Source: Microthrixaceae bacterium (GTDB lineage: Bacteria; Actinomycetota; Acidimicrobiia; Acidimicrobiales; Acidimicrobilacustridaceae). Taken from it: DNA of 53,603 bases. This document shows, in pieces, positions 1 to 53,603 of the stretch. Within the stretch, counting starts at the first letter, position 1. Every line of letters starts with the position of its first letter. Under the pieces are notes generated by a model. That model worked only from the letters and a program-made list of their open reading frames with translations. It did no database searches and was not told the origin of the DNA. The DNA is taken from the NCBI GenBank assembly GCA_947449015.1, contig CANFQA010000015.1, forward strand, positions 1 to 53,603, given 5' to 3'. A program made the translations under genes and the position numbers.

Positions 1-240
1 ATCTACGGCACCTGGATTCTCGCCACCAACGGCTACAGCGAAGCTCTGGACTCATTCAACGGAGGACTTCCGGTCATTGCCTTCCACGGAACGAACCAAC
101 CGCAATTGATTGGCACCCGTGCATCGAATGGTTGCGTCCGCATGCCCAACGACGTTGCCGACCGTCTCGCTGAGGCAGTGCCAGCAGGGACGCCTATTGA
201 CATTCTCGAAGCCACACCTGCAGCGCAGAGCAACCTCTAA
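1..240 (+). CDS. L,D-transpeptidase (YkuD family), C-terminal part
   Basis: This is the 3' end of a gene whose start lies left of the window; 79 codons are visible and they end in TAA. The peptide contains the YkuD catalytic signature, read here as AFHGTN followed about 12 residues later by SNGCVRMPN, with the nucleophile Cys and the preceding conserved His. Such enzymes make 3-3 cross-links in peptidoglycan or attach proteins to it, outside the cytoplasmic membrane. The visible part ends shortly after the catalytic loop, which is normal for the family. The signal peptide and any N-terminal binding domain are out of view. The family call is strong; the exact subfamily cannot be given. Confidence 0.88.
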   Translation: MYGTWILATNGYSEALDSFNGGLPVIAFHGTNQPQLIGTRASNGCVRMPNDVADRLAEAVPAGTPIDILEATPAAQSNL

Positions 241-284
241 GCGCCCGGCGGGACAACCCCGAGGGTTGTCTCCTTGTGGGGTAC

Positions 285-836
285 TTAGGCGCCGTGGGCG
301 GCGCTAAGCGCTGATTCCGCGGTGGCCAGAACCATGGCTGGCGTGGTGCGCACTACATCGGCCACCTGCTCGATGGTCATGCGCAGCAGATCATCGGTCA
401 TGGCGTCGACAATGGCTCCGCGTTCGACGTAATGATGTGAACTGGCAACAGCCGCGAATGCCTGCGAGCGAATGCCCACGAGTTCCTCAGGCGCCGAACT
501 GAGGAATCCCCAGAATGTGAGCGCGAGCGTGAGATCGCCAAGGATCGGCGCTCGACCGAAGATGGCGGAGCGTCGCATGGCGATGGCGAGGCACCCGGAA
601 AGTGCATCGGCCTCGGATTCACCGGTTCCGAGCACAAGGCGGCCTTCGTAGTGGCGTGCAAGATGCAGCGCGTAGCCCTGATCAGGACCCGGGGAGCCAA
701 GGCGAGGCCCGGTGGGCTGGCGCCCAACGAGTTCGGCGGGACGATCAGCCATCCACGACTGGTTACGTCGAGGCGGCGAGCTGTAGGTGCGCGCAAGATC
801 GTCGACGGGTTTCGGTACGTAGTCAGGAGCAGCCAT
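285..836 (-). CDS. Hypothetical protein (183 aa)
   Basis: I do not recognise a named family. The protein is soluble, with a basic and proline-rich first 45 residues and then an alanine- and leucine-rich, probably helical, remainder. No signal peptide, membrane segment or catalytic motif is evident. It starts 12 bases after the cimA stop on the same strand, so it probably shares the leuB-ilvE-cimA transcript. A TAGATT hexamer that overlaps the cimA stop lies 9 bases before its ATG and could give it an additional near-leaderless promoter. There is no Shine-Dalgarno sequence. Codon use (GC-rich third positions) supports a real gene over the out-of-frame alternatives. A role in branched-chain amino acid metabolism is only suggested by position. 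Confidence 0.6.
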   Translation of the reverse strand: MAAPDYVPKPVDDLARTYSSPPRRNQSWMADRPAELVGRQPTGPRLGSPGPDQGYALHLARHYEGRLVLGTGESEADALSGCLAIAMRRSAIFGRAPILGDLTLALTFWGFLSSAPEELVGIRSQAFAAVASSHHYVERGAIVDAMTDDLLRMTIEQVADVVRTTPAMVLATAESALSAAHGA

Positions 837-848
837 GGTGAGTCGAAT

Positions 849-2459
849 CTACTCCCCGGCGTGCAGAAGGCCGAACAGGAGCGAATCCATCAGCGCCTGC
901 CAGGAGGCCTCGATGACGTTGCTGTCGACACCGACAGTGGTCCAGACCCGATCGCCATTGGTGGAATCGATCAGCACCCGCACCACTGCGCCGGTCGCGG
1001 CACCACCCTCAACAACACGGACCTTGAAATCGGTGAGATGAATACGGCCAAGCGCCGGAAACGATGCGCCAAGCGCGGCACGAACCGCCGAGTCGAGCGC
1101 ATTCACCGGTCCGTTGCCCTCGCCGGTGGCTGTCACGGTCTCACCGTCAATACGGACAGTCACAGTGGCAGTGGTGGCAACCGAGATCTCAGCAGCAGCC
1201 TCATGGTGGATGCTGGTGACCTCATAGGACACGATCTCGAAGAAGTCCTGTCGCCAGCCAGTGGCCAGTCGCATGCGCAACTCAAGCGAGGCGTCGGCCG
1301 ATTCGAAGAGCCAGCCCTCTGATTCAAGGAGCTTGAGCTGCTCGGAAAGTTCGCCGGTGGCTTTGGCGTCAATCTCGACACCGAACTCCTCGGCTTTCAT
1401 CGCCATGCCAGCTCGACCACCAAGATCAGACACCAACACCCGGGTGTGATTGCCGACCACTGCAGGATCAATGTGCTCATAGGTGGCGCCACCGGCGCGA
1501 CCAAGGGCTGAGGTGTGCAGTCCACCCTTATGGGCGAACGCAGACTGACCGACGAATGGATCTGCCGGATGCGGAGGAAGATTGACCAACTCTGCGACGC
1601 GATGGCTCACCACGGTAAGTCGATCGAGATGCCCCTCGGGCAGCGTGGCGATGCCGAGCTTGAGCGTGAGGTCGGGAATGACAGTCATGAGGTTGGCATT
1701 GCCAGTGCGCTCGCCATACCCGTTGACGGTTCCTTGCACCTGCGTGGCACCGCCGAGCACAGCGGCAATGGAGTTCGCTACCGCGCAACCCGAATCGTTC
1801 TGCGTGTGAATGCCCACTGCGGTTCCTGCACCAAGGAATGACACGACCTCACCAGTGATGCGCTGCACTTCATGCGGCAGCGAACCGCCGTTGGTGTCAC
1901 ACAGCACCACGCAGTCGGCGCCATTGACCATTGCCGCCTCGAGAACCCTCAGCGCGAATTCAGCGTTGGCTTTGAAGCCGTCGAAGAAATGCTCAGCGTC
2001 GAAGAACACCCGCAGTCCCTCTCGCTTGAGGAACGCGACGGACTCCCCCACCATGGCGACGCCTTCATCAAGCGTGGTGCGCAAGGCTTCAATGACGTGG
2101 AAGTCCCAGCTTTTGCCCACGATGCAGGCAGTGGAGGTGCCGGCCTCAACCAGCGCGGCGAGTGTGGGATCCACGTCGACCTTGCCTGCGGGACGACGGG
2201 TCGAACCGAACGCCACAAGCTCCGCGGTACTGAGCGTCAGTTCCTTCGGAGCGCGCTTGAAGAACTCTGCGTCTTTGGGATTGGCCTGCGGGTAGCCGCC
2301 TTCAATCCAGCGAACGCCGAGATACTCCAGTTGCTCAGCAACACGGAGTTTGTCGTCAACAGTGAGCGAGATTCCCTCGAACTGCGCGCCATCACGCAAT
2401 GTCGTGTCGAAGATTTCGACCGACGACGGCAGCGCCCGGAGGGCGTCCTCAGCGGACAT
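849..2459 (-). CDS. cimA: Citramalate synthase / alpha-isopropylmalate synthase family protein
   Basis: This 536-residue member of the isopropylmalate synthase superfamily begins its TIM barrel with FDTTLRDGAQFEGISLTVDDK, where the Arg-Asp pair is catalytic and metal-binding. The metal-site His-x-His equivalent is in GIHTQNDSGCAVAN. A C-terminal regulatory (LeuA dimer type) domain occupies roughly residues 400-530. The GAQFEGISLTV version of the motif, with ALVEAGTSTACIVGKSWDFHV, is typical of the (R)-citramalate synthase branch (TIGR00977) rather than of LeuA, and a separate leuA is present at 11.5 kb. It would condense pyruvate and acetyl-CoA to citramalate, which LeuCD and LeuB convert to 2-ketobutyrate for isoleucine. 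The ATG overlaps the ilvE end by 11 bases and is preceded by TTGGAG, so translation is probably coupled to ilvE. Confidence 0.88.
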   Translation of the reverse strand: MSAEDALRALPSSVEIFDTTLRDGAQFEGISLTVDDKLRVAEQLEYLGVRWIEGGYPQANPKDAEFFKRAPKELTLSTAELVAFGSTRRPAGKVDVDPTLAALVEAGTSTACIVGKSWDFHVIEALRTTLDEGVAMVGESVAFLKREGLRVFFDAEHFFDGFKANAEFALRVLEAAMVNGADCVVLCDTNGGSLPHEVQRITGEVVSFLGAGTAVGIHTQNDSGCAVANSIAAVLGGATQVQGTVNGYGERTGNANLMTVIPDLTLKLGIATLPEGHLDRLTVVSHRVAELVNLPPHPADPFVGQSAFAHKGGLHTSALGRAGGATYEHIDPAVVGNHTRVLVSDLGGRAGMAMKAEEFGVEIDAKATGELSEQLKLLESEGWLFESADASLELRMRLATGWRQDFFEIVSYEVTSIHHEAAAEISVATTATVTVRIDGETVTATGEGNGPVNALDSAVRAALGASFPALGRIHLTDFKVRVVEGGAATGAVVRVLIDSTNGDRVWTTVGVDSNVIEASWQALMDSLLFGLLHAGE

Positions 2460-3366
2460 GCTCCAACCAACCCATGTACTTCTCGGTTTGGCCGCGCACA
2501 GCCTTTCCGTACTGCTCGGCGATGGCGAGGGTCTTCGGGCCGGGGCATGGAATAGTCCGGTCGTCCACTGAGTTCACCGCAGAGATCTCAGCAGCGGTTC
2601 CACAAAGGAACATTTCCTCGCAGATGTAGAGGTCGCTGCGGGTGAGCACCTCACGACGCACCTCGAAACCGAGATCGTTGGCAATGGTGGTGACGGTGTG
2701 TTGAGTGAGTCCCTCAAGCGCGCCCGACGCGATCGGCGGGGTAAGCAGGATGCCACCACGCACAATGAAGATGTTCTCGCCAGTGCACTCGGAAATGGTG
2801 CCCTCAGGGCTGAGCATCACTGCCTCGTCGTAACCCGCCTTCAGCGCTTCAACCTTGGCCAACGAGGAGTTCACGTAGTTGCCGGTGGTCTTCGACGCAG
2901 GAGGCATTGAGTTGTGGTCGTGGCGCATCCATGAGGAGATCTTCAGGCGGATGCCCTCTGTGAGACCGTGGTCGCCGAGATACGCGCCCCAGGGCCAGCA
3001 GGCAATCGCAACATCGACCGAACAGGGCAGGGTGTTGAGGCCCATCTCGCCGTAGCCGTAGTAGGCGATGGGTCGGATGTAGGCAGAGGGAAGACCGGAG
3101 GCGGCAACAACATCCTTGGTGGCCTGCACCAACTCCTCAACCGAGTAGGGCATGTCCATCCCCATGATCTTCGCCGAGTTATGCAGACGCATCATGTGCT
3201 CGGTGAGGCGGAACACCGCCGGACCATCGGGGGTCTCGTAGGCGCGGACGCCTTCAAACACACCCATGCCGTAATGCAGCGAATGGGTGAGGATGTGGAT
3301 GTTGGCGTCGGCCCAGTCGACGAGTTCGCCGTTCATCCAAATTTTGTGGGTTGGTGTAATGGGCAT
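2449..3366 (-). CDS. ilvE: Branched-chain amino acid aminotransferase (class IV)
   Basis: A PLP-dependent fold-type IV transaminase of 305 residues that interconverts Val, Leu and Ile with their 2-oxo acids. Visible family features are the N-terminal IWMNGELVDWADANIHILTHSLHYGMGVFEGVRAY block, the Lys within the NYVNSSLAKVEALKAGYDEAVML region, the SECTGENIFIVRGG phosphate-binding loop and the GLTQHTVTTIANDLG segment. The start is chosen for the strong GAGGG site 4 bases before ATG. It lies 77 bases downstream of leuB and overlaps cimA, which makes leuB-ilvE-cimA a likely operon and matches the substrate range. The family also includes D-amino acid and aminodeoxychorismate enzymes, but both context and motif favour IlvE. 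Confidence 0.93.
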   Translation of the reverse strand: MPITPTHKIWMNGELVDWADANIHILTHSLHYGMGVFEGVRAYETPDGPAVFRLTEHMMRLHNSAKIMGMDMPYSVEELVQATKDVVAASGLPSAYIRPIAYYGYGEMGLNTLPCSVDVAIACWPWGAYLGDHGLTEGIRLKISSWMRHDHNSMPPASKTTGNYVNSSLAKVEALKAGYDEAVMLSPEGTISECTGENIFIVRGGILLTPPIASGALEGLTQHTVTTIANDLGFEVRREVLTRSDLYICEEMFLCGTAAEISAVNSVDDRTIPCPGPKTLAIAEQYGKAVRGQTEKYMGWLEHVR

Positions 3367-3443
3367 GATTCCCTCAGGTATGCGAGATGTGATTGGGTGC
3401 TGAAGTTCAGTAACAGGCGGTGTTCAGGCGGAATCGAAATGAA

Positions 3444-4424
3444 TCAGACGCGGGAGGCGACAAGATCGCCGACCTCAGTGGTGGATCCAACGAGCGACTC
3501 GGTGTCAGCGCATGCCGCCCGGATGCGGGTGCCGGCGTCGGTCTCACCGAGGAACTCGAGCATCATGGCCGCCGACAGGATGGCAGCGACCGGATTGGCC
3601 TTGTTCTGGCCGGCGATATCGGGAGCCGAGCCGTGCACCGGTTCGAACATTGATGGGCTGGTGCGATTGGGGTTGAGATTGCCCGAGGAGGCGAACCCGA
3701 TACCACCAGAAACGGCACCACCGAGGTCGGTGAGGATGTCGCCGAAGAGGTTGTCGGTGACGATCACGTCGTAGCGCTGTGGGTTCTCGACGAAGTAAAT
3801 GCAGGCAGCGTCGACATGGTTGTAGGCAGTGGCGACATCGGGAAACTCAGCGGCAACTGCGTTGAACGTGCGCTCCCAAAGATCACCGGCGAAGGTGAGC
3901 ACATTGGTCTTATGCACCATTGTGAGGTGCTTGCGCTCACGAGACCTCGCCAGTTCGAAGGCGTATCGAACACAACGCTCGACACCCATACGGGTATTGA
4001 CCGAACCCTGGGTAGCGATCTCGTTCGGCGTGCCCTTGCGCAGGAACCCACCTTCGCCGGCGTAGGTGCCTTCGGTGTTCTCACGGATGACGATGAAATC
4101 GTGAGAACCGTCGGGAGCGAGGAAGGGTCGCTGGTTCACATAGAGGTCGAGATCAAAGCGCATCTTGAGCAACAGACCGCGCTCGATGAGACCCGGGGGA
4201 ACATCGGGAGTACCGACGGCGCCAAGCAGCAGCGCGTCGAGTCCACGCCATTCCTCGATGGTCTCATCAGTGAGGACCACACCGTCACGCAGATATCGGG
4301 CGCCGCCCAAGTCGTAGTCGACGGTGTCGAGGGTGACACCAGCGGCAGCAATGACCTTGAGCGCCTCGGGGATGACCTCATGGCCGATTCCGTCGCCGGG
4401 GATGACACCGATCTTGTGGCTCAC
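3444..4424 (-). CDS. leuB: 3-isopropylmalate dehydrogenase
   Basis: This NAD-dependent decarboxylating dehydrogenase oxidises 3-isopropylmalate in leucine synthesis and could oxidise methylmalate in the citramalate route. The N-terminus reads KIGVIPGDGIGHEVIPEALKV. The substrate loop has LLKMRFDLDLYVNQRP, and the metal-binding Asp residues are in VTDNLFGDILTDLGGAVSGGIG. The C-terminal MFEPVHGSAPDIAGQNKANP block contacts the cofactor. I take the GTG at 4424 as the start because CTGGAG lies five bases upstream; the frame stays open to 4460 but has no ribosome site there. The product is 326 residues, normal for the family. It heads the leuB-ilvE-cimA run, divergent from greA, with an untranslated leader of about 107 bases if the TAGGAT box at 4539-4544 is the promoter. 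Confidence 0.93.
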   Translation of the reverse strand: MSHKIGVIPGDGIGHEVIPEALKVIAAAGVTLDTVDYDLGGARYLRDGVVLTDETIEEWRGLDALLLGAVGTPDVPPGLIERGLLLKMRFDLDLYVNQRPFLAPDGSHDFIVIRENTEGTYAGEGGFLRKGTPNEIATQGSVNTRMGVERCVRYAFELARSRERKHLTMVHKTNVLTFAGDLWERTFNAVAAEFPDVATAYNHVDAACIYFVENPQRYDVIVTDNLFGDILTDLGGAVSGGIGFASSGNLNPNRTSPSMFEPVHGSAPDIAGQNKANPVAAILSAAMMLEFLGETDAGTRIRAACADTESLVGSTTEVGDLVASRV

Positions 4425-4538
4425 GTCTGCTCCAGTGGATGACCGCGGAAAGGGCGGCAAGGGATGCTGCAGGGGTACTTCGGAGGGTCCGGAGACGCCT
4501 GTCCACCGAGTTCGTGAGCAGGTGCCGGGAGACCGGCG

Positions 4539-4544
4539 ATCCTA
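4539..4544 (-). promoter_or_regulatory. Candidate -10 box of leuB-ilvE-cimA
   Basis: On the minus strand TAGGAT matches the TANNNT consensus seen throughout this window. It implies a 5' leader of roughly 107 bases before the leuB GTG. I found no convincing leader peptide or terminator in that leader, so this is only a plausible promoter. Confidence 0.4.
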
Positions 4545-4588
4545 GCCGGGTGACCCCGGGTGGCTGAAGTGGGAATCGGCCCGACCGC

Positions 4589-4594
4589 TAGCAT
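4589..4594 (+). promoter_or_regulatory. -10 box of greA (leaderless type)
   Basis: TAGCAT lies 8 bases before the greA ATG with no Shine-Dalgarno sequence between. The spacing places the transcription start at or within two bases of the start codon. Confidence 0.55.
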
Positions 4595-4602
4595 TGCCAG
4601 CT

Positions 4603-5070
4603 ATGGCCGACGTGCAGCATCTCTCCCAAGCGACCTTCGACCGCCTCGTGGCCGAACATCTCCAACTCTCCACCATTGAGCGGATCGATATCGCCCGCAA
4701 GATCCAAAGCGCCCGCGAGCTCGGCGACCTCTCCGAGAACGGCGATTACCACGCCGCCCGGGAGGAGCAAGGCAAAATGGAGGCGCGCATCCGCCATCTC
4801 GAGGCCGTTATCGAGAACGCCGAGATCGTTGAAGCCTCCAGCACCGACGAGGTCCGCCCCGGCGTCATTGTCTCCATCCGGTACGAGGGCGACGACGAGC
4901 CCGAGCGCTATCTGATCGGCTCCATCGAGGAGCGCAGCGATGAGGTCGAGACGCTCACCGTGAGTTCTCCCCTCGGCCAGGCCCTTCTCGGTGCCAAGGT
5001 CGATGATGTCGTCGGCTTCCAGGCCCCCGGCGGCATCCTCAACGTCACCATCGTCAAGATCGAGGTCTGA
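4603..5070 (+). CDS. greA: Transcription elongation factor GreA
   Basis: GreA rescues backtracked RNA polymerase by inserting its coiled coil into the secondary channel and stimulating transcript cleavage. The 155-residue product has the N-terminal antiparallel coiled coil with the acidic tip GDLSENGDYHAAREEQ and a C-terminal FKBP-like domain with DEVRPG and SSPLGQALLGAKVDDVV. I start it at ATG 4603 because a TAGCAT box lies 8 bases upstream; a TTG at 4594 is in frame but lies inside that box. It is divergent from leuB, and its end lies next to or within the start of a hydrolase gene. Confidence 0.95.
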   Translation: MADVQHLSQATFDRLVAEHLQLSTIERIDIARKIQSARELGDLSENGDYHAAREEQGKMEARIRHLEAVIENAEIVEASSTDEVRPGVIVSIRYEGDDEPERYLIGSIEERSDEVETLTVSSPLGQALLGAKVDDVVGFQAPGGILNVTIVKIEV

Positions 5071-5155
5071 CATAACCGCCGAGCCGCTCGCTGCTGATCC
5101 CGACGGCGCCGATCCCGGCCCGGTCACTGAGCGCGCACCATTTCCCACTCCGGGG

Positions 5156-5989
5156 ATGCCCGAAGGTCGCCTTGTTGAACTTCCGGGTCGCGGCATCACC
5201 TTCGTGCGCGAGATCGCCGGGCCAGTCGATGCACCGACGTTGCTGCTGCTGCACGGATGGACAGCGAACTCAGCGGTCAACTGGTTCGCCACCTACGCGC
5301 CTCTCGCCGAACACTTCAACGTCATCGCCATGGATCATCGAGGTCACGGCTACGGGCTGCGCACCTGGCGGCCGTTTCAGCTGGAGGACTGCGCCGATGA
5401 CGCCATCGCGCTGCTCGACGAACTCGGCCTCGATCAGATCATCCCCGTTGGCTACTCAATGGGCGGTCCGGTGGCGCAACTCATCTGGCGTCGCCATCGC
5501 GAGCGCGTCTCAGGTCTGGTGCTGTGCGCTACCGCATCGAAGTTTCGCGAACACCGAGCCGAAGGTCTGCTCACCGCCGCGGTGGCCGCAGTCTCGGGAA
5601 CACTTCGCGTCACCCCTGACACCGCACTTGATCGTCTCTTCGACCGTTTCATCAGCCCGCGCTATGAGCACACACCGCTCGGCCAATGGGCACTCGAACA
5701 GCAGAAACTGAACGACTTCCACACCATCGTCGAAGCCGGTCATGCCGTGGCCTCGTTCGACTCCCGTGATTGGGTCCATGAGATCGGCGTGCCCACCAGC
5801 ATTGTCAGCACCACTGATGACACCACTGTGCAACCCGAACGCCAGGCGCTGCTCGCCGATTCAATTGCCGGCACAGAGATCTTCACCGTTGCTGGCCCGC
5901 ATGATGTATGCGCCACCAATCCGAATGCATTCGTGCCGCCACTCGTCGATGCCTGCCTGGCCGTCAGCCGACGCATACGCGCTCGCTGA
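5156..5989 (+). CDS. Alpha/beta hydrolase
   Basis: This is a cytoplasmic alpha/beta-fold hydrolase. The oxyanion region is LLLLHGWTANS, followed by DHRGHG, the nucleophile elbow GYSMGGPVAQ with its Ser, and the catalytic His in AGPHDVC near the end. The substrate cannot be predicted; the DHRGHGYG pattern resembles the haloperoxidase/esterase-like group common in Actinobacteria. The first in-frame ATG after greA is used here and gives 277 residues. However, the frame from 5066 to 5155 already has coding-like third positions, so the true start is probably near the greA stop (see findings). It faces the lipase-like gene, with only 44 bases between the two stop codons. Confidence 0.8.
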   Translation: MPEGRLVELPGRGITFVREIAGPVDAPTLLLLHGWTANSAVNWFATYAPLAEHFNVIAMDHRGHGYGLRTWRPFQLEDCADDAIALLDELGLDQIIPVGYSMGGPVAQLIWRRHRERVSGLVLCATASKFREHRAEGLLTAAVAAVSGTLRVTPDTALDRLFDRFISPRYEHTPLGQWALEQQKLNDFHTIVEAGHAVASFDSRDWVHEIGVPTSIVSTTDDTTVQPERQALLADSIAGTEIFTVAGPHDVCATNPNAFVPPLVDACLAVSRRIRAR

Positions 5990-6033
5990 ACCCGGCTAAG
6001 GGACATGCGTGATCACCTCAACGCACTGCCAGC

Positions 6034-7017
6034 TCAACGAGCGGTCACCTGACGGACCCATTCGTAAAAGGCGGTGCTATTCACGCCATAGGTGAGATTG
6101 TGCCCCTCACCCTGCACGATCGAATACCAGGTCCACTCCGGCCCTGCGCTCAACTGCCAGACAAGTGCGATGGGTGTTCCCTGGCTCGCCGGGGGAACAA
6201 GTACGTCAGCTTCGCCATAGGCAAGAAACGCTGGCGGCAGTGTCGCATGGACAAAGGTCGCAAAGTACGCCCATGCCAATGGGCTGAACGCGGCAGCCTC
6301 ACCGGGCATGCATGTGGTCAGGGGTAACCGGGGAGTCACAGACCCGCTGCACCCAAGGAAGTTTTCAATCATCTCGTCGCCGAAGACGTTGCCGGTCAGA
6401 TACCAGGGCAGGTCGCTCGGTCCGACCAAAGAAATCACCCCGTCAACATGCGGATCCTGCGAACGCAATTCATCGGGAAGGTCAGGTGCTGAAAACACCC
6501 CGGGTGCAGCGGCGGCAAGTAACGCGATGTGACCACCGGCTGAACCGCCCGAGATGATGAGCGGCCCATTCGGAGCATTCCATTCCTCGCGATGCGCTCG
6601 TACGAACCGGATCGCACGATCGGCATCGGCGGCGATGTCCGGCGCCCGCACATCGGGAACAAAGCGGTAGTCGACTGTGACGATCATGTACCCGCGATCC
6701 AACAGCGATCCCACCAGCGCATCCACATTCGTCTGATCGCCACCTCCCCAACCACCGGAGTGGAACCACACCACGATGCCGAGCGCATCACCAGTTGGTT
6801 CGAACACATCGAGGTGCTGCTGCGGATCGGGCCCGTAGGGAACAAGCGCAACAGTGGGGGCGCCATGGAATGTGAACCCGGGGTCAAGTCGATCAGCCGG
6901 CGCCAACGCGGTCTGGTTGACCATGCAGGCCGAGACCAGGATGCTGAGCGAAAAGGCAATCACTATCGACACCATGTGGCGTGGCTCGATTCTGCGATGC
7001 GACTCTGATCCCAGCAC
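6034..7017 (-). CDS. Alpha/beta hydrolase-fold lipoprotein (esterase/lipase-like)
   Basis: A 327-residue secreted esterase-like protein. The N-terminus has arginines followed by MVSIVIAFSLSILVSAC, a lipoprotein signal peptide with lipobox LVSAC, so the enzyme is probably tethered to the outer face of the membrane. Catalytic features are HSGGWGGGDQ (oxyanion hole), GGSAGG (nucleophile Ser), YGEADVLVPP (acid) and GEGHN (His), typical of the BD-FAE / hormone-sensitive-lipase-like group. The GTG at 7017 is chosen because GAGGTGG lies 6-7 bases upstream and a TACGGT -10 box lies just before that (7038-7043). An ATG at 6975 is an alternative, but it would remove the positively charged n-region. The natural substrate is unknown. 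Confidence 0.82.
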   Translation of the reverse strand: MLGSESHRRIEPRHMVSIVIAFSLSILVSACMVNQTALAPADRLDPGFTFHGAPTVALVPYGPDPQQHLDVFEPTGDALGIVVWFHSGGWGGGDQTNVDALVGSLLDRGYMIVTVDYRFVPDVRAPDIAADADRAIRFVRAHREEWNAPNGPLIISGGSAGGHIALLAAAAPGVFSAPDLPDELRSQDPHVDGVISLVGPSDLPWYLTGNVFGDEMIENFLGCSGSVTPRLPLTTCMPGEAAAFSPLAWAYFATFVHATLPPAFLAYGEADVLVPPASQGTPIALVWQLSAGPEWTWYSIVQGEGHNLTYGVNSTAFYEWVRQVTAR

Positions 7018-7037
7018 CTGTCACCACCTCAGAGTCG

Positions 7038-7043
7038 ACCGTA
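7038..7043 (-). promoter_or_regulatory. Candidate -10 box of the lipoprotein esterase
   Basis: TACGGT on the minus strand sits about 20 bases before the GTG and upstream of a GAGGTGG ribosome site. This gene therefore uses an ordinary short leader, unlike many neighbours. Confidence 0.45.
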
Positions 7044-7111
7044 GGGTCGGAACTGATCAATGACTCATCAACCCCGCAGATTCACCCTGTTGGATGAATC
7101 ACCTCGCACTG

Positions 7112-8680
7112 TCATGCCATTCGAATCTCAACGGTGCGACCAAGCACTTCCTCGAGCAAGCCTCGACGTTCACTGGCCGCCTGAAGTTCGAGCGAAGCAT
7201 CGCCGCGGGCGCCCAATTCGATAACTACAGGGGCATCACCTGTGGGGATGGAAACATGCACCGATGCCACCGGTGATCGATGCGAGCGATCGAGGGCAAT
7301 CCCCATGCGCAGAATCGCTGCCATCGCACGAACCCGTTCTTGCTCAGCGGGTCGGAGTCGAGCGAACTCGGAATGCTTCAACTTTGGCGAACCTTTGCGG
7401 TGATAGCGAGCGACAAGCGCAATCAGTTCGATCTCATGATCAGTGAACCCAGCCAAACGATCGGAGTGACGGATCACGTAATAGGAGTGCTTGTGGTGCT
7501 CACTATGCGATACCGAGAGCCCAACGTTGGCCAGCAACGCAGCAGCCTCAAGCAGCTCGCGAGTGTCATCGCCCAGTCCGTGTAACGCCGTGAGGGCGTC
7601 GAAGACCTCGAGCGTGAGTGCCGCCGCCCGTTTGGAATGAGCTGGATCATCATCCATTGACTCCACCAGGTGCATCACACTTCGACGGCGAAGATCCTGC
7701 AGGTGATGCAGTGTGGCGCCTCGTCTGCGCGATAACGCGTCGAGCAGGACGCCTTCACGCAGCGCGTAATCAGAGATGAGGATGGAGCTGATGTTGAGCT
7801 CACGCACGGCCTGCTCCAGCACCAGCGCTCCACCGAGGATGATGTCGGCCCGTGATGGATCCATACCCGCAAGGCGGCGTCGCTCCTCCACCGACTCACA
7901 GGCAATCAAACGATCAACGACTTCGGAGATCTCTTCTGCGGTCATCTCGAAGTTGTTGTATGTGCGCAGTGTCTCGCCGCCACGTGCCACATGAACCAGC
8001 GCGGCGATGGTCTCAGCCGTGCCCGAGGATGCAATGGCCACGTTGAAGCCCAATGCCTCCACCTCACGCACCATGGGAGCAAGCGCAGAGCGGATATGAC
8101 GACGACAGGAGTCGACCGCACCGGGATGGTTCCGTTCACCACCAAAAAAACGTCGGGAAAGTCGAATCGCGCCAAGTTTGAGACTGCCTGCCGCAAGCGT
8201 TTCACCGCGCTCACCCACAAGGATCTCGGTGCTGCCGCCACCAATATCGATGAGGACGAGCCGCTTGTCGAAGACCGGTACTGACTGAAGCACGCCAAGG
8301 TGGATGAGGCGGGCTTCTTCGACCCCAGCAATCACATCAACATCAATGCCAGCCTCAGTTCGAACCCGTTCAATGAACTCATCTGCGTTCTCGGCCTCAC
8401 GCACTGCACTTGTGGCCACCGCGTGGATATCAGCACCATGAATGGCGGCGACCCTTGACAGCCGAATGAGCGCAGCGACACCGCGATCGATGGCATCGGG
8501 TTCGAGGCGCTTCATGTCACCGGAACTGGAACCGAGTCGGACCATCTCCTTCTCGCGCTCAATAACCTCGAACGAAGGTCCGCTGGCCTCCGCTCCCTCG
8601 CCGATCTCGCCGACACGCGCGACAACCATATGGAACGAGTTGGTTCCGATATCGATGGCGGCGAGTGGACGTTGGGTCAT
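7112..8680 (-). CDS. ppx: Exopolyphosphatase / guanosine pentaphosphatase (Ppx/GppA family)
   Basis: This 522-residue phosphatase has the actin-like ASKHA fold. The first phosphate loop is AAIDIGTNSFHMVV and the second is LVLIDIGGGSTEILVG. A C-terminal HD-like domain begins at about residue 330 (LLEAAALLANVGLSVSHSEHHKHSYYVIRHSD), so this is the long two-domain form. It releases phosphate from polyphosphate chains or hydrolyses pppGpp; sequence alone does not separate the two roles. Its ATG overlaps the stop of the IclR regulator by four bases, so the two are cotranscribed and probably translationally coupled. That links polyphosphate/(p)ppGpp metabolism to an amino acid regulator. Confidence 0.9.
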   Translation of the reverse strand: MTQRPLAAIDIGTNSFHMVVARVGEIGEGAEASGPSFEVIEREKEMVRLGSSSGDMKRLEPDAIDRGVAALIRLSRVAAIHGADIHAVATSAVREAENADEFIERVRTEAGIDVDVIAGVEEARLIHLGVLQSVPVFDKRLVLIDIGGGSTEILVGERGETLAAGSLKLGAIRLSRRFFGGERNHPGAVDSCRRHIRSALAPMVREVEALGFNVAIASSGTAETIAALVHVARGGETLRTYNNFEMTAEEISEVVDRLIACESVEERRRLAGMDPSRADIILGGALVLEQAVRELNISSILISDYALREGVLLDALSRRRGATLHHLQDLRRRSVMHLVESMDDDPAHSKRAAALTLEVFDALTALHGLGDDTRELLEAAALLANVGLSVSHSEHHKHSYYVIRHSDRLAGFTDHEIELIALVARYHRKGSPKLKHSEFARLRPAEQERVRAMAAILRMGIALDRSHRSPVASVHVSIPTGDAPVVIELGARGDASLELQAASERRGLLEEVLGRTVEIRMA

Positions 8681-9342
8681 GGCAGTTCGGGTCGAAGGCC
8701 GGCATCACGCTGGATTCGTTGCGCAGCGGCGACCACCGCTTCACCGTAGCGACGTCCGGGGTGCTTCGTGGTGCGTTCGATCGGACCCGACACACTGACT
8801 GCCGCCACAATCAACCCAGCATCGAACACCGGTGCTGACACCGAGGCCACGCCGGCTTCGCGTTCCCCAACACTCTCGGTCCAACCCTGCGCACCGATTT
8901 GGCCATTGAGCACGCGAGCGCCTGAACCGAGTCCGAGCAACGGAAGGCTCGCACCGAGCGGCACGATGGTGCGCAGTCCATGGGGCGATTGCAGCGCAGC
9001 GATACACACGCGGCTGTCGGCTTCGGGGACGAAGAGCTGCACGCTCTCCTCGGTGGAGTCACGGAGTTCGCGTAGCGCTTTCTGTGCTGCGCCAGCGAGC
9101 GGGAACGCCTCGGTCGCAGCCCGACCCAGCGCCACCAGCCGGGTCCCGAGGGTGAAGCGGCCCTCGTCGTCCCGGCGCACCAGGCCGTGTGCCTCGAGCG
9201 CAGTGGCCAATCGGTGGGCAGTCGCCCGGGGCAGTCCGGTGGCAGTCACTAACTCTGAAAGCGACTGGGGCGAGACCTCAAGGACATCGAGCACAACAAC
9301 TGCCTTGTCCAGAACGCCCACACCGCCTAGAGTGTTTCCCAT
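8677..9342 (-). CDS. ndgR: IclR-family regulator, NdgR/AreB-like (leucine biosynthesis)
   Basis: A 221-residue IclR regulator. The N-terminal winged helix-turn-helix is VGVLDKAVVVLDVLEVSPQSLSELVTATGLPRATAHRLATALEAHGLVRR, followed by a C-terminal effector-binding domain (AALQSPHGLRTIVPLGASLPL to the end). The wording at the start (GVGVLDKA, GLPRATAHRL) and the position divergent from leuCD match the actinobacterial NdgR/AreB/LtbR group, whose known members control leuCD and other amino acid genes. Transcription appears leaderless: TAGTCT lies 6 bases before the ATG with no ribosome site. Its -10 box overlaps that of leuC on the opposite strand. It is followed by ppx with a four-base overlap. 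The functional assignment rests on family and synteny. Confidence 0.85.
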   Translation of the reverse strand: MGNTLGGVGVLDKAVVVLDVLEVSPQSLSELVTATGLPRATAHRLATALEAHGLVRRDDEGRFTLGTRLVALGRAATEAFPLAGAAQKALRELRDSTEESVQLFVPEADSRVCIAALQSPHGLRTIVPLGASLPLLGLGSGARVLNGQIGAQGWTESVGEREAGVASVSAPVFDAGLIVAAVSVSGPIERTTKHPGRRYGEAVVAAAQRIQRDAGLRPELP

Positions 9343-9348
9343 AGAGCG

Positions 9349-9358
9349 AGACTATCGT
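9349..9358. promoter_or_regulatory. Overlapping divergent -10 boxes of ndgR and leuC
   Basis: On the minus strand TAGTCT (9349-9354) lies 6 bases before the ndgR ATG. On the plus strand TATCGT (9353-9358) would drive leuCD from about 9365. The two hexamers share two bases, so the promoters should be mutually exclusive. Confidence 0.5.
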
Positions 9359-9365
9359 CCCATTA

Positions 9366-9376
9366 TGTGAGACACA
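9366..9376. promoter_or_regulatory. Inverted repeat TGTG-AGA-CACA, candidate regulator operator
   Basis: A perfect palindromic TGTG/CACA pair separated by AGA falls right at the predicted leuC transcription start. It is a reasonable place for the divergent IclR regulator to repress or activate. Binding is inferred, not shown. Confidence 0.35.
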
Positions 9377-9413
9377 AGCACTGCCGCACCGTGGCATCAA
9401 TCGACCTCAAACA

Positions 9414-9429
9414 GCATCAGTTCTGATGC
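9414..9429 (+). repeat. Inverted repeat upstream of the leuC ribosome site
   Basis: GCATCAG and CTGATGC are separated by two bases. In RNA this gives a 6-bp stem with a four-base loop ending about 7 bases before AGGAAAGGA. It could be a second binding site for the divergent regulator or an RNA element affecting leuC translation. Confidence 0.4.
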
Positions 9430-9452
9430 CTCCCCAGGAAAGGACCACTCTC

Positions 9453-10856
9453 ATGAGCTCCCCCAGGACCCTCTCTCAGAAGATCTGGGACGACCATTTG
9501 GTGCGCAGCGCCGAAGGCGAACCAGAGCTGCTGTACATCGACCTGCACCTCGTCCATGAGGTCACCTCACCACAGGCGTTCGACGGCCTGCGAATGAGTA
9601 ACCGTGGCGTTCGTCGCCCAGAGCTCACGGTGGCCACCGAGGATCACAACGTCCCCACCTCCGATATCCACCTCCCCATCGCAGACCCCATCTCGCGCAA
9701 GCAGGTGGATGTACTGCGGGCCAACACCGCCGAGTACGGCATTGTCGAGCACGCCATGGGCACCCCCGGCCAGGGCATCGTGCATGTCATCGGCCCAGAG
9801 CAGGGTCTCACCATGCCGGGCATGACCATCGTGTGCGGCGACAGCCATACCGCCACCCACGGCGCGTTCGGTGCCCTTGCCTTCGGCATCGGCACCAGCG
9901 AGGTCGAGCATGTGCTCGCCACCCAAACCCTGCCGCAGCATGCTCCTGAAACCATGGCCGTCAATGTCGAGGGCGAACTGCCCGAAGGCGTCACCGCCAA
10001 GGACCTCATCCTCGCCATCATCGGCATGATCGGCACCGGCGGCGGCATCGGCGCAGTCATCGAATACCGCGGCTCGGCCATCCGTGCGCTTTCAATGGAA
10101 GGGCGCATGACCGTCTGCAACATGTCGATCGAAGCCGGCGCCAAGGCCGGGCTCATCGCCCCCGACGACACCACCTTCGAGTATCTCAAGGGTCGCCGGC
10201 ACGCCCCCACCGGTGCCGACTGGGAGGCCGCAGTCGCCTACTGGCGCACGCTGCCCACCGACGAAGGCGCTGTCTTCGATCGCAGTGTCACCATCGACGC
10301 TTCCACACTTCGCCCGTTCGTGTCCTGGGGCACCAACCCCGGTCAGGTCATCGAGCTCGACGCCAACGTCCCCGACCCCGCCGCCATGGCTGATCCCATC
10401 GATGCCAGCAACGCCCAGCGTGCGCTCGAGTACATGGGTCTCACCGCCGGCATGCGCATCAAGGACATCGCCGTCGACACCGTGTTCATCGGTTCATGCA
10501 CCAACAGCCGCATCGAAGATCTGCGTGCAGCAGCCGCTGTCGCGAAGGGTCGCAGTGTGAAGGCGGGCCTGCGGGCCATGGTCGTGCCCGGTTCCTTCGA
10601 GGTGAAGAACCGGGCCGAAGCCGAAGGACTGCACACCATCTTCACCGAGGCCGGCTTCGACTGGCGCGAGCCGGGCTGCTCGATGTGTCTGGCCATGAAC
10701 CCCGACAAGTTGGCGCCAGGTGAACGCTCGGCTTCCACCTCGAACCGCAACTTCGAGGGCCGTCAGGGCAAGGGTGGTCGCACGCATCTCGTCTCCCCCG
10801 CCGTTGCCGCCGCTACCGCCATCGCCGGCACCTTCGCCGATCCCACCGACCTGTAG
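9453..10856 (+). CDS. leuC: 3-isopropylmalate dehydratase large subunit
   Basis: This is the aconitase-family catalytic subunit that isomerises 2- to 3-isopropylmalate with a [4Fe-4S] cluster (467 residues). The three cluster cysteines are visible in [16 protein letters not shown] and in [12 protein letters not shown]. Other family blocks are [16 protein letters not shown] near the N-terminus, [33 protein letters not shown], and the terminal [27 protein letters not shown]. The start at 9453 follows AGGAAAGGA by 8 bases. A 7-bp inverted repeat (GCATCAG/CTGATGC, 9414-9429) lies just before the ribosome site. leuD follows after 12 bases. The same enzyme would serve the citramalate route. Confidence 0.95.
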
Positions 10857-10868
10857 GAAGAGGACATC

Positions 10869-11462
10869 ATGGAACCAGTCATCACCATCACCGGCACCGC
10901 GGTGCCACTCGACCGCTCAGACGTCGACACCGATCAGATCATCCCCAGCGATTGGCTCAAGCGCGTCGAGCGCACCGGCTTCGGGGCGGGCCTGTTCAGC
11001 GAATGGCGTGAGGATCCCGAGTTCGTCATGAACCTCCCGCAGTTCGCAGAGGCCAACATTCTCGTGGCCGGCCCGAACTTCGGCGTGGGTTCATCACGTG
11101 AACACGCGGTGTGGGCGATCATGGATTACGGCTTCAAGGCCGTCATTGCTCCCCGCTTCGGCGACATTTTCCGCAACAACTCTGCGAAGAACGGTCTCGT
11201 TCCTGTGGTGCTGCCCGCCGACGTGGCGGTGCAGATCCTGAAGGCAGTGGAGGCTGATCCCACGCTTGAGATCACCATCAGCCTCGAGACCCGTCGGGTC
11301 ACGGTGCCGGCGCTCGGCATTAACGTCGAATTCCCCCTTGACGACTCCACCCGTCACCGTTTTATGAACGGACTCGACGACATCGGCATCACCCTGCAGA
11401 ACGAGGCCGATATCTCGGCATTCGAAGCAACTCGTCCGAGCTGGTTGCCCGCAACGCGCTGA
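10869..11462 (+). CDS. leuD: 3-isopropylmalate dehydratase small subunit
   Basis: This is the swivel-domain subunit that completes the LeuCD isomerase (197 residues). Signature blocks are LDRSDVDTDQIIPSDWLKRVERTGFG at the N-terminus and VAGPNFGVGSSREHAVWAIMDYGFKAVIAPRFGDIFRNNS, which carries the substrate-recognition loop. The ATG is preceded by AGGAAGAGGA and lies 12 bases after the leuC stop, so the two are cotranscribed. It ends just before a strong hairpin that separates it from the convergent leuA. Confidence 0.96.
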   Translation: MEPVITITGTAVPLDRSDVDTDQIIPSDWLKRVERTGFGAGLFSEWREDPEFVMNLPQFAEANILVAGPNFGVGSSREHAVWAIMDYGFKAVIAPRFGDIFRNNSAKNGLVPVVLPADVAVQILKAVEADPTLEITISLETRRVTVPALGINVEFPLDDSTRHRFMNGLDDIGITLQNEADISAFEATRPSWLPATR

Positions 11463-11470
11463 TCGCGAAA

Positions 11471-11513
11471 CGAGGGCCCGGCGGTGCACATCATGGGCAC
11501 TGCCGGGCCCTCG
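11471..11513. terminator. Bidirectional hairpin terminator between leuD and leuA
   Basis: CGAGGGCCCGGC pairs perfectly with GCCGGGCCCTCG, with an additional inner GTGC/GCAC stem in the loop. There is no strong T-run on either side, which is common for high-GC actinobacteria. Its position between two convergent genes supports termination of both transcripts. Confidence 0.75.
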
Positions 11514-11528
11514 TTGCGTTCGTAGCGT

Positions 11529-13127
11529 TCAGCGCAATGAGCCGGGACGGGCGACCTTGGTGGGGTCCTCACCCGACTTCTGCACCCGCACGATGCGGTT
11601 GATGGCATTGAGGAAGGCGCGAGCCGAGGCCTCGACCACATCAGTGGAAAGACCGCGACCGGGCATGGACAGTCCGTCAACGTTGAAGCGCAGCGCCACA
11701 TCGGCAAGCGCATCGACATCACCACTCACCGAATGCACGGTGTAGCCGGTGAGCGTTCCATGCACGCCGGTGGCCATCTTGATGGCCTGACATGCGGCGT
11801 CGACCATGCCGCCACCCTCTGCAGTGGCTTCCATGCTTTCGCCATCGTGAGTTACGACCACCGTGGCGGTCGGAGTCGTCGTCGAACCACCACGGCAGTC
11901 CACCGACACGAGCTGGAACGCATAGTGCACGGTGTCACCAATCTCTTCGGCAACCAGTGCTTCCAGATCGGCATCACTCAGTTCCACCTTGCGATCAGCC
12001 AGTTCCTTGAACCGAGTGAACGCGGAATCTAGGGCGTCGCCGCTCAGGTCGTATCCCATGGTCTTGAGCCGATCGGCGAACGCGTGACGACCGGAGTGCT
12101 TGCCCAGCACGATCTTCGTTTCGCCCTGGCCGACGGCGGCCGGATCCATGATCTCGTAGGTGCTGGGGTCGCTCAGCATCCCGTGCTGATGGATGCCCGA
12201 CTCATGGGCGAACGCGTTACGGCCCACAACGGCCTTGTTGTACTGCACCGCATAGCCAGTGAGACGACTGACCAAGCGACTGGTACGGGCCAGTTCCTCG
12301 GAGCGGATGGCACAGTCGATGCCGCCGTAGTAATCCGAACGAGTGCGCATGGCCATAACGATCTCTTCGAGCGCCGCGTTGCCCGCCCGCTCCCCCAGAC
12401 CGTTGATGGCGCATTCGATCTGCCGTGCACCGGCGTGCACCGCGGCCATGGAGTTGGCCACTGCCATACCCAGGTCGTTATGGCAGTGGGTGGAGATGAT
12501 GTAATCGCCCTTCACGAAATTACGGACGTCGGCGAGACGCGTGGCGTACTCGGCCGGCATGCCGTAGCCAACGGTGTCAGGGATGTTGAGCGTGGTGGCA
12601 CCGTTGTCCACGGCGATCTGCAGTACCTCGCACATGAAGTCGAAATCAGAACGCGAGGCATCCTCGGGAGAGAACTCGACATCGCTGGTGTAGTTGCGGG
12701 CGTGCGCAACGGCGGAGGCGGTCTCGGCCTTCACCTGATCCGGGGTCATGCGCAACTTGTGCTTCATATGCGTCTCGCTGGTGGCGATGAACACATGGAT
12801 GCGACGACGGGTGGCCGGTTCGATGGCCTCCCAGCAACGATCGACATCCTTCAGCGCCGTGCGGGAAAGGCCACAGATGACCGGGCCGGAGACGCTGCGG
12901 GCGATGGCCTGCACGCTCTCGAAGTCGCCCTGGCTAGCGATGGGGAATCCGGCTTCGATGACGTCGACGCCGAGGCGGGCCAACTGCTCGGCGATCTCGA
13001 CCTTTTCGCCCTGATCGAGCGAGATACCCGGCGACTGCTCGCCATCGCGCAATGTGGTGTCGAAGATGATGATGCGGTTCGGATCGGCAGCGACGATCTC
13101 GACTGGTGAAGAATCGGTGATGCTCAT
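11529..13127 (-). CDS. leuA: 2-isopropylmalate synthase
   Basis: This enzyme commits 2-ketoisovalerate to leucine by condensing it with acetyl-CoA (532 residues). The barrel starts with IIFDTTLRDGEQSPGISLDQGEKVEIAEQL. The metal-site HCHNDLGMAVANSMAAVHAGARQIECAINGLGERAGN and HESGIHQHGML blocks are present. A C-terminal allosteric domain (about residues 390-510) should bind leucine. The start has GAAAGG 7 bases upstream of the ATG. It is the only gene of its transcript before the leuD terminator, and it is preceded by a leader peptide and attenuator at 13223-13361. Feedback inhibition plus attenuation would give two layers of leucine control. Confidence 0.96.
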   Translation of the reverse strand: MSITDSSPVEIVAADPNRIIIFDTTLRDGEQSPGISLDQGEKVEIAEQLARLGVDVIEAGFPIASQGDFESVQAIARSVSGPVICGLSRTALKDVDRCWEAIEPATRRRIHVFIATSETHMKHKLRMTPDQVKAETASAVAHARNYTSDVEFSPEDASRSDFDFMCEVLQIAVDNGATTLNIPDTVGYGMPAEYATRLADVRNFVKGDYIISTHCHNDLGMAVANSMAAVHAGARQIECAINGLGERAGNAALEEIVMAMRTRSDYYGGIDCAIRSEELARTSRLVSRLTGYAVQYNKAVVGRNAFAHESGIHQHGMLSDPSTYEIMDPAAVGQGETKIVLGKHSGRHAFADRLKTMGYDLSGDALDSAFTRFKELADRKVELSDADLEALVAEEIGDTVHYAFQLVSVDCRGGSTTTPTATVVVTHDGESMEATAEGGGMVDAACQAIKMATGVHGTLTGYTVHSVSGDVDALADVALRFNVDGLSMPGRGLSTDVVEASARAFLNAINRIVRVQKSGEDPTKVARPGSLR

Positions 13128-13222
13128 GGGAATGCCTTTCGGGTGCCCACTGTGTGGGCGGTGCGGGAAGAGTCTGCTCCAGATGGGGACGGGCGCCTGT
13201 GATCAACACGGGCCGGAGAACG

Positions 13223-13254
13223 AAAAAACCTCCTGGCCCGAGGGCACAGGAGGT
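13223..13254 (-). terminator. Attenuator terminator upstream of leuA
   Basis: On the minus strand ACCTCCTG pairs with CAGGAGGT around an inner GCCC/GGGC stem, and a run of six T follows directly. It lies 96 bases before the leuA ATG and 29 bases after the leader-peptide stop. A competing stem pairs AGGT and CGAGC just after the peptide with GCTCG and ACCT, and would consume the 5' arm of the terminator. This arrangement is that of a leucine attenuator. Confidence 0.8.
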
Positions 13255-13283
13255 CGACGAGCACCGGTATGGGGGCGCTCGCC

Positions 13284-13325
13284 CTACCTAAGGAGCAGTT
13301 CCGAGAAGTTGTTGTGCGTGCACAT
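13284..13325 (-). CDS. leuL: leuA leader peptide (13 aa, three consecutive Leu codons)
   Basis: The short frame ATG...TAG encodes MCTHNNFSELLLR, with consecutive CTG, CTC and CTT leucine codons near the end. It sits between a promoter and an intrinsic terminator upstream of leuA. By analogy with known attenuators, scarce leucyl-tRNA would stall the ribosome on these codons and favour the alternative stem over the terminator. No ribosome site precedes the ATG; the -10 hexamer CAGACT is 7 bases upstream, so the peptide seems to be read from a leaderless or nearly leaderless transcript. The peptide is far too short for ordinary gene finding. Confidence 0.78.
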   Translation of the reverse strand: MCTHNNFSELLLR

Positions 13326-13332
13326 GGGAATA

Positions 13333-13361
13333 AGTCTGCCGCGCCTCGAGCCCAGTTGCAA
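13333..13361 (-). promoter_or_regulatory. Promoter of the leuL-leuA transcript
   Basis: On the minus strand a -35 hexamer TTGCAA (13356-13361) and a -10 hexamer CAGACT (13333-13338) are separated by exactly 17 bases. The leader-peptide ATG follows the -10 box after 7 bases. This is one of the few promoters here with a recognisable -35 element. Confidence 0.65.
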
Positions 13362-13376
13362 CCCCCGCACTGGGTC

Positions 13377-14933
13377 TTACAGGGTGTCGACCGAGACAAT
13401 CCCTTCCACGGCACGCAATGTGTCGCAGACCGACTCGGGAACCTCTTCGGTGGTGGCGAGCACCATCATGGCCGAGGCGCCACTGGCGGCAGTGCCGACG
13501 TCCATATCGGCGATGTTCACGCCGGAGTCGCCGACAATGGTTCCAACCCGTCCGATCATTCCGGGGCGGTCGTCGTTACGCACAACGAGCATGTGGCCGG
13601 CCGGAGGCACATCAACGCGGTGATCGTCGACCATCACGAGACGAGGTTCCCCGTTGAGCCCGACAAGCGTGCCGGCAATGCTGTGGCCCGCACCCCGCAC
13701 AGTCACGAGGTTGATGTAGGCGTGTGAGGTGGTGGAGGTGGTCTCGGCAACAGTGATGCCGTGCTCCTCGGCCAGCTTGGGCGCATTCACGAACGACACA
13801 GGGTCATCGCTGATGCGACCGAAGAAACCCTTCAACAACGAGAGCGTAAGAATGCGCGTGTCGTAACCGGCGATCTCGCCTTCATAACTGACCTCGAGCC
13901 TGTCAGCCGCCCCGGACAGACCAGCAAACAGTGCACCAAGACGCTCGACGAGACCGAGGAACGGACGCACAACCTCACTGGCTTCGGCGGCATTGACATT
14001 GACGGCGAACGGAACGAACTCACCGGCGAGAGCGAGGCCGACCATCTCGGCAATCGTGTCGCCCGCCTTGTCCTGAGCCTCATGGGTGCTGGCACCAAGA
14101 TGCGGGGTGACCACAACCTGGGGCAGTTCGAACAGCGGCGACTCGGTGGTGGGTTCCTTGTCGAACACGTCAAGCGCCGCGCCGCCGACATGGCCTGAGC
14201 GAATGGCATCGGCGAGATCGCTCTCAACGATGATGCCGCCGCGGGCCACGTTGATGATGCGCACGCCAGGCTTGGTTTTGGCGAGAGTTTCAGCGTTGAA
14301 CAGTCCGATGGTCTCGGGAGTCTTGGCCACATGGAGGGTGATGAAATCGCTCTGGGCGAGCAGTGTGTCGAAGTCGACGAGTTCGATGTTCATCTTGCGA
14401 CCCATCTCGGCCGATACGAACGGATCGAAGGCGATGAGACGCATGCCGAACGCCATAGCCCGCTGCGCAACGAGCTTGCCGATACGACCGAGTCCGACGA
14501 CACCAAGGGTCTTGTCGGAAAGTTCGACGCCAGTCCACTTGCTGCGTTCCCAGCGACCTGACACGAGCGCCGCATGGGCTTGGGGAACGTTGCGGGCCAC
14601 GGCCAACAGCAACGCCATCGTCTGCTCGGCCGCCGACAGGATGTTGGACTGCGGGGCGTTGACAACCATGACACCGCGCTCAGTGGCGGCTGCGGTGTCA
14701 ACGTTGTCGAGACCGATGCCGGCCCGGCCGACCACGATGAGATCAGTGCCGGCGGCAAGCACCTCAGCGGTGACGTCGGTGGCCGAGCGAATGATGAGCG
14801 CATGCGCACCAACGATGGCCTCGCACAGCTGCTCAGGACTCAGACCTTCCTGCACATCGACGGTGTGGCCTGCTGCGCGCAGTTGGTCGAGACCGCCATC
14901 GGCGATCGTTTCAGTGACGAGAATGCGTGCCAT
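13377..14933 (-). CDS. serA: D-3-phosphoglycerate dehydrogenase
   Basis: First enzyme of serine synthesis, oxidising 3-phosphoglycerate with NAD (518 residues, the long actinobacterial form). The Rossmann motif is LGVVGLGRIGKLVAQRAMAFGM. Catalytic blocks are INVARGGIIVESDLADAI (Arg), a Glu in DVFDKEP, and the His in VVTPHLGASTHEAQ. An intervening ASB domain (about 320-440) and a C-terminal ACT domain (DRPGMIGRVGTIVGDSGVNIADMDVG) should mediate serine feedback. The ATG follows AAGGATGAAGAG. The matching serC is at 18.4 kb on the other strand. An inverted repeat, CTGAC/GTCAG, lies 40 bases upstream. No serB was found in the window. Confidence 0.96.
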   Translation of the reverse strand: MARILVTETIADGGLDQLRAAGHTVDVQEGLSPEQLCEAIVGAHALIIRSATDVTAEVLAAGTDLIVVGRAGIGLDNVDTAAATERGVMVVNAPQSNILSAAEQTMALLLAVARNVPQAHAALVSGRWERSKWTGVELSDKTLGVVGLGRIGKLVAQRAMAFGMRLIAFDPFVSAEMGRKMNIELVDFDTLLAQSDFITLHVAKTPETIGLFNAETLAKTKPGVRIINVARGGIIVESDLADAIRSGHVGGAALDVFDKEPTTESPLFELPQVVVTPHLGASTHEAQDKAGDTIAEMVGLALAGEFVPFAVNVNAAEASEVVRPFLGLVERLGALFAGLSGAADRLEVSYEGEIAGYDTRILTLSLLKGFFGRISDDPVSFVNAPKLAEEHGITVAETTSTTSHAYINLVTVRGAGHSIAGTLVGLNGEPRLVMVDDHRVDVPPAGHMLVVRNDDRPGMIGRVGTIVGDSGVNIADMDVGTAASGASAMMVLATTEEVPESVCDTLRAVEGIVSVDTL

Positions 14934-14972
14934 AACTCTTCATCCTTGCGGAGGGGACCGCCGCCGGACCAA

Positions 14973-14984
14973 CTGACGAGTCAG
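14973..14984. repeat. Inverted repeat CTGAC-GA-GTCAG upstream of serA
   Basis: A perfect 5-bp inverted repeat with a 2-base spacer, followed by a further GTCAG half-site two bases on, lies 40 bases before the serA ATG. It could be an operator. I see no clear -10 box nearby. Confidence 0.3.
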
Positions 14985-15049
14985 AAGTCAGGGCCGGGCC
15001 GGGTTGTAGGGGGGGTGATCCGAGGGAAATCGGGGTTTGGAACTGAGAA

Positions 15050-17086
15050 TCAGAGGTTCACGATAGTGACTGGTTCGACGGGATCGGCCAGTTCGAATCC
15101 GAGGACCTTCGAATAGAAGTACGCCTCGGCTTCGAGGGCTCGTTTCATGGTGGCGGCCTGTCGGAAACCGTGGCCTTCACCCTCGAAGGCCAGATAGGCG
15201 TGGGGCAGACCCCGCTCAGCAAGTGCCTGCACCATGAGTTCGGCCTGGTTGGGTGGCACCACCGCATCGTCGAGACCCTGCAGCACGATGAGCGGACAGC
15301 TCAGCCCCTCGGTGTGATGAATGGGTGAACGTTCGCGGTACAGATCACTGCGTTCCGGCCACGGCCCGATAAGCGAGTCGAGATAGCGGGCCTCGAACTT
15401 GTGGGTGTCGGTGGCGAGCACCTCGAGATCGGCAATGCCGTAGAGGCTGCAGCCGGCGGCGAACACATCGTGGAACGTGAGCGCAGCCAGGGTGGTGAAA
15501 CCGCCCGCACTGCCGCCGCGGATGATGAGGCGTTCGGCGTCCACCCGTCCTTGGGCGGCGAGATGTTGTGCTGCCGCGATGCAATCCTCAACATCGACAA
15601 TCCCCCACAGGCCGTCGAGTTGTTTGCGGAATGCGCGGCCGTATCCGGTGGAGCCGCCGTAGTTCACATCGACAACAGCGAATCCACGCGAGGTCCAGAA
15701 CTGCACACCGAGTGCCAACTGCGGGCGCGCTGCTGCGGTGGGACCGCCATGGCTGAGCACGATGAGCGGTGGTCGCTCCTCGGTGGGCAGGCTGACGTCG
15801 GGATTGGTAGGTGGGTAGAACAGACCGTAGGCAGTGCGCCCAGCAGTTGTGGCGAACTCGATGGACTCAGGATGGGCGAACCAGTTCTGCTCGATGCCGA
15901 GATCGCGGCTCGGACGCACGATGCCGATGCTCGCAGCCACCGTCGCATCCTCAGCGGCCGGCACGTGATCAGCATTCGGTACATCGATGGCGACAACAAC
16001 GGGTTCATGCCGAAATGAGGAACCAATGAGCGCGGCACCGTTCCCGAAGGCCCGCAATGACGAGATCGAGGTGAGCGGCGAATCGACCGGCGTGACGCGC
16101 GTGCCATCAGCGGAAAGCACCGCGAGGCAATCACTTCCGCCAACGATGTGGGCGAACAGGATGCGACCATCAGCCAGCACCGCGTAACGCGACTGATCAA
16201 ACACCCAATGGCCGAGGGTGATGTCGGATTCGATGGGCGTGAGCAGTGTTGGTTGCGAGGCGGTGCCCGATGCCAGCGCCTCGTGCAGTTGCTCGGGTGA
16301 GAACCGATAGAGGTTCCACCAGTTGCTGCGATCAGCAACGAACAGCAATGAGCCGTCGGGATGCCAGTCGGGTTCGGTGATGGATTCGTCTCGCGATCCG
16401 ACGAGAACAACCGAGGCGCCAAGATCAATGAGACCACCATCATGCGGTTCGGCGATGAGGGTGGCTACATGCAGTTCGGTTCCGTCCCAGGGCATATCGG
16501 GGTGGTGCCAGCAGAACCATGTGAGCAAGGTTCCGTCTGGGCTCACACGCGGTGCGGCCAGGAAGTCCGGCCCACTCACCAGCACGATGGGCTCGGCCGG
16601 TTCGCTGTCGGGATGCGTGCGAACCGCCACGATCTCATTGATGGGTTCGCTGTCGGATACGTGGCGCTCACGCACACACACCACCCAACGACCATCGGCG
16701 GTGAAACGCATATCGGCATAGCGATCGCCGTGCTCGGCAGCAGGCGCCGGCGTGAGTGCGATCGGCACATGCGAATCCTCGGGCAATCGGTACAGCCGCT
16801 GATCGGCCCAATTGGCGAACACAACATCATCGCCATGCAGTCGCCACGCTCCCCCGCCGTACTCATGGACGCGAGTGCGCGCTCCGAATCCGTCGGGCAG
16901 AACGTCAAGGTGAGCGCCGTTGGACAGTTGGCGCACCAACTGCACACGGCCACCCTCTTCGGGACGACCCTCGCTCCACCAGAGTCCCCTGGCGCCAACA
17001 CCGAGGTCGCCAAGAGAGACCGATTTCGAGATGATGAGATCAGCAGTGATCGGTGACGGCCAGGTGCCGTAGGGCAGCTCGGTCAC
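15050..17086 (-). CDS. S9 family prolyl oligopeptidase-like peptidase
   Basis: A 678-residue serine peptidase. The N-terminal part (to about residue 420) has beta-propeller-like repeats such as RVSPDGTLLTWF and DWHPDGSLLFVADR. The C-terminal alpha/beta-hydrolase domain carries RGGSAGGFTTLAAL (nucleophile Ser), VLQGLDDAVVPPNQAE (Asp) and FEGEGHGFRQ (His). This matches acyl-aminoacyl-peptidase or dipeptidyl-peptidase types. There is no signal peptide, so it is probably cytosolic and degrades short peptides. The GTG start lies 7 bases after the aminotransferase stop, so the two genes form an operon; no clear ribosome site is seen, suggesting coupling. Confidence 0.88.
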   Translation of the reverse strand: MTELPYGTWPSPITADLIISKSVSLGDLGVGARGLWWSEGRPEEGGRVQLVRQLSNGAHLDVLPDGFGARTRVHEYGGGAWRLHGDDVVFANWADQRLYRLPEDSHVPIALTPAPAAEHGDRYADMRFTADGRWVVCVRERHVSDSEPINEIVAVRTHPDSEPAEPIVLVSGPDFLAAPRVSPDGTLLTWFCWHHPDMPWDGTELHVATLIAEPHDGGLIDLGASVVLVGSRDESITEPDWHPDGSLLFVADRSNWWNLYRFSPEQLHEALASGTASQPTLLTPIESDITLGHWVFDQSRYAVLADGRILFAHIVGGSDCLAVLSADGTRVTPVDSPLTSISSLRAFGNGAALIGSSFRHEPVVVAIDVPNADHVPAAEDATVAASIGIVRPSRDLGIEQNWFAHPESIEFATTAGRTAYGLFYPPTNPDVSLPTEERPPLIVLSHGGPTAAARPQLALGVQFWTSRGFAVVDVNYGGSTGYGRAFRKQLDGLWGIVDVEDCIAAAQHLAAQGRVDAERLIIRGGSAGGFTTLAALTFHDVFAAGCSLYGIADLEVLATDTHKFEARYLDSLIGPWPERSDLYRERSPIHHTEGLSCPLIVLQGLDDAVVPPNQAELMVQALAERGLPHAYLAFEGEGHGFRQAATMKRALEAEAYFYSKVLGFELADPVEPVTIVNL

Positions 17087-17093
17087 CGATTGG

Positions 17094-18299
17094 TCACTTC
17101 GCGGTGCCCAGCAGTGTGGCGATGCGGCCGATGCCTTCGGTGATATCGGCGTCGCTCACGGCGAAGGAGATGCGGGCGTAGCCCGGCGCATCGAAGGCCT
17201 CGCCGGGAACCAGCGCAACCTTGGCCTGATTGAGGATGACCTCGCACAGCTCGAGAGTGTTGGCCGGGCGGACGCCGCCGATGTCGAGACCGAGCACGCC
17301 CTCGAACGATGGGAAGGCGTAGAACGCACCCTGTGGCTTCATGGCGGTGACACCCGGGATGTCGTTGAGCAGACCATGAATGAGATCCGCGCGACGTGAG
17401 AAGGCCACAACCATTTCGTCCACGCAGTCGAGACTGCCCGACACCGCAGCAAGCGCGGCGCGCTGCGACACGTTGGCCACATTCGAGGTGGAATGTGACT
17501 GCAGGTTGGTGGCGGCGCTGATGAGATCGTTCGGGCCGATCATCCAGCCCACCCGCCATCCGGTCATGGCATAGGTCTTGGCCACGCCGTTGAGGATCAC
17601 ACAGGTATCGGCCAATTCGGGCACAAGCTTCAAGATGGAAACATGCTCGTTGTCGCCGAAGGTGAGATGTTCGTAGATCTCATCGGTGATGACCCAAATG
17701 CCATGCTCGAGCGCCCATCGACCAATGGCCTCGATCTCGGCGGCCGGGTACACCGCTCCGGTGGGGTTGGAAGGCGACACGAACACCAATGCCTTGGTGT
17801 TGGGAGTCCGCGCTGCTTCGAGTTGTTCAACTGAGACACGGAAACCAGTTGACACATCGGTGGGCAGCACAACAGAGGTTGCGCCGGTAAGGGCGATGGG
17901 CTCTGGATAGGTGGTCCAGTACGGGGCGGGCAACAAAACCTCGTCGCCCGGGTTCAGCAGGGCTTCCATGGTGTTGTAGACCGCATGCTTGCCACCGTTG
18001 GTGATGAGGACCTGCCCGGGCGACACCGTGACGCCCGAATCGCGCAGGGTCTTGGCCGCTACGGCCTCCTTCAGCTCAGGCAGACCGGCGGCCGGCGTAT
18101 AGCGATGGTTCTTCACATCGGAGCATGCGGCAATGGCGGCTTCGACGATGTGGGGTGGGGTCGGGAAATCGGGCTCACCGGCGCCGAAACCGATGACAGG
18201 CTCACCAGCGGCCTTCATCGCCTTGGCGCGGGCATCGACGGCCAGAGTGGCTGATTCGGTGATGGCTGAGACGCGGCGGGACAGACGATCAAGTGCCAT
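17094..18299 (-). CDS. aspC: Pyridoxal phosphate-dependent aminotransferase (aspartate aminotransferase-like)
   Basis: A fold-type I transaminase (401 residues) of the AspC / AatA Ib group. It has [19 protein letters not shown] at the N-terminus, the YW-type region [27 protein letters not shown], and the PLP Lys in [21 protein letters not shown], where the Lys sits in [10 protein letters not shown]. It would transfer the amino group between aspartate and 2-oxoglutarate; related enzymes also act on prephenate or other oxo acids. The ATG at 18299 is chosen because AGGA lies 8 bases upstream; the longer open frame to 18371 has no such site. It is divergent from serC and cotranscribed with the downstream peptidase. 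Confidence 0.9.
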
Positions 18300-18324
18300 G
18301 GGGGAAATCCTCGCTTCGGACTGA

Positions 18325-19572
<1,248 letters not shown>

Positions 19573-19596
19573 GCCCGGAGCAGCGCTGCGGAGTTG

Positions 19597-20931
19597 CTAG
19601 TTCAAACGGATGGATTGCGAAGCGCTCCACGCTGACCAGACCGTTGTCCGTGATTTGCCGGTTCCCGCAATCATCTGGACCCGGACTCTCACGTCATAGG
19701 TCGTGTTGCTGAGCAAACCCTTGATCGTGCACGAAGTCTCGCTCGGGCCACCCTTGCATCTCCCCAACCAGGGTGAGGTTCCGGTCACCGACGCCTTCGC
19801 TCGGTACCAAAGAACCCGCCCCGTGATCTGCGAGGGGTTCAGCAGCGACCACGAAGCAACAATCTGGTGTCGTGGATTCGACCCGAGTGTTGGAGCCGAT
19901 TGAACCGGATTGGGAACCGCGGTGGTCGTTGAGGACGAGTCGGTGCCGGTGAACCCTGGAACACCTGGCCCCCAGAACGGCGACATGTCCAACCCGGCAT
20001 CAGTGGTGAGTCGAACCTGATCGGTTCCGTCAACCTTCATCGAATAGACGTCCCAGTTTCCATCTCGCGGAGACTGCACGACGATCCTTGAGGAGTCAGA
20101 GGACCATTGCGGCAACTGCGTGAACAGCGATGTCAGTCCTGCTGATTCGTCAGTTCCGGCAGGCGTAATCGTGTACGTGTCGGCTCCACCTGAGGAGCGC
20201 TCCGAGGTAAACGCGATCAACCTGCCATCAGGCGACCATGCCGGATAATCATCGGAATAGCTGTCCTGAGTAACGCGGAACGGTGAGGATCCGTCAGCGT
20301 TCATCGTCCAGATTTGACCCTCCCCGCTGCGCGTAGATGTGAAGACGATCTTCGAACCATCCGGCGAAAATTGCGGTTGTCCTTCATTGGAACTTGTGGT
20401 TGTGATCCGGGTCAGATCCCCTCCAGAAGGGTTGATTGTGAAGATCTGCCACTGACCAGTCTGATTAGACTGGAAAATGATTTTCGAGCCATCAGGTGAC
20501 CAGGACGGTGCGATATCGCGGCTCTCATTCGTGGTGATCCGCGTCTGATTGCTGCCATCAGCGTTCATCACGTAGATCTCTTCACCGTCGCCAAGTGACT
20601 CCGGATTGGGACCAGGTGAATCCGGAGGGGGTTCGTCGCAGCACCATGGTTCTACGTAGTCACGGTTCGACGTGAAGACGATCTTCGAACCATCGGGGGA
20701 GATCGCCGGCTCGAAGCCACTACTGGTCGTCAACTGCACCTTGTTGCTGCCGTCAGGGTCCATCCTCCAGATGGTCGATATCCCGCCGCCAGGCGTATTC
20801 GTGTAAACGATGAACTGCGATGGCAACGCCCCAGAATGTTTCGAGGTTCCGACCAGAACCACTCCTGCGACCACAACCACTGCTGCCGACAGCGTCCAGA
20901 TGGTTCGGGCGGCTGAAGTAGGGGCGTTCAT
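19597..20931 (-). CDS. Secreted TolB-like beta-propeller protein with C-terminal fibronectin type III-like domain
   Basis: A 444-residue exported protein. Residues 10-30 form a hydrophobic signal or anchor (IWTLSAAVVVVAGVVLVG). Then come about six PD40/WD40-like repeats of the form WSPDGSKIVFTSNR...IYVMNADGSNQTRITT, giving a TolB-type propeller. A Ser/Thr-rich linker (SSSTTTAVP) leads to a C-terminal FN3-like domain (NTTYDVRVRVQMIAGTGKSRTTVWSAWSAS). The start has GAGGA 6 bases upstream, and a TAGATT box lies at 20971-20976. Codon use is visibly less GC-rich than its neighbours, with many AAT, TCA and GAA codons, which hints at recent transfer or weaker codon selection. The role is unknown; such propellers bind cell-envelope proteins or glycans. 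Confidence 0.78.
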   Translation of the reverse strand: MNAPTSAARTIWTLSAAVVVVAGVVLVGTSKHSGALPSQFIVYTNTPGGGISTIWRMDPDGSNKVQLTTSSGFEPAISPDGSKIVFTSNRDYVEPWCCDEPPPDSPGPNPESLGDGEEIYVMNADGSNQTRITTNESRDIAPSWSPDGSKIIFQSNQTGQWQIFTINPSGGDLTRITTTSSNEGQPQFSPDGSKIVFTSTRSGEGQIWTMNADGSSPFRVTQDSYSDDYPAWSPDGRLIAFTSERSSGGADTYTITPAGTDESAGLTSLFTQLPQWSSDSSRIVVQSPRDGNWDVYSMKVDGTDQVRLTTDAGLDMSPFWGPGVPGFTGTDSSSTTTAVPNPVQSAPTLGSNPRHQIVASWSLLNPSQITGRVLWYRAKASVTGTSPWLGRCKGGPSETSCTIKGLLSNTTYDVRVRVQMIAGTGKSRTTVWSAWSASQSIRLN

Positions 20932-20970
20932 GGCAATCCTCGGAGGCTGTCGGTCGGTCGAGACTGGTGA

Positions 20971-20976
20971 AATCTA
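20971..20976 (-). promoter_or_regulatory. Candidate -10 box of the propeller protein gene
   Basis: TAGATT on the minus strand has a TTCGAG hexamer 16 bases upstream and gives a leader of about 33 bases that includes the GAGGA site. Confidence 0.4.
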
Positions 20977-21028
20977 AGATTGTTTTCCACCACTCGAAGT
21001 TCCGTCCTACGTCGTTCAGTACGAACAA

Positions 21029-21799
21029 TCAGCGACGCGGCATACCGCCGGCGACCACATGGTCCTCGCCTGTCACATACGAAGATGCATCGCTCGCGAG
21101 ATACAACACCGGGCCCACGATCTCCTCAGTTTCGGCCACGCGCTTCATCGTGGTGGCCGCCGCAGCACGGGCGAGGAACCCCGGTGCCATTGCCTCGGCG
21201 CCGTTGGTGAGTTCGCTGCGGATCGGCCCGGGGCTAATCGCGTTGACCCGGATGTTCCACGCCGCGAACTCCATCGACATCGTGCGGGTCATGTTGAGCA
21301 GCGCTGCCTTTGAGGCACCATAGGCCCCCACGCCAGGACCACCGCTATAGGCGCCAACGGTGGCGATGTTGATGATGCTGCCACCACCGGTTTCGCGCAT
21401 GATGGGCGCAACACAGGTGGACATGCGCAATGGTCCTTCAAGGTTCACGGCGAACACCTTGCGCCACAGATCGAGTGAGGTGTCCGACAGCGAGGCCCCT
21501 GTGGGGTTGATGCCGGCGTTGTTGACCAGCACATCGATATCGCCGAACCGTGACTGCACGGCGTCGACGAACCCGGGGATGGCGTCCCATTCACCAACAT
21601 GGCAGGCCAGACCGAGCACGGTTGCTCCAGTGCTGGCGCTGATCTCGGCGGCGACAGAATCGCAGAGCTCTTGTTTGCGGCTGCTCACCACAACGGTGGC
21701 GCCGGCCTCTGCGAATCCCTGGGCCATGGCCCGACCGAGACCCTTCGTCGAACCGGTGACGATGACAACCTTGTCGGTGAAGTCGAATCCGTGACTCAT
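21029..21799 (-). CDS. Short-chain dehydrogenase/reductase (SDR), glucose-1-dehydrogenase-like
   Basis: A classical SDR of 256 residues. The cofactor loop is VTGSTKGLGRAMAQGFAEAGA; the sequence then shows VLVNNAGINPTG, the catalytic Ser in IINIATVGAYSGGPGVGAYGASKAALLNM with YxxxK (YGASK), and the C-terminal VTGEDHVVAGGMPRR. The R in SSRKQE after beta-2 suggests NADP preference. It reduces or oxidises an unknown alcohol/ketone; the family is too broad for a substrate. The ATG at 21799 has GGGGGA 5 bases upstream, so I prefer it to the more distal ATG at 21826. A TACCGT box at 21831-21836 is a likely promoter. Confidence 0.88.
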   Translation of the reverse strand: MSHGFDFTDKVVIVTGSTKGLGRAMAQGFAEAGATVVVSSRKQELCDSVAAEISASTGATVLGLACHVGEWDAIPGFVDAVQSRFGDIDVLVNNAGINPTGASLSDTSLDLWRKVFAVNLEGPLRMSTCVAPIMRETGGGSIINIATVGAYSGGPGVGAYGASKAALLNMTRTMSMEFAAWNIRVNAISPGPIRSELTNGAEAMAPGFLARAAAATTMKRVAETEEIVGPVLYLASDASSYVTGEDHVVAGGMPRR

Positions 21800-21830
21800 C
21801 TGTTCCCCCATTGCGTTGGTGTGCATTGCG

Positions 21831-21836
21831 ACGGTA
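21831..21836 (-). promoter_or_regulatory. Candidate -10 box of the SDR gene
   Basis: TACCGT on the minus strand would start transcription near 21824, giving a leader of about 25 bases with the GGGGGA site just before the ATG. Confidence 0.4.
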
Positions 21837-21934
21837 CTCCTCGCCTGCGGGCAGTCCGACGCCGAACGCGACGGGAGGGCCGGCGAACCGACCCTCCCGG
21901 GACTGCAAACGCTTCTGCGCCGAAGCGCTACAGA

Positions 21935-23245
21935 TCACTTCGCGGCGGCAAAACCGATCTCGAGATCGGCGATGATGTCGCCGATGCTCTCGAGGCCGAC
22001 CGAGAGACGCACAAGGCCCGGCTGCACACCGGTCGAGATCTGCTCGGTTTCGGTGAGCTGCGAGTGCGTCGTGGTGGCCGGATGAATGGCGAGGCTGCGC
22101 ACATCACCGATGTTGGCGACATGGCTGTGGAGCACGAGTGCCTCGATGAACTTCTGACCGGCTTCCTTGCCACCCTTGATCACGAACGCCGGGGTGGAGC
22201 CGAAGCCACGACCCTCGGAGTACTTGGCGGCACGCTCATGCCACGGCGAGGACGTGAGGCTGGCGTGCTGCACGGCCTCAACCTGCGGATGATCGGCGAG
22301 GAACGCAGCAACAGCCCGGGCATTCTCGTTATGACGCTCCATGCGCAGGCTGAGGGTCTCGAGGCCCTGCAGGAACATGAACGAGTTGAACGGCGTGACC
22401 GCAGCACCCATGTCACGCAGGATCTGCACGCGAGCCTTGATGATGTAGGCACCGGGGCCGAGCGCCGGCCAGTAGGTAAGGCCGTGATAGCTGGGATCAG
22501 GCGTGGTGTACATCGGGAACTTGTCATTCGCACCGAAGTCGAAGGTGCCACCGTCGACGATGAGACCGCCGATGGAGGTGCCATGACCGCCAATGAACTT
22601 GGTGGCCGAATGCACAACAATGTCGGCACCCCACTTCAGCGGACGAATGAGCCAGGGAGATGCCACGGTGTTGTCAACGATGAGCGGCACGCCGCTCTCA
22701 TGGGCAACCGCGGAGACACCCTCAATATCGAGAACATCGTTGCGTGGGTTGCCAATGGTCTCGCCATAGAAGGCCTTGGTGTTGGGACGCACCGCGGCAC
22801 GCCATGCATCGAGATCATCGGGATCGTCGATGAAGGTCACGTCAATGCCGAACTTCGGCAGCGTGTAATGAAGAAGGTTGTAGGTGCCGCCATAAAGCGC
22901 AGCGGAGGCGACGATATGGCTGCCCTGCTCGGCGAGGTTCATGATGGCCATGGTCTCGGCGGCCTGACCTGAGGCAACGGCGAGAGCGCCGGGGATGCCC
23001 ACAGCGGTGGTGGTTGCGCCCTCGAGCGAGGCGATGCGAGCCTCGAACACACCCTGCGTGGGATTCATGATGCGGGTGTAGATGTTGCCCATCTCAGCCA
23101 GCGCGAAGAGGTTGGCGGCATGGGTGGTGTCACGGAACTGGTACGAGGTCGTCTGGTAGATCGGGACGGCTCGTGCACCGGTGGTCGGATCAGGCTCCTG
23201 ACCGGCATGGATCTGGCGGGTGTCGAAGCCCCACTGCTCGCTCAT
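21935..23245 (-). CDS. metY: O-acetylhomoserine sulfhydrylase (Cys/Met metabolism PLP enzyme)
   Basis: This 436-residue member of the cystathionine gamma-synthase family makes homocysteine from O-acetylhomoserine and sulfide. Signature blocks are FDTRQIHAGQEPDPTTGARAVPIYQTTSYQFRDT, NIYTRIMNPTQGVFEARIASLEGA, and the PLP Lys in IVVHSATKFIGGHGTSIGG. The insertion AYIIKARVQILRDMGAAVTPFNSFMFLQGLETLSLRMERH is typical of MetY rather than MetB/MetC. The start at 23245 has GAGGAG 5 bases before ATG; the frame is open much further upstream, but that part is the promoter. The promoter has -35 and -10 hexamers and a hairpin exactly at the predicted transcription start. Confidence 0.93.
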   Translation of the reverse strand: MSEQWGFDTRQIHAGQEPDPTTGARAVPIYQTTSYQFRDTTHAANLFALAEMGNIYTRIMNPTQGVFEARIASLEGATTTAVGIPGALAVASGQAAETMAIMNLAEQGSHIVASAALYGGTYNLLHYTLPKFGIDVTFIDDPDDLDAWRAAVRPNTKAFYGETIGNPRNDVLDIEGVSAVAHESGVPLIVDNTVASPWLIRPLKWGADIVVHSATKFIGGHGTSIGGLIVDGGTFDFGANDKFPMYTTPDPSYHGLTYWPALGPGAYIIKARVQILRDMGAAVTPFNSFMFLQGLETLSLRMERHNENARAVAAFLADHPQVEAVQHASLTSSPWHERAAKYSEGRGFGSTPAFVIKGGKEAGQKFIEALVLHSHVANIGDVRSLAIHPATTTHSQLTETEQISTGVQPGLVRLSVGLESIGDIIADLEIGFAAAK

Positions 23246-23272
23246 CGGTACTCCTCTGGTGAGATCGTTCTG

Positions 23273-23293
23273 CGCCGACATCGATTGTCGGCG
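23273..23293 (-). promoter_or_regulatory. Perfect 8-bp hairpin/operator at the metY transcription start
   Basis: CGCCGACA and TGTCGGCG enclose a five-base loop. The repeat begins within a base or two of the predicted start and ends 27 bases before the metY ATG. It could be a repressor operator or a structured 5' end of the mRNA. Confidence 0.45.
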
Positions 23294-23300
23294 GCGGTGA

Positions 23301-23329
23301 AGCCTACGGTTCGAATCCTGACCAATCAA
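23301..23329 (-). promoter_or_regulatory. metY promoter
   Basis: On the minus strand TTGATT (23324-23329) and TAGGCT (23301-23306) are separated by 17 bases, a good match to a vegetative sigma-factor promoter. Confidence 0.6.
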
Positions 23330-23364
23330 GTCGGATTTAGAGAGCATCTCGACAGAACGCGTAA

Positions 23365-23388
23365 GGAGGACCGGCGAACCGGTCCTCC
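23365..23388. terminator. Hairpin terminator downstream of ilvC
   Basis: GGAGGACCGG and CCGGTCCTCC form a perfect 10-bp stem with a CGAA loop on the plus strand. Only two T follow on the ilvC strand, so it is a U-poor terminator of the kind seen in high-GC genomes. It separates ilvBNC from metY. Confidence 0.65.
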
Positions 23389-23444
23389 TCCACAGAGCTG
23401 CTTGTCTCACCGCGCCGAATCGTCGCAGTGATCATTGATGCTGC

Positions 23445-25154
<1,710 letters not shown>

Positions 25155-25160
25155 GATTCC

Positions 25161-26876
25161 TCACTCCCCAACCACGATGTCGGAGTTCGACTTCCCGGCG
25201 GGAACCATCGGGAAAACCTTCTCGCGAGCGTCAGTTCGGAAGTCGATGACCACAGGTCGATCGTCGATCTCGTTGGCCCGCTGAATTGCCGGCAACACAT
25301 CCTCGGGTGATTCGACGCGCATGCCAACACAACCCATCGCCTCGGCCCACATCTTGTAATCGGGAAGATCAGGTGAGAGGTACACCTCGCTGTAGCGCTC
25401 CTCGTAGAACATCTCCTGCCACTGGCGAACCATGCCGAGATAGGCGTTGTTGAGGATGGCGATCTTCACCGGGATGCGCTCGCTGGCTGCGGTGACGAGT
25501 TCCTGAGCGGTCATTTGGAAACAACCGTCGCCGTCGACCGCCCACACCATGCGATCGGGACGACCGACCTTGGCGCCAATGGCGGCCGGCACGGCGAAGC
25601 CCATGGTCCCGAGACCACCGGAGTTGATCCAGGTGTAGGGGTGGTTGAACTTCCAGTACTGAGCGGTCCACATCTGATGCTGGCCGACGCCGGAGGCCAC
25701 GATGCAGTCATCGGGCGTGTTGTCACGCAGCTGCTCAAGCACAAACTGCGGCTTGAGCAGTTCGCCGGTCTGGGACTGTTCGTAGGTGAGCGGGTACTTC
25801 TCCTGCCAACCGCTCAGCGTGGAACGCCATGAGGAACGATCCGGCTGGGTCTCGGTACCGAAGATCTTGATGGCGTTGATGAGTTCTTCGATGACGAGGC
25901 GGCAGTCGCCAGTGATGCCGACATCGGGACGGCGAACCTTGCCAAGTTCCGCGGGGTCGATATCAACATGAATGATCCTGGCGTGCGGGGCGAACTCTGC
26001 GAGCTTGCCGGTGACGCGATCGTCGAAGCGCGATCCAAGTGCGATGAGCAAATCAGATTCCTGCATCGACATAACCGCGGTGTAATTGCCGTGCATACCA
26101 GGCATGCCCAGACACAAGGGATGATCGTCCGGGATACCACCACGGCCCATCAGGGTGGTGACGACTGGAATGTCGACAAGTTCGGCCAGCGCGGTGAGCG
26201 CTTCAGCCGCACGCGCCTTGAGGATGCCGCCACCGGCGTAGAGCACCGGGCGTTCGCTGGCGAGGATGAGCCGAGCGGCAGCTTCGATCAGCGCAGGGTC
26301 GCCCTCCATCTGGGGGTTGTACCCGGCGAGATCAACCGAATCCGGCCAGTACCAATCCATGGCGGAGTTGGGATTGGTGGGATCGACGATGTCTTTCGGT
26401 ATGTCGACCAGCACCGGACCGGGACGACCAGTGGTGGCGATATGGAAGGCCTCGCGGATAACCCGCGGAATGTCTTCAGCCCGGGTGACCAGTTCATTGT
26501 GCTTGGTGATCGACCGGGTCATGCCCACCGTGTCGACCTCCTGGAAGGCGTCGGTGCCGATACCAGCAGTGCCCACCTGACCGGTGATGACAACCAGCGG
26601 CACTGAGTCCATGTAGGCGTCCGCGAGCGGGGTCACGATATTGGTGGCAGCTGGACCACTGGTGACCATGGCCACGCCGGGTCGACCGGTGGCATGGGCA
26701 TAGCCCTCGGCCATATGACCGGCACCCTGCTCATGACGAACAAGGATGTGACGGATCGGCGAGTCAATGATCGGGTCGTAGACCGGCAGGATTGCTCCGC
26801 CGGGGAGACCGAAAATGACTTCGACTCCTTCGAGTTCTAGGGACTTGATGAGGGCGGCGCCGCCGTTGGTCTTCAT
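25161..26876 (-). CDS. ilvB: Acetolactate synthase large (catalytic) subunit
   Basis: ThDP-dependent synthase (571 residues) forming acetolactate or acetohydroxybutyrate. The catalytic Glu is in ILVRHEQGAGHMAEGYAHATG. The central FAD-binding domain spans roughly 190-330. The ThDP motif is DGDGCFQMTAQELVTAASERIPVKIAILNNAYLGMVRQWQEMFYEERYSEV, typical of biosynthetic IlvB. The ATG at 26876 follows AAGGAATCCC; the frame stays open to 26966 but overlaps the attenuator. A leader peptide and hairpins at 26966-27070 indicate control by branched-chain aminoacyl-tRNA supply. Confidence 0.96.
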   Translation of the reverse strand: MKTNGGAALIKSLELEGVEVIFGLPGGAILPVYDPIIDSPIRHILVRHEQGAGHMAEGYAHATGRPGVAMVTSGPAATNIVTPLADAYMDSVPLVVITGQVGTAGIGTDAFQEVDTVGMTRSITKHNELVTRAEDIPRVIREAFHIATTGRPGPVLVDIPKDIVDPTNPNSAMDWYWPDSVDLAGYNPQMEGDPALIEAAARLILASERPVLYAGGGILKARAAEALTALAELVDIPVVTTLMGRGGIPDDHPLCLGMPGMHGNYTAVMSMQESDLLIALGSRFDDRVTGKLAEFAPHARIIHVDIDPAELGKVRRPDVGITGDCRLVIEELINAIKIFGTETQPDRSSWRSTLSGWQEKYPLTYEQSQTGELLKPQFVLEQLRDNTPDDCIVASGVGQHQMWTAQYWKFNHPYTWINSGGLGTMGFAVPAAIGAKVGRPDRMVWAVDGDGCFQMTAQELVTAASERIPVKIAILNNAYLGMVRQWQEMFYEERYSEVYLSPDLPDYKMWAEAMGCVGMRVESPEDVLPAIQRANEIDDRPVVIDFRTDAREKVFPMVPAGKSNSDIVVGE

Positions 26877-26967
26877 GGGATTCCTTGGTGATGATCGGTG
26901 GGTTCGGTTCTGGCGCTCAGAGACTGCTGATCGGGTGCGATCCGGTGGGATCAGAGGAGAATGCAAA

Positions 26968-26988
26968 CGACCTCCCAGAGGGAGGTCG
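26968..26988 (-). terminator. Attenuator terminator hairpin upstream of ilvB
   Basis: On the minus strand CGACCTCCC pairs perfectly with GGGAGGTCG around a TCT loop, and TTT follows. It lies 91 bases before the ilvB ATG and downstream of a leader peptide, the usual place for an attenuator. Confidence 0.65.
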
Positions 26989-26993
26989 GTTCA

Positions 26994-27020
26994 GCGCACG
27001 CGAGCAGAAGCCGCGTGCGC
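26994..27020 (-). promoter_or_regulatory. Upstream hairpin of the ilvB attenuator
   Basis: A perfect 9-bp stem, GCGCACGCG with CGCGTGCGC, begins at the stop codon of the leader peptide. It is the candidate pause or first-segment hairpin. A ribosome that finishes or stalls in the leader peptide would change its folding. Confidence 0.55.
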
Positions 27021-27070
27021 TAGCGGAGTACGACTACGAGCGAATTTGAAGTGATGACCGTCTTGCTCAT
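27020..27070 (-). CDS. ilvB leader peptide (16 aa, rich in Val/Leu/Ile codons)
   Basis: The frame encodes MSKTVITSNSLVVVLR and stops at TAG inside the first hairpin. Seven of 16 residues are branched-chain, with a run Leu-Val-Val-Val-Leu immediately before the hairpins, as expected for an ilv attenuator that senses several aminoacyl-tRNAs. The promoter candidate has TTGCTC (27104-27109) and CAGAAT (27080-27085) separated by 18 bases, and the ATG comes 9 bases after the -10 box with no ribosome site. Function is inferred from codon content and position. Confidence 0.72.
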   Translation of the reverse strand: MSKTVITSNSLVVVLR

Positions 27071-27079
27071 GGAACGGTC

Positions 27080-27109
27080 ATTCTGCCAGTGGGCCTCCAT
27101 TGGGAGCAA
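27080..27109 (-). promoter_or_regulatory. Promoter of the ilvBNC transcript
   Basis: TTGCTC and CAGAAT on the minus strand with an 18-base spacer. The predicted start is only two or three bases before the leader-peptide ATG. Confidence 0.5.
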
Positions 27110-27128
27110 CTTGGCCGACCAGATCTGT

Positions 27129-27479
27129 TCACCAAGCCCCGGAACAGCCCGGCTCCACGCTGAGGCCCGCGAAGTGCTCAGACTCAGCGGCAATCAGGCC
27201 ATCGAGACGAGTCCCGAGGTCCCCCACCGACGCGGATGCAGCCACTGACGGGTCATCGGCCAGCTCCTGTTCAAGATGGGCGGCAGCATCAAGCCATAGG
27301 GCCCGAACCTCCTCACAGCTCAGCACCCGCGAGCCAGGCGCGTGCATTGGCCCCGCCTGGGGCACAGCCGGGGGCGCAGGCGGGGGCACCGGCGAAACCG
27401 TTGACCGGCACCCGACAAGGACGAGCGCGGCGCCGACACAGGCCGTGAGGGAGATTCGAAGTCGGCGAGGACATGGCAT
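27129..27479 (-). CDS. Small putative lipoprotein (116 aa)
   Basis: No known family recognised. The N-terminus has basic residues (RRLR), a hydrophobic stretch and a lipobox, ALVLVGC, so it is probably a lipid-anchored surface protein. A proline-rich linker (SPVPPPAPPAVPQAG) follows, then a helical domain of about 70 residues with two further Cys. It lies 51 bases after gatB on the same strand. A CATCCT hexamer is exactly 6 bases before its ATG, which could give a leaderless message of its own. Nothing in the sequence indicates the role. Confidence 0.6.
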   Translation of the reverse strand: MPCPRRLRISLTACVGAALVLVGCRSTVSPVPPPAPPAVPQAGPMHAPGSRVLSCEEVRALWLDAAAHLEQELADDPSVAASASVGDLGTRLDGLIAAESEHFAGLSVEPGCSGAW

Positions 27480-27530
27480 CGCCGCAGGATGCCGAGCGGC
27501 GATCGCCCCGGGAAGGGCCGTGCGGTCCGA

Positions 27531-29030
27531 CTAGGAAGCGGCGTTGCGACGGGAGTCGAGGATGGCGTTGACGGCCTTGCCATCAGCCTGGCCCTTGGTG
27601 GCTTTCATGACTGCGCCCACGAAGAACCCTTGGAGCTTGCCGCGACGCTTGTCATCGCCTGAGCAGTAGCCCTCCCATTCCTCGGGGCTGGCAGCAATGA
27701 TCCCGTCGACAATGCCCTCGAGCTCAGAGTCGTCCATTGCTTCGAACCCAAGCTCGGCGGCGATGACTTCGGGACTGCGGCCGCTCACAACCATGTCGGC
27801 AAGCACCGTCTTGGCTTGGGTGGCGGTGAGCTTCCCGGCCAGTTCGAGCTGCACAAGCTCAGCCAATAGCAACGCATCGAGATCGGCAGCGCCATCACCA
27901 GACAGGTTGTGTTCCACATGGGTAAGTACTCGTCGACCATCACCGCCGGCGGCAATGGCTGCGAGCGCCAGCGCATCGAGGTCGCGCTGCACAGTGATGA
28001 CCACTGAGGTGTCGGTGACCGCGAGGCCGGAGGCCTCGGCCAGCACCGTGCGACGTTGGGCGGGCATTGGCGGAAGCGCGGCATCGATTGCCGCAATCCA
28101 CTCGGCACCGGGCACGAGCGGGACGAGGTCGGGTTCCTGGAAGTAGCGGTAGTCCTCGGCTTCTTCTTTGGAACGACCCGGCCGAGTACGACCGGCACCT
28201 TCGTCCCAGTGACGGGTCTCTTGCTTGATGATCTCGCCGGACTCGAGAAGATCGACCTGTCGGCGGGCCTCGTATTCAATGGCCCGACCAAGCGAACGCA
28301 ATGAGTTCAGATTCTTGATCTCACAACGGCGACCAAGTTCGGGATCGCCAACGCGGCGGACCGACACGTTGGCATCGACGCGCAGCGAGCCCTCTTCCAT
28401 CTTGGCGTCAGATGCACCGGTGGCCAGCAGAATCGCCCGCAGTTCATCGATGTAGGTCTTGGCCTGCTCGGGATGACGGATATGAGGCCGACCGACGATC
28501 TCAACCAGCGGCACCCCGGCTCGGTTGTAATCAACAAGCGAATAGTCAGCACCGTGAATACGACCGCTGCCACCGGCATGGGTGTTCTTGCCGGTGTCTT
28601 CTTCGATATGGGCGCGTTCGATACCGACACGCGTGCCGTCGGGGAGATCCAGCCAGCCGTCGACATTGATCGGTCGGTCGAACTGGCTGACCTGATAATC
28701 CTTCGGCATATCGGGATAGAAGTAGTTCTTACGTGCGAACACCGAAGGCTCGACGCTGCAGTGCAGAGCGCGGCCGAGACGCATGGCCAACTCAACAACC
28801 TGATGATTGAGCACCGGGAGCGAACCGGGAAGACCCAGACACACCGGACACACATTGGTGTTGGGTTCGTCACCGAACATGTTCGGGCAACCGCAGAACA
28901 GTTTGGTGACAGTTGCGAGCTCACAGTGCACTTCGAGACCGACAACGATCTCCCAGACATCGCCGGTGAGTTCACTGGCAATGTGGAAGTGCTCACCCTC
29001 GATGGGTTCATGCGTGAGGTTGACGCTCAT
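27531..29030 (-). CDS. gatB: Asp-tRNA(Asn)/Glu-tRNA(Gln) amidotransferase subunit B
   Basis: GatB binds the misacylated tRNA and activates the carboxyl group with ATP (499 residues). The N-terminal domain has [13 protein letters not shown], the zinc cysteines [31 protein letters not shown], and [23 protein letters not shown]. The C-terminal tail domain ([27 protein letters not shown]) contacts tRNA. Its ATG overlaps the gatA stop by four bases. The presence of GatCAB implies that Gln-tRNA and/or Asn-tRNA are formed by transamidation. Confidence 0.96.
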
Positions 29031-30499
29031 CGCAGCGCCTCCGTAAGAGCGGGGGCCGCAGCTTCAAGCACCGCGGCGGCACGGAACATGGTGGCTTCAC
29101 CCAGCGCAGGTGCCAACAACTGCACGCCGACCGGCATGCCATCGGTGCCAGCGCCGAAGGGAAGGCTCATTGCCGGATGACCAGCGAGATTCGTCGGAAT
29201 GGTGCAGATGTCGTTGAGGTACATCGACAACGGGTCCGCGGTTTTCTCGCCGAAACGAAATGCCGTCGTAGGCGAGGTTGGAGTGAGCAGCACATCAAAG
29301 TTTTGATAGGCGGCATCGAAGTCGCGACAGATGAGCGTGCGCACTTTGAGCGCCTTGCCGTAATACGCGTCGTAGTAACCAGCCGACAGCGCATAGGTGC
29401 CAAGCATGATGCGACGCTTCACTTCGGCACCGAAGCCAGCGGTGCGCGTGGCGGTGTTCATCTCAGCGGTGGTGTCAGCATCGACACGCATGCCATAGCG
29501 AACGCCGTCATAGCGAGCGAGATTGCTGGAAGCCTCCGCCGGAGCGATGAGGTAGTACGCCGAGAGGCCGTAGCTGAGCGCCGGAATGGATACTTCGCCA
29601 ACCTCAGCGCCAGCTGCGGCGAGGGCGTCTGCGGCCTGGCGAACACGAGCGGCGACATCGCCAGCAATGCCCTCGCCCATCAACTCGGTGACCAGTCCGA
29701 CACGCAGACCAGCCACGCCATCGTCGAGAACCGACAGCAATGAGCGAGCAGCTCCCGTTTCGGAGTCGTTGATGGAGGTGGAGTCCAGCGGGTCGTGGCC
29801 GGCAATGGCTTCGAGCAGCAGGGCCGAATCGGCCACTGTGGTGGAGAACGGTCCGACCTGATCAAGCGATGAGGCAAAGGCGATAAGTCCGAATCGACTC
29901 ACAAGTCCGTAGGTGGGTTTCACTCCGACCACACCGCAGAGCGCGGCGGGCTGGCGAATGGAACCGCCGGTGTCGGAGCCCAATGACAACGGAGCGAACC
30001 CTGCGGCTACTGCAGCAGCCGATCCACCCGAGGATCCACCGGGGACTCGCGACACATCGCGGGGGTTGCGGGTCGGGCCGAACGCTGAGTTCTCCGTGGA
30101 GGAACCCATCGCGAACTCATCAAGGTTGGTCTTGCCGACCGAGATGGCGCCGGCTGCAGCCACGCGCTGCACCACCGTGGCGTCATAGGGAGGACGCCAC
30201 CCTTCGAGAATGCGACTCGAACAGGTCGTGGGGATACCGCGTGTGCACAGGTTGTCCTTCACTGCGAGGGGAACACCGGCGAGCACGCCGGGATCACCAC
30301 CTTCGGCAACAAGTCGATCAACGGCGTCGGCCGCTGCCCGCGCTTCATCAGCCAGAACGATGTTGAAGGCGTTGATCTCACCCTCGCGGCTGTCGATCGT
30401 TTCGAGATGCGCGTCGATCACGGTGCGGGCCGACAGCTCACCGGCGCGCACTGCGCGCGAAATTTCAATGGCGGTGGTGGGAATCTCGGAGTTACTCAC
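29027..30499 (-). CDS. gatA: Asp-tRNA(Asn)/Glu-tRNA(Gln) amidotransferase subunit A
   Basis: The amidase-signature subunit that releases ammonia from glutamine (490 residues). The catalytic triad Lys is in [12 protein letters not shown], the cis-Ser in [16 protein letters not shown], and the nucleophilic Ser in [17 protein letters not shown]. The GTG start overlaps the gatC stop by four bases and has GGAGGAG upstream. Gene order gatC-gatA-gatB with overlapping ends indicates strict translational coupling for a 1:1:1 complex. Confidence 0.96.
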
Positions 30500-30798
30500 G
30501 GCTCCTCCCCCAGGATCGCCGGCACCCGGAATCGACGGTCCTCAACTGATGGGGCCTGGGACAGAACCTCATCACGGTCGAGCGAGGGCGCAATGACATC
30601 GGGACGCAGCACGTTCTCGATGGGCAGCGGGTGGGCCGTGGGCGGGACATCGGCGAGATCGAGTGCAGCGACATCGGCAGCATGATCGATGATGGCAGCC
30701 AACTGATCGGTGTAGGTGTCGAGCTCGGCATCGGTGAGTTCGAGTCGGGCCAGAAGCGCCACTTTGGCCACATCATCTCGGGACAGTCGTTCAGACAT
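30496..30798 (-). CDS. gatC: Asp-tRNA(Asn)/Glu-tRNA(Gln) amidotransferase subunit C
   Basis: A small stabilising subunit (100 residues) that wraps around GatA. The N-terminal [44 protein letters not shown] and the [18 protein letters not shown] block are diagnostic. It is the first gene of the operon. A TACGAT box lies 8 bases before the ATG with no ribosome site, so the gatCAB message is probably leaderless or nearly so. Confidence 0.94.
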
Positions 30799-30806
30799 AG
30801 AGAAGC

Positions 30807-30812
30807 ATCGTA
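30807..30812 (-). promoter_or_regulatory. -10 box of gatCAB (near-leaderless)
   Basis: TACGAT lies 8 bases before the gatC ATG. The divergent SCP2 gene has its own TAGGGT box 35 bases further on. Confidence 0.55.
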
Positions 30813-30846
30813 GGCGCCGACCGGACCTGTGCCTCCCGAGCGCCGA

Positions 30847-30852
30847 TAGGGT
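30847..30852 (+). promoter_or_regulatory. Candidate -10 box of the SCP2-domain gene
   Basis: TAGGGT would start transcription near 30859 and give a leader of about 23 bases that carries the GGAGG ribosome site. Confidence 0.45.
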
Positions 30853-30881
30853 TCGGATGCAATCGGCCCGATGGAGGACCA

Positions 30882-31298
30882 GTGTCAGAGAAGTTCGAGT
30901 TCCTTAGCCCCGAATGGATGCTCGCGGCGAAAGCCATCCGGGACGAAATGCCGCATCCCGACGTGCCGGCGGCTGGGCTCATGAAAATGAACCTCATCGT
31001 CACCGACACGCCATTCGCTGCCGATGTTCATGGCCATATCGACACCACCGATGGCGAGATCGTCATCGAGGACGGCCATATCGATGGTCCCGATCTCACG
31101 GTCACTGTCGACTTCGCCACAGCCCGGGCCATCTTCGTCAACCTCGATTTCGCTGCCGCCATGCAGGCATTCATGGGCGGTCGCATCAACGTACAGGGCG
31201 ACATCACCAAACTCATGTCTCTCCAGACACCCGGCGCCACCCCCGATCCTGCGGCACTGGCCATCGCCGATGCGGTGCGAGCTATCACCATCGAGTGA
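30882..31298 (+). CDS. SCP2 sterol-binding domain protein
   Basis: A 138-residue protein made of a single SCP2 domain, a lipid- or acyl-binding fold. The family pattern LTVTVDFATARAIFVNLDFAAAMQAFMGGRINVQGDITKLMSL is complete. No signal peptide or second domain is present. The GTG start has GGAGG four bases upstream. It is divergent from gatC and convergent with the MFS pump. In Actinobacteria such proteins often accompany lipid or steroid metabolism, but no such genes are adjacent here, so the ligand is open. Confidence 0.82.
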   Translation: MSEKFEFLSPEWMLAAKAIRDEMPHPDVPAAGLMKMNLIVTDTPFAADVHGHIDTTDGEIVIEDGHIDGPDLTVTVDFATARAIFVNLDFAAAMQAFMGGRINVQGDITKLMSLQTPGATPDPAALAIADAVRAITIE

Positions 31299-31317
31299 CC
31301 CACCTCGGTCGCGAAGC

Positions 31318-32853
31318 TCAAGCGACCGCCACAACCCCTGGCTCGGCATGTCGCGTGCGGCGCACGAATGATGCCGCCACCAGCGCGCCCACCGCTGCGA
31401 TCGCGCCGACGTGATAGGCGACTGCATAGGAACCATTGCCAGAACCAGCCACGGTGGCCAGTTGTACAGTGAGCAGAATCTGCATGCCCGCTACCACGCC
31501 GATTTGGCTCATTGTCTGCGAAGCCGCGCTCGCTACGCCAAGATCTTTTGGATCGACTGCGTTGGCGAGGCTGGCGATCATCGCCGGCGCACATGCGCCC
31601 ATACCAATACCGCTGAGCATGAGCGCACCTTCGATCAGCCAGAACCCGCCGCCCACACCGATCATGGCAAGCACCATCATCGAGAGCGCAAGCATCAGCG
31701 AACCAAACATGCCAATGACTCGTTCGCCGAATCGCAGAACGAGATACCCGGCAATGGGACCGACAATCGCAAAGGTCAGCGGACGCGCGATCGACATGAG
31801 CCCCACCTTCGTGGTGCTGAAACCGAGCACATCATGCAGCAGTAACGGCGTGAGAATGAAGCCACCCATGTACGTGAAGTTGGCGAGGAACTGATTCAAA
31901 ATCGGGAAGGTGAAGTTGCGCCTGCGGAAATAGTGCATGGGAAGCAACGGGTGTGCTGTGCGGTTTTCGATACGAACGAACTGGGCCAGCAAAAGCGGGC
32001 CACCGATGAATCCAGTGAGCACCAGAGGACTCGTCCAGCCCAGCACCGGCCCACGGTTAAGCGCGATGAGCAGGAAACCGACGCCGAACGCCAGGGCGGT
32101 CGAGCCGGCGATGTCGAAGGGCTGCCGCTCGCCGCGCTGGGTGTGTGGGAGCACGAGGAACCCGATCACCAGACTCGCCAGGGCTACCGGCGTCTGCAGA
32201 ATGAAGATCCAGCGCCAACCGAATGCGTCAACCAATGGGCCGCCGATGACCACACCGAACACAGGCGCACCGGACCCCACCATTGACCAGTACCCCATGG
32301 CCTGCGCCCGACGTTCCGGCGCGAAACTGCGATTGATCATCGACAGCGCTGCTGGTCCGGTCGCGGCACCAAGTGCTGCGCCGAGGAATCGGAACGCGAT
32401 AAGCGATGGCGCGTTCCACGCAACGATGGCCGCGGCGGCGAACACGGTGACTCCGGTCAGGCTCAGCAGGTACACCTGTCGCGCACCGAAACGATCAGCG
32501 AGTTTGCCGCCGATCGGCCCAAGCACCGCCATGGCGAGGCTGGGTCCGGTGACCGCCCAAGTCAGAACATCGGCGGTGGAACCGAGATTCTTTGCGATGT
32601 CACCGAGTGAGACGGTGAGCACGGTGATGGTGAAACTCGCGGTGAACACTCCCGAAAGGGCCGCGGCGAGAACGATCCACGACCGCCGGGGACTGCGTTC
32701 GACCCGATGGGCGACACCGCGTCGAAGCATGAGGCTCCACGGCAGGACGACTCCCTCCTCACCGCCGGGAGGGTCGATGCCAATCTCGAGTTCATCGATG
32801 GAGCGACCATCATCGGGTTGCGCTTGGGGCGCATCTTGGCCAGTGGTCGACAC
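31318..32853 (-). CDS. MFS transporter, DHA2 (EmrB/QacA-like) family
   Basis: A 511-residue permease with about 14 hydrophobic segments after a cytosolic N-terminal tail of roughly 65 residues. The motif A loop is GKLADRFGARQVYLLSLTG, and motif C-like GSGAPVFGVVIGGPLVDAFGWRWIF follows TM5. This is typical of drug:proton antiporters of the DHA2 group. The substrate cannot be told. The GTG start has TACGCT 8 bases upstream and no ribosome site; the PASTA kinase gene ends 18 bases before, so it may be read both from that transcript and from its own promoter. Confidence 0.87.
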   Translation of the reverse strand: MSTTGQDAPQAQPDDGRSIDELEIGIDPPGGEEGVVLPWSLMLRRGVAHRVERSPRRSWIVLAAALSGVFTASFTITVLTVSLGDIAKNLGSTADVLTWAVTGPSLAMAVLGPIGGKLADRFGARQVYLLSLTGVTVFAAAAIVAWNAPSLIAFRFLGAALGAATGPAALSMINRSFAPERRAQAMGYWSMVGSGAPVFGVVIGGPLVDAFGWRWIFILQTPVALASLVIGFLVLPHTQRGERQPFDIAGSTALAFGVGFLLIALNRGPVLGWTSPLVLTGFIGGPLLLAQFVRIENRTAHPLLPMHYFRRRNFTFPILNQFLANFTYMGGFILTPLLLHDVLGFSTTKVGLMSIARPLTFAIVGPIAGYLVLRFGERVIGMFGSLMLALSMMVLAMIGVGGGFWLIEGALMLSGIGMGACAPAMIASLANAVDPKDLGVASAASQTMSQIGVVAGMQILLTVQLATVAGSGNGSYAVAYHVGAIAAVGALVAASFVRRTRHAEPGVVAVA

Positions 32854-32861
32854 AATCGCCG

Positions 32862-32867
32862 AGCGTA
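32862..32867 (-). promoter_or_regulatory. -10 box of the MFS pump gene (near-leaderless)
   Basis: TACGCT on the minus strand lies 8 bases before the GTG and only 5 bases after the end of the upstream kinase gene. Confidence 0.45.
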
Positions 32868-32871
32868 TCGG

Positions 32872-34851
32872 TCAGCGGGCGAGCAACAGCACGGAGGAGC
32901 CCGGCTTCACCGCAGTTCCAACCGCTGGGTTCGACCCGCTGACGCGACCAGTCGGGGATCCCTGGACTCCGCTGACCACAAGACCGAGTGCCTGAAGTTC
33001 CTCCGTCGCCGCAGTCACGCTTTTGCCGACAATGTCAGCGGGGATGGTGATGGGTCGGCGGCCCTTCGATGCCGACACGGTGACCGTGCCGCCCTTGGGC
33101 ACAGTGCCACCCGCAGGCGGAGTCACCGACAGAACGGTGCCCTCAGCAACGGTGTCGGAATAGGCGTCGTTGCGGGCCACGACCAGTCCCAACGCCGTGA
33201 GTTGCGTGGCGACCGCTTCCACCGGCTGACCCACCAACCCGTCGGGGATGGTTCGCGGCTTCGGACCGGCGCTGACGACCAGGTTCACAGGCGATCCCTT
33301 GGGGAGTTCAGCCGGCGTGCCTTCGCCCAACGACAGGACGATCCCCTTCACAACGGATTCGTCATACCCATCGATGATCGTCCCAAGTTTGAGACTGGCG
33401 GCTACGAGGGCGCTTGAGGCCTGATCAATGGTCTTGCCAACCAGACCGGTGGGAACCGGCACCGGTGGCGGACCAAGCGAGACCGCGAGGGTTACCGTGC
33501 GACCTTCCTTGAGCGAGGTACCAGCGCCTGGATCCTGAGAAATGACTGTGTCCGCGTCGATGGTCTCGGAATACTCGCCCTCCTCATGGACGGTGTAGCC
33601 GTAGCGCTGAAGTACGGCACGCACCTCGGCCACCGGCTGCGAGGTGTAGTCACCAAGCACATGTGTGGGTCGGTAGAGCGCGAAGAATGCACCGACTGCG
33701 GCGGCAATGACGAGCAACGCGACCAGGCCGAGACGAACTGGCTTCGAAATGCGCCGACGTCGGTTCCCCGAGGCGGAGGCCGAACTTGAACCACCTGCTG
33801 CTCCTCCGGCCGACGCCGGTCGCTCAATGGTGCGAGTTCCGGGCTGCGAGACCGGGTCAGCAAGGATCATGACCCCTGTTGCATCGCCCACGATGGTGGC
33901 ATCTGCGTCATTGAAGAGTTGGCCGAACACGTCGTCGGCGGGACGGAACAATGTTGTGGGCTCGATCGGATCGAGCGCACCGCGTTCGAGGGTGGTGATT
34001 CCAGCAAGCGGCAGCGGCGCGGGCGCACCCGTTGCCCCTGCAGCCATGAGCATTTCGGCAAACGTACCTGCGTCAAGGCGCTCGGCCGGATCGGCAGTGC
34101 CAGCGGCCACAAGCGCGCTCACTAGCGGACCCATCTCCGCGGGCACCGGGATCGGACGGTCGACGCGAGCCATGAGCGTGCCAAGGGTTGTGTCTGCCGC
34201 GAACGGAAGCGTGCCTGTATGCGCTTCAATAAGCACGAGCGCCAGGGAGTACACATCGCTGCGGCCGTCAAGCGTCGCTCCCTGTGCCTGCTCGGGTGAG
34301 GCATAGCGAGCGGTGCCGAGAATCGCACCAGCCGGTTCGGTCCATGCCGCTTCGGCAAGCGCCCGAGCCAGTCCGAAATCAGCAATACGAAGTCGCCCCT
34401 CATCATCGAACAGGAGATTCGCTGGTTTGATGTCACGGTGCACGAAACCCTGCCGATGGGCGTAATCGAGGGCTCGGGCAGCTTCAATGCCAACCGCCTG
34501 GGTCTGCGCGATATCGAGCAAGTTCCCGCGATCGAGAAGCGAACGCAGTGAACCCCCGTTCAGCATCTCGGTGACCAGGTAGGGAACATCGCCCTGGCCC
34601 CAGTCGTGCACGGCCATGACATTTGGGTGGTTGAGGGCCGCTGCGCTCTGGGCCTCTGCCCGAAACCGCTTGAGAAACGATGGGTCATCGGCGAGCGCGT
34701 CATGCAGCACCTTCACTGCCACGCGGCGGCGAAGGACAACATCGTCTGACAGGTACACAGTTGCGGATGCACCGGTGCCGATGGGGGCCAGCAGCCGGTA
34801 CCGCCCTCCGAGCACCTGCCCGACACGGTCGGGCATGCGGGAGTTGGCCAC
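32872..34851 (-). CDS. Ser/Thr protein kinase with four PASTA domains (PknB-like)
   Basis: A transmembrane eukaryotic-type kinase of 659 residues from the GTG at 34851. The kinase domain (about 10-275) has the glycine loop APIGTGASATVYLSDD, the Lys in RVAVKVLHD, FVHRDIKPANLL, ADFGLARAL and the activation-segment end GTARYASPEQA, so it should be active. A single membrane helix (LGLVALLVIAAAVGAFFALY) follows, then four extracellular PASTA repeats starting VLGDYTSQPVAEV, VPVPTGLVGKTI, IPDGLVGQPVEAV and IPADIVGKSVTAA. Such kinases sense peptidoglycan fragments and control growth and division. The start is set by TACCCT exactly 6 bases upstream; the open frame to 34926 lacks support. Confidence 0.93.
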   Translation of the reverse strand: MANSRMPDRVGQVLGGRYRLLAPIGTGASATVYLSDDVVLRRRVAVKVLHDALADDPSFLKRFRAEAQSAAALNHPNVMAVHDWGQGDVPYLVTEMLNGGSLRSLLDRGNLLDIAQTQAVGIEAARALDYAHRQGFVHRDIKPANLLFDDEGRLRIADFGLARALAEAAWTEPAGAILGTARYASPEQAQGATLDGRSDVYSLALVLIEAHTGTLPFAADTTLGTLMARVDRPIPVPAEMGPLVSALVAAGTADPAERLDAGTFAEMLMAAGATGAPAPLPLAGITTLERGALDPIEPTTLFRPADDVFGQLFNDADATIVGDATGVMILADPVSQPGTRTIERPASAGGAAGGSSSASASGNRRRRISKPVRLGLVALLVIAAAVGAFFALYRPTHVLGDYTSQPVAEVRAVLQRYGYTVHEEGEYSETIDADTVISQDPGAGTSLKEGRTVTLAVSLGPPPVPVPTGLVGKTIDQASSALVAASLKLGTIIDGYDESVVKGIVLSLGEGTPAELPKGSPVNLVVSAGPKPRTIPDGLVGQPVEAVATQLTALGLVVARNDAYSDTVAEGTVLSVTPPAGGTVPKGGTVTVSASKGRRPITIPADIVGKSVTAATEELQALGLVVSGVQGSPTGRVSGSNPAVGTAVKPGSSVLLLAR

Positions 34852-34857
34852 GACCCG

Positions 34858-34863
34858 AGGGTA
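34858..34863 (-). promoter_or_regulatory. -10 box of the PASTA kinase gene (leaderless)
   Basis: TACCCT on the minus strand, six bases before the GTG at 34851. It moves the start 25 codons inside the longest open frame. Confidence 0.6.
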
Positions 34864-34933
34864 GTTGTTGGGCCCCCTGAATTCGGTCACCCCAGTGGAA
34901 CCGCCCGACACACACATCTCCGCCACATCGGGG

Positions 34934-34939
34934 CAGACT
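34934..34939 (+). promoter_or_regulatory. Candidate -10 box of the small membrane protein gene
   Basis: CAGACT lies exactly 6 bases before the GTG at 34946. The same hexamer at the same or similar distance precedes the methyltransferase gene and the leuA leader peptide. Confidence 0.45.
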
Positions 34940-34945
34940 GTCGAA

Positions 34946-35396
34946 GTGAGCGAAACCGGTGATGTGAAGAACGCAAACGGATCTGCTGCAACCTCAACGC
35001 GTACACGGCGCTTTCAGATCCGCCATCTCGTGATCGCGCTCTTGCTCTGCGTCGTGGTTGGGTCGGGGTACGTGCTGTTCCAGAAGAGCCACACCAACGG
35101 CATCAGTCTCGACGGCGGCATCGTTGAACGGCTCATCCCGGCGCCGGGACTCAAGGTGTTGAAGCAGGACGCCATCGGCGCTGATCTCGCACCCGGTTAC
35201 GAGGCGAAGCTTGCACTTGATGGCGTTCCGATCCCCGACTATCAGTTGACCTCGATACCCGAACTCGGCCAGTACACGCTCAACCCGGTGGTTGGATCGG
35301 ATTTCGAGGCGCTACCAACAGGCGACCACTGCGCCGAGGTCACCTACTGGCGGACCGTGGACGGACCGACGCAGTCCACCACCCGCAGTTGGTGCT

Positions 35397-35410
<14 letters not shown>
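34946..35410 (+). CDS. Single-pass membrane-anchored hypothetical protein (154 aa)
   Basis: The family is not recognised. A polar N-terminal tail of about 26 residues ends in basic residues, then comes one hydrophobic helix (HLVIALLLCVVVGSGYVLF), followed by an extracytoplasmic domain of about 105 residues. This domain contains PGYEAKLALDGVPIPDYQL and two Cys (DHCAEVTYW and SWCFTVL) that could form a disulfide; it looks like a small beta-rich domain. It is divergent from the PASTA kinase, with 94 bases between starts, so it might be a partner or substrate, but that is only positional. Its 3' end overlaps the convergent HAD gene by 14 bases. Confidence 0.65.
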
Positions 35411-38158
<2,748 letters not shown>

Positions 38159-38221
38159 CCTAGTGCCAGTGACTTCGTGACCCCGCTGCGGCGACCTATG
38201 CGCCACCACCGGCGAGTCTGA

Positions 38222-39241
38222 TCAGGCACCCACCGAGAATGGGAATCCGGCCGCCTGCTGTTGCAACAGATCAGCGACGCCAGCAGCGAGTTCCATGACT
38301 AACTCAGCCTGGGTCACGCCGTGCTGGGCGAGGCCACAGGTCGGCGTGATGATGGTCTGCGACATAAGCAACTGCGGATCAAGACCATCATCGACAAGTG
38401 CACGACCGAGCACTGCCAGTCGACGCCACAGCCGGTCGACGGTGGTACCGACGGGTCCGTCGGTGGGGACCGCACCCCATGCCATCCAGCCGCCGCGCTC
38501 GAGGAACTCGCCGAACAAACCAGCGTGCGCGGTGATCTCCTTGCGCACCGGCACCGACAGGATGCGCGGGCCGGCGCTCAGCAGCAGGCGATAGTCAGCA
38601 GTGGTGCAGCAATGCAGTCCGGTGACCGCAGTGGCTTCGACAATGGCGAGCGCACCTGACACCAGGTCGACACCATCGGAGGGAGCAATCGGGAATCCCG
38701 GTTCGGAAAGCGATCCCATGGCGGGTTCATCAAGGAACAGAACAATCTGCGCTTGTGGCACGCGCTTGAGCACATGGTTCATGAGCGCAGCACTTCGTTG
38801 TCGAACAATCCGACCTGCAATGCGAAAAGCAAGATCTGCATCAATTCCCGCCGAATGCAGTGCAAGGCCAAGTGTGACCGGTCCGGTGGTTGACACTTTG
38901 AGCGGACCAACACGGTCAGCAACTGCAGTGAGAAATGCTCGCAGCCCAACATAGGCGTCGCCACGGAACTCGGTATCAAGCAGCGGAGCTTCAGGATCAA
39001 GCGCGTTGTAATCGATTGACAGCGAACCATCATCGTGAACGGTGACTCCGGCAATGCCAGTGGCTGCCTGCGCGATCATCCCCTCGCGACGCGAACGCGC
39101 CGGAAGCGCCGGGGCGCTCGGGAGCCGCGGCGAATGACGCAGGACGAACTCGACCGCGTCGCTCGGGTCGTAATGCGGGAGATGACCAATACCGGTAGAG
39201 AGCCCCGCGGGCAGGATCTCAGCAGGCGTTCGCCAAGTCAT
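38222..39241 (-). CDS. Methionine synthase (MetE)-like, cobalamin-independent C-terminal-domain protein
   Basis: A single-barrel relative of the MetE catalytic half (339 residues against about 750 for MetE). Candidate zinc ligands are visible in GLHCCTTADYRLLL and near the end in ITPTCGLAQHG. The SMETE-like features LPAGLSTGIGHLPHYDPSDAVEFVLRHSPRLPSAP and IVLFLDEPAMG are present. Such short proteins are common in Actinobacteria near ligA and mnmA and are often annotated as methionine synthase, but the methyl donor and acceptor are not established. The ATG at 39241 fits homology; no ribosome site is evident and the frame is open up to 39313, so the start is uncertain. A small overlapping frame at 39219-39347 may be coupled to it. 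Confidence 0.78.
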   Translation of the reverse strand: MTWRTPAEILPAGLSTGIGHLPHYDPSDAVEFVLRHSPRLPSAPALPARSRREGMIAQAATGIAGVTVHDDGSLSIDYNALDPEAPLLDTEFRGDAYVGLRAFLTAVADRVGPLKVSTTGPVTLGLALHSAGIDADLAFRIAGRIVRQRSAALMNHVLKRVPQAQIVLFLDEPAMGSLSEPGFPIAPSDGVDLVSGALAIVEATAVTGLHCCTTADYRLLLSAGPRILSVPVRKEITAHAGLFGEFLERGGWMAWGAVPTDGPVGTTVDRLWRRLAVLGRALVDDGLDPQLLMSQTIITPTCGLAQHGVTQAELVMELAAGVADLLQQQAAGFPFSVGA

Positions 39242-39347
39242 CGCTGCGCCAGGCCCTGTGATGCTCGCGGCGCGCGTCCACTGCATGAGCGTCCGCTTCT
39301 GCCGCCTCTGCATCCACCTGCACTGCCGCCCAAAACGAGCACGTCAC
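39219..39347 (-). CDS. Possible small ORF (42 aa) overlapping the MetE-like gene start
   Basis: A GTG preceded by six G at a spacing of two bases opens a 42-codon frame reading MTCSFWAAVQVDAEAAEADA followed by a basic stretch with two adjacent His. It ends in TGA just inside the MetE-like gene. Its composition (Ala, Glu, Asp, His) is protein-like. It could be an upstream ORF controlling the MetE-like gene, or chance in GC-rich sequence. I know no family for it. Confidence 0.2.
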   Translation of the reverse strand: MTCSFWAAVQVDAEAAEADAHAVDARREHHRAWRSDDLANAC

Positions 39348-39397
39348 GTCCCCCCGAAGCGCCACCACGATGTGTCGCCGGTCACATAACTAGCGAA

Positions 39398-40330
39398 GTG
39401 GATGCAATGTGGGCAAATCTCACAGCGATGACTTCCGCCAGCAGGAACTTCGGCCGATGGGCCACAGCCGCCATCTGGCTTGCCACCCCCTTCGTCGCCG
39501 GGCCCTGCCTGGCTCACGCGCTCGACCCTCGCAGCCCCTTGTTCCAACACACCGCCACGGTTGGGCTCTGGGCGTTTTGGGCACTCGGACTCATCGCTGC
39601 ACTCGTGCCCAGCACGGTGTCGCTCACCGCGATCCGCATCATTGCCCCGGCCTCGCTGGCCACCACCATTTGGGCGGTTCTGGCTTCGACGGACCGGGCC
39701 GATGCCTCCTCATCGGTTGCTCTTGCCATCACCTCATTGGTCAGCGTGGTCGCGCTCTGCGCGTTCGTCGGCGATCGATTCGTGAACGGCTCTTCGTATG
39801 GCGATGAACGTCGGATGCCGCTTCGGGCCCCAGCACCGCTGTTATTCGGCCCGATTGAACTCGCCTGGTCGGCGGTGGTCGTGGGCATTGCTGCCGGCCC
39901 GTTGCTGCTGGCCACCCGTCAATGGGTGTCCGGCGCCATCATCGTGGCGATTGGGTGGACGGCTGCTGCGGTATGTGCGCGTGCACTGCACGGACTGTCC
40001 CAGCGATGGCTCGTGTTCGTCCCCGCTGGTGTCGTGGTGGTCGATCGAATGGTGCTGGCCGATGCGTTGCTCGTGCAGCGTCAGCGGGTTGCCACCATCG
40101 CCATTGCCAACATGGGTGCCGCAGCCTCAGATGACACCGATCTCACCGCCGGTGCACCCGGACCACGCCTGCGCATCGCTCTTTCCTCGCCTGAGCTCAT
40201 CGTTCCTGCCAGCTCGCGGCTGCGACGGTCCGAACCGATCGAGCCCTATGAGGTCTCGAGTGTGCTGACGGTGCCGAGCCGGCCCGGCTGGGCGCTGGCT
40301 GAGGCACGCAGTCGTCGTCTCATCTCCTGA
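39398..40330 (+). CDS. Hypothetical integral membrane protein (310 aa)
   Basis: I do not recognise a family. About six hydrophobic helices appear in two groups: WATAAIWLATPFVAGPCLAHAL, VGLWAFWALGLIAALVPSTV and IIAPASLATTIWAVLAS in the first, IELAWSAVVVGIAAGPLLLA and WVSGAIIVAIGWTAAAVCARAL in the second. A C-terminal soluble portion of about 100 residues (WLVFVPAGVVVVDRMVLADALLVQRQRVATIAIA) resembles a PH-like beta segment. Upstream codons are poor coding sequence, so the start is probably GTG 39398 or ATG 39407. It converges with mnmA, with 16 bases between stops. The role is unknown. Confidence 0.65.
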   Translation: MDAMWANLTAMTSASRNFGRWATAAIWLATPFVAGPCLAHALDPRSPLFQHTATVGLWAFWALGLIAALVPSTVSLTAIRIIAPASLATTIWAVLASTDRADASSSVALAITSLVSVVALCAFVGDRFVNGSSYGDERRMPLRAPAPLLFGPIELAWSAVVVGIAAGPLLLATRQWVSGAIIVAIGWTAAAVCARALHGLSQRWLVFVPAGVVVVDRMVLADALLVQRQRVATIAIANMGAAASDDTDLTAGAPGPRLRIALSSPELIVPASSRLRRSEPIEPYEVSSVLTVPSRPGWALAEARSRRLIS

Positions 40331-40346
40331 ATCACCGGAGACTGAC

Positions 40347-41417
40347 TCAGACGACGATTCCACCGCCAAGGACGCAGTCGCCGTCATAGATGGCGATGCT
40401 CTGCCCCGGCGCAATGCGACGCTGGCGCTGTGCCCACTTGACGGTGACCTCGCTGCCGCCATCGCCATGCACCTCGATGGCATGCAGCTCGAGGGGTTCA
40501 CCGTGGGCGCTGACCTGCGCGGTCACCGTCGCTCCGCCGGCGACAAACTCACGCGCCTTGGCATCGACCCAGGTGAAGGACCGGATCGACTCACCGTCGA
40601 CCAACAGGTCATCAGCGTGACCAACGGTGACGGTGGCAGCAGCAACATCGACATCGAGTGCGTAGCGGGGCGATCCGTCGCCGGCCAGTCCCAGGCCACG
40701 TCGTTGCCCGATAGTTACCAGTTCCACCGCCTCGACGGTGCCGACCTCTTCGCCCTCGCGCGACACCAGACGGCCGGGTCGTAACGCGATCCGGTTGCCC
40801 AGGAACGTGGCGCGCCCGCCGCCCGAATGCGAAATGAAGCACACATCCTGACTGTCAGGTTTTCCTGCTGTGCGAAGGCCGAGTTGCTCTGCACGAGTGC
40901 GAACCTCAGCCTTGGTGAGCCCGCCAATGGGCAACAGAACGCCTGCAAGCTGCGCTGCGGTAAGCATGTGCAGGACGTAGCTCTGGTCTTTTGCCGGATC
41001 AACCCCTCGAGCGATTCTCGGCGCACCCGATTCATCGTGCGCGATGCGCGCATGATGCCCGGTGGCGACCGCATCAAAACCAAGCGCAGCGCCTCGCACC
41101 AGCAATCGGTCGAACTTGAGATGCCGATTGCATTCAATACATGGGTTCGGGGTGAGACCGGCGGCATGATCGGCCACATAGGGCTCGACCACATCGGCCA
41201 TGAAATCGTCACCGAAGTTGAACACAAGGTGCTCGATGTCGAGTTGCTGGGCAACGCGCCGGGCATCGTCGACGTCACTCACCGAACAGCATCCCGAGTC
41301 CGATTCACCACCCCAGAGCTTGAGGGTGACGCCGACGACCTCATGGCCGTCATCGCGCAGCATCGCAGCGGCGACTGAGGAGTCGACTCCCCCGGACATG
41401 GCAACAAGTACCTGCAT
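40347..41417 (-). CDS. mnmA: tRNA-specific 2-thiouridylase MnmA
   Basis: Forms 2-thiouridine at the wobble position of Lys, Glu and Gln tRNAs (356 residues). The PP-loop is VLVAMSGGVDSSVAAAMLRDDGHEVVGVTLKLW. The first catalytic Cys is in LTPNPCIECNRHLKFD, and the second is in GKPDSQDVCFIS. The C-terminal beta-barrel (DGSPRYALDVDVAAATVTVGHADDLL) contacts tRNA. It starts 3 bases after the cysteine desulfurase stop, so the sulfur donor and the tRNA-thiolating enzyme are made together. Confidence 0.96.
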   Translation of the reverse strand: MQVLVAMSGGVDSSVAAAMLRDDGHEVVGVTLKLWGGESDSGCCSVSDVDDARRVAQQLDIEHLVFNFGDDFMADVVEPYVADHAAGLTPNPCIECNRHLKFDRLLVRGAALGFDAVATGHHARIAHDESGAPRIARGVDPAKDQSYVLHMLTAAQLAGVLLPIGGLTKAEVRTRAEQLGLRTAGKPDSQDVCFISHSGGGRATFLGNRIALRPGRLVSREGEEVGTVEAVELVTIGQRRGLGLAGDGSPRYALDVDVAAATVTVGHADDLLVDGESIRSFTWVDAKAREFVAGGATVTAQVSAHGEPLELHAIEVHGDGGSEVTVKWAQRQRRIAPGQSIAIYDGDCVLGGGIVV

Positions 41418-41420
41418 GGC

Positions 41421-42626
41421 TTAGATGTTGAACCGGCGCAGCTGGGCAACAGCGGCGGGGATAACGGCGAGGGCGTGATCGATGTCGGCGACAGTGGTCG
41501 TCCAGCCAAGCGACAAGCGGAGTGACCCCTTGGCCAGAGACGGGTCGACGCCAATGGCGGCGAGCACATGCGATGGTTCCATGGCACCACTTGAGCATGA
41601 AGAGGCCGCGGACGCGAAAACCTCTTCGCGCTCGAGCAGGAACAGCAGTGCTTCGCTCTCGACCCCGGCGATACAAATATGTGCAATACCCGCGGCCCGC
41701 TGCGAGCGATCGGAGACACCGTCGATGAACACCGCAGCAGTCTCGGTGATGTCGGGCACGCTGGTCAGCAATCCATCGAGCAGTCGGTCACGCAGCGCTC
41801 CGAGGCGAACGAGCTCGGCTTCGCGCTCGCGCGCAGCCCACCGAGCAGCCACTGACATGGCGACAATGCCGGCGACGTTCTGAGTCCCCGATCGCCGACC
41901 GCGTTCTTGACCGCCACCGAGTTGCCGCGCGTCGAGCTGCACCGACTCGCGAGCGACCAGTGCTCCGACGCCCTTCGGTCCGCCAAACTTATGAGCACTC
42001 ACATTCAGCAGATCAGCACGAGCACAGTGGCGAGCAACATCGGTCCAGCAGAAGGCCTGCACAGCATCAGTGTGCAGGACCGCTCCAGGAGCGTGCTTGC
42101 CGACGAGTTTTGCAATGCGATCGATCGACTCAATGCTGCCGATCTCGTTGTTGACCGCCATCACCGAAACGAGTCGCACGCCGCGGCCATTGCCCTGCGC
42201 CGCACGTTCCGCTTCGTGGCCGAGGACTTCGATCAGTGCGTCGGCATCCAGCAAACCAAGGGCATCGACGCCCACAATCCGACCGTCGAGATGCTCGACC
42301 GGGTCGAGAACGGCGTGATGCTCGATAGCACTGGAGACAACAACACCGGTCCCTTCGGCGAACGAGCCGGCCCCTGCGCGACGCGCCCCGAACACCGCAA
42401 GATTGTCGGCCTCGGTACCACCGGCGGTGTAGATGACCTCGCCGGGCTGGGCCCCAAGAAGTTCGGCCAGTTCGTCCCGAGCCTCGTCAATGGCGCGCCG
42501 GGCATCACGGGCCCACTTATGCGCCCCGGACGGATTGGCGAACCGATCAGTGAGGAACGGCAGCATCGCCTCGACCGCTTCGGGTCGCATCGGCCCGGTC
42601 GCCGCATGATCGAGGTAAGCACTCAC
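41421..42626 (-). CDS. Cysteine desulfurase (IscS/NifS family)
   Basis: A PLP enzyme of 401 residues that moves sulfur from cysteine to its own active-site Cys. Features are AYLDHAATGPMRPEAVEAM, TAGGTEADNLAVFG, SSAIEHHAVLDPVEHL, the PLP Lys in LLNVSAHKFGGPKGVGALV, GGGQERGRRSGTQNV, and the Cys loop SAASSCSSGAMEPSHVL. With mnmA directly behind it, its main partner is probably the tRNA thiolation pathway, and it may also feed Fe-S assembly. The GTG start has TACCCT 7 bases upstream and no ribosome site. It is divergent from a methyltransferase, with only 39 bases between the two start codons. Confidence 0.94.
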   Translation of the reverse strand: MSAYLDHAATGPMRPEAVEAMLPFLTDRFANPSGAHKWARDARRAIDEARDELAELLGAQPGEVIYTAGGTEADNLAVFGARRAGAGSFAEGTGVVVSSAIEHHAVLDPVEHLDGRIVGVDALGLLDADALIEVLGHEAERAAQGNGRGVRLVSVMAVNNEIGSIESIDRIAKLVGKHAPGAVLHTDAVQAFCWTDVARHCARADLLNVSAHKFGGPKGVGALVARESVQLDARQLGGGQERGRRSGTQNVAGIVAMSVAARWAAREREAELVRLGALRDRLLDGLLTSVPDITETAAVFIDGVSDRSQRAAGIAHICIAGVESEALLFLLEREEVFASAASSCSSGAMEPSHVLAAIGVDPSLAKGSLRLSLGWTTTVADIDHALAVIPAAVAQLRRFNI

Positions 42627-42633
42627 CAGTTCA

Positions 42634-42659
42634 AGGGTACCGGTGGCGACAGGCAGACT
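42634..42659. promoter_or_regulatory. Back-to-back leaderless promoters of the cysteine desulfurase and methyltransferase genes
   Basis: Minus-strand TACCCT (42634-42639) lies 7 bases before the desulfurase GTG. Plus-strand CAGACT (42654-42659) lies 6 bases before the methyltransferase GTG. The whole divergent control region is 39 bases. Confidence 0.5.
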
Positions 42660-42665
42660 GTGTCG

Positions 42666-43469
42666 GTGACCGACGATGCCGCTCTCTACGGGGACTCATT
42701 CGCCGATGTCTACGACGAGTGGTACCAAAACCTGTTCGATACCGATGGTGCAGTTCACACGCTGCTCGAGCTCGCCAGCGGCGGCGCTGTCTGCGAACTC
42801 GGGATTGGCACCGGTCGTCTCGCCATCCCCCTGGCCGAGGCTGGGCTTGAGGTTGTGGGAATCGATGCCTCAGAAGCCATGCTCGAGGCACTTGCGAAGA
42901 AGAACCCGCCTGAATCACTCCATGCGGTCCTCGGCGATATGTCCCGGGTGGCCGAGGTTCTCGACGCGAATGATCTGCGAACCGATGTCACTCTCGTGTT
43001 CTGCGCCTTCAACACATTGCTGAATCTCACCACCGCCGAGTCCCAACAGCGCTGTGTCACCCAGGTAGCCACACTGCTCACTGCGACCGGACGGTTCGTC
43101 GTGGAGAACATCGTGCCCGCCGATCCGGCTGACATGCGCGATGAACGCGGGGCCGCATCTGCCGTGCACAGCGATGTCCCGGTGCTCACCTCCTCGATTG
43201 TCGATACCGATGCCCAACTCATCATTGGCGAACATATTGAGCAACGGCCCGAGGGCGACAAGCGTCGCCCATGGAAGGTCCGGTACCTCACTGTCGACGA
43301 ACTCGACGGGTTTGCGCATGCAGCAGGGCTGCGGCTCGAGCAACGTTGGAGCGATTGGCAGCGCTCGGCGTTCGATGAACACAGCGGGGTGTACATCTCG
43401 GTCTACGTCCCGGATGGCGAGAGAAATCGGGATCACACCCAGGTTCGCCAAACCAGTCACGAACGTTGA
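42666..43469 (+). CDS. Class I SAM-dependent methyltransferase
   Basis: A 267-residue methyltransferase with the SAM motif AVCELGIGTGRLAIPLAEAGLEVVGIDASEAMLEAL and downstream DVTLVFCAFNTLLNL (motif IV-like) and VVENIVPADPADM. The N-terminal DDAALYGDSFADVYDEWYQNLFD resembles small-molecule methyltransferases of the UbiE/COQ5-like group. The substrate is unknown. The start is set at GTG 42666 by the CAGACT hexamer 6 bases upstream; the open frame continues far upstream, but only as antisense to the desulfurase gene. The SRPBCC gene follows after 49 bases, which include an imperfect hairpin. Confidence 0.85.
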   Translation: MTDDAALYGDSFADVYDEWYQNLFDTDGAVHTLLELASGGAVCELGIGTGRLAIPLAEAGLEVVGIDASEAMLEALAKKNPPESLHAVLGDMSRVAEVLDANDLRTDVTLVFCAFNTLLNLTTAESQQRCVTQVATLLTATGRFVVENIVPADPADMRDERGAASAVHSDVPVLTSSIVDTDAQLIIGEHIEQRPEGDKRRPWKVRYLTVDELDGFAHAAGLRLEQRWSDWQRSAFDEHSGVYISVYVPDGERNRDHTQVRQTSHER

Positions 43470-43506
43470 TTGCGTTCCCGATCAGGGAGAGTGCGCTTGC
43501 GCTCCC

Positions 43507-43512
43507 TACGAT
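43507..43512 (+). promoter_or_regulatory. -10 box of the SRPBCC gene (leaderless)
   Basis: TACGAT exactly 6 bases before the ATG, no ribosome site. A GGGA/TCCC-GCGC hairpin (43485-43506) directly upstream may terminate the methyltransferase transcript. Confidence 0.6.
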
Positions 43513-43518
43513 GAGCAG

Positions 43519-43965
43519 ATGGCTGGAATCACTGTAGGAACAACAATCGACGCATCACCGGAGAAGGTCTGGGACGTGGTGCGCGTTGTCGCCGACCACG
43601 TGGACTGGATGCACGATGCTGTCGCCATCCGATTCACCTCAGAATCCACCTCAGGGGTGGGAACCACCTTTGACTGCGATACCAAGGTCGGCCCATTCCG
43701 ACTCACTGACCAGATGGAAATCACCCGCTGGGAAGACAACCGTGTCATGGGTGTGCGCCATGTGGGCATGGTCACCGGCGTCGGCGAGTTCACACTCGTT
43801 GCGACGCCCGCCGGCGGAACCGAGTTCATCTGGCGCGAAACCCTCCACTTCCCATGGTGGATGGGCGGTGCCATCGGCGCCACCGTCGGCGGCGTGTTCC
43901 TGCGTCTGATCTGGAAACGCAACCTGCATGGGCTCAAAGCAATCGTGGAACAGCGCGCGTCGTAG
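43519..43965 (+). CDS. SRPBCC (START-like) family protein
   Basis: A 148-residue single-domain protein of the polyketide-cyclase/START-like superfamily: ITVGTTIDASPEKVWDVVRVVADHVDWMHDAVAIRF at the N-terminus and GGTEFIWRETLHFPWW plus a C-terminal helix (GAIGATVGGVFLRLIWKRNLHGLKAIVEQ). The fold holds a hydrophobic ligand in a deep cavity; the ligand is unknown. Transcription appears leaderless. It converges with the rhomboid gene, with 18 bases between stops. Confidence 0.82.
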   Translation: MAGITVGTTIDASPEKVWDVVRVVADHVDWMHDAVAIRFTSESTSGVGTTFDCDTKVGPFRLTDQMEITRWEDNRVMGVRHVGMVTGVGEFTLVATPAGGTEFIWRETLHFPWWMGGAIGATVGGVFLRLIWKRNLHGLKAIVEQRAS

Positions 43966-43983
43966 CGCAGGAGCGCGAAGCGA

Positions 43984-44883
43984 TCAGAAACTGAGTATCG
44001 GGCTGGCCCAATGGTTGGCAGCCCACAGGCACCCAACAAACAGCAGGCCAGTAATGGCCACACACACCACTGTGCCAACCCATGGTGACTTGACGGCGCG
44101 ATCGAGCGCGAGCACAAGTGCGCCGATGACCACGCCACCGGCAAGGCCGGCCAGATGCGCTCCCTTTGAGATTCCTGGGTTGGCGAAGGTGAGCAGCAGG
44201 TTGATGACCACCAAACCGCCGATGCCGTTGCGCCACACATCGATGCCGGCCCGACGCTGGGCAATGACAGCAGCCCCCATGAGTCCGAACACGGCTCCCG
44301 AGGCCCCAATGGTGGGCGTCGTGGGCGATACCAGTAGAACGCCGAACGAACCGGCGACAAGACAGGCGGCATAGAGCGCCAGATAACGAGCGCGACCGAG
44401 CATTGACTCGAGCTGGGAGCCGATCAGGAATAGCAGCAGCATGTTCATGGCCAGATGCAAAAGGCCGGCATGAAGGAATCCACCGGTGAAAATCCGGTAC
44501 CACTGCCCCACCGCAACACCCATGGGGTTGGCGGCGAATCCGCGCGGCGTGGCCACGTACTCAACCCCGTAACCGAGGAGGTACCCCTTGTCCGAGATGG
44601 AACCTCCGCCACCGCCGATGGATCCGCCGGTGAGAAGACACCCAACTAACGCGGCCGCATTGATTGCGATCAGTACCTCGGTGACGATCGGCCGCGAACC
44701 ACTGAGGTCGCGCAGGCGCATGACCGGGGAGCTGCGGCGCCCAGCTCGCACACAGTCCGGACAGTGAAATCCCACCGATGCCTGAGTCATGCATGACGGA
44801 CAAATGGCACGGCCACATCGTTGACAGGACACACCGGCGGCACGATCACCGTGGCGGTAGCAAGTGGTCATGGGCATCGACAC
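43984..44883 (-). CDS. Rhomboid-family intramembrane serine protease with N-terminal zinc ribbon
   Basis: A 299-residue membrane protease. The N-terminus carries a B-box/zinc-ribbon-like array, CYRHGDRAAGVSCQRCGRAICPSCM and HCPDC, which is common in actinobacterial rhomboids. The membrane core has six or more helices with HLAMNMLLLFLIGSQLE, the catalytic Ser in GASGAVFGLMGAA and the catalytic His in KGAHLAGLAGGVVIG. It cleaves membrane-protein substrates within the bilayer; targets are unknown. The GTG start at 44883 has TAGGGT exactly 6 bases upstream. In-frame ATG codons follow two and four codons later. Confidence 0.92.
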   Translation of the reverse strand: MSMPMTTCYRHGDRAAGVSCQRCGRAICPSCMTQASVGFHCPDCVRAGRRSSPVMRLRDLSGSRPIVTEVLIAINAAALVGCLLTGGSIGGGGGSISDKGYLLGYGVEYVATPRGFAANPMGVAVGQWYRIFTGGFLHAGLLHLAMNMLLLFLIGSQLESMLGRARYLALYAACLVAGSFGVLLVSPTTPTIGASGAVFGLMGAAVIAQRRAGIDVWRNGIGGLVVINLLLTFANPGISKGAHLAGLAGGVVIGALVLALDRAVKSPWVGTVVCVAITGLLFVGCLWAANHWASPILSF

Positions 44884-44889
44884 GTTCCG

Positions 44890-44895
44890 ACCCTA
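44890..44895 (-). promoter_or_regulatory. -10 box of the rhomboid gene (leaderless)
   Basis: TAGGGT on the minus strand, six bases before the GTG. The same hexamer and spacing precede the enoyl-CoA hydratase, MeaB and oxidoreductase genes. Confidence 0.6.
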
Positions 44896-44918
44896 CTGAG
44901 TCGAGGTTGCCCGCGAGT

Positions 44919-45695
44919 TCAACGGCCGGTGAATTCTGCCTTCCCTGGTCCGTGTTCAAGGAATGACGCCACGCCGGTTCGAGCATCTTCGGTGCGGAAG
45001 ACTTCGACGAACGCGGCCTGCTCAAGCGCCAACCCTTCGGCAAGAGTGACCTGCAAACCATCGTCAATAGCTGCCTTGGCCAGAGCCTGTGCGCCGAGCG
45101 GCCCCCGGGCCAGCGATGCAGCGAGCTCGCGAGCTCGGGTCATGAGTTGGTCGCGCGCAATGACCTCATCGACCAGCCCCATCGCCAGTGCCTCCTCGGC
45201 GGCTACCTGTCGTCCGGTGAGGATCATGTCCTTCGCCCGTGCCGGGCCAACCAGACGGGCCAGCCGTTGGGTGCCACCGCCGCCGGGGATGATTCCAAGC
45301 AGAATTTCGGGTTGTCCGAAACGAGCACCATCGGATGCGAGACGCAGATCGCAGGCAAGCGCTAGTTCGCAACCACCACCAAGTGCGGGCCCGCTGACTG
45401 CGGCAATCACCATGCGCGGAATGGCCGCCACAGCGTTGAGCGCGGCGACGAAGAGCGCTCCAATGTCACGTGCTTCGTCTGGTCCAGCGAACTCAGAGAT
45501 GTCAGCACCAGCGGCGAAGATGCGCTCGGAGCCGGTGACGATGACTGCTCCGGGAGGATCGGCGCTGAGTTGCTCGGCGATCACCAGCAATTGCGTAAGA
45601 ACTGCTCGGGAAAGCGAATTGACCTTGCCATTGCACAGGGTGATGACGGCGACGCCATCTGCCCCTCGTTCGAGTTCCACCAGTACGTCAGTCAT
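44919..45695 (-). CDS. Enoyl-CoA hydratase/isomerase family protein
   Basis: A crotonase-fold enzyme of 258 residues. The oxyanion loop is FAAGADISEF. The two acidic residues of true hydratases are present in GGGCELALACDLRLAS (Glu) and FGQPEILLGIIPGGGGTQRLARLVG (Glu), so hydration of 2-enoyl-CoA is likely. The C-terminal trimerisation helices are complete. The chain-length specificity is unknown. The gene is leaderless (TAGGGT 6 bases before ATG). It is not obviously in an operon, but the MeaB GTPase nearby also belongs to acyl-CoA metabolism. Confidence 0.9.
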   Translation of the reverse strand: MTDVLVELERGADGVAVITLCNGKVNSLSRAVLTQLLVIAEQLSADPPGAVIVTGSERIFAAGADISEFAGPDEARDIGALFVAALNAVAAIPRMVIAAVSGPALGGGCELALACDLRLASDGARFGQPEILLGIIPGGGGTQRLARLVGPARAKDMILTGRQVAAEEALAMGLVDEVIARDQLMTRARELAASLARGPLGAQALAKAAIDDGLQVTLAEGLALEQAAFVEVFRTEDARTGVASFLEHGPGKAEFTGR

Positions 45696-45701
45696 GAGCC
45701 G

Positions 45702-45707
45702 ACCCTA
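45702..45707 (-). promoter_or_regulatory. -10 box of the enoyl-CoA hydratase gene (leaderless)
   Basis: TAGGGT on the minus strand, exactly six bases before the ATG. Confidence 0.6.
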
Positions 45708-45773
45708 TCGGCCGCGTCCGCACCCAGTGGGTGGCTTCGACCAACGCTGGCAGGTGCGCAGTGGCCCGAACGG

Positions 45774-46679
45774 TTAGCGCACCAGCGCTTGCAATTCCAG
45801 AACACGAATCGCCGCGGTTGCCGAGGTTGACAGGATCCCGAGCGGACCGCCGCCACCAGTCGATGACGTCCACCAGGCCACCCATCGCTGGATCGCCCGC
45901 ATGTTGTAGACCCCGCCCGGACGCCCTGTCGATGAGTACTGAAACACGTGAGTGCATCGGCTGGACTGTGATCGTGATGGCCGTGTCGGGTCATAGACCT
46001 CGCCGTGGTCGCAGAGCACCGTTCCACCGTCTCCGGTGTCCCAATCAACACCTACAGGCCGTGCGTGAACAGTCGCGCTGATGCCACCGACTGCCGCAGT
46101 CGCAGTTTGTTCAAACCATGGGTTATCAACCCACAGCCACGTTGGCAGACCCACCAATTGCGCACCCGGTGGATTGAAGCGCGGTCGCGGCGCGTCAAGC
46201 ACGAGTCGGCGACGGGCCTCGGTGACAATTCGCTCGACCACTGCGACACCCCCAAAGGGATCGGCTGGTGTGTAGATGACGAACCGACTGCTGACGAGAT
46301 GTCCGGTCTCGTCATCGCAGTTGAACACGTACGCCATGCCTTCGATCGGGTTGACCCCGTTGGGGGCGCGACTGGCACCGGTTGCATCCATGAATGGGGC
46401 CTCAATCGGGAGGTACGCGCAGGTCCAACGCGCACCGGTGCCGCCCCACCAGGACGCGAGAACCCCAGAGGCCCCAACCACCACAATCGCCTCGGGAGAG
46501 CCATCGGTGATGGTGCCCGATGCCGATGACTCCGCGGAGGCTCGTTCAATTGATCCTGTTGGCAGGACGAAAGCGCCCAGCGCTGTGAGGATGACAATCA
46601 ACCCGCCGACGGCCAATCGCCACCATGCTCGCCGCACCGATAATGACCACGTCTGAACCTGCGCGAACTTTCGAGACAT
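45774..46679 (-). CDS. Secreted/membrane-anchored hypothetical protein with PKD-like segment
   Basis: A 301-residue exported protein. An N-terminal basic region precedes one hydrophobic helix (LAVGGLIVILTALGAFVLPTG), which may be a signal peptide or anchor. The mature part has a Cys-containing domain (WGGTGARWTCAYLPIEAPF, FNCDDETG), then VDNPWFEQTATAAVGGISATVHARPVGVDWDTGDGGTVLCDHG, which resembles the WDFGDG core of PKD-like domains, and CTHVFQYSSTG with the typical closing strand. Four or more Cys suggest disulfides. The start at 46679 has GAGGAGGCGAGG directly upstream; a TACCCT promoter is at 46704-46709. No function can be assigned. Confidence 0.68.
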   Translation of the reverse strand: MSRKFAQVQTWSLSVRRAWWRLAVGGLIVILTALGAFVLPTGSIERASAESSASGTITDGSPEAIVVVGASGVLASWWGGTGARWTCAYLPIEAPFMDATGASRAPNGVNPIEGMAYVFNCDDETGHLVSSRFVIYTPADPFGGVAVVERIVTEARRRLVLDAPRPRFNPPGAQLVGLPTWLWVDNPWFEQTATAAVGGISATVHARPVGVDWDTGDGGTVLCDHGEVYDPTRPSRSQSSRCTHVFQYSSTGRPGGVYNMRAIQRWVAWWTSSTGGGGPLGILSTSATAAIRVLELQALVR

Positions 46680-46703
46680 CCTCGCCTCCTCCATGGAGGG
46701 CGC

Positions 46704-46709
46704 AGGGTA
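46704..46709 (-). promoter_or_regulatory. Candidate -10 box of the secreted hypothetical gene
   Basis: TACCCT on the minus strand gives a leader of about 18 bases that carries a strong GAGGAGG site, so this exported protein uses a normal leadered start. Confidence 0.45.
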
Positions 46710-46835
46710 CGGACCCAATCGCTTGCCATCTAGGCCCGAGGATGACAAAGGGCCCAATGGCCCAATGACCCACTCGCAGGCGCTGAGATGCAGTGCCAAA
46801 GTGCAGCACAGCCGCACTGGGGCCAGTGGGGTTGG

Positions 46836-47783
46836 TCAGCCGAGGAGAGATTCCGCCGCTGACCATGGGTCAACGCGCAGTGTGCGCACATCGGCGAGGG
46901 TTGCCTCCCACGCGTCAGCATCATGCAGCGCACCGACCCGAGCTCTCAGTTGGGCGGTGATGATGCGATCGAGTTCGGTTTCGGCTCGCTTGGCGCGACG
47001 CTCGTCTCGTTCACCTGATGAGGCCGCCCATTGCCCATGGGCATGCAGCGCTTCGCGGAACTCGTCCACTCCTGAAGCGGTTGTTGCCGTGGTGGCGATG
47101 ATCGGCGGACGCCAGCCGCTCGGCGAACGCAGTGAAAGCATCCGTTCGATATCACCCAACGTGTCATTCACCCCAGCTCGATCAGCCTTATTGATGACGA
47201 ACACATCGGCGATTTCCATGAGTCCTGCCTTGTTGGCTTGGACGGCATCACCCCATCCCGGGTTGACCACCACCACCGTGGTGTCGGCCTCGCCCGCGAT
47301 CTCGACCTCGACCTGTCCCACACCGACGGTCTCGATGATGACAGTCGGAAAACCAACAGCATCGAGCACCCGCACTGCCTCGGGTACCGCCAACGAGAGC
47401 CCTCCAAGATGACCACGTGTGGCCATGGAACGAATGAAGACGCCGTCGTCGAGTGCGTGCTCACCCATGCGAACCCGGTCGCCGAGGATGGCACCACCGG
47501 TATAGGGAGAGGATGGATCAACAGCAAGAACTGCGACCTGCTCATCATGTGCTCGCATCACCGCCATAAGCGCGGAGGTGAGCGTGGACTTCCCGGCGCC
47601 AGGCGCACCGGTGATTCCTACCGTGATGGCGTTTCCCGCCAGCCCATGTGCTCTGCGGCCGACCACACGGGCATCAGTGCCACCGCGCTCCACCATCGAC
47701 AGCAGCCGAGCGAGCGCGCTTCGATCTCCACGACCTGCGGCATCGAACAACTCGCCGGGAGCGGGGCGGTGATCATCGGACAC
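46836..47783 (-). CDS. meaB: MeaB/ArgK-type GTPase (methylmalonyl-CoA mutase chaperone)
   Basis: A G3E-family GTPase of 315 residues that protects and reloads B12-dependent acyl-CoA mutases. The P-loop is VGITGAPGAGKSTLTSALM, followed by VLAVDPSSPYTGGAILGDRVRM, the switch region GFPTVIIETVGVGQVEVEIAG and the NKAD specificity motif in VFVINKADRAGVND. No mutase subunit lies in this window, so the partner must be elsewhere. The GTG start has TAGGGT exactly 6 bases upstream, and there is no ribosome site. The C-terminus contains the helical dimerisation region with TELDRIITAQLRARVG. Confidence 0.92.
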   Translation of the reverse strand: MSDDHRPAPGELFDAAGRGDRSALARLLSMVERGGTDARVVGRRAHGLAGNAITVGITGAPGAGKSTLTSALMAVMRAHDEQVAVLAVDPSSPYTGGAILGDRVRMGEHALDDGVFIRSMATRGHLGGLSLAVPEAVRVLDAVGFPTVIIETVGVGQVEVEIAGEADTTVVVVNPGWGDAVQANKAGLMEIADVFVINKADRAGVNDTLGDIERMLSLRSPSGWRPPIIATTATTASGVDEFREALHAHGQWAASSGERDERRAKRAETELDRIITAQLRARVGALHDADAWEATLADVRTLRVDPWSAAESLLG

Positions 47784-47789
47784 GGCGAA

Positions 47790-47795
47790 ACCCTA
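47790..47795 (-). promoter_or_regulatory. -10 box of meaB (leaderless)
   Basis: TAGGGT on the minus strand, exactly six bases before the GTG. Confidence 0.6.
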
Positions 47796-47840
47796 CGCGG
47801 TCAGTGCCTGCGGAGTCCGACGCAGCAGCGCTGGACGGGG

Positions 47841-48107
47841 TCAGAGCGAGACGGGGGTCTCGCCAATGACGTGAGCGGAGTCGCCTGAGTTGATGACTTC
47901 AGTAACACCCGGAACACGATCTTTCAGGATGCGCTCGAGCCCGGCCTTGAGGGTGACCGTCGAGGCGGGACAGGTGACACAGGCCCCAGTGAGTTCCACC
48001 GTGACCACGCCGGTGACTTCGTTGACGTCATGAAGCACCACATCGCCATTGTCGGCCTGAATTGCCGGACGGATGACCTCGATGACCTGTTCGACCTTGG
48101 CTCGCAC
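47841..48107 (-). CDS. NifU-like C-terminal domain Fe-S scaffold protein
   Basis: A single NifU-C/Nfu domain of 88 residues: VEQVIEVIRPAIQADNGDVVLHDVNEVTGVVTVELTGACVTCPASTVTLKAGLERILKDRVPGVTEV split here into N-terminal and C-terminal halves around the CxxC pair (ACVTCPAS). It would carry or deliver an Fe-S cluster. The longest open frame reaches 48176, but the GTG at 48107 is preferred: TAGACT lies 7 bases upstream and the shorter product matches the domain length exactly. Confidence 0.88.
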   Translation of the reverse strand: MRAKVEQVIEVIRPAIQADNGDVVLHDVNEVTGVVTVELTGACVTCPASTVTLKAGLERILKDRVPGVTEVINSGDSAHVIGETPVSL

Positions 48108-48114
48108 GACCACC

Positions 48115-48120
48115 AGTCTA
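48115..48120 (-). promoter_or_regulatory. -10 box of the NifU-like gene (leaderless)
   Basis: TAGACT on the minus strand, 7 bases before the GTG at 48107. Confidence 0.5.
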
Positions 48121-48178
48121 GGGAACTTGAGGCCCATGACCACCTTCGGCCGCTCGCGTGATCGGTGACGGGCCATGC

Positions 48179-48184
48179 GAGACT
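48179..48184 (+). promoter_or_regulatory. Candidate -10 box of the small membrane protein / MFS pair
   Basis: GAGACT lies exactly 6 bases before the ATG at 48191. It lacks the first T of the consensus but keeps the A and final T. Confidence 0.4.
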
Positions 48185-48190
48185 GATTTC

Positions 48191-48436
48191 ATGTCGCCAC
48201 TACTCCTCGCCCATCAGGGAGGTTGGGACGAAGCCCTCATGGTGCTCGTCCCCATCGGACTGTTCGCTTTCGTGCTGTTCATGGCGAATCGCCGTGCCGA
48301 GCGGGTCCGCTCTGAGCGCGAACGGCTCGCCCCCGATCAGCCCGTTCAAGCAAGCGAGAACCAAGCCAGCGAGAACCAAGCCAGCGAGAACCAAACAGGG
48401 GTCACGCCAACCGGCGCCGACGGGATAGGCGACTGA
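48191..48436 (+). CDS. Small single-pass membrane protein with ASENQ repeats (81 aa)
   Basis: No known family. A short N-terminus, one hydrophobic helix (ALMVLVPIGLFAFVLFMA), then a strongly basic stretch (NRRAERVRSERERL) fixing the tail in the cytoplasm. The tail contains three perfect ASENQ units encoded by an AGCGAGAACCAAGCC-type 15-base tandem repeat (48351-48396), a site prone to copy-number change. The stop codon is followed immediately by the GTG of the MFS gene, so the two are translationally coupled. Confidence 0.6.
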   Translation: MSPLLLAHQGGWDEALMVLVPIGLFAFVLFMANRRAERVRSERERLAPDQPVQASENQASENQASENQTGVTPTGADGIGD

Positions 48437-50086
48437 GTGCGGACCTCGGTCGTGACGAACCATGCGGTCGTCGACGACGCCGAGTTGGCGAAATGGATTC
48501 TCTCCCGCGAGGACCTCGTCATCGAATCATCCCCGACTGAAGAACTCGATGGCGTTGGTGGCGTCAGCTTCCACTTCGACGCGATCGATGGCCCGTTCCA
48601 CCAGTGGCATCGAACAGTCACCGTGTCTTCGGCCCTCGAGCGACCTTCGACATTCGAGCTCACCGAACGAATCGAACACCGCCTTGCCGTTCCGGTCTGG
48701 CATCCACTGTTCGCCATACCGATCCGTCGTCATTTGCGAAAACCCCCCGGTGCACGCACCCCGTGGTGGGCTCCGCCCGATGTACTCAGTCCACGAGCGG
48801 CCACTGTGCTCAGCTTGCTGTGTGTGTTCGGTCTCGTCGCCGGCTATCTCGGCACACTGATCACCCAGACCCTCACGTATGCCGCTGCTGAGTTCGGCGC
48901 CTCCAAGGGTGATCAAGGAACGCTTCTTGCCGCCGTGCGTATTGGCGTTTTGCTGTCGATGGTCATCGTGGCGAGTGCGGATCGCCGAGGGCGCCGATCG
49001 GTGCTCGCGGTGTCATTGGTGGCCGCATGTGTCATCACCGCGCTTGGTGCCGCTGCACCCGGCATGGTCTGGCTCGGAGCAACGCAGACCTTCGCTCGGG
49101 CATTCGCCACCGTCATTGGCCTCCTCGTCGCGATCGTCGCTGTGGAGGAAATGCCATCGGGCGCACGAGCATTCGCCGTCTCGGTACTGACGATGACAGC
49201 GGCGCTTGGCGCCGGGATCTGTGTGCTCAATCTTCTCTACGTTGATCTGACATCCGGAGCGTGGCGTCTCGCATACCTGCTTCCATTGCTGTTCATCCCG
49301 GTGTGCTGGCCCCTGCTTCGAACTTTGCCGGAGACTTTCCGGTTTAGTGCTCGGCGCGACGCCACACTCGCTGCTGGCACCGTCGCCGCCACACTTGCGC
49401 ATGAGCATCCCGAATCAGTGGCGATCACCGACACCTCGAACCTCCCGCTCACATCGCGTATCGACCGCAGACGGTTTGTGTTGCTCGCCGCATCGGGATT
49501 CCTCTGGTCGCTGTTCCTCGCGCCGGCAGCACAATTTCTCAATGAGTTCCTGCGAACCGAACGAGGGTTCTCCGGAGCCGGCATTGCCGTGTTCGTGCTT
49601 GCCACCAACACACCGGGCGGCATCGGCATTGTGCTTGGCGGCCGACTCGCTGATCGTCGCGGCCGCCGCCTCGTTGGTGCCATTGGTATCGCTGGTGGTG
49701 TGACGTTCACAGTCATCGCCTACCTGTCATGGGGGTGGCCGCTGTGGGTTGCATCGGTGGTGGCTTCGGTAATCGGCGCAATCGCTATTCCTGCACTCGC
49801 GGTCTATGGGCCCGAGCTGTTCCCCACACACCAACGCGGACGCGCCAATGGGGCGCTGCAGGTCGTTGGCGTGGCCGGAAGCAGCCTTGGACTGCTCTCG
49901 GCAGGCTGGCTCGCCGATCGAATCGGTGGTTTGGGCCCCGCCATTGCCGTGTTGGCAATCGGCCCTGCGATCCTCATCATCATTGTTCTGACGCTGTATC
50001 CCGAGACCGCCAATCGTCATCTCGAGGAGTTGAACCCCTCTGACGCCGGGCTCACCGACCAGTCAGGATCCTTCGGGCCTCAGTGA
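48437..50086 (+). CDS. MFS transporter with soluble N-terminal domain
   Basis: A 549-residue permease of the sugar-porter-like/MFS_1 type with about 12 hydrophobic segments from residue 118 on. Motif A-like loops are VASADRRGRRSVLAVSL and LGGRLADRRGRRLVGAIG; the C-terminal end has YGPELFPTHQRGRANGALQ and LYPETANRHLEEL, typical of sugar/organic-acid porters. The first 115 residues are soluble and resemble an SRPBCC-like fold (GVSFHFDAIDGPFHQWHRTVTV, ERIEHRLAVPVWHPLFAIPIRRHL), an unusual fusion. The start codon abuts the previous stop. The 3' end overlaps the convergent J-domain gene by 35 bases. Confidence 0.8.
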   Translation: MRTSVVTNHAVVDDAELAKWILSREDLVIESSPTEELDGVGGVSFHFDAIDGPFHQWHRTVTVSSALERPSTFELTERIEHRLAVPVWHPLFAIPIRRHLRKPPGARTPWWAPPDVLSPRAATVLSLLCVFGLVAGYLGTLITQTLTYAAAEFGASKGDQGTLLAAVRIGVLLSMVIVASADRRGRRSVLAVSLVAACVITALGAAAPGMVWLGATQTFARAFATVIGLLVAIVAVEEMPSGARAFAVSVLTMTAALGAGICVLNLLYVDLTSGAWRLAYLLPLLFIPVCWPLLRTLPETFRFSARRDATLAAGTVAATLAHEHPESVAITDTSNLPLTSRIDRRRFVLLAASGFLWSLFLAPAAQFLNEFLRTERGFSGAGIAVFVLATNTPGGIGIVLGGRLADRRGRRLVGAIGIAGGVTFTVIAYLSWGWPLWVASVVASVIGAIAIPALAVYGPELFPTHQRGRANGALQVVGVAGSSLGLLSAGWLADRIGGLGPAIAVLAIGPAILIIIVLTLYPETANRHLEELNPSDAGLTDQSGSFGPQ

Positions 50087-50780
50087 GTTCCGAGATGCGC
50101 CGGGCGGCATCATCGGCATCGGCTCCATGGTCGGGGTGCACCATGCGAAGCATCTCGCGATATCGACGCTGCACCTCTTTGGCTGCGGGCGCTGAGCCAG
50201 GCACAAGCGCGCTCGCCCCGGTTCCGGAGAACCCCAACTGATCAAGCGCCCACGCGGTCGGGTTCTCGAGCGCAGTTCGGCTCAACAGCGAGCCAGCACG
50301 CATGCCACTGAGTGACGCGATGAGATCGCCACCAATGGGCCCGACCCAATCGATCGATCTCCGCAAGGTGGCCATGACCGATCGGCGCTGTGCTCCATCG
50401 AGAGTGCCGGCGGCATACACCGCACCCAACACCTGTTGTTCGGGAGCGCCCTTGTCATCGAAGTCAAAGGTGAGAACCTCGCCATCGCCCAGCAGCCGAT
50501 GCGTTGACGCACTTAGCCCGATGGTGTCGACCTGGAGTCGGTGTCGAAGCCGGGGCTGCGCGATTCGACGCCCGTCCTCGAGTTCTCGGGTGAGATGACG
50601 CAGATCAGGCAGAAGTTCGGGATCGATGGCCGCAACATGCCGAGCCACGATGCCGCCAAGCAGGATTCCACCAAAACCGGGGGACGGGTCGCAGGGCAGA
50701 TCGGTGTCACCAAGGGCCACGCGCCTGGTGGGCGCATGGGGACGGGAGCAGTAGATCTCGAGTTCGGCCAGCACCACCAC
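50052..50780 (-). CDS. Protein with C-terminal DnaJ (J) domain (242 aa)
   Basis: The N-terminal 180 residues match no family I know; they are soluble, with beta-like strands ([26 protein letters not shown]). The C-terminal 60 residues form a short J-domain: [41 protein letters not shown], with the essential HPD loop intact. It should stimulate an Hsp70 (DnaK), with the N-terminal part recruiting a client. There is no signal or membrane helix. The GTG at 50780 follows TACCCT by 7 bases, so it is probably leaderless; two further GTG codons follow in frame order upstream-to-downstream. Confidence 0.72.
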
Positions 50781-50787
50781 GCCAGTG

Positions 50788-50793
50788 AGGGTA
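50788..50793 (-). promoter_or_regulatory. -10 box of the J-domain protein gene (leaderless)
   Basis: TACCCT on the minus strand, 7 bases before the GTG at 50780. Confidence 0.5.
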
Positions 50794-50891
50794 GTTCTGC
50801 GCCTGCCATGACGGTCAGTCGACCCACCGGGAATCGCGAGTGGCTCTACCCACTGGTCAACGGCAAAACAGTTGGACGGCGGCCCCCGAAC

Positions 50892-50897
50892 TATCGT
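50892..50897 (+). promoter_or_regulatory. -10 box of glpX (leaderless)
   Basis: TATCGT exactly 6 bases before the ATG at 50904. Confidence 0.6.
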
Positions 50898-50903
50898 GTC
50901 GCC

Positions 50904-51878
50904 ATGCCGAATCCTCCTCTCGACCGCAATCTCGCCCTCGACCTTGTTCGGGTCACCGAGGCCGCAGCCATGGCCGCCAGCAAGTGGATGGGCCGGGGCG
51001 ACAAGGAGGGTGCCGATGGCGCTGCAGTCGATGCAATGCGCCTCGCGCTCGGAACCGTCCCCATGGATGGCGTCGTCATCATCGGCGAGGGCGAAAAAGA
51101 CGAAGCCCCGATGCTCTACAACGGAGAGCGAATCGGCGACGGCACACCACCTCAGGTCGACATCGCAGTCGACCCCGTTGATGGCACCACGCTCACCTCG
51201 AAGGGTCGAGGCAATGCGCTGGCAGTGATCGCCCTGTCACCAAAGGGCACCATGTTCGACCCAGGTCCATGCGTGTACATGGAGAAGATCGCTGTGGGCC
51301 CTGAACTCGTTGGCGTCTGCGATCTCACTGCATCGCCCACCGACAACCTGCGTGCCGTGGCCAAGGCCAAGGGCATCGACATCACTGATGTCACCGCCGT
51401 CATCCTTGAGCGCGACCGCCATGACGATCTCATCGGCGAGGTTCGTCAGGCCGGTGCTCGCATCCGCCTCATTCCCGATGGCGATGTCGCCGGCGCGATC
51501 TCCACCGCGTGGCCCGATTCCGGCGCAGACATCCTCTTCGGCATTGGCGGCACGCCCGAGGGCGTCATTGCCGCCGCCGCACTCAAGAGCATGGGCGGCG
51601 AGCTGATCGGTCGCCTCTGGCCCCGCAATGATGACGAGCGTGCTCTCGCCATCGCTGCTGGGTACGACCTCGACAAGGTGCTCGGCACCGATGACCTCGT
51701 TGCGGGCGACAACTGCTTTTTCGCCGCCACCGGAATCACCGATGGTGAACTGGTCAAGGGCGTGCACTTCGGCCGCGACTTCGTCACCACCCAGTCGCTG
51801 GTAATGCGCTCGCGTTCAGGCACCGTTCGTTTGATGAACGCACGCCATCGCGCCGACAAGGTCGCTGAGAACATCTAA
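50904..51878 (+). CDS. glpX: Fructose-1,6-bisphosphatase class II
   Basis: The gluconeogenic phosphatase of most Actinobacteria (324 residues). Metal and substrate motifs are [46 protein letters not shown] and [36 protein letters not shown]. The ATG at 50904 is fixed by the TATCGT box 6 bases upstream; the open frame extends 120 codons further, but that stretch is antisense to the J-domain gene. It ends 14 bases before a hairpin terminator and faces the desaturase gene. Confidence 0.96.
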
Positions 51879-51892
51879 CGCAAGGCATGCAA

Positions 51893-51914
51893 GGTCCGAA
51901 CTGTTCCTCGGACC
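51893..51914. terminator. Hairpin terminator between glpX and the desaturase gene
   Basis: GGTCCGA and TCGGACC form a perfect 7-bp stem with an 8-base loop, followed by CGTTTG on the plus strand. Its position between convergent genes supports a shared terminator. Confidence 0.6.
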
Positions 51915-51921
51915 CGTTTGA

Positions 51922-52782
51922 TCAAACTCGCGGTTTGTGGGTGGGTTGTTCGCGGGAACCAGCGAGCATCTCAGCTGAGGGAACTTTCAGATCGTGCACG
52001 ATGTGCAACCAACTGAGCACCTTCAACACGTAGAAGGTCATGTCGATCTCCCACCAGAAAAAGCCGTTTCGGGCCGAAGCCTGATGATGATGATGATTGT
52101 TATGCCAACCCTCACCCAAGGTGGCCACGGCAATAAGCGCCGAGTTCCGACTGGTGTCAGAGGTGGCATAGCGACGACGACCCATGACATGGGCCAGTGA
52201 GTTCACCAGGAAGGTGTCGTGCCACAGCACCACGGTGCTCAGGAAGAACCCGACGAACAAACCCGACCAGCCAGCGATCAAGAAGCAGGCGAGACCGGTC
52301 AACCAGGTGAACACGCCGTTGTACTTGTCGATGAACCGCAGTTCGGGATACTTCGCGAAATCACGAATGCGTTCGACCGGAATCTCGGCGTACTTCTCGC
52401 AGAGGATCCACCCCATGTGGCTCCACCAGAAGCCGCGCTTGGGTGAGTGAACATCAAGTTCGGTGTCGCTATAGCGATGGTGGTTGCGATGATGGCCCGC
52501 CCACCACAACGGACCCTTCTGCACGCAACTGACGCCGCCGAGTGCCAGGACGAATTGAAAGACTCGGCTCGTGCGATAGGACCGATGGGCGAAATAGCGG
52601 TGATAGCCAGCGGTGATGAACCACAGACGACCGAAGACCATGACAAGGAACAACGCGAATGCCCGCCAGGTCACACCGCTGATGAACGGACCGACAAATG
52701 CCACAACATGGAAGGCGAGAAATGGGATGGAAGCAACCCAGTTGACCTGCTCATCGGCGCCACGTGGGAATGAAGAATTCAT
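51922..52782 (-). CDS. Acyl-CoA/fatty acid delta-9-type desaturase
   Basis: A membrane di-iron desaturase (286 residues from ATG 52782). The three histidine boxes are present: HRYFAHRSYR, HHRNHHRYSDTE, and GEGWHNNHHHH. Four hydrophobic stretches flank them (FLAFHVVAFVGPFISGV, AFALFLVMVFGRLWFI, FTWLTGLACFLIAGWSGLFVGFFLSTVVL). It introduces a cis double bond into a saturated acyl chain and so adjusts membrane fluidity; the electron donor is not encoded nearby. The open frame reaches a GTG at 52932, but that would overlap the start of the divergent gene, so an internal start is more likely; the exact codon is uncertain. Confidence 0.9.
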   Translation of the reverse strand: MNSSFPRGADEQVNWVASIPFLAFHVVAFVGPFISGVTWRAFALFLVMVFGRLWFITAGYHRYFAHRSYRTSRVFQFVLALGGVSCVQKGPLWWAGHHRNHHRYSDTELDVHSPKRGFWWSHMGWILCEKYAEIPVERIRDFAKYPELRFIDKYNGVFTWLTGLACFLIAGWSGLFVGFFLSTVVLWHDTFLVNSLAHVMGRRRYATSDTSRNSALIAVATLGEGWHNNHHHHQASARNGFFWWEIDMTFYVLKVLSWLHIVHDLKVPSAEMLAGSREQPTHKPRV

Positions 52783-52912
52783 TGTTGGAGAAGCGGAGTG
52801 ATCGAGCAGGCCGACCTCGCCGCTACGGATATTCGTTGAATCAGATGATGCGGACACGTACACGCTTTCGGGCGATGGGGGGTTCGCTGAGGCTAACTGA
52901 CTGACTGCTCGG

Positions 52913-52918
52913 TAGGGT
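52913..52918 (+). promoter_or_regulatory. -10 box of the terminal membrane oxidoreductase gene (leaderless)
   Basis: TAGGGT exactly 6 bases before the GTG at 52925, no ribosome site. Confidence 0.6.
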
Positions 52919-52924
52919 GGCGCG

Positions 52925-53603
52925 GTGGACACGCGACACGCGCTTGCGGCGCTCGCCGGAACAGTCAGCGCCGGGTTCGCGCTCGCAATTGGCGAGGTGG
53001 TCTCCGCGTTCGGAACGCAGGGTCAATCACTTGTCGGATCTGTGGCCGGCGAAGTGGTTGATCAAACCCCGGGATCAGTCATCCATTCGGCAATTGAGGC
53101 CCTCGGCACCAATGACAAGCCGGTGCTGCTCACCATCATCGTGATGATCTGCCTCGTGCTCGGAGCTGCGCTCGGTGCCATCGCAATTCGTCGCCGATGG
53201 GTGATCGCACCAACCTTTGGGCTCGCCGCACTTGTTGGCCTGCTCGCCGGTTGGCGCGACCCAATCGCCACACATGGAATTGTCCTGCTCGCAGCAATTA
53301 CTGCGGCCATTGCCGGCACAGTCACGCTCACATTCCTCGTGAATCGGATACCCCAGCCCGCCCCGAACCCCGAACCCGATGGCGCAGTCCGCGTTCCAAT
53401 CCCCGGCGCCGGGGCAGGCGATCGACGTTCCTTTCTCGCCCTCACTGGAGCCGTCGGCGCTGGCGCAGTAGTTCTCGCTGCCGGTGGGCGCGCGCTTAGT
53501 GACAGGTCACGAAATGCCTCCAGCGGATCTGGTGCTGCTCCCCCACCTCCGCTGCCCGAGATGCCACCTTCGGTGGTCGCACCAGCCGGACTCGATGTGG
53601 CCG
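52925..53603 (+). CDS. Membrane-bound molybdopterin-dependent oxidoreductase-like protein, N-terminal part
   Basis: The gene runs off the right edge; 226 codons are visible without a stop. Four hydrophobic helices (ALAALAGTVSAGFALAIGEVVSAF, LLTIIVMICLVLGAALGAIAI, FGLAALVGLLAGW, IVLLAAITAAIAGTVTLTFLV) are followed by a twin-arginine-like DRRSFLALTGAVGAGAVVLAAGG segment and a proline-rich linker. This architecture matches actinobacterial sulfite-oxidase-like molybdopterin proteins that have an N-terminal membrane bundle, but the cofactor domain is outside the window, so the assignment is by pattern only. The GTG start is fixed by the TAGGGT box 6 bases upstream. Confidence 0.6.
   Translation, partial: MDTRHALAALAGTVSAGFALAIGEVVSAFGTQGQSLVGSVAGEVVDQTPGSVIHSAIEALGTNDKPVLLTIIVMICLVLGAALGAIAIRRRWVIAPTFGLAALVGLLAGWRDPIATHGIVLLAAITAAIAGTVTLTFLVNRIPQPAPNPEPDGAVRVPIPGAGAGDRRSFLALTGAVGAGAVVLAAGGRALSDRSRNASSGSGAAPPPPLPEMPPSVVAPAGLDVA

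Follow-up and report, generated by a model that had tools for sequence, protein, structure and literature searches.

In attenuation of the trp type, the regulatory codons lie near the end of a short open reading frame (ORF), a terminator follows, and the pairings 1:2, 2:3 and 3:4 are exchanged for one another. Attenuation of the pyrBI type has, to our knowledge, no antiterminator. Among earlier studies, that of Morbach from 2000 is said to be on ilvBNC, and that of Canestrari from 2020 reportedly on polycysteine leaderless ORFs. Leaderless Leu leader peptides before leuA are known from other Actinobacteria. In Streptomyces lividans both LeuL1 (leuA) and LeuL2 (leuS) are leaderless, Leu-rich leader peptides, LeuL2 being followed by a hairpin and a U stretch, and in this they resemble the element presented here. 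They differ from it in that LeuL1 is, according to the authors, without a typical terminator, and that neither is described, in the parts of the paper compared, with a hairpin abutting the stop codon and a terminator abutting that hairpin (PMC8079986). The initial annotation of our locus had regarded a control peptide without a leader as its unusual feature; this had already been published for S. lividans, including a case before leuA (same passages). In Corynebacterium diphtheriae the leuA leader is given without a mapped start and the ilvB leader is leaderless (PMC5784534), and a leuA leader peptide is described for C. glutamicum (PMC4046766), as far as the portions of both papers used here go.

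Three further groups of systems invite comparison. The LEU element (Seliverstov et al., 2005; PMC1262725), from the same phylum, likewise has a short ORF upstream of leuA that contains successive Leu codons. In the part of that paper used here, it is drawn as a pseudoknot or, alternatively, a hairpin; its base stem joins the Leu codons to the Shine-Dalgarno box of leuA, and a terminator is not described there. The element in our window (the whole stretch of 53,603 nucleotides analysed) has instead two distinct hairpins together with a U-run terminator, and does not conform to the LEU description; a LEU-type pseudoknot was rejected because the hairpins are sequential, with no crossing. Three other loci (L111, L114 and L127) look like LEU elements by our own reading, and are without the two-hairpin and terminator layout. 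The ilvB attenuators of Corynebacterium and Mycobacterium share with our element a uORF rich in BCAA codons, an upstream hairpin and an intrinsic terminator (PMC10272879, PMC11857589, PMC13236596); in the passages compared, mutually exclusive or overlapping pairings are drawn for them, whereas here the first hairpin and the terminator share no bases. Finally, pyrBI-type attenuation is similar in that closeness of the ribosome controls the terminator, and different in that pausing couples ribosome and polymerase and the leader ORF contains the terminator (PMC4824070, in part); in the leuA element the ORF ends about 30 nt before the terminator, and a hairpin would set the distance.

In the passages of the published leader accounts that were compared, a terminator-type leuA element of insulated two-hairpin form and class-wide spread was not found, and it is this combination that we regard as new; the literature search on Acidimicrobiia and leader peptides returned nothing, and those on attenuators without an antiterminator yielded one paper at most. 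We suggest that the element is a leucine-sensing transcription attenuator of leuA in which the first hairpin would serve as a collapsible spacer that crowds the terminator and does not out-pair it. This proposal rests on comparative and modelling evidence, and we put the chances for and against it about level.

Leader elements before leuA and ilvB in the window

The leuA leader element is located on the minus strand, between serA (which ends at 13377) and leuA (which starts at 13127), and consists of the following parts, listed with the two genes.

13377..14933, minus strand: serA, the gene upstream of leuA (TIGR01327, 580 bits, cut-off 454)
13356..13361, minus strand: -35 hexamer TTGCAA, 4/6 to TTGACA, with a 17-nt spacer to the -10
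13333..13338, minus strand: -10 hexamer CAGACT, 7 nt (TATTCCC) 5' of the ATG
13284..13325, minus strand: leader ORF MCTHNNFSELLLR, predicted to be leaderless, 13 codons, ATG at 13325-13323 and stop codon TAG at 13286-13284
13290..13298, minus strand: putative regulatory Leu codons CTG CTC CTT (codons 10-12), in the pattern LLL+x+stop
13256..13283, minus strand: hairpin 1, 10 bp with an 8-nt loop, adjoining the stop codon (arms 13283-13274 / 13265-13256; from the fold)
13223..13255, minus strand: intrinsic terminator directly 3' of hairpin 1 (arms 13255-13247 / 13235-13227, inner GCC/GGC; from the fold)
13223..13228, minus strand: terminator U run, six T
11529..13127, minus strand: leuA, 2-isopropylmalate synthase, the putative regulated gene (TIGR00973, 671 bits, cut-off 598.7)

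Most of what the initial annotation had read from this region is indeed there. The promoter (TTGCAA, 17 nt, CAGACT, then 7 nt and the ATG) runs from 13361 to 13323 on the minus strand; the consecutive CTG-CTC-CTT codons occupy 13298-13290 of a leader peptide conserved in most genomes of the class; and the terminator hairpin with its inner stem and six T before leuA (13255-13223) is borne out by fold and conservation. The GAGC/GCTC stem also exists, merely as a portion of the longer 10-bp hairpin 1. The RNA folding that had been proposed as a check agrees: the leader (13323-13210) folds at -51.2 kcal/mol compared to -36.8 +/- 3.5 kcal/mol for 200 dinucleotide shuffles, none of which is as low (z -4.1). 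No Shine-Dalgarno site precedes the leader ATG in the window. The terminator ends about 95 nt 5' of leuA, and no second terminator is visible by eye between serA and leuA. On a transcript reading through from serA the leader ATG would be internal and without a Shine-Dalgarno site, so that the leader would probably go untranslated; the terminator would then also serve serA.

A generic promoter and terminator consensus scan called neither feature in 13000-13500, and Rfam gave no family at the gathering score in the window; at E values up to 10, the leader region yielded only RF01790, on the opposite strand and below its cut-off (E 0.056). A scan for the arrangement itself (stop codon, abutting hairpin, abutting terminator) returned one site in the window, the leuA leader, and one site in total from ten dinucleotide-shuffled windows.

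A second leader, of the same architecture, precedes ilvB, and was not picked up by that scan.

27080..27085, minus strand: ilvB leader -10 CAGAAT, 9 nt 5' of the ATG
27020..27070, minus strand: ilvB leader ORF MSKTVITSNSLVVVLR
27020-27013 / 27001-26994, minus strand: ilvB hairpin 1, which uses the G of the stop codon (own reading of the sequence)
26987-26980 / 26976-26969, minus strand: ilvB terminator, with a 6-nt gap to hairpin 1 (own reading)
25173..26876, minus strand: ilvB, acetolactate synthase large subunit (TIGR00118, 772 bits, cut-off 538)

For this leader the stem finder prefers longer arms with a mismatch, and a gap of 0, and the U run of the terminator is weak (GTTTGCATT). Of 52 matches to ilvB loci of the order, 30 were read; 24 of these show the design, L245 doubtfully so, and six do not. 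The window also contains a LeuA paralogue (882-2444, minus strand), identified as a citramalate synthase by TIGR00977 (650 bits, cut-off 450).

Conservation and gene context across the class

Within the family, a leuA match was detected in 29 of 37 genomes (E <= 1e-150, the window's own included), and the element lies upstream of all 29. Two covariance models carried the comparison further. R1 was built from alignment A1, with 26 non-redundant sequences from the window's family only, and matches 207 of 395 genomes of the class (inferred to be Acidimicrobiia) at E <= 0.01. R2, a broader model, was made from 80 class members found by R1 and matches 232 of the 296 class genomes that are at least 90% complete, a figure in which those 80 match by construction, leaving 64 of the 296 without an R2 match. 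Both genome counts (207/395 and 232/296) are model matches, inspection having covered the fetched loci. The absence of peptide and terminator from close relatives had been named in the initial annotation as grounds for abandoning the idea; both are kept in most genomes of the class. The element appears to switch leuA across the whole class.

The statistics given below describe 119 elements, 29 reached via leuA in the family and 90 via R1, and therefore elements selected partly for their Leu codons and hairpins. Among 101 class loci (L137-L237), recovered with a model that includes the Leu-codon columns, 93 have the strict LLL+x+stop pattern in the expected place. The other eight were left out: two with the pattern outside the searched place (L142, L149), three with TTA or TTG codons (L200, L232, L233), one with an interrupted Leu run (L234), one with two codons before the stop (L235), and L221, an ilvB leader ending in ILVL. 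The duplicate loci L003 and L004 were also omitted, and the search rule, which allows G-U pairs and one or two mismatches, detected no hairpin in three of 122 elements, so that 119 were kept. L003 comes from a MAG titled 'Acidimicrobiia bacterium', with a LeuA 84% identical to that of the window and a leader the same as that of L089 (G009), likewise of the window's genus; L004 (CAMAYJ010000111.1) comes from a MAG titled Bifidobacterium breve, an organism name that looks wrong, with a LeuA 83% identical to the window's and a leader the same as that of L100 (G016:C111) of the window's genus.

By best blastx, 68 of the 119 elements stand before a leuA most like the window's (the TIGR00973 kind) and 49 before one most like that of L122 (the TIGR00970 kind); the remaining two lie before leuS (TIGR00396) and at a contig end. 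The 90 elements found by R1 alone divide into 88 before leuA, one before leuS and one at a contig end. The leuA start lies 52-249 nt 3' of the leader stop among the analysed elements. Two genomes contain two leuA genes of different kinds, each with its own element (L158 and L088 in G034, L159 and L160 in G284; kinds judged by eye). Since the element is found before two kinds of leuA, the switch either stayed while the type of enzyme changed or was acquired by both.

When R1 was applied to the whole phylum, 41 of 396 genomes matched at E <= 0.001, 29 inside the class and 12 outside. These 12 contain 13 loci, of which 11 were classified (two before leuA, three before leuS and six before ilvB); L282 and L284 were left unclassified, and L284 looks spurious. 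Because R1 is blind to the gene downstream, the finding of leuA, leuS and ilvB at the loci outside the class is an independent sign of an element that belongs to leucine and BCAA genes. The same type of element was seen before leucyl-tRNA synthetase in one class member (L209) and in three genomes outside the class (L273, L274, L278). L221 (G489), found by the leuA-trained model, has a leader ending in ILVL and then the stop, the two-hairpin layout, and an apparent acetolactate synthase gene downstream.

Geometry of the leader and the search for competing pairings

In A1 the three Leu codons show no variation at their first two positions, while the third position varies in the first and second codons and hardly at all in the last; the leader peptide looks translated. 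A -10 hexamer (xAnnnT: A at position 2, T at position 6) is located 6-10 nt 5' of an in-frame ATG or GTG in 118 of 119 elements, start codon and -10 being the best-scoring choice for each element (ATG in 99, GTG in 20). With the controls chosen likewise and stops unchecked, the other two frames offer a start codon at all in 51 and 37 of the 119, and 10 and 11 pass the -10 test. In S. lividans the mapped distance from -10 to transcription start has a mean of 6.3 nt and a range of 4-9 nt (PMC8079986, in the part used here), and from these distances and the -10 spacing we expect the RNA to open with the start codon or at most a few bases upstream of it. The earlier claim that the ORF opens the RNA, or very nearly does so, agrees with this spacing, the 5' end itself being predicted, and its novelty is the part that falls away.

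The same counts bear on a reading in which the RNA begins further upstream and translation of the peptide uses a weak site, or in which the ORF is untranslated and the structure is mainly a serA terminator; its first half is compatible with the other readings. The best gap between -10 and start codon is 9-10 nt in 43 of 119 elements, which could leave 2-3 untranslated bases, and 15 of 119 have letters resembling a Shine-Dalgarno site no more than 18 nt from the start; both observations favour such an account. We nevertheless consider it very unlikely, given the pattern of invariant and variable bases in the Leu codons, the near-universal in-frame start at 6-10 nt from a -10, the S. lividans distances, and the tight spacing between stop codon and hairpin 1: counted from the first stop-codon base, the hairpin begins at a distance of 2-4 nt in 113 of 119 elements. 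Comparison of the elements lends good support to the reading as an attenuator whose peptide is predicted to be leaderless.

Both hairpins are conserved as structures. In 25 distinct rows of the family, hairpin 1 is paired in 100% of two-sided cells and the terminator in 98.5% of cells; in A1, a structure-free MAFFT alignment, the overall figure is 99.2%. In the class-wide alignment A2 (79 distinct rows), all 21 modelled pairs have changes on both sides (10 of 10 in hairpin 1, 11 of 11 in the terminator), and 97.9% of cells are paired, a value reached by none of 500 shuffles, although A2, having been fitted to the model, is biased in its favour. From the first stop-codon base to the start of the terminator the distance is 28-31 nt (interquartile range).

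The gap between hairpin 1 and terminator is 0 nt in 74 of 119 leuA-type elements and 0-2 nt in 107, a closeness which would suit antitermination by a flush hairpin with no ribosome crowding, where hairpin 1 stacks on the base of the terminator and hinders its last pairs in the exit channel of RNA polymerase. Were this true, untranslated leaders, such as those on serA readthrough transcripts, would read on into leuA. Flush abutment is not universal, however: in half of the ilvB elements (12 of 24) the gap measures 3-5 nt, and these wider gaps favour a spacer over strict hairpin stacking, so that we regard the flush-hairpin explanation as quite improbable. A strong hairpin directly 5' of a terminator is also in a possible position for a polymerase pause hairpin, a role proposed for the leader hairpin of C. 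glutamicum ilvBNC (PMC11857589, in part); hairpin 1 could then synchronise ribosome and polymerase, with the decision left to an unrecognised interaction with a protein or another RNA. Pausing by itself leaves readthrough unexplained, the loop of hairpin 1 ranges from 3 to 10 nt across elements, and no conserved unpaired motif was seen in it by eye, and we accordingly see only a slim chance for this account.

The leading edge of a ribosome lies at about +15/+16, where +1 onwards is counted from the first base of the P-site codon. On this scale, a ribosome whose A site is occupied by the stop codon places the last base of the hairpin 1 5' arm at +15 or +16 in 92 of 119 elements and leaves 16-20 nt of RNA uncovered ahead of the terminator in 101 of 119. 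If the A site is occupied instead by the first of the three final Leu codons, the 5' arm does not begin until +18 to +20 (113 of 119). A ribosome that finishes the peptide would therefore cover the arm and little more, and one stalled at the first Leu codon would free it. Folding with the ribosome as a masked stretch, a crude stand-in for co-transcriptional folding, gave a hairpin 1 probability of 0.98 with the ribosome at the first Leu codon, 0.45 at the third and 0.00 at the stop, and a mean terminator probability of 0.93-0.95 in every state (ribosome absent, first Leu, third Leu, stop). In this masking model, hairpin 1 is thus a second structure that would depend on the position of the ribosome.

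The classical alternative is three-segment attenuation, in which a base-paired antiterminator excludes the terminator when the ribosome stalls, for example through the 3' arm of hairpin 1 and the 5' side of the terminator, or the Leu codons and the 3' arm of the terminator. Complementarity of both sorts is plentiful in the window's family: 99% of cells are paired for GGYGC:GYGCC, which joins the 3' arm of hairpin 1 to the inner stem of the terminator, and 91% for CUCCU:AGGAG, between the Leu codons and the terminator 3' arm, and mutually exclusive or overlapping structures are drawn for the ilvB attenuators of other Actinobacteria in the passages compared (PMC13236596, PMC10272879, PMC11857589). 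Yet neither complementarity contains a pair that has changed on both sides, and neither exceeds a row-swapped control. This control, applied to 16 segment pairings in 106 non-redundant elements, found none in excess (z -1.5 to +3.3, the largest, between upstream codons and the hairpin 1 5' arm, being weaker than expected), and invariant or element-specific pairings would escape it; CUCCU:AGGAG has a mean of -10.7 kcal/mol in matched and swapped rows alike. The modelled probability of the terminator is moreover independent of ribosome position, and a ribosome stalled on the Leu codons would block and not promote their pairing. Three-segment attenuation is on this evidence unlikely, and a pairing too weak, plastic or invariant to co-vary may remain compatible with the data.

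Other candidate pairings fared no better. The initial annotation had proposed that AGGT and CGAGC compete for GCTCG and ACCT; CGAGC:GCTCG is hairpin 1 itself, which coexists with the terminator, and AGGT:ACCT, whose complementarity exists in the window, reaches only 58% paired cells among relatives, and was rejected as an antiterminator that is not conserved. Outward extension of hairpin 1 into the terminator showed no excess over the control, in a comparison biased by a stem finder that takes the longest stem. A reversed logic was considered because pairing of the hairpin 1 3' arm with the terminator, with the ribosome at the stop, would have leucine turn leuA on; it was set aside because no such pairing co-varies. 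A trp-type antiterminator that shares bases with the terminator was therefore not found by these sequence comparisons and folding models, with invariant pairings outside the reach of the test. The leuA element resembles the trp type in the position of its codons and in its terminator, and differs in that an exchange of pairings is unsupported.

A proposed mechanism and its significance

Comparison of the sequences supports the peptide, the -10 spacing, both hairpins and their abutment, the fit to the ribosome footprint, the lack of a co-varying alternative, and the association with leucine and BCAA genes. The position of the 5' end, the stalling, the sense in which leuA responds and, most of all, the crowding of the terminator are inferences. 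In the proposed sequence of events, transcription would start at the leader ATG or within a few bases of it, and a 70S ribosome would initiate on the end of the RNA and translate the 13 codons. With leucine present, the ribosome would reach the stop codon, its leading edge would cover the 5' arm of hairpin 1 and block that hairpin, and the roughly 16-20 nt of free RNA before the terminator would allow the terminator to work. When leucine is short, the ribosome would stall at the first Leu codons and hairpin 1 would fold against its leading edge, so that the RNA between ribosome and terminator would shrink to a few bases and the width of one helix; the stalled ribosome, hairpin 1 and RNA polymerase would then crowd the terminator, its closure would be incomplete, and leuA would be transcribed.

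Two considerations lead to this scheme. A biosynthetic gene is expected to be on when its product is short, and the stalled state with hairpin 1 folded must then be the state of readthrough; and a steric route is proposed because hairpin 1 takes no bases from the terminator. A precedent for crowding comes from Escherichia coli, where a nearby ribosome represses an intrinsic terminator and more than 27 nt from stop codon to terminator are needed for full function. In that case, as far as the portion of the paper used here describes it, the ribosome reaches into the terminator arm or comes almost into contact with it (PMC4824070), whereas here a folded hairpin would lie between them.

More generally, there may be a class of attenuators in the Actinomycetota, before leuA, leuS and ilvB, without an antiterminator pairing, in which a 10-bp spacer of footprint length and a stalled ribosome together block an independent terminator, and in which leaderless initiation sets the timing. 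We offer this generalisation tentatively, as a possibility that falls somewhat short of probable.

The element provides a regulatory assignment for leuA across much of a class that is known here mainly from metagenome-type assemblies, in a window that has no Rfam match. It also suggests that the initiation of control peptides at or near the 5' end, as in Streptomyces and Corynebacterium, extends through the Acidimicrobiia and across two types of leuA. If neither hairpin truly takes bases from the other, geometry alone can be enough for attenuation by a leader peptide.
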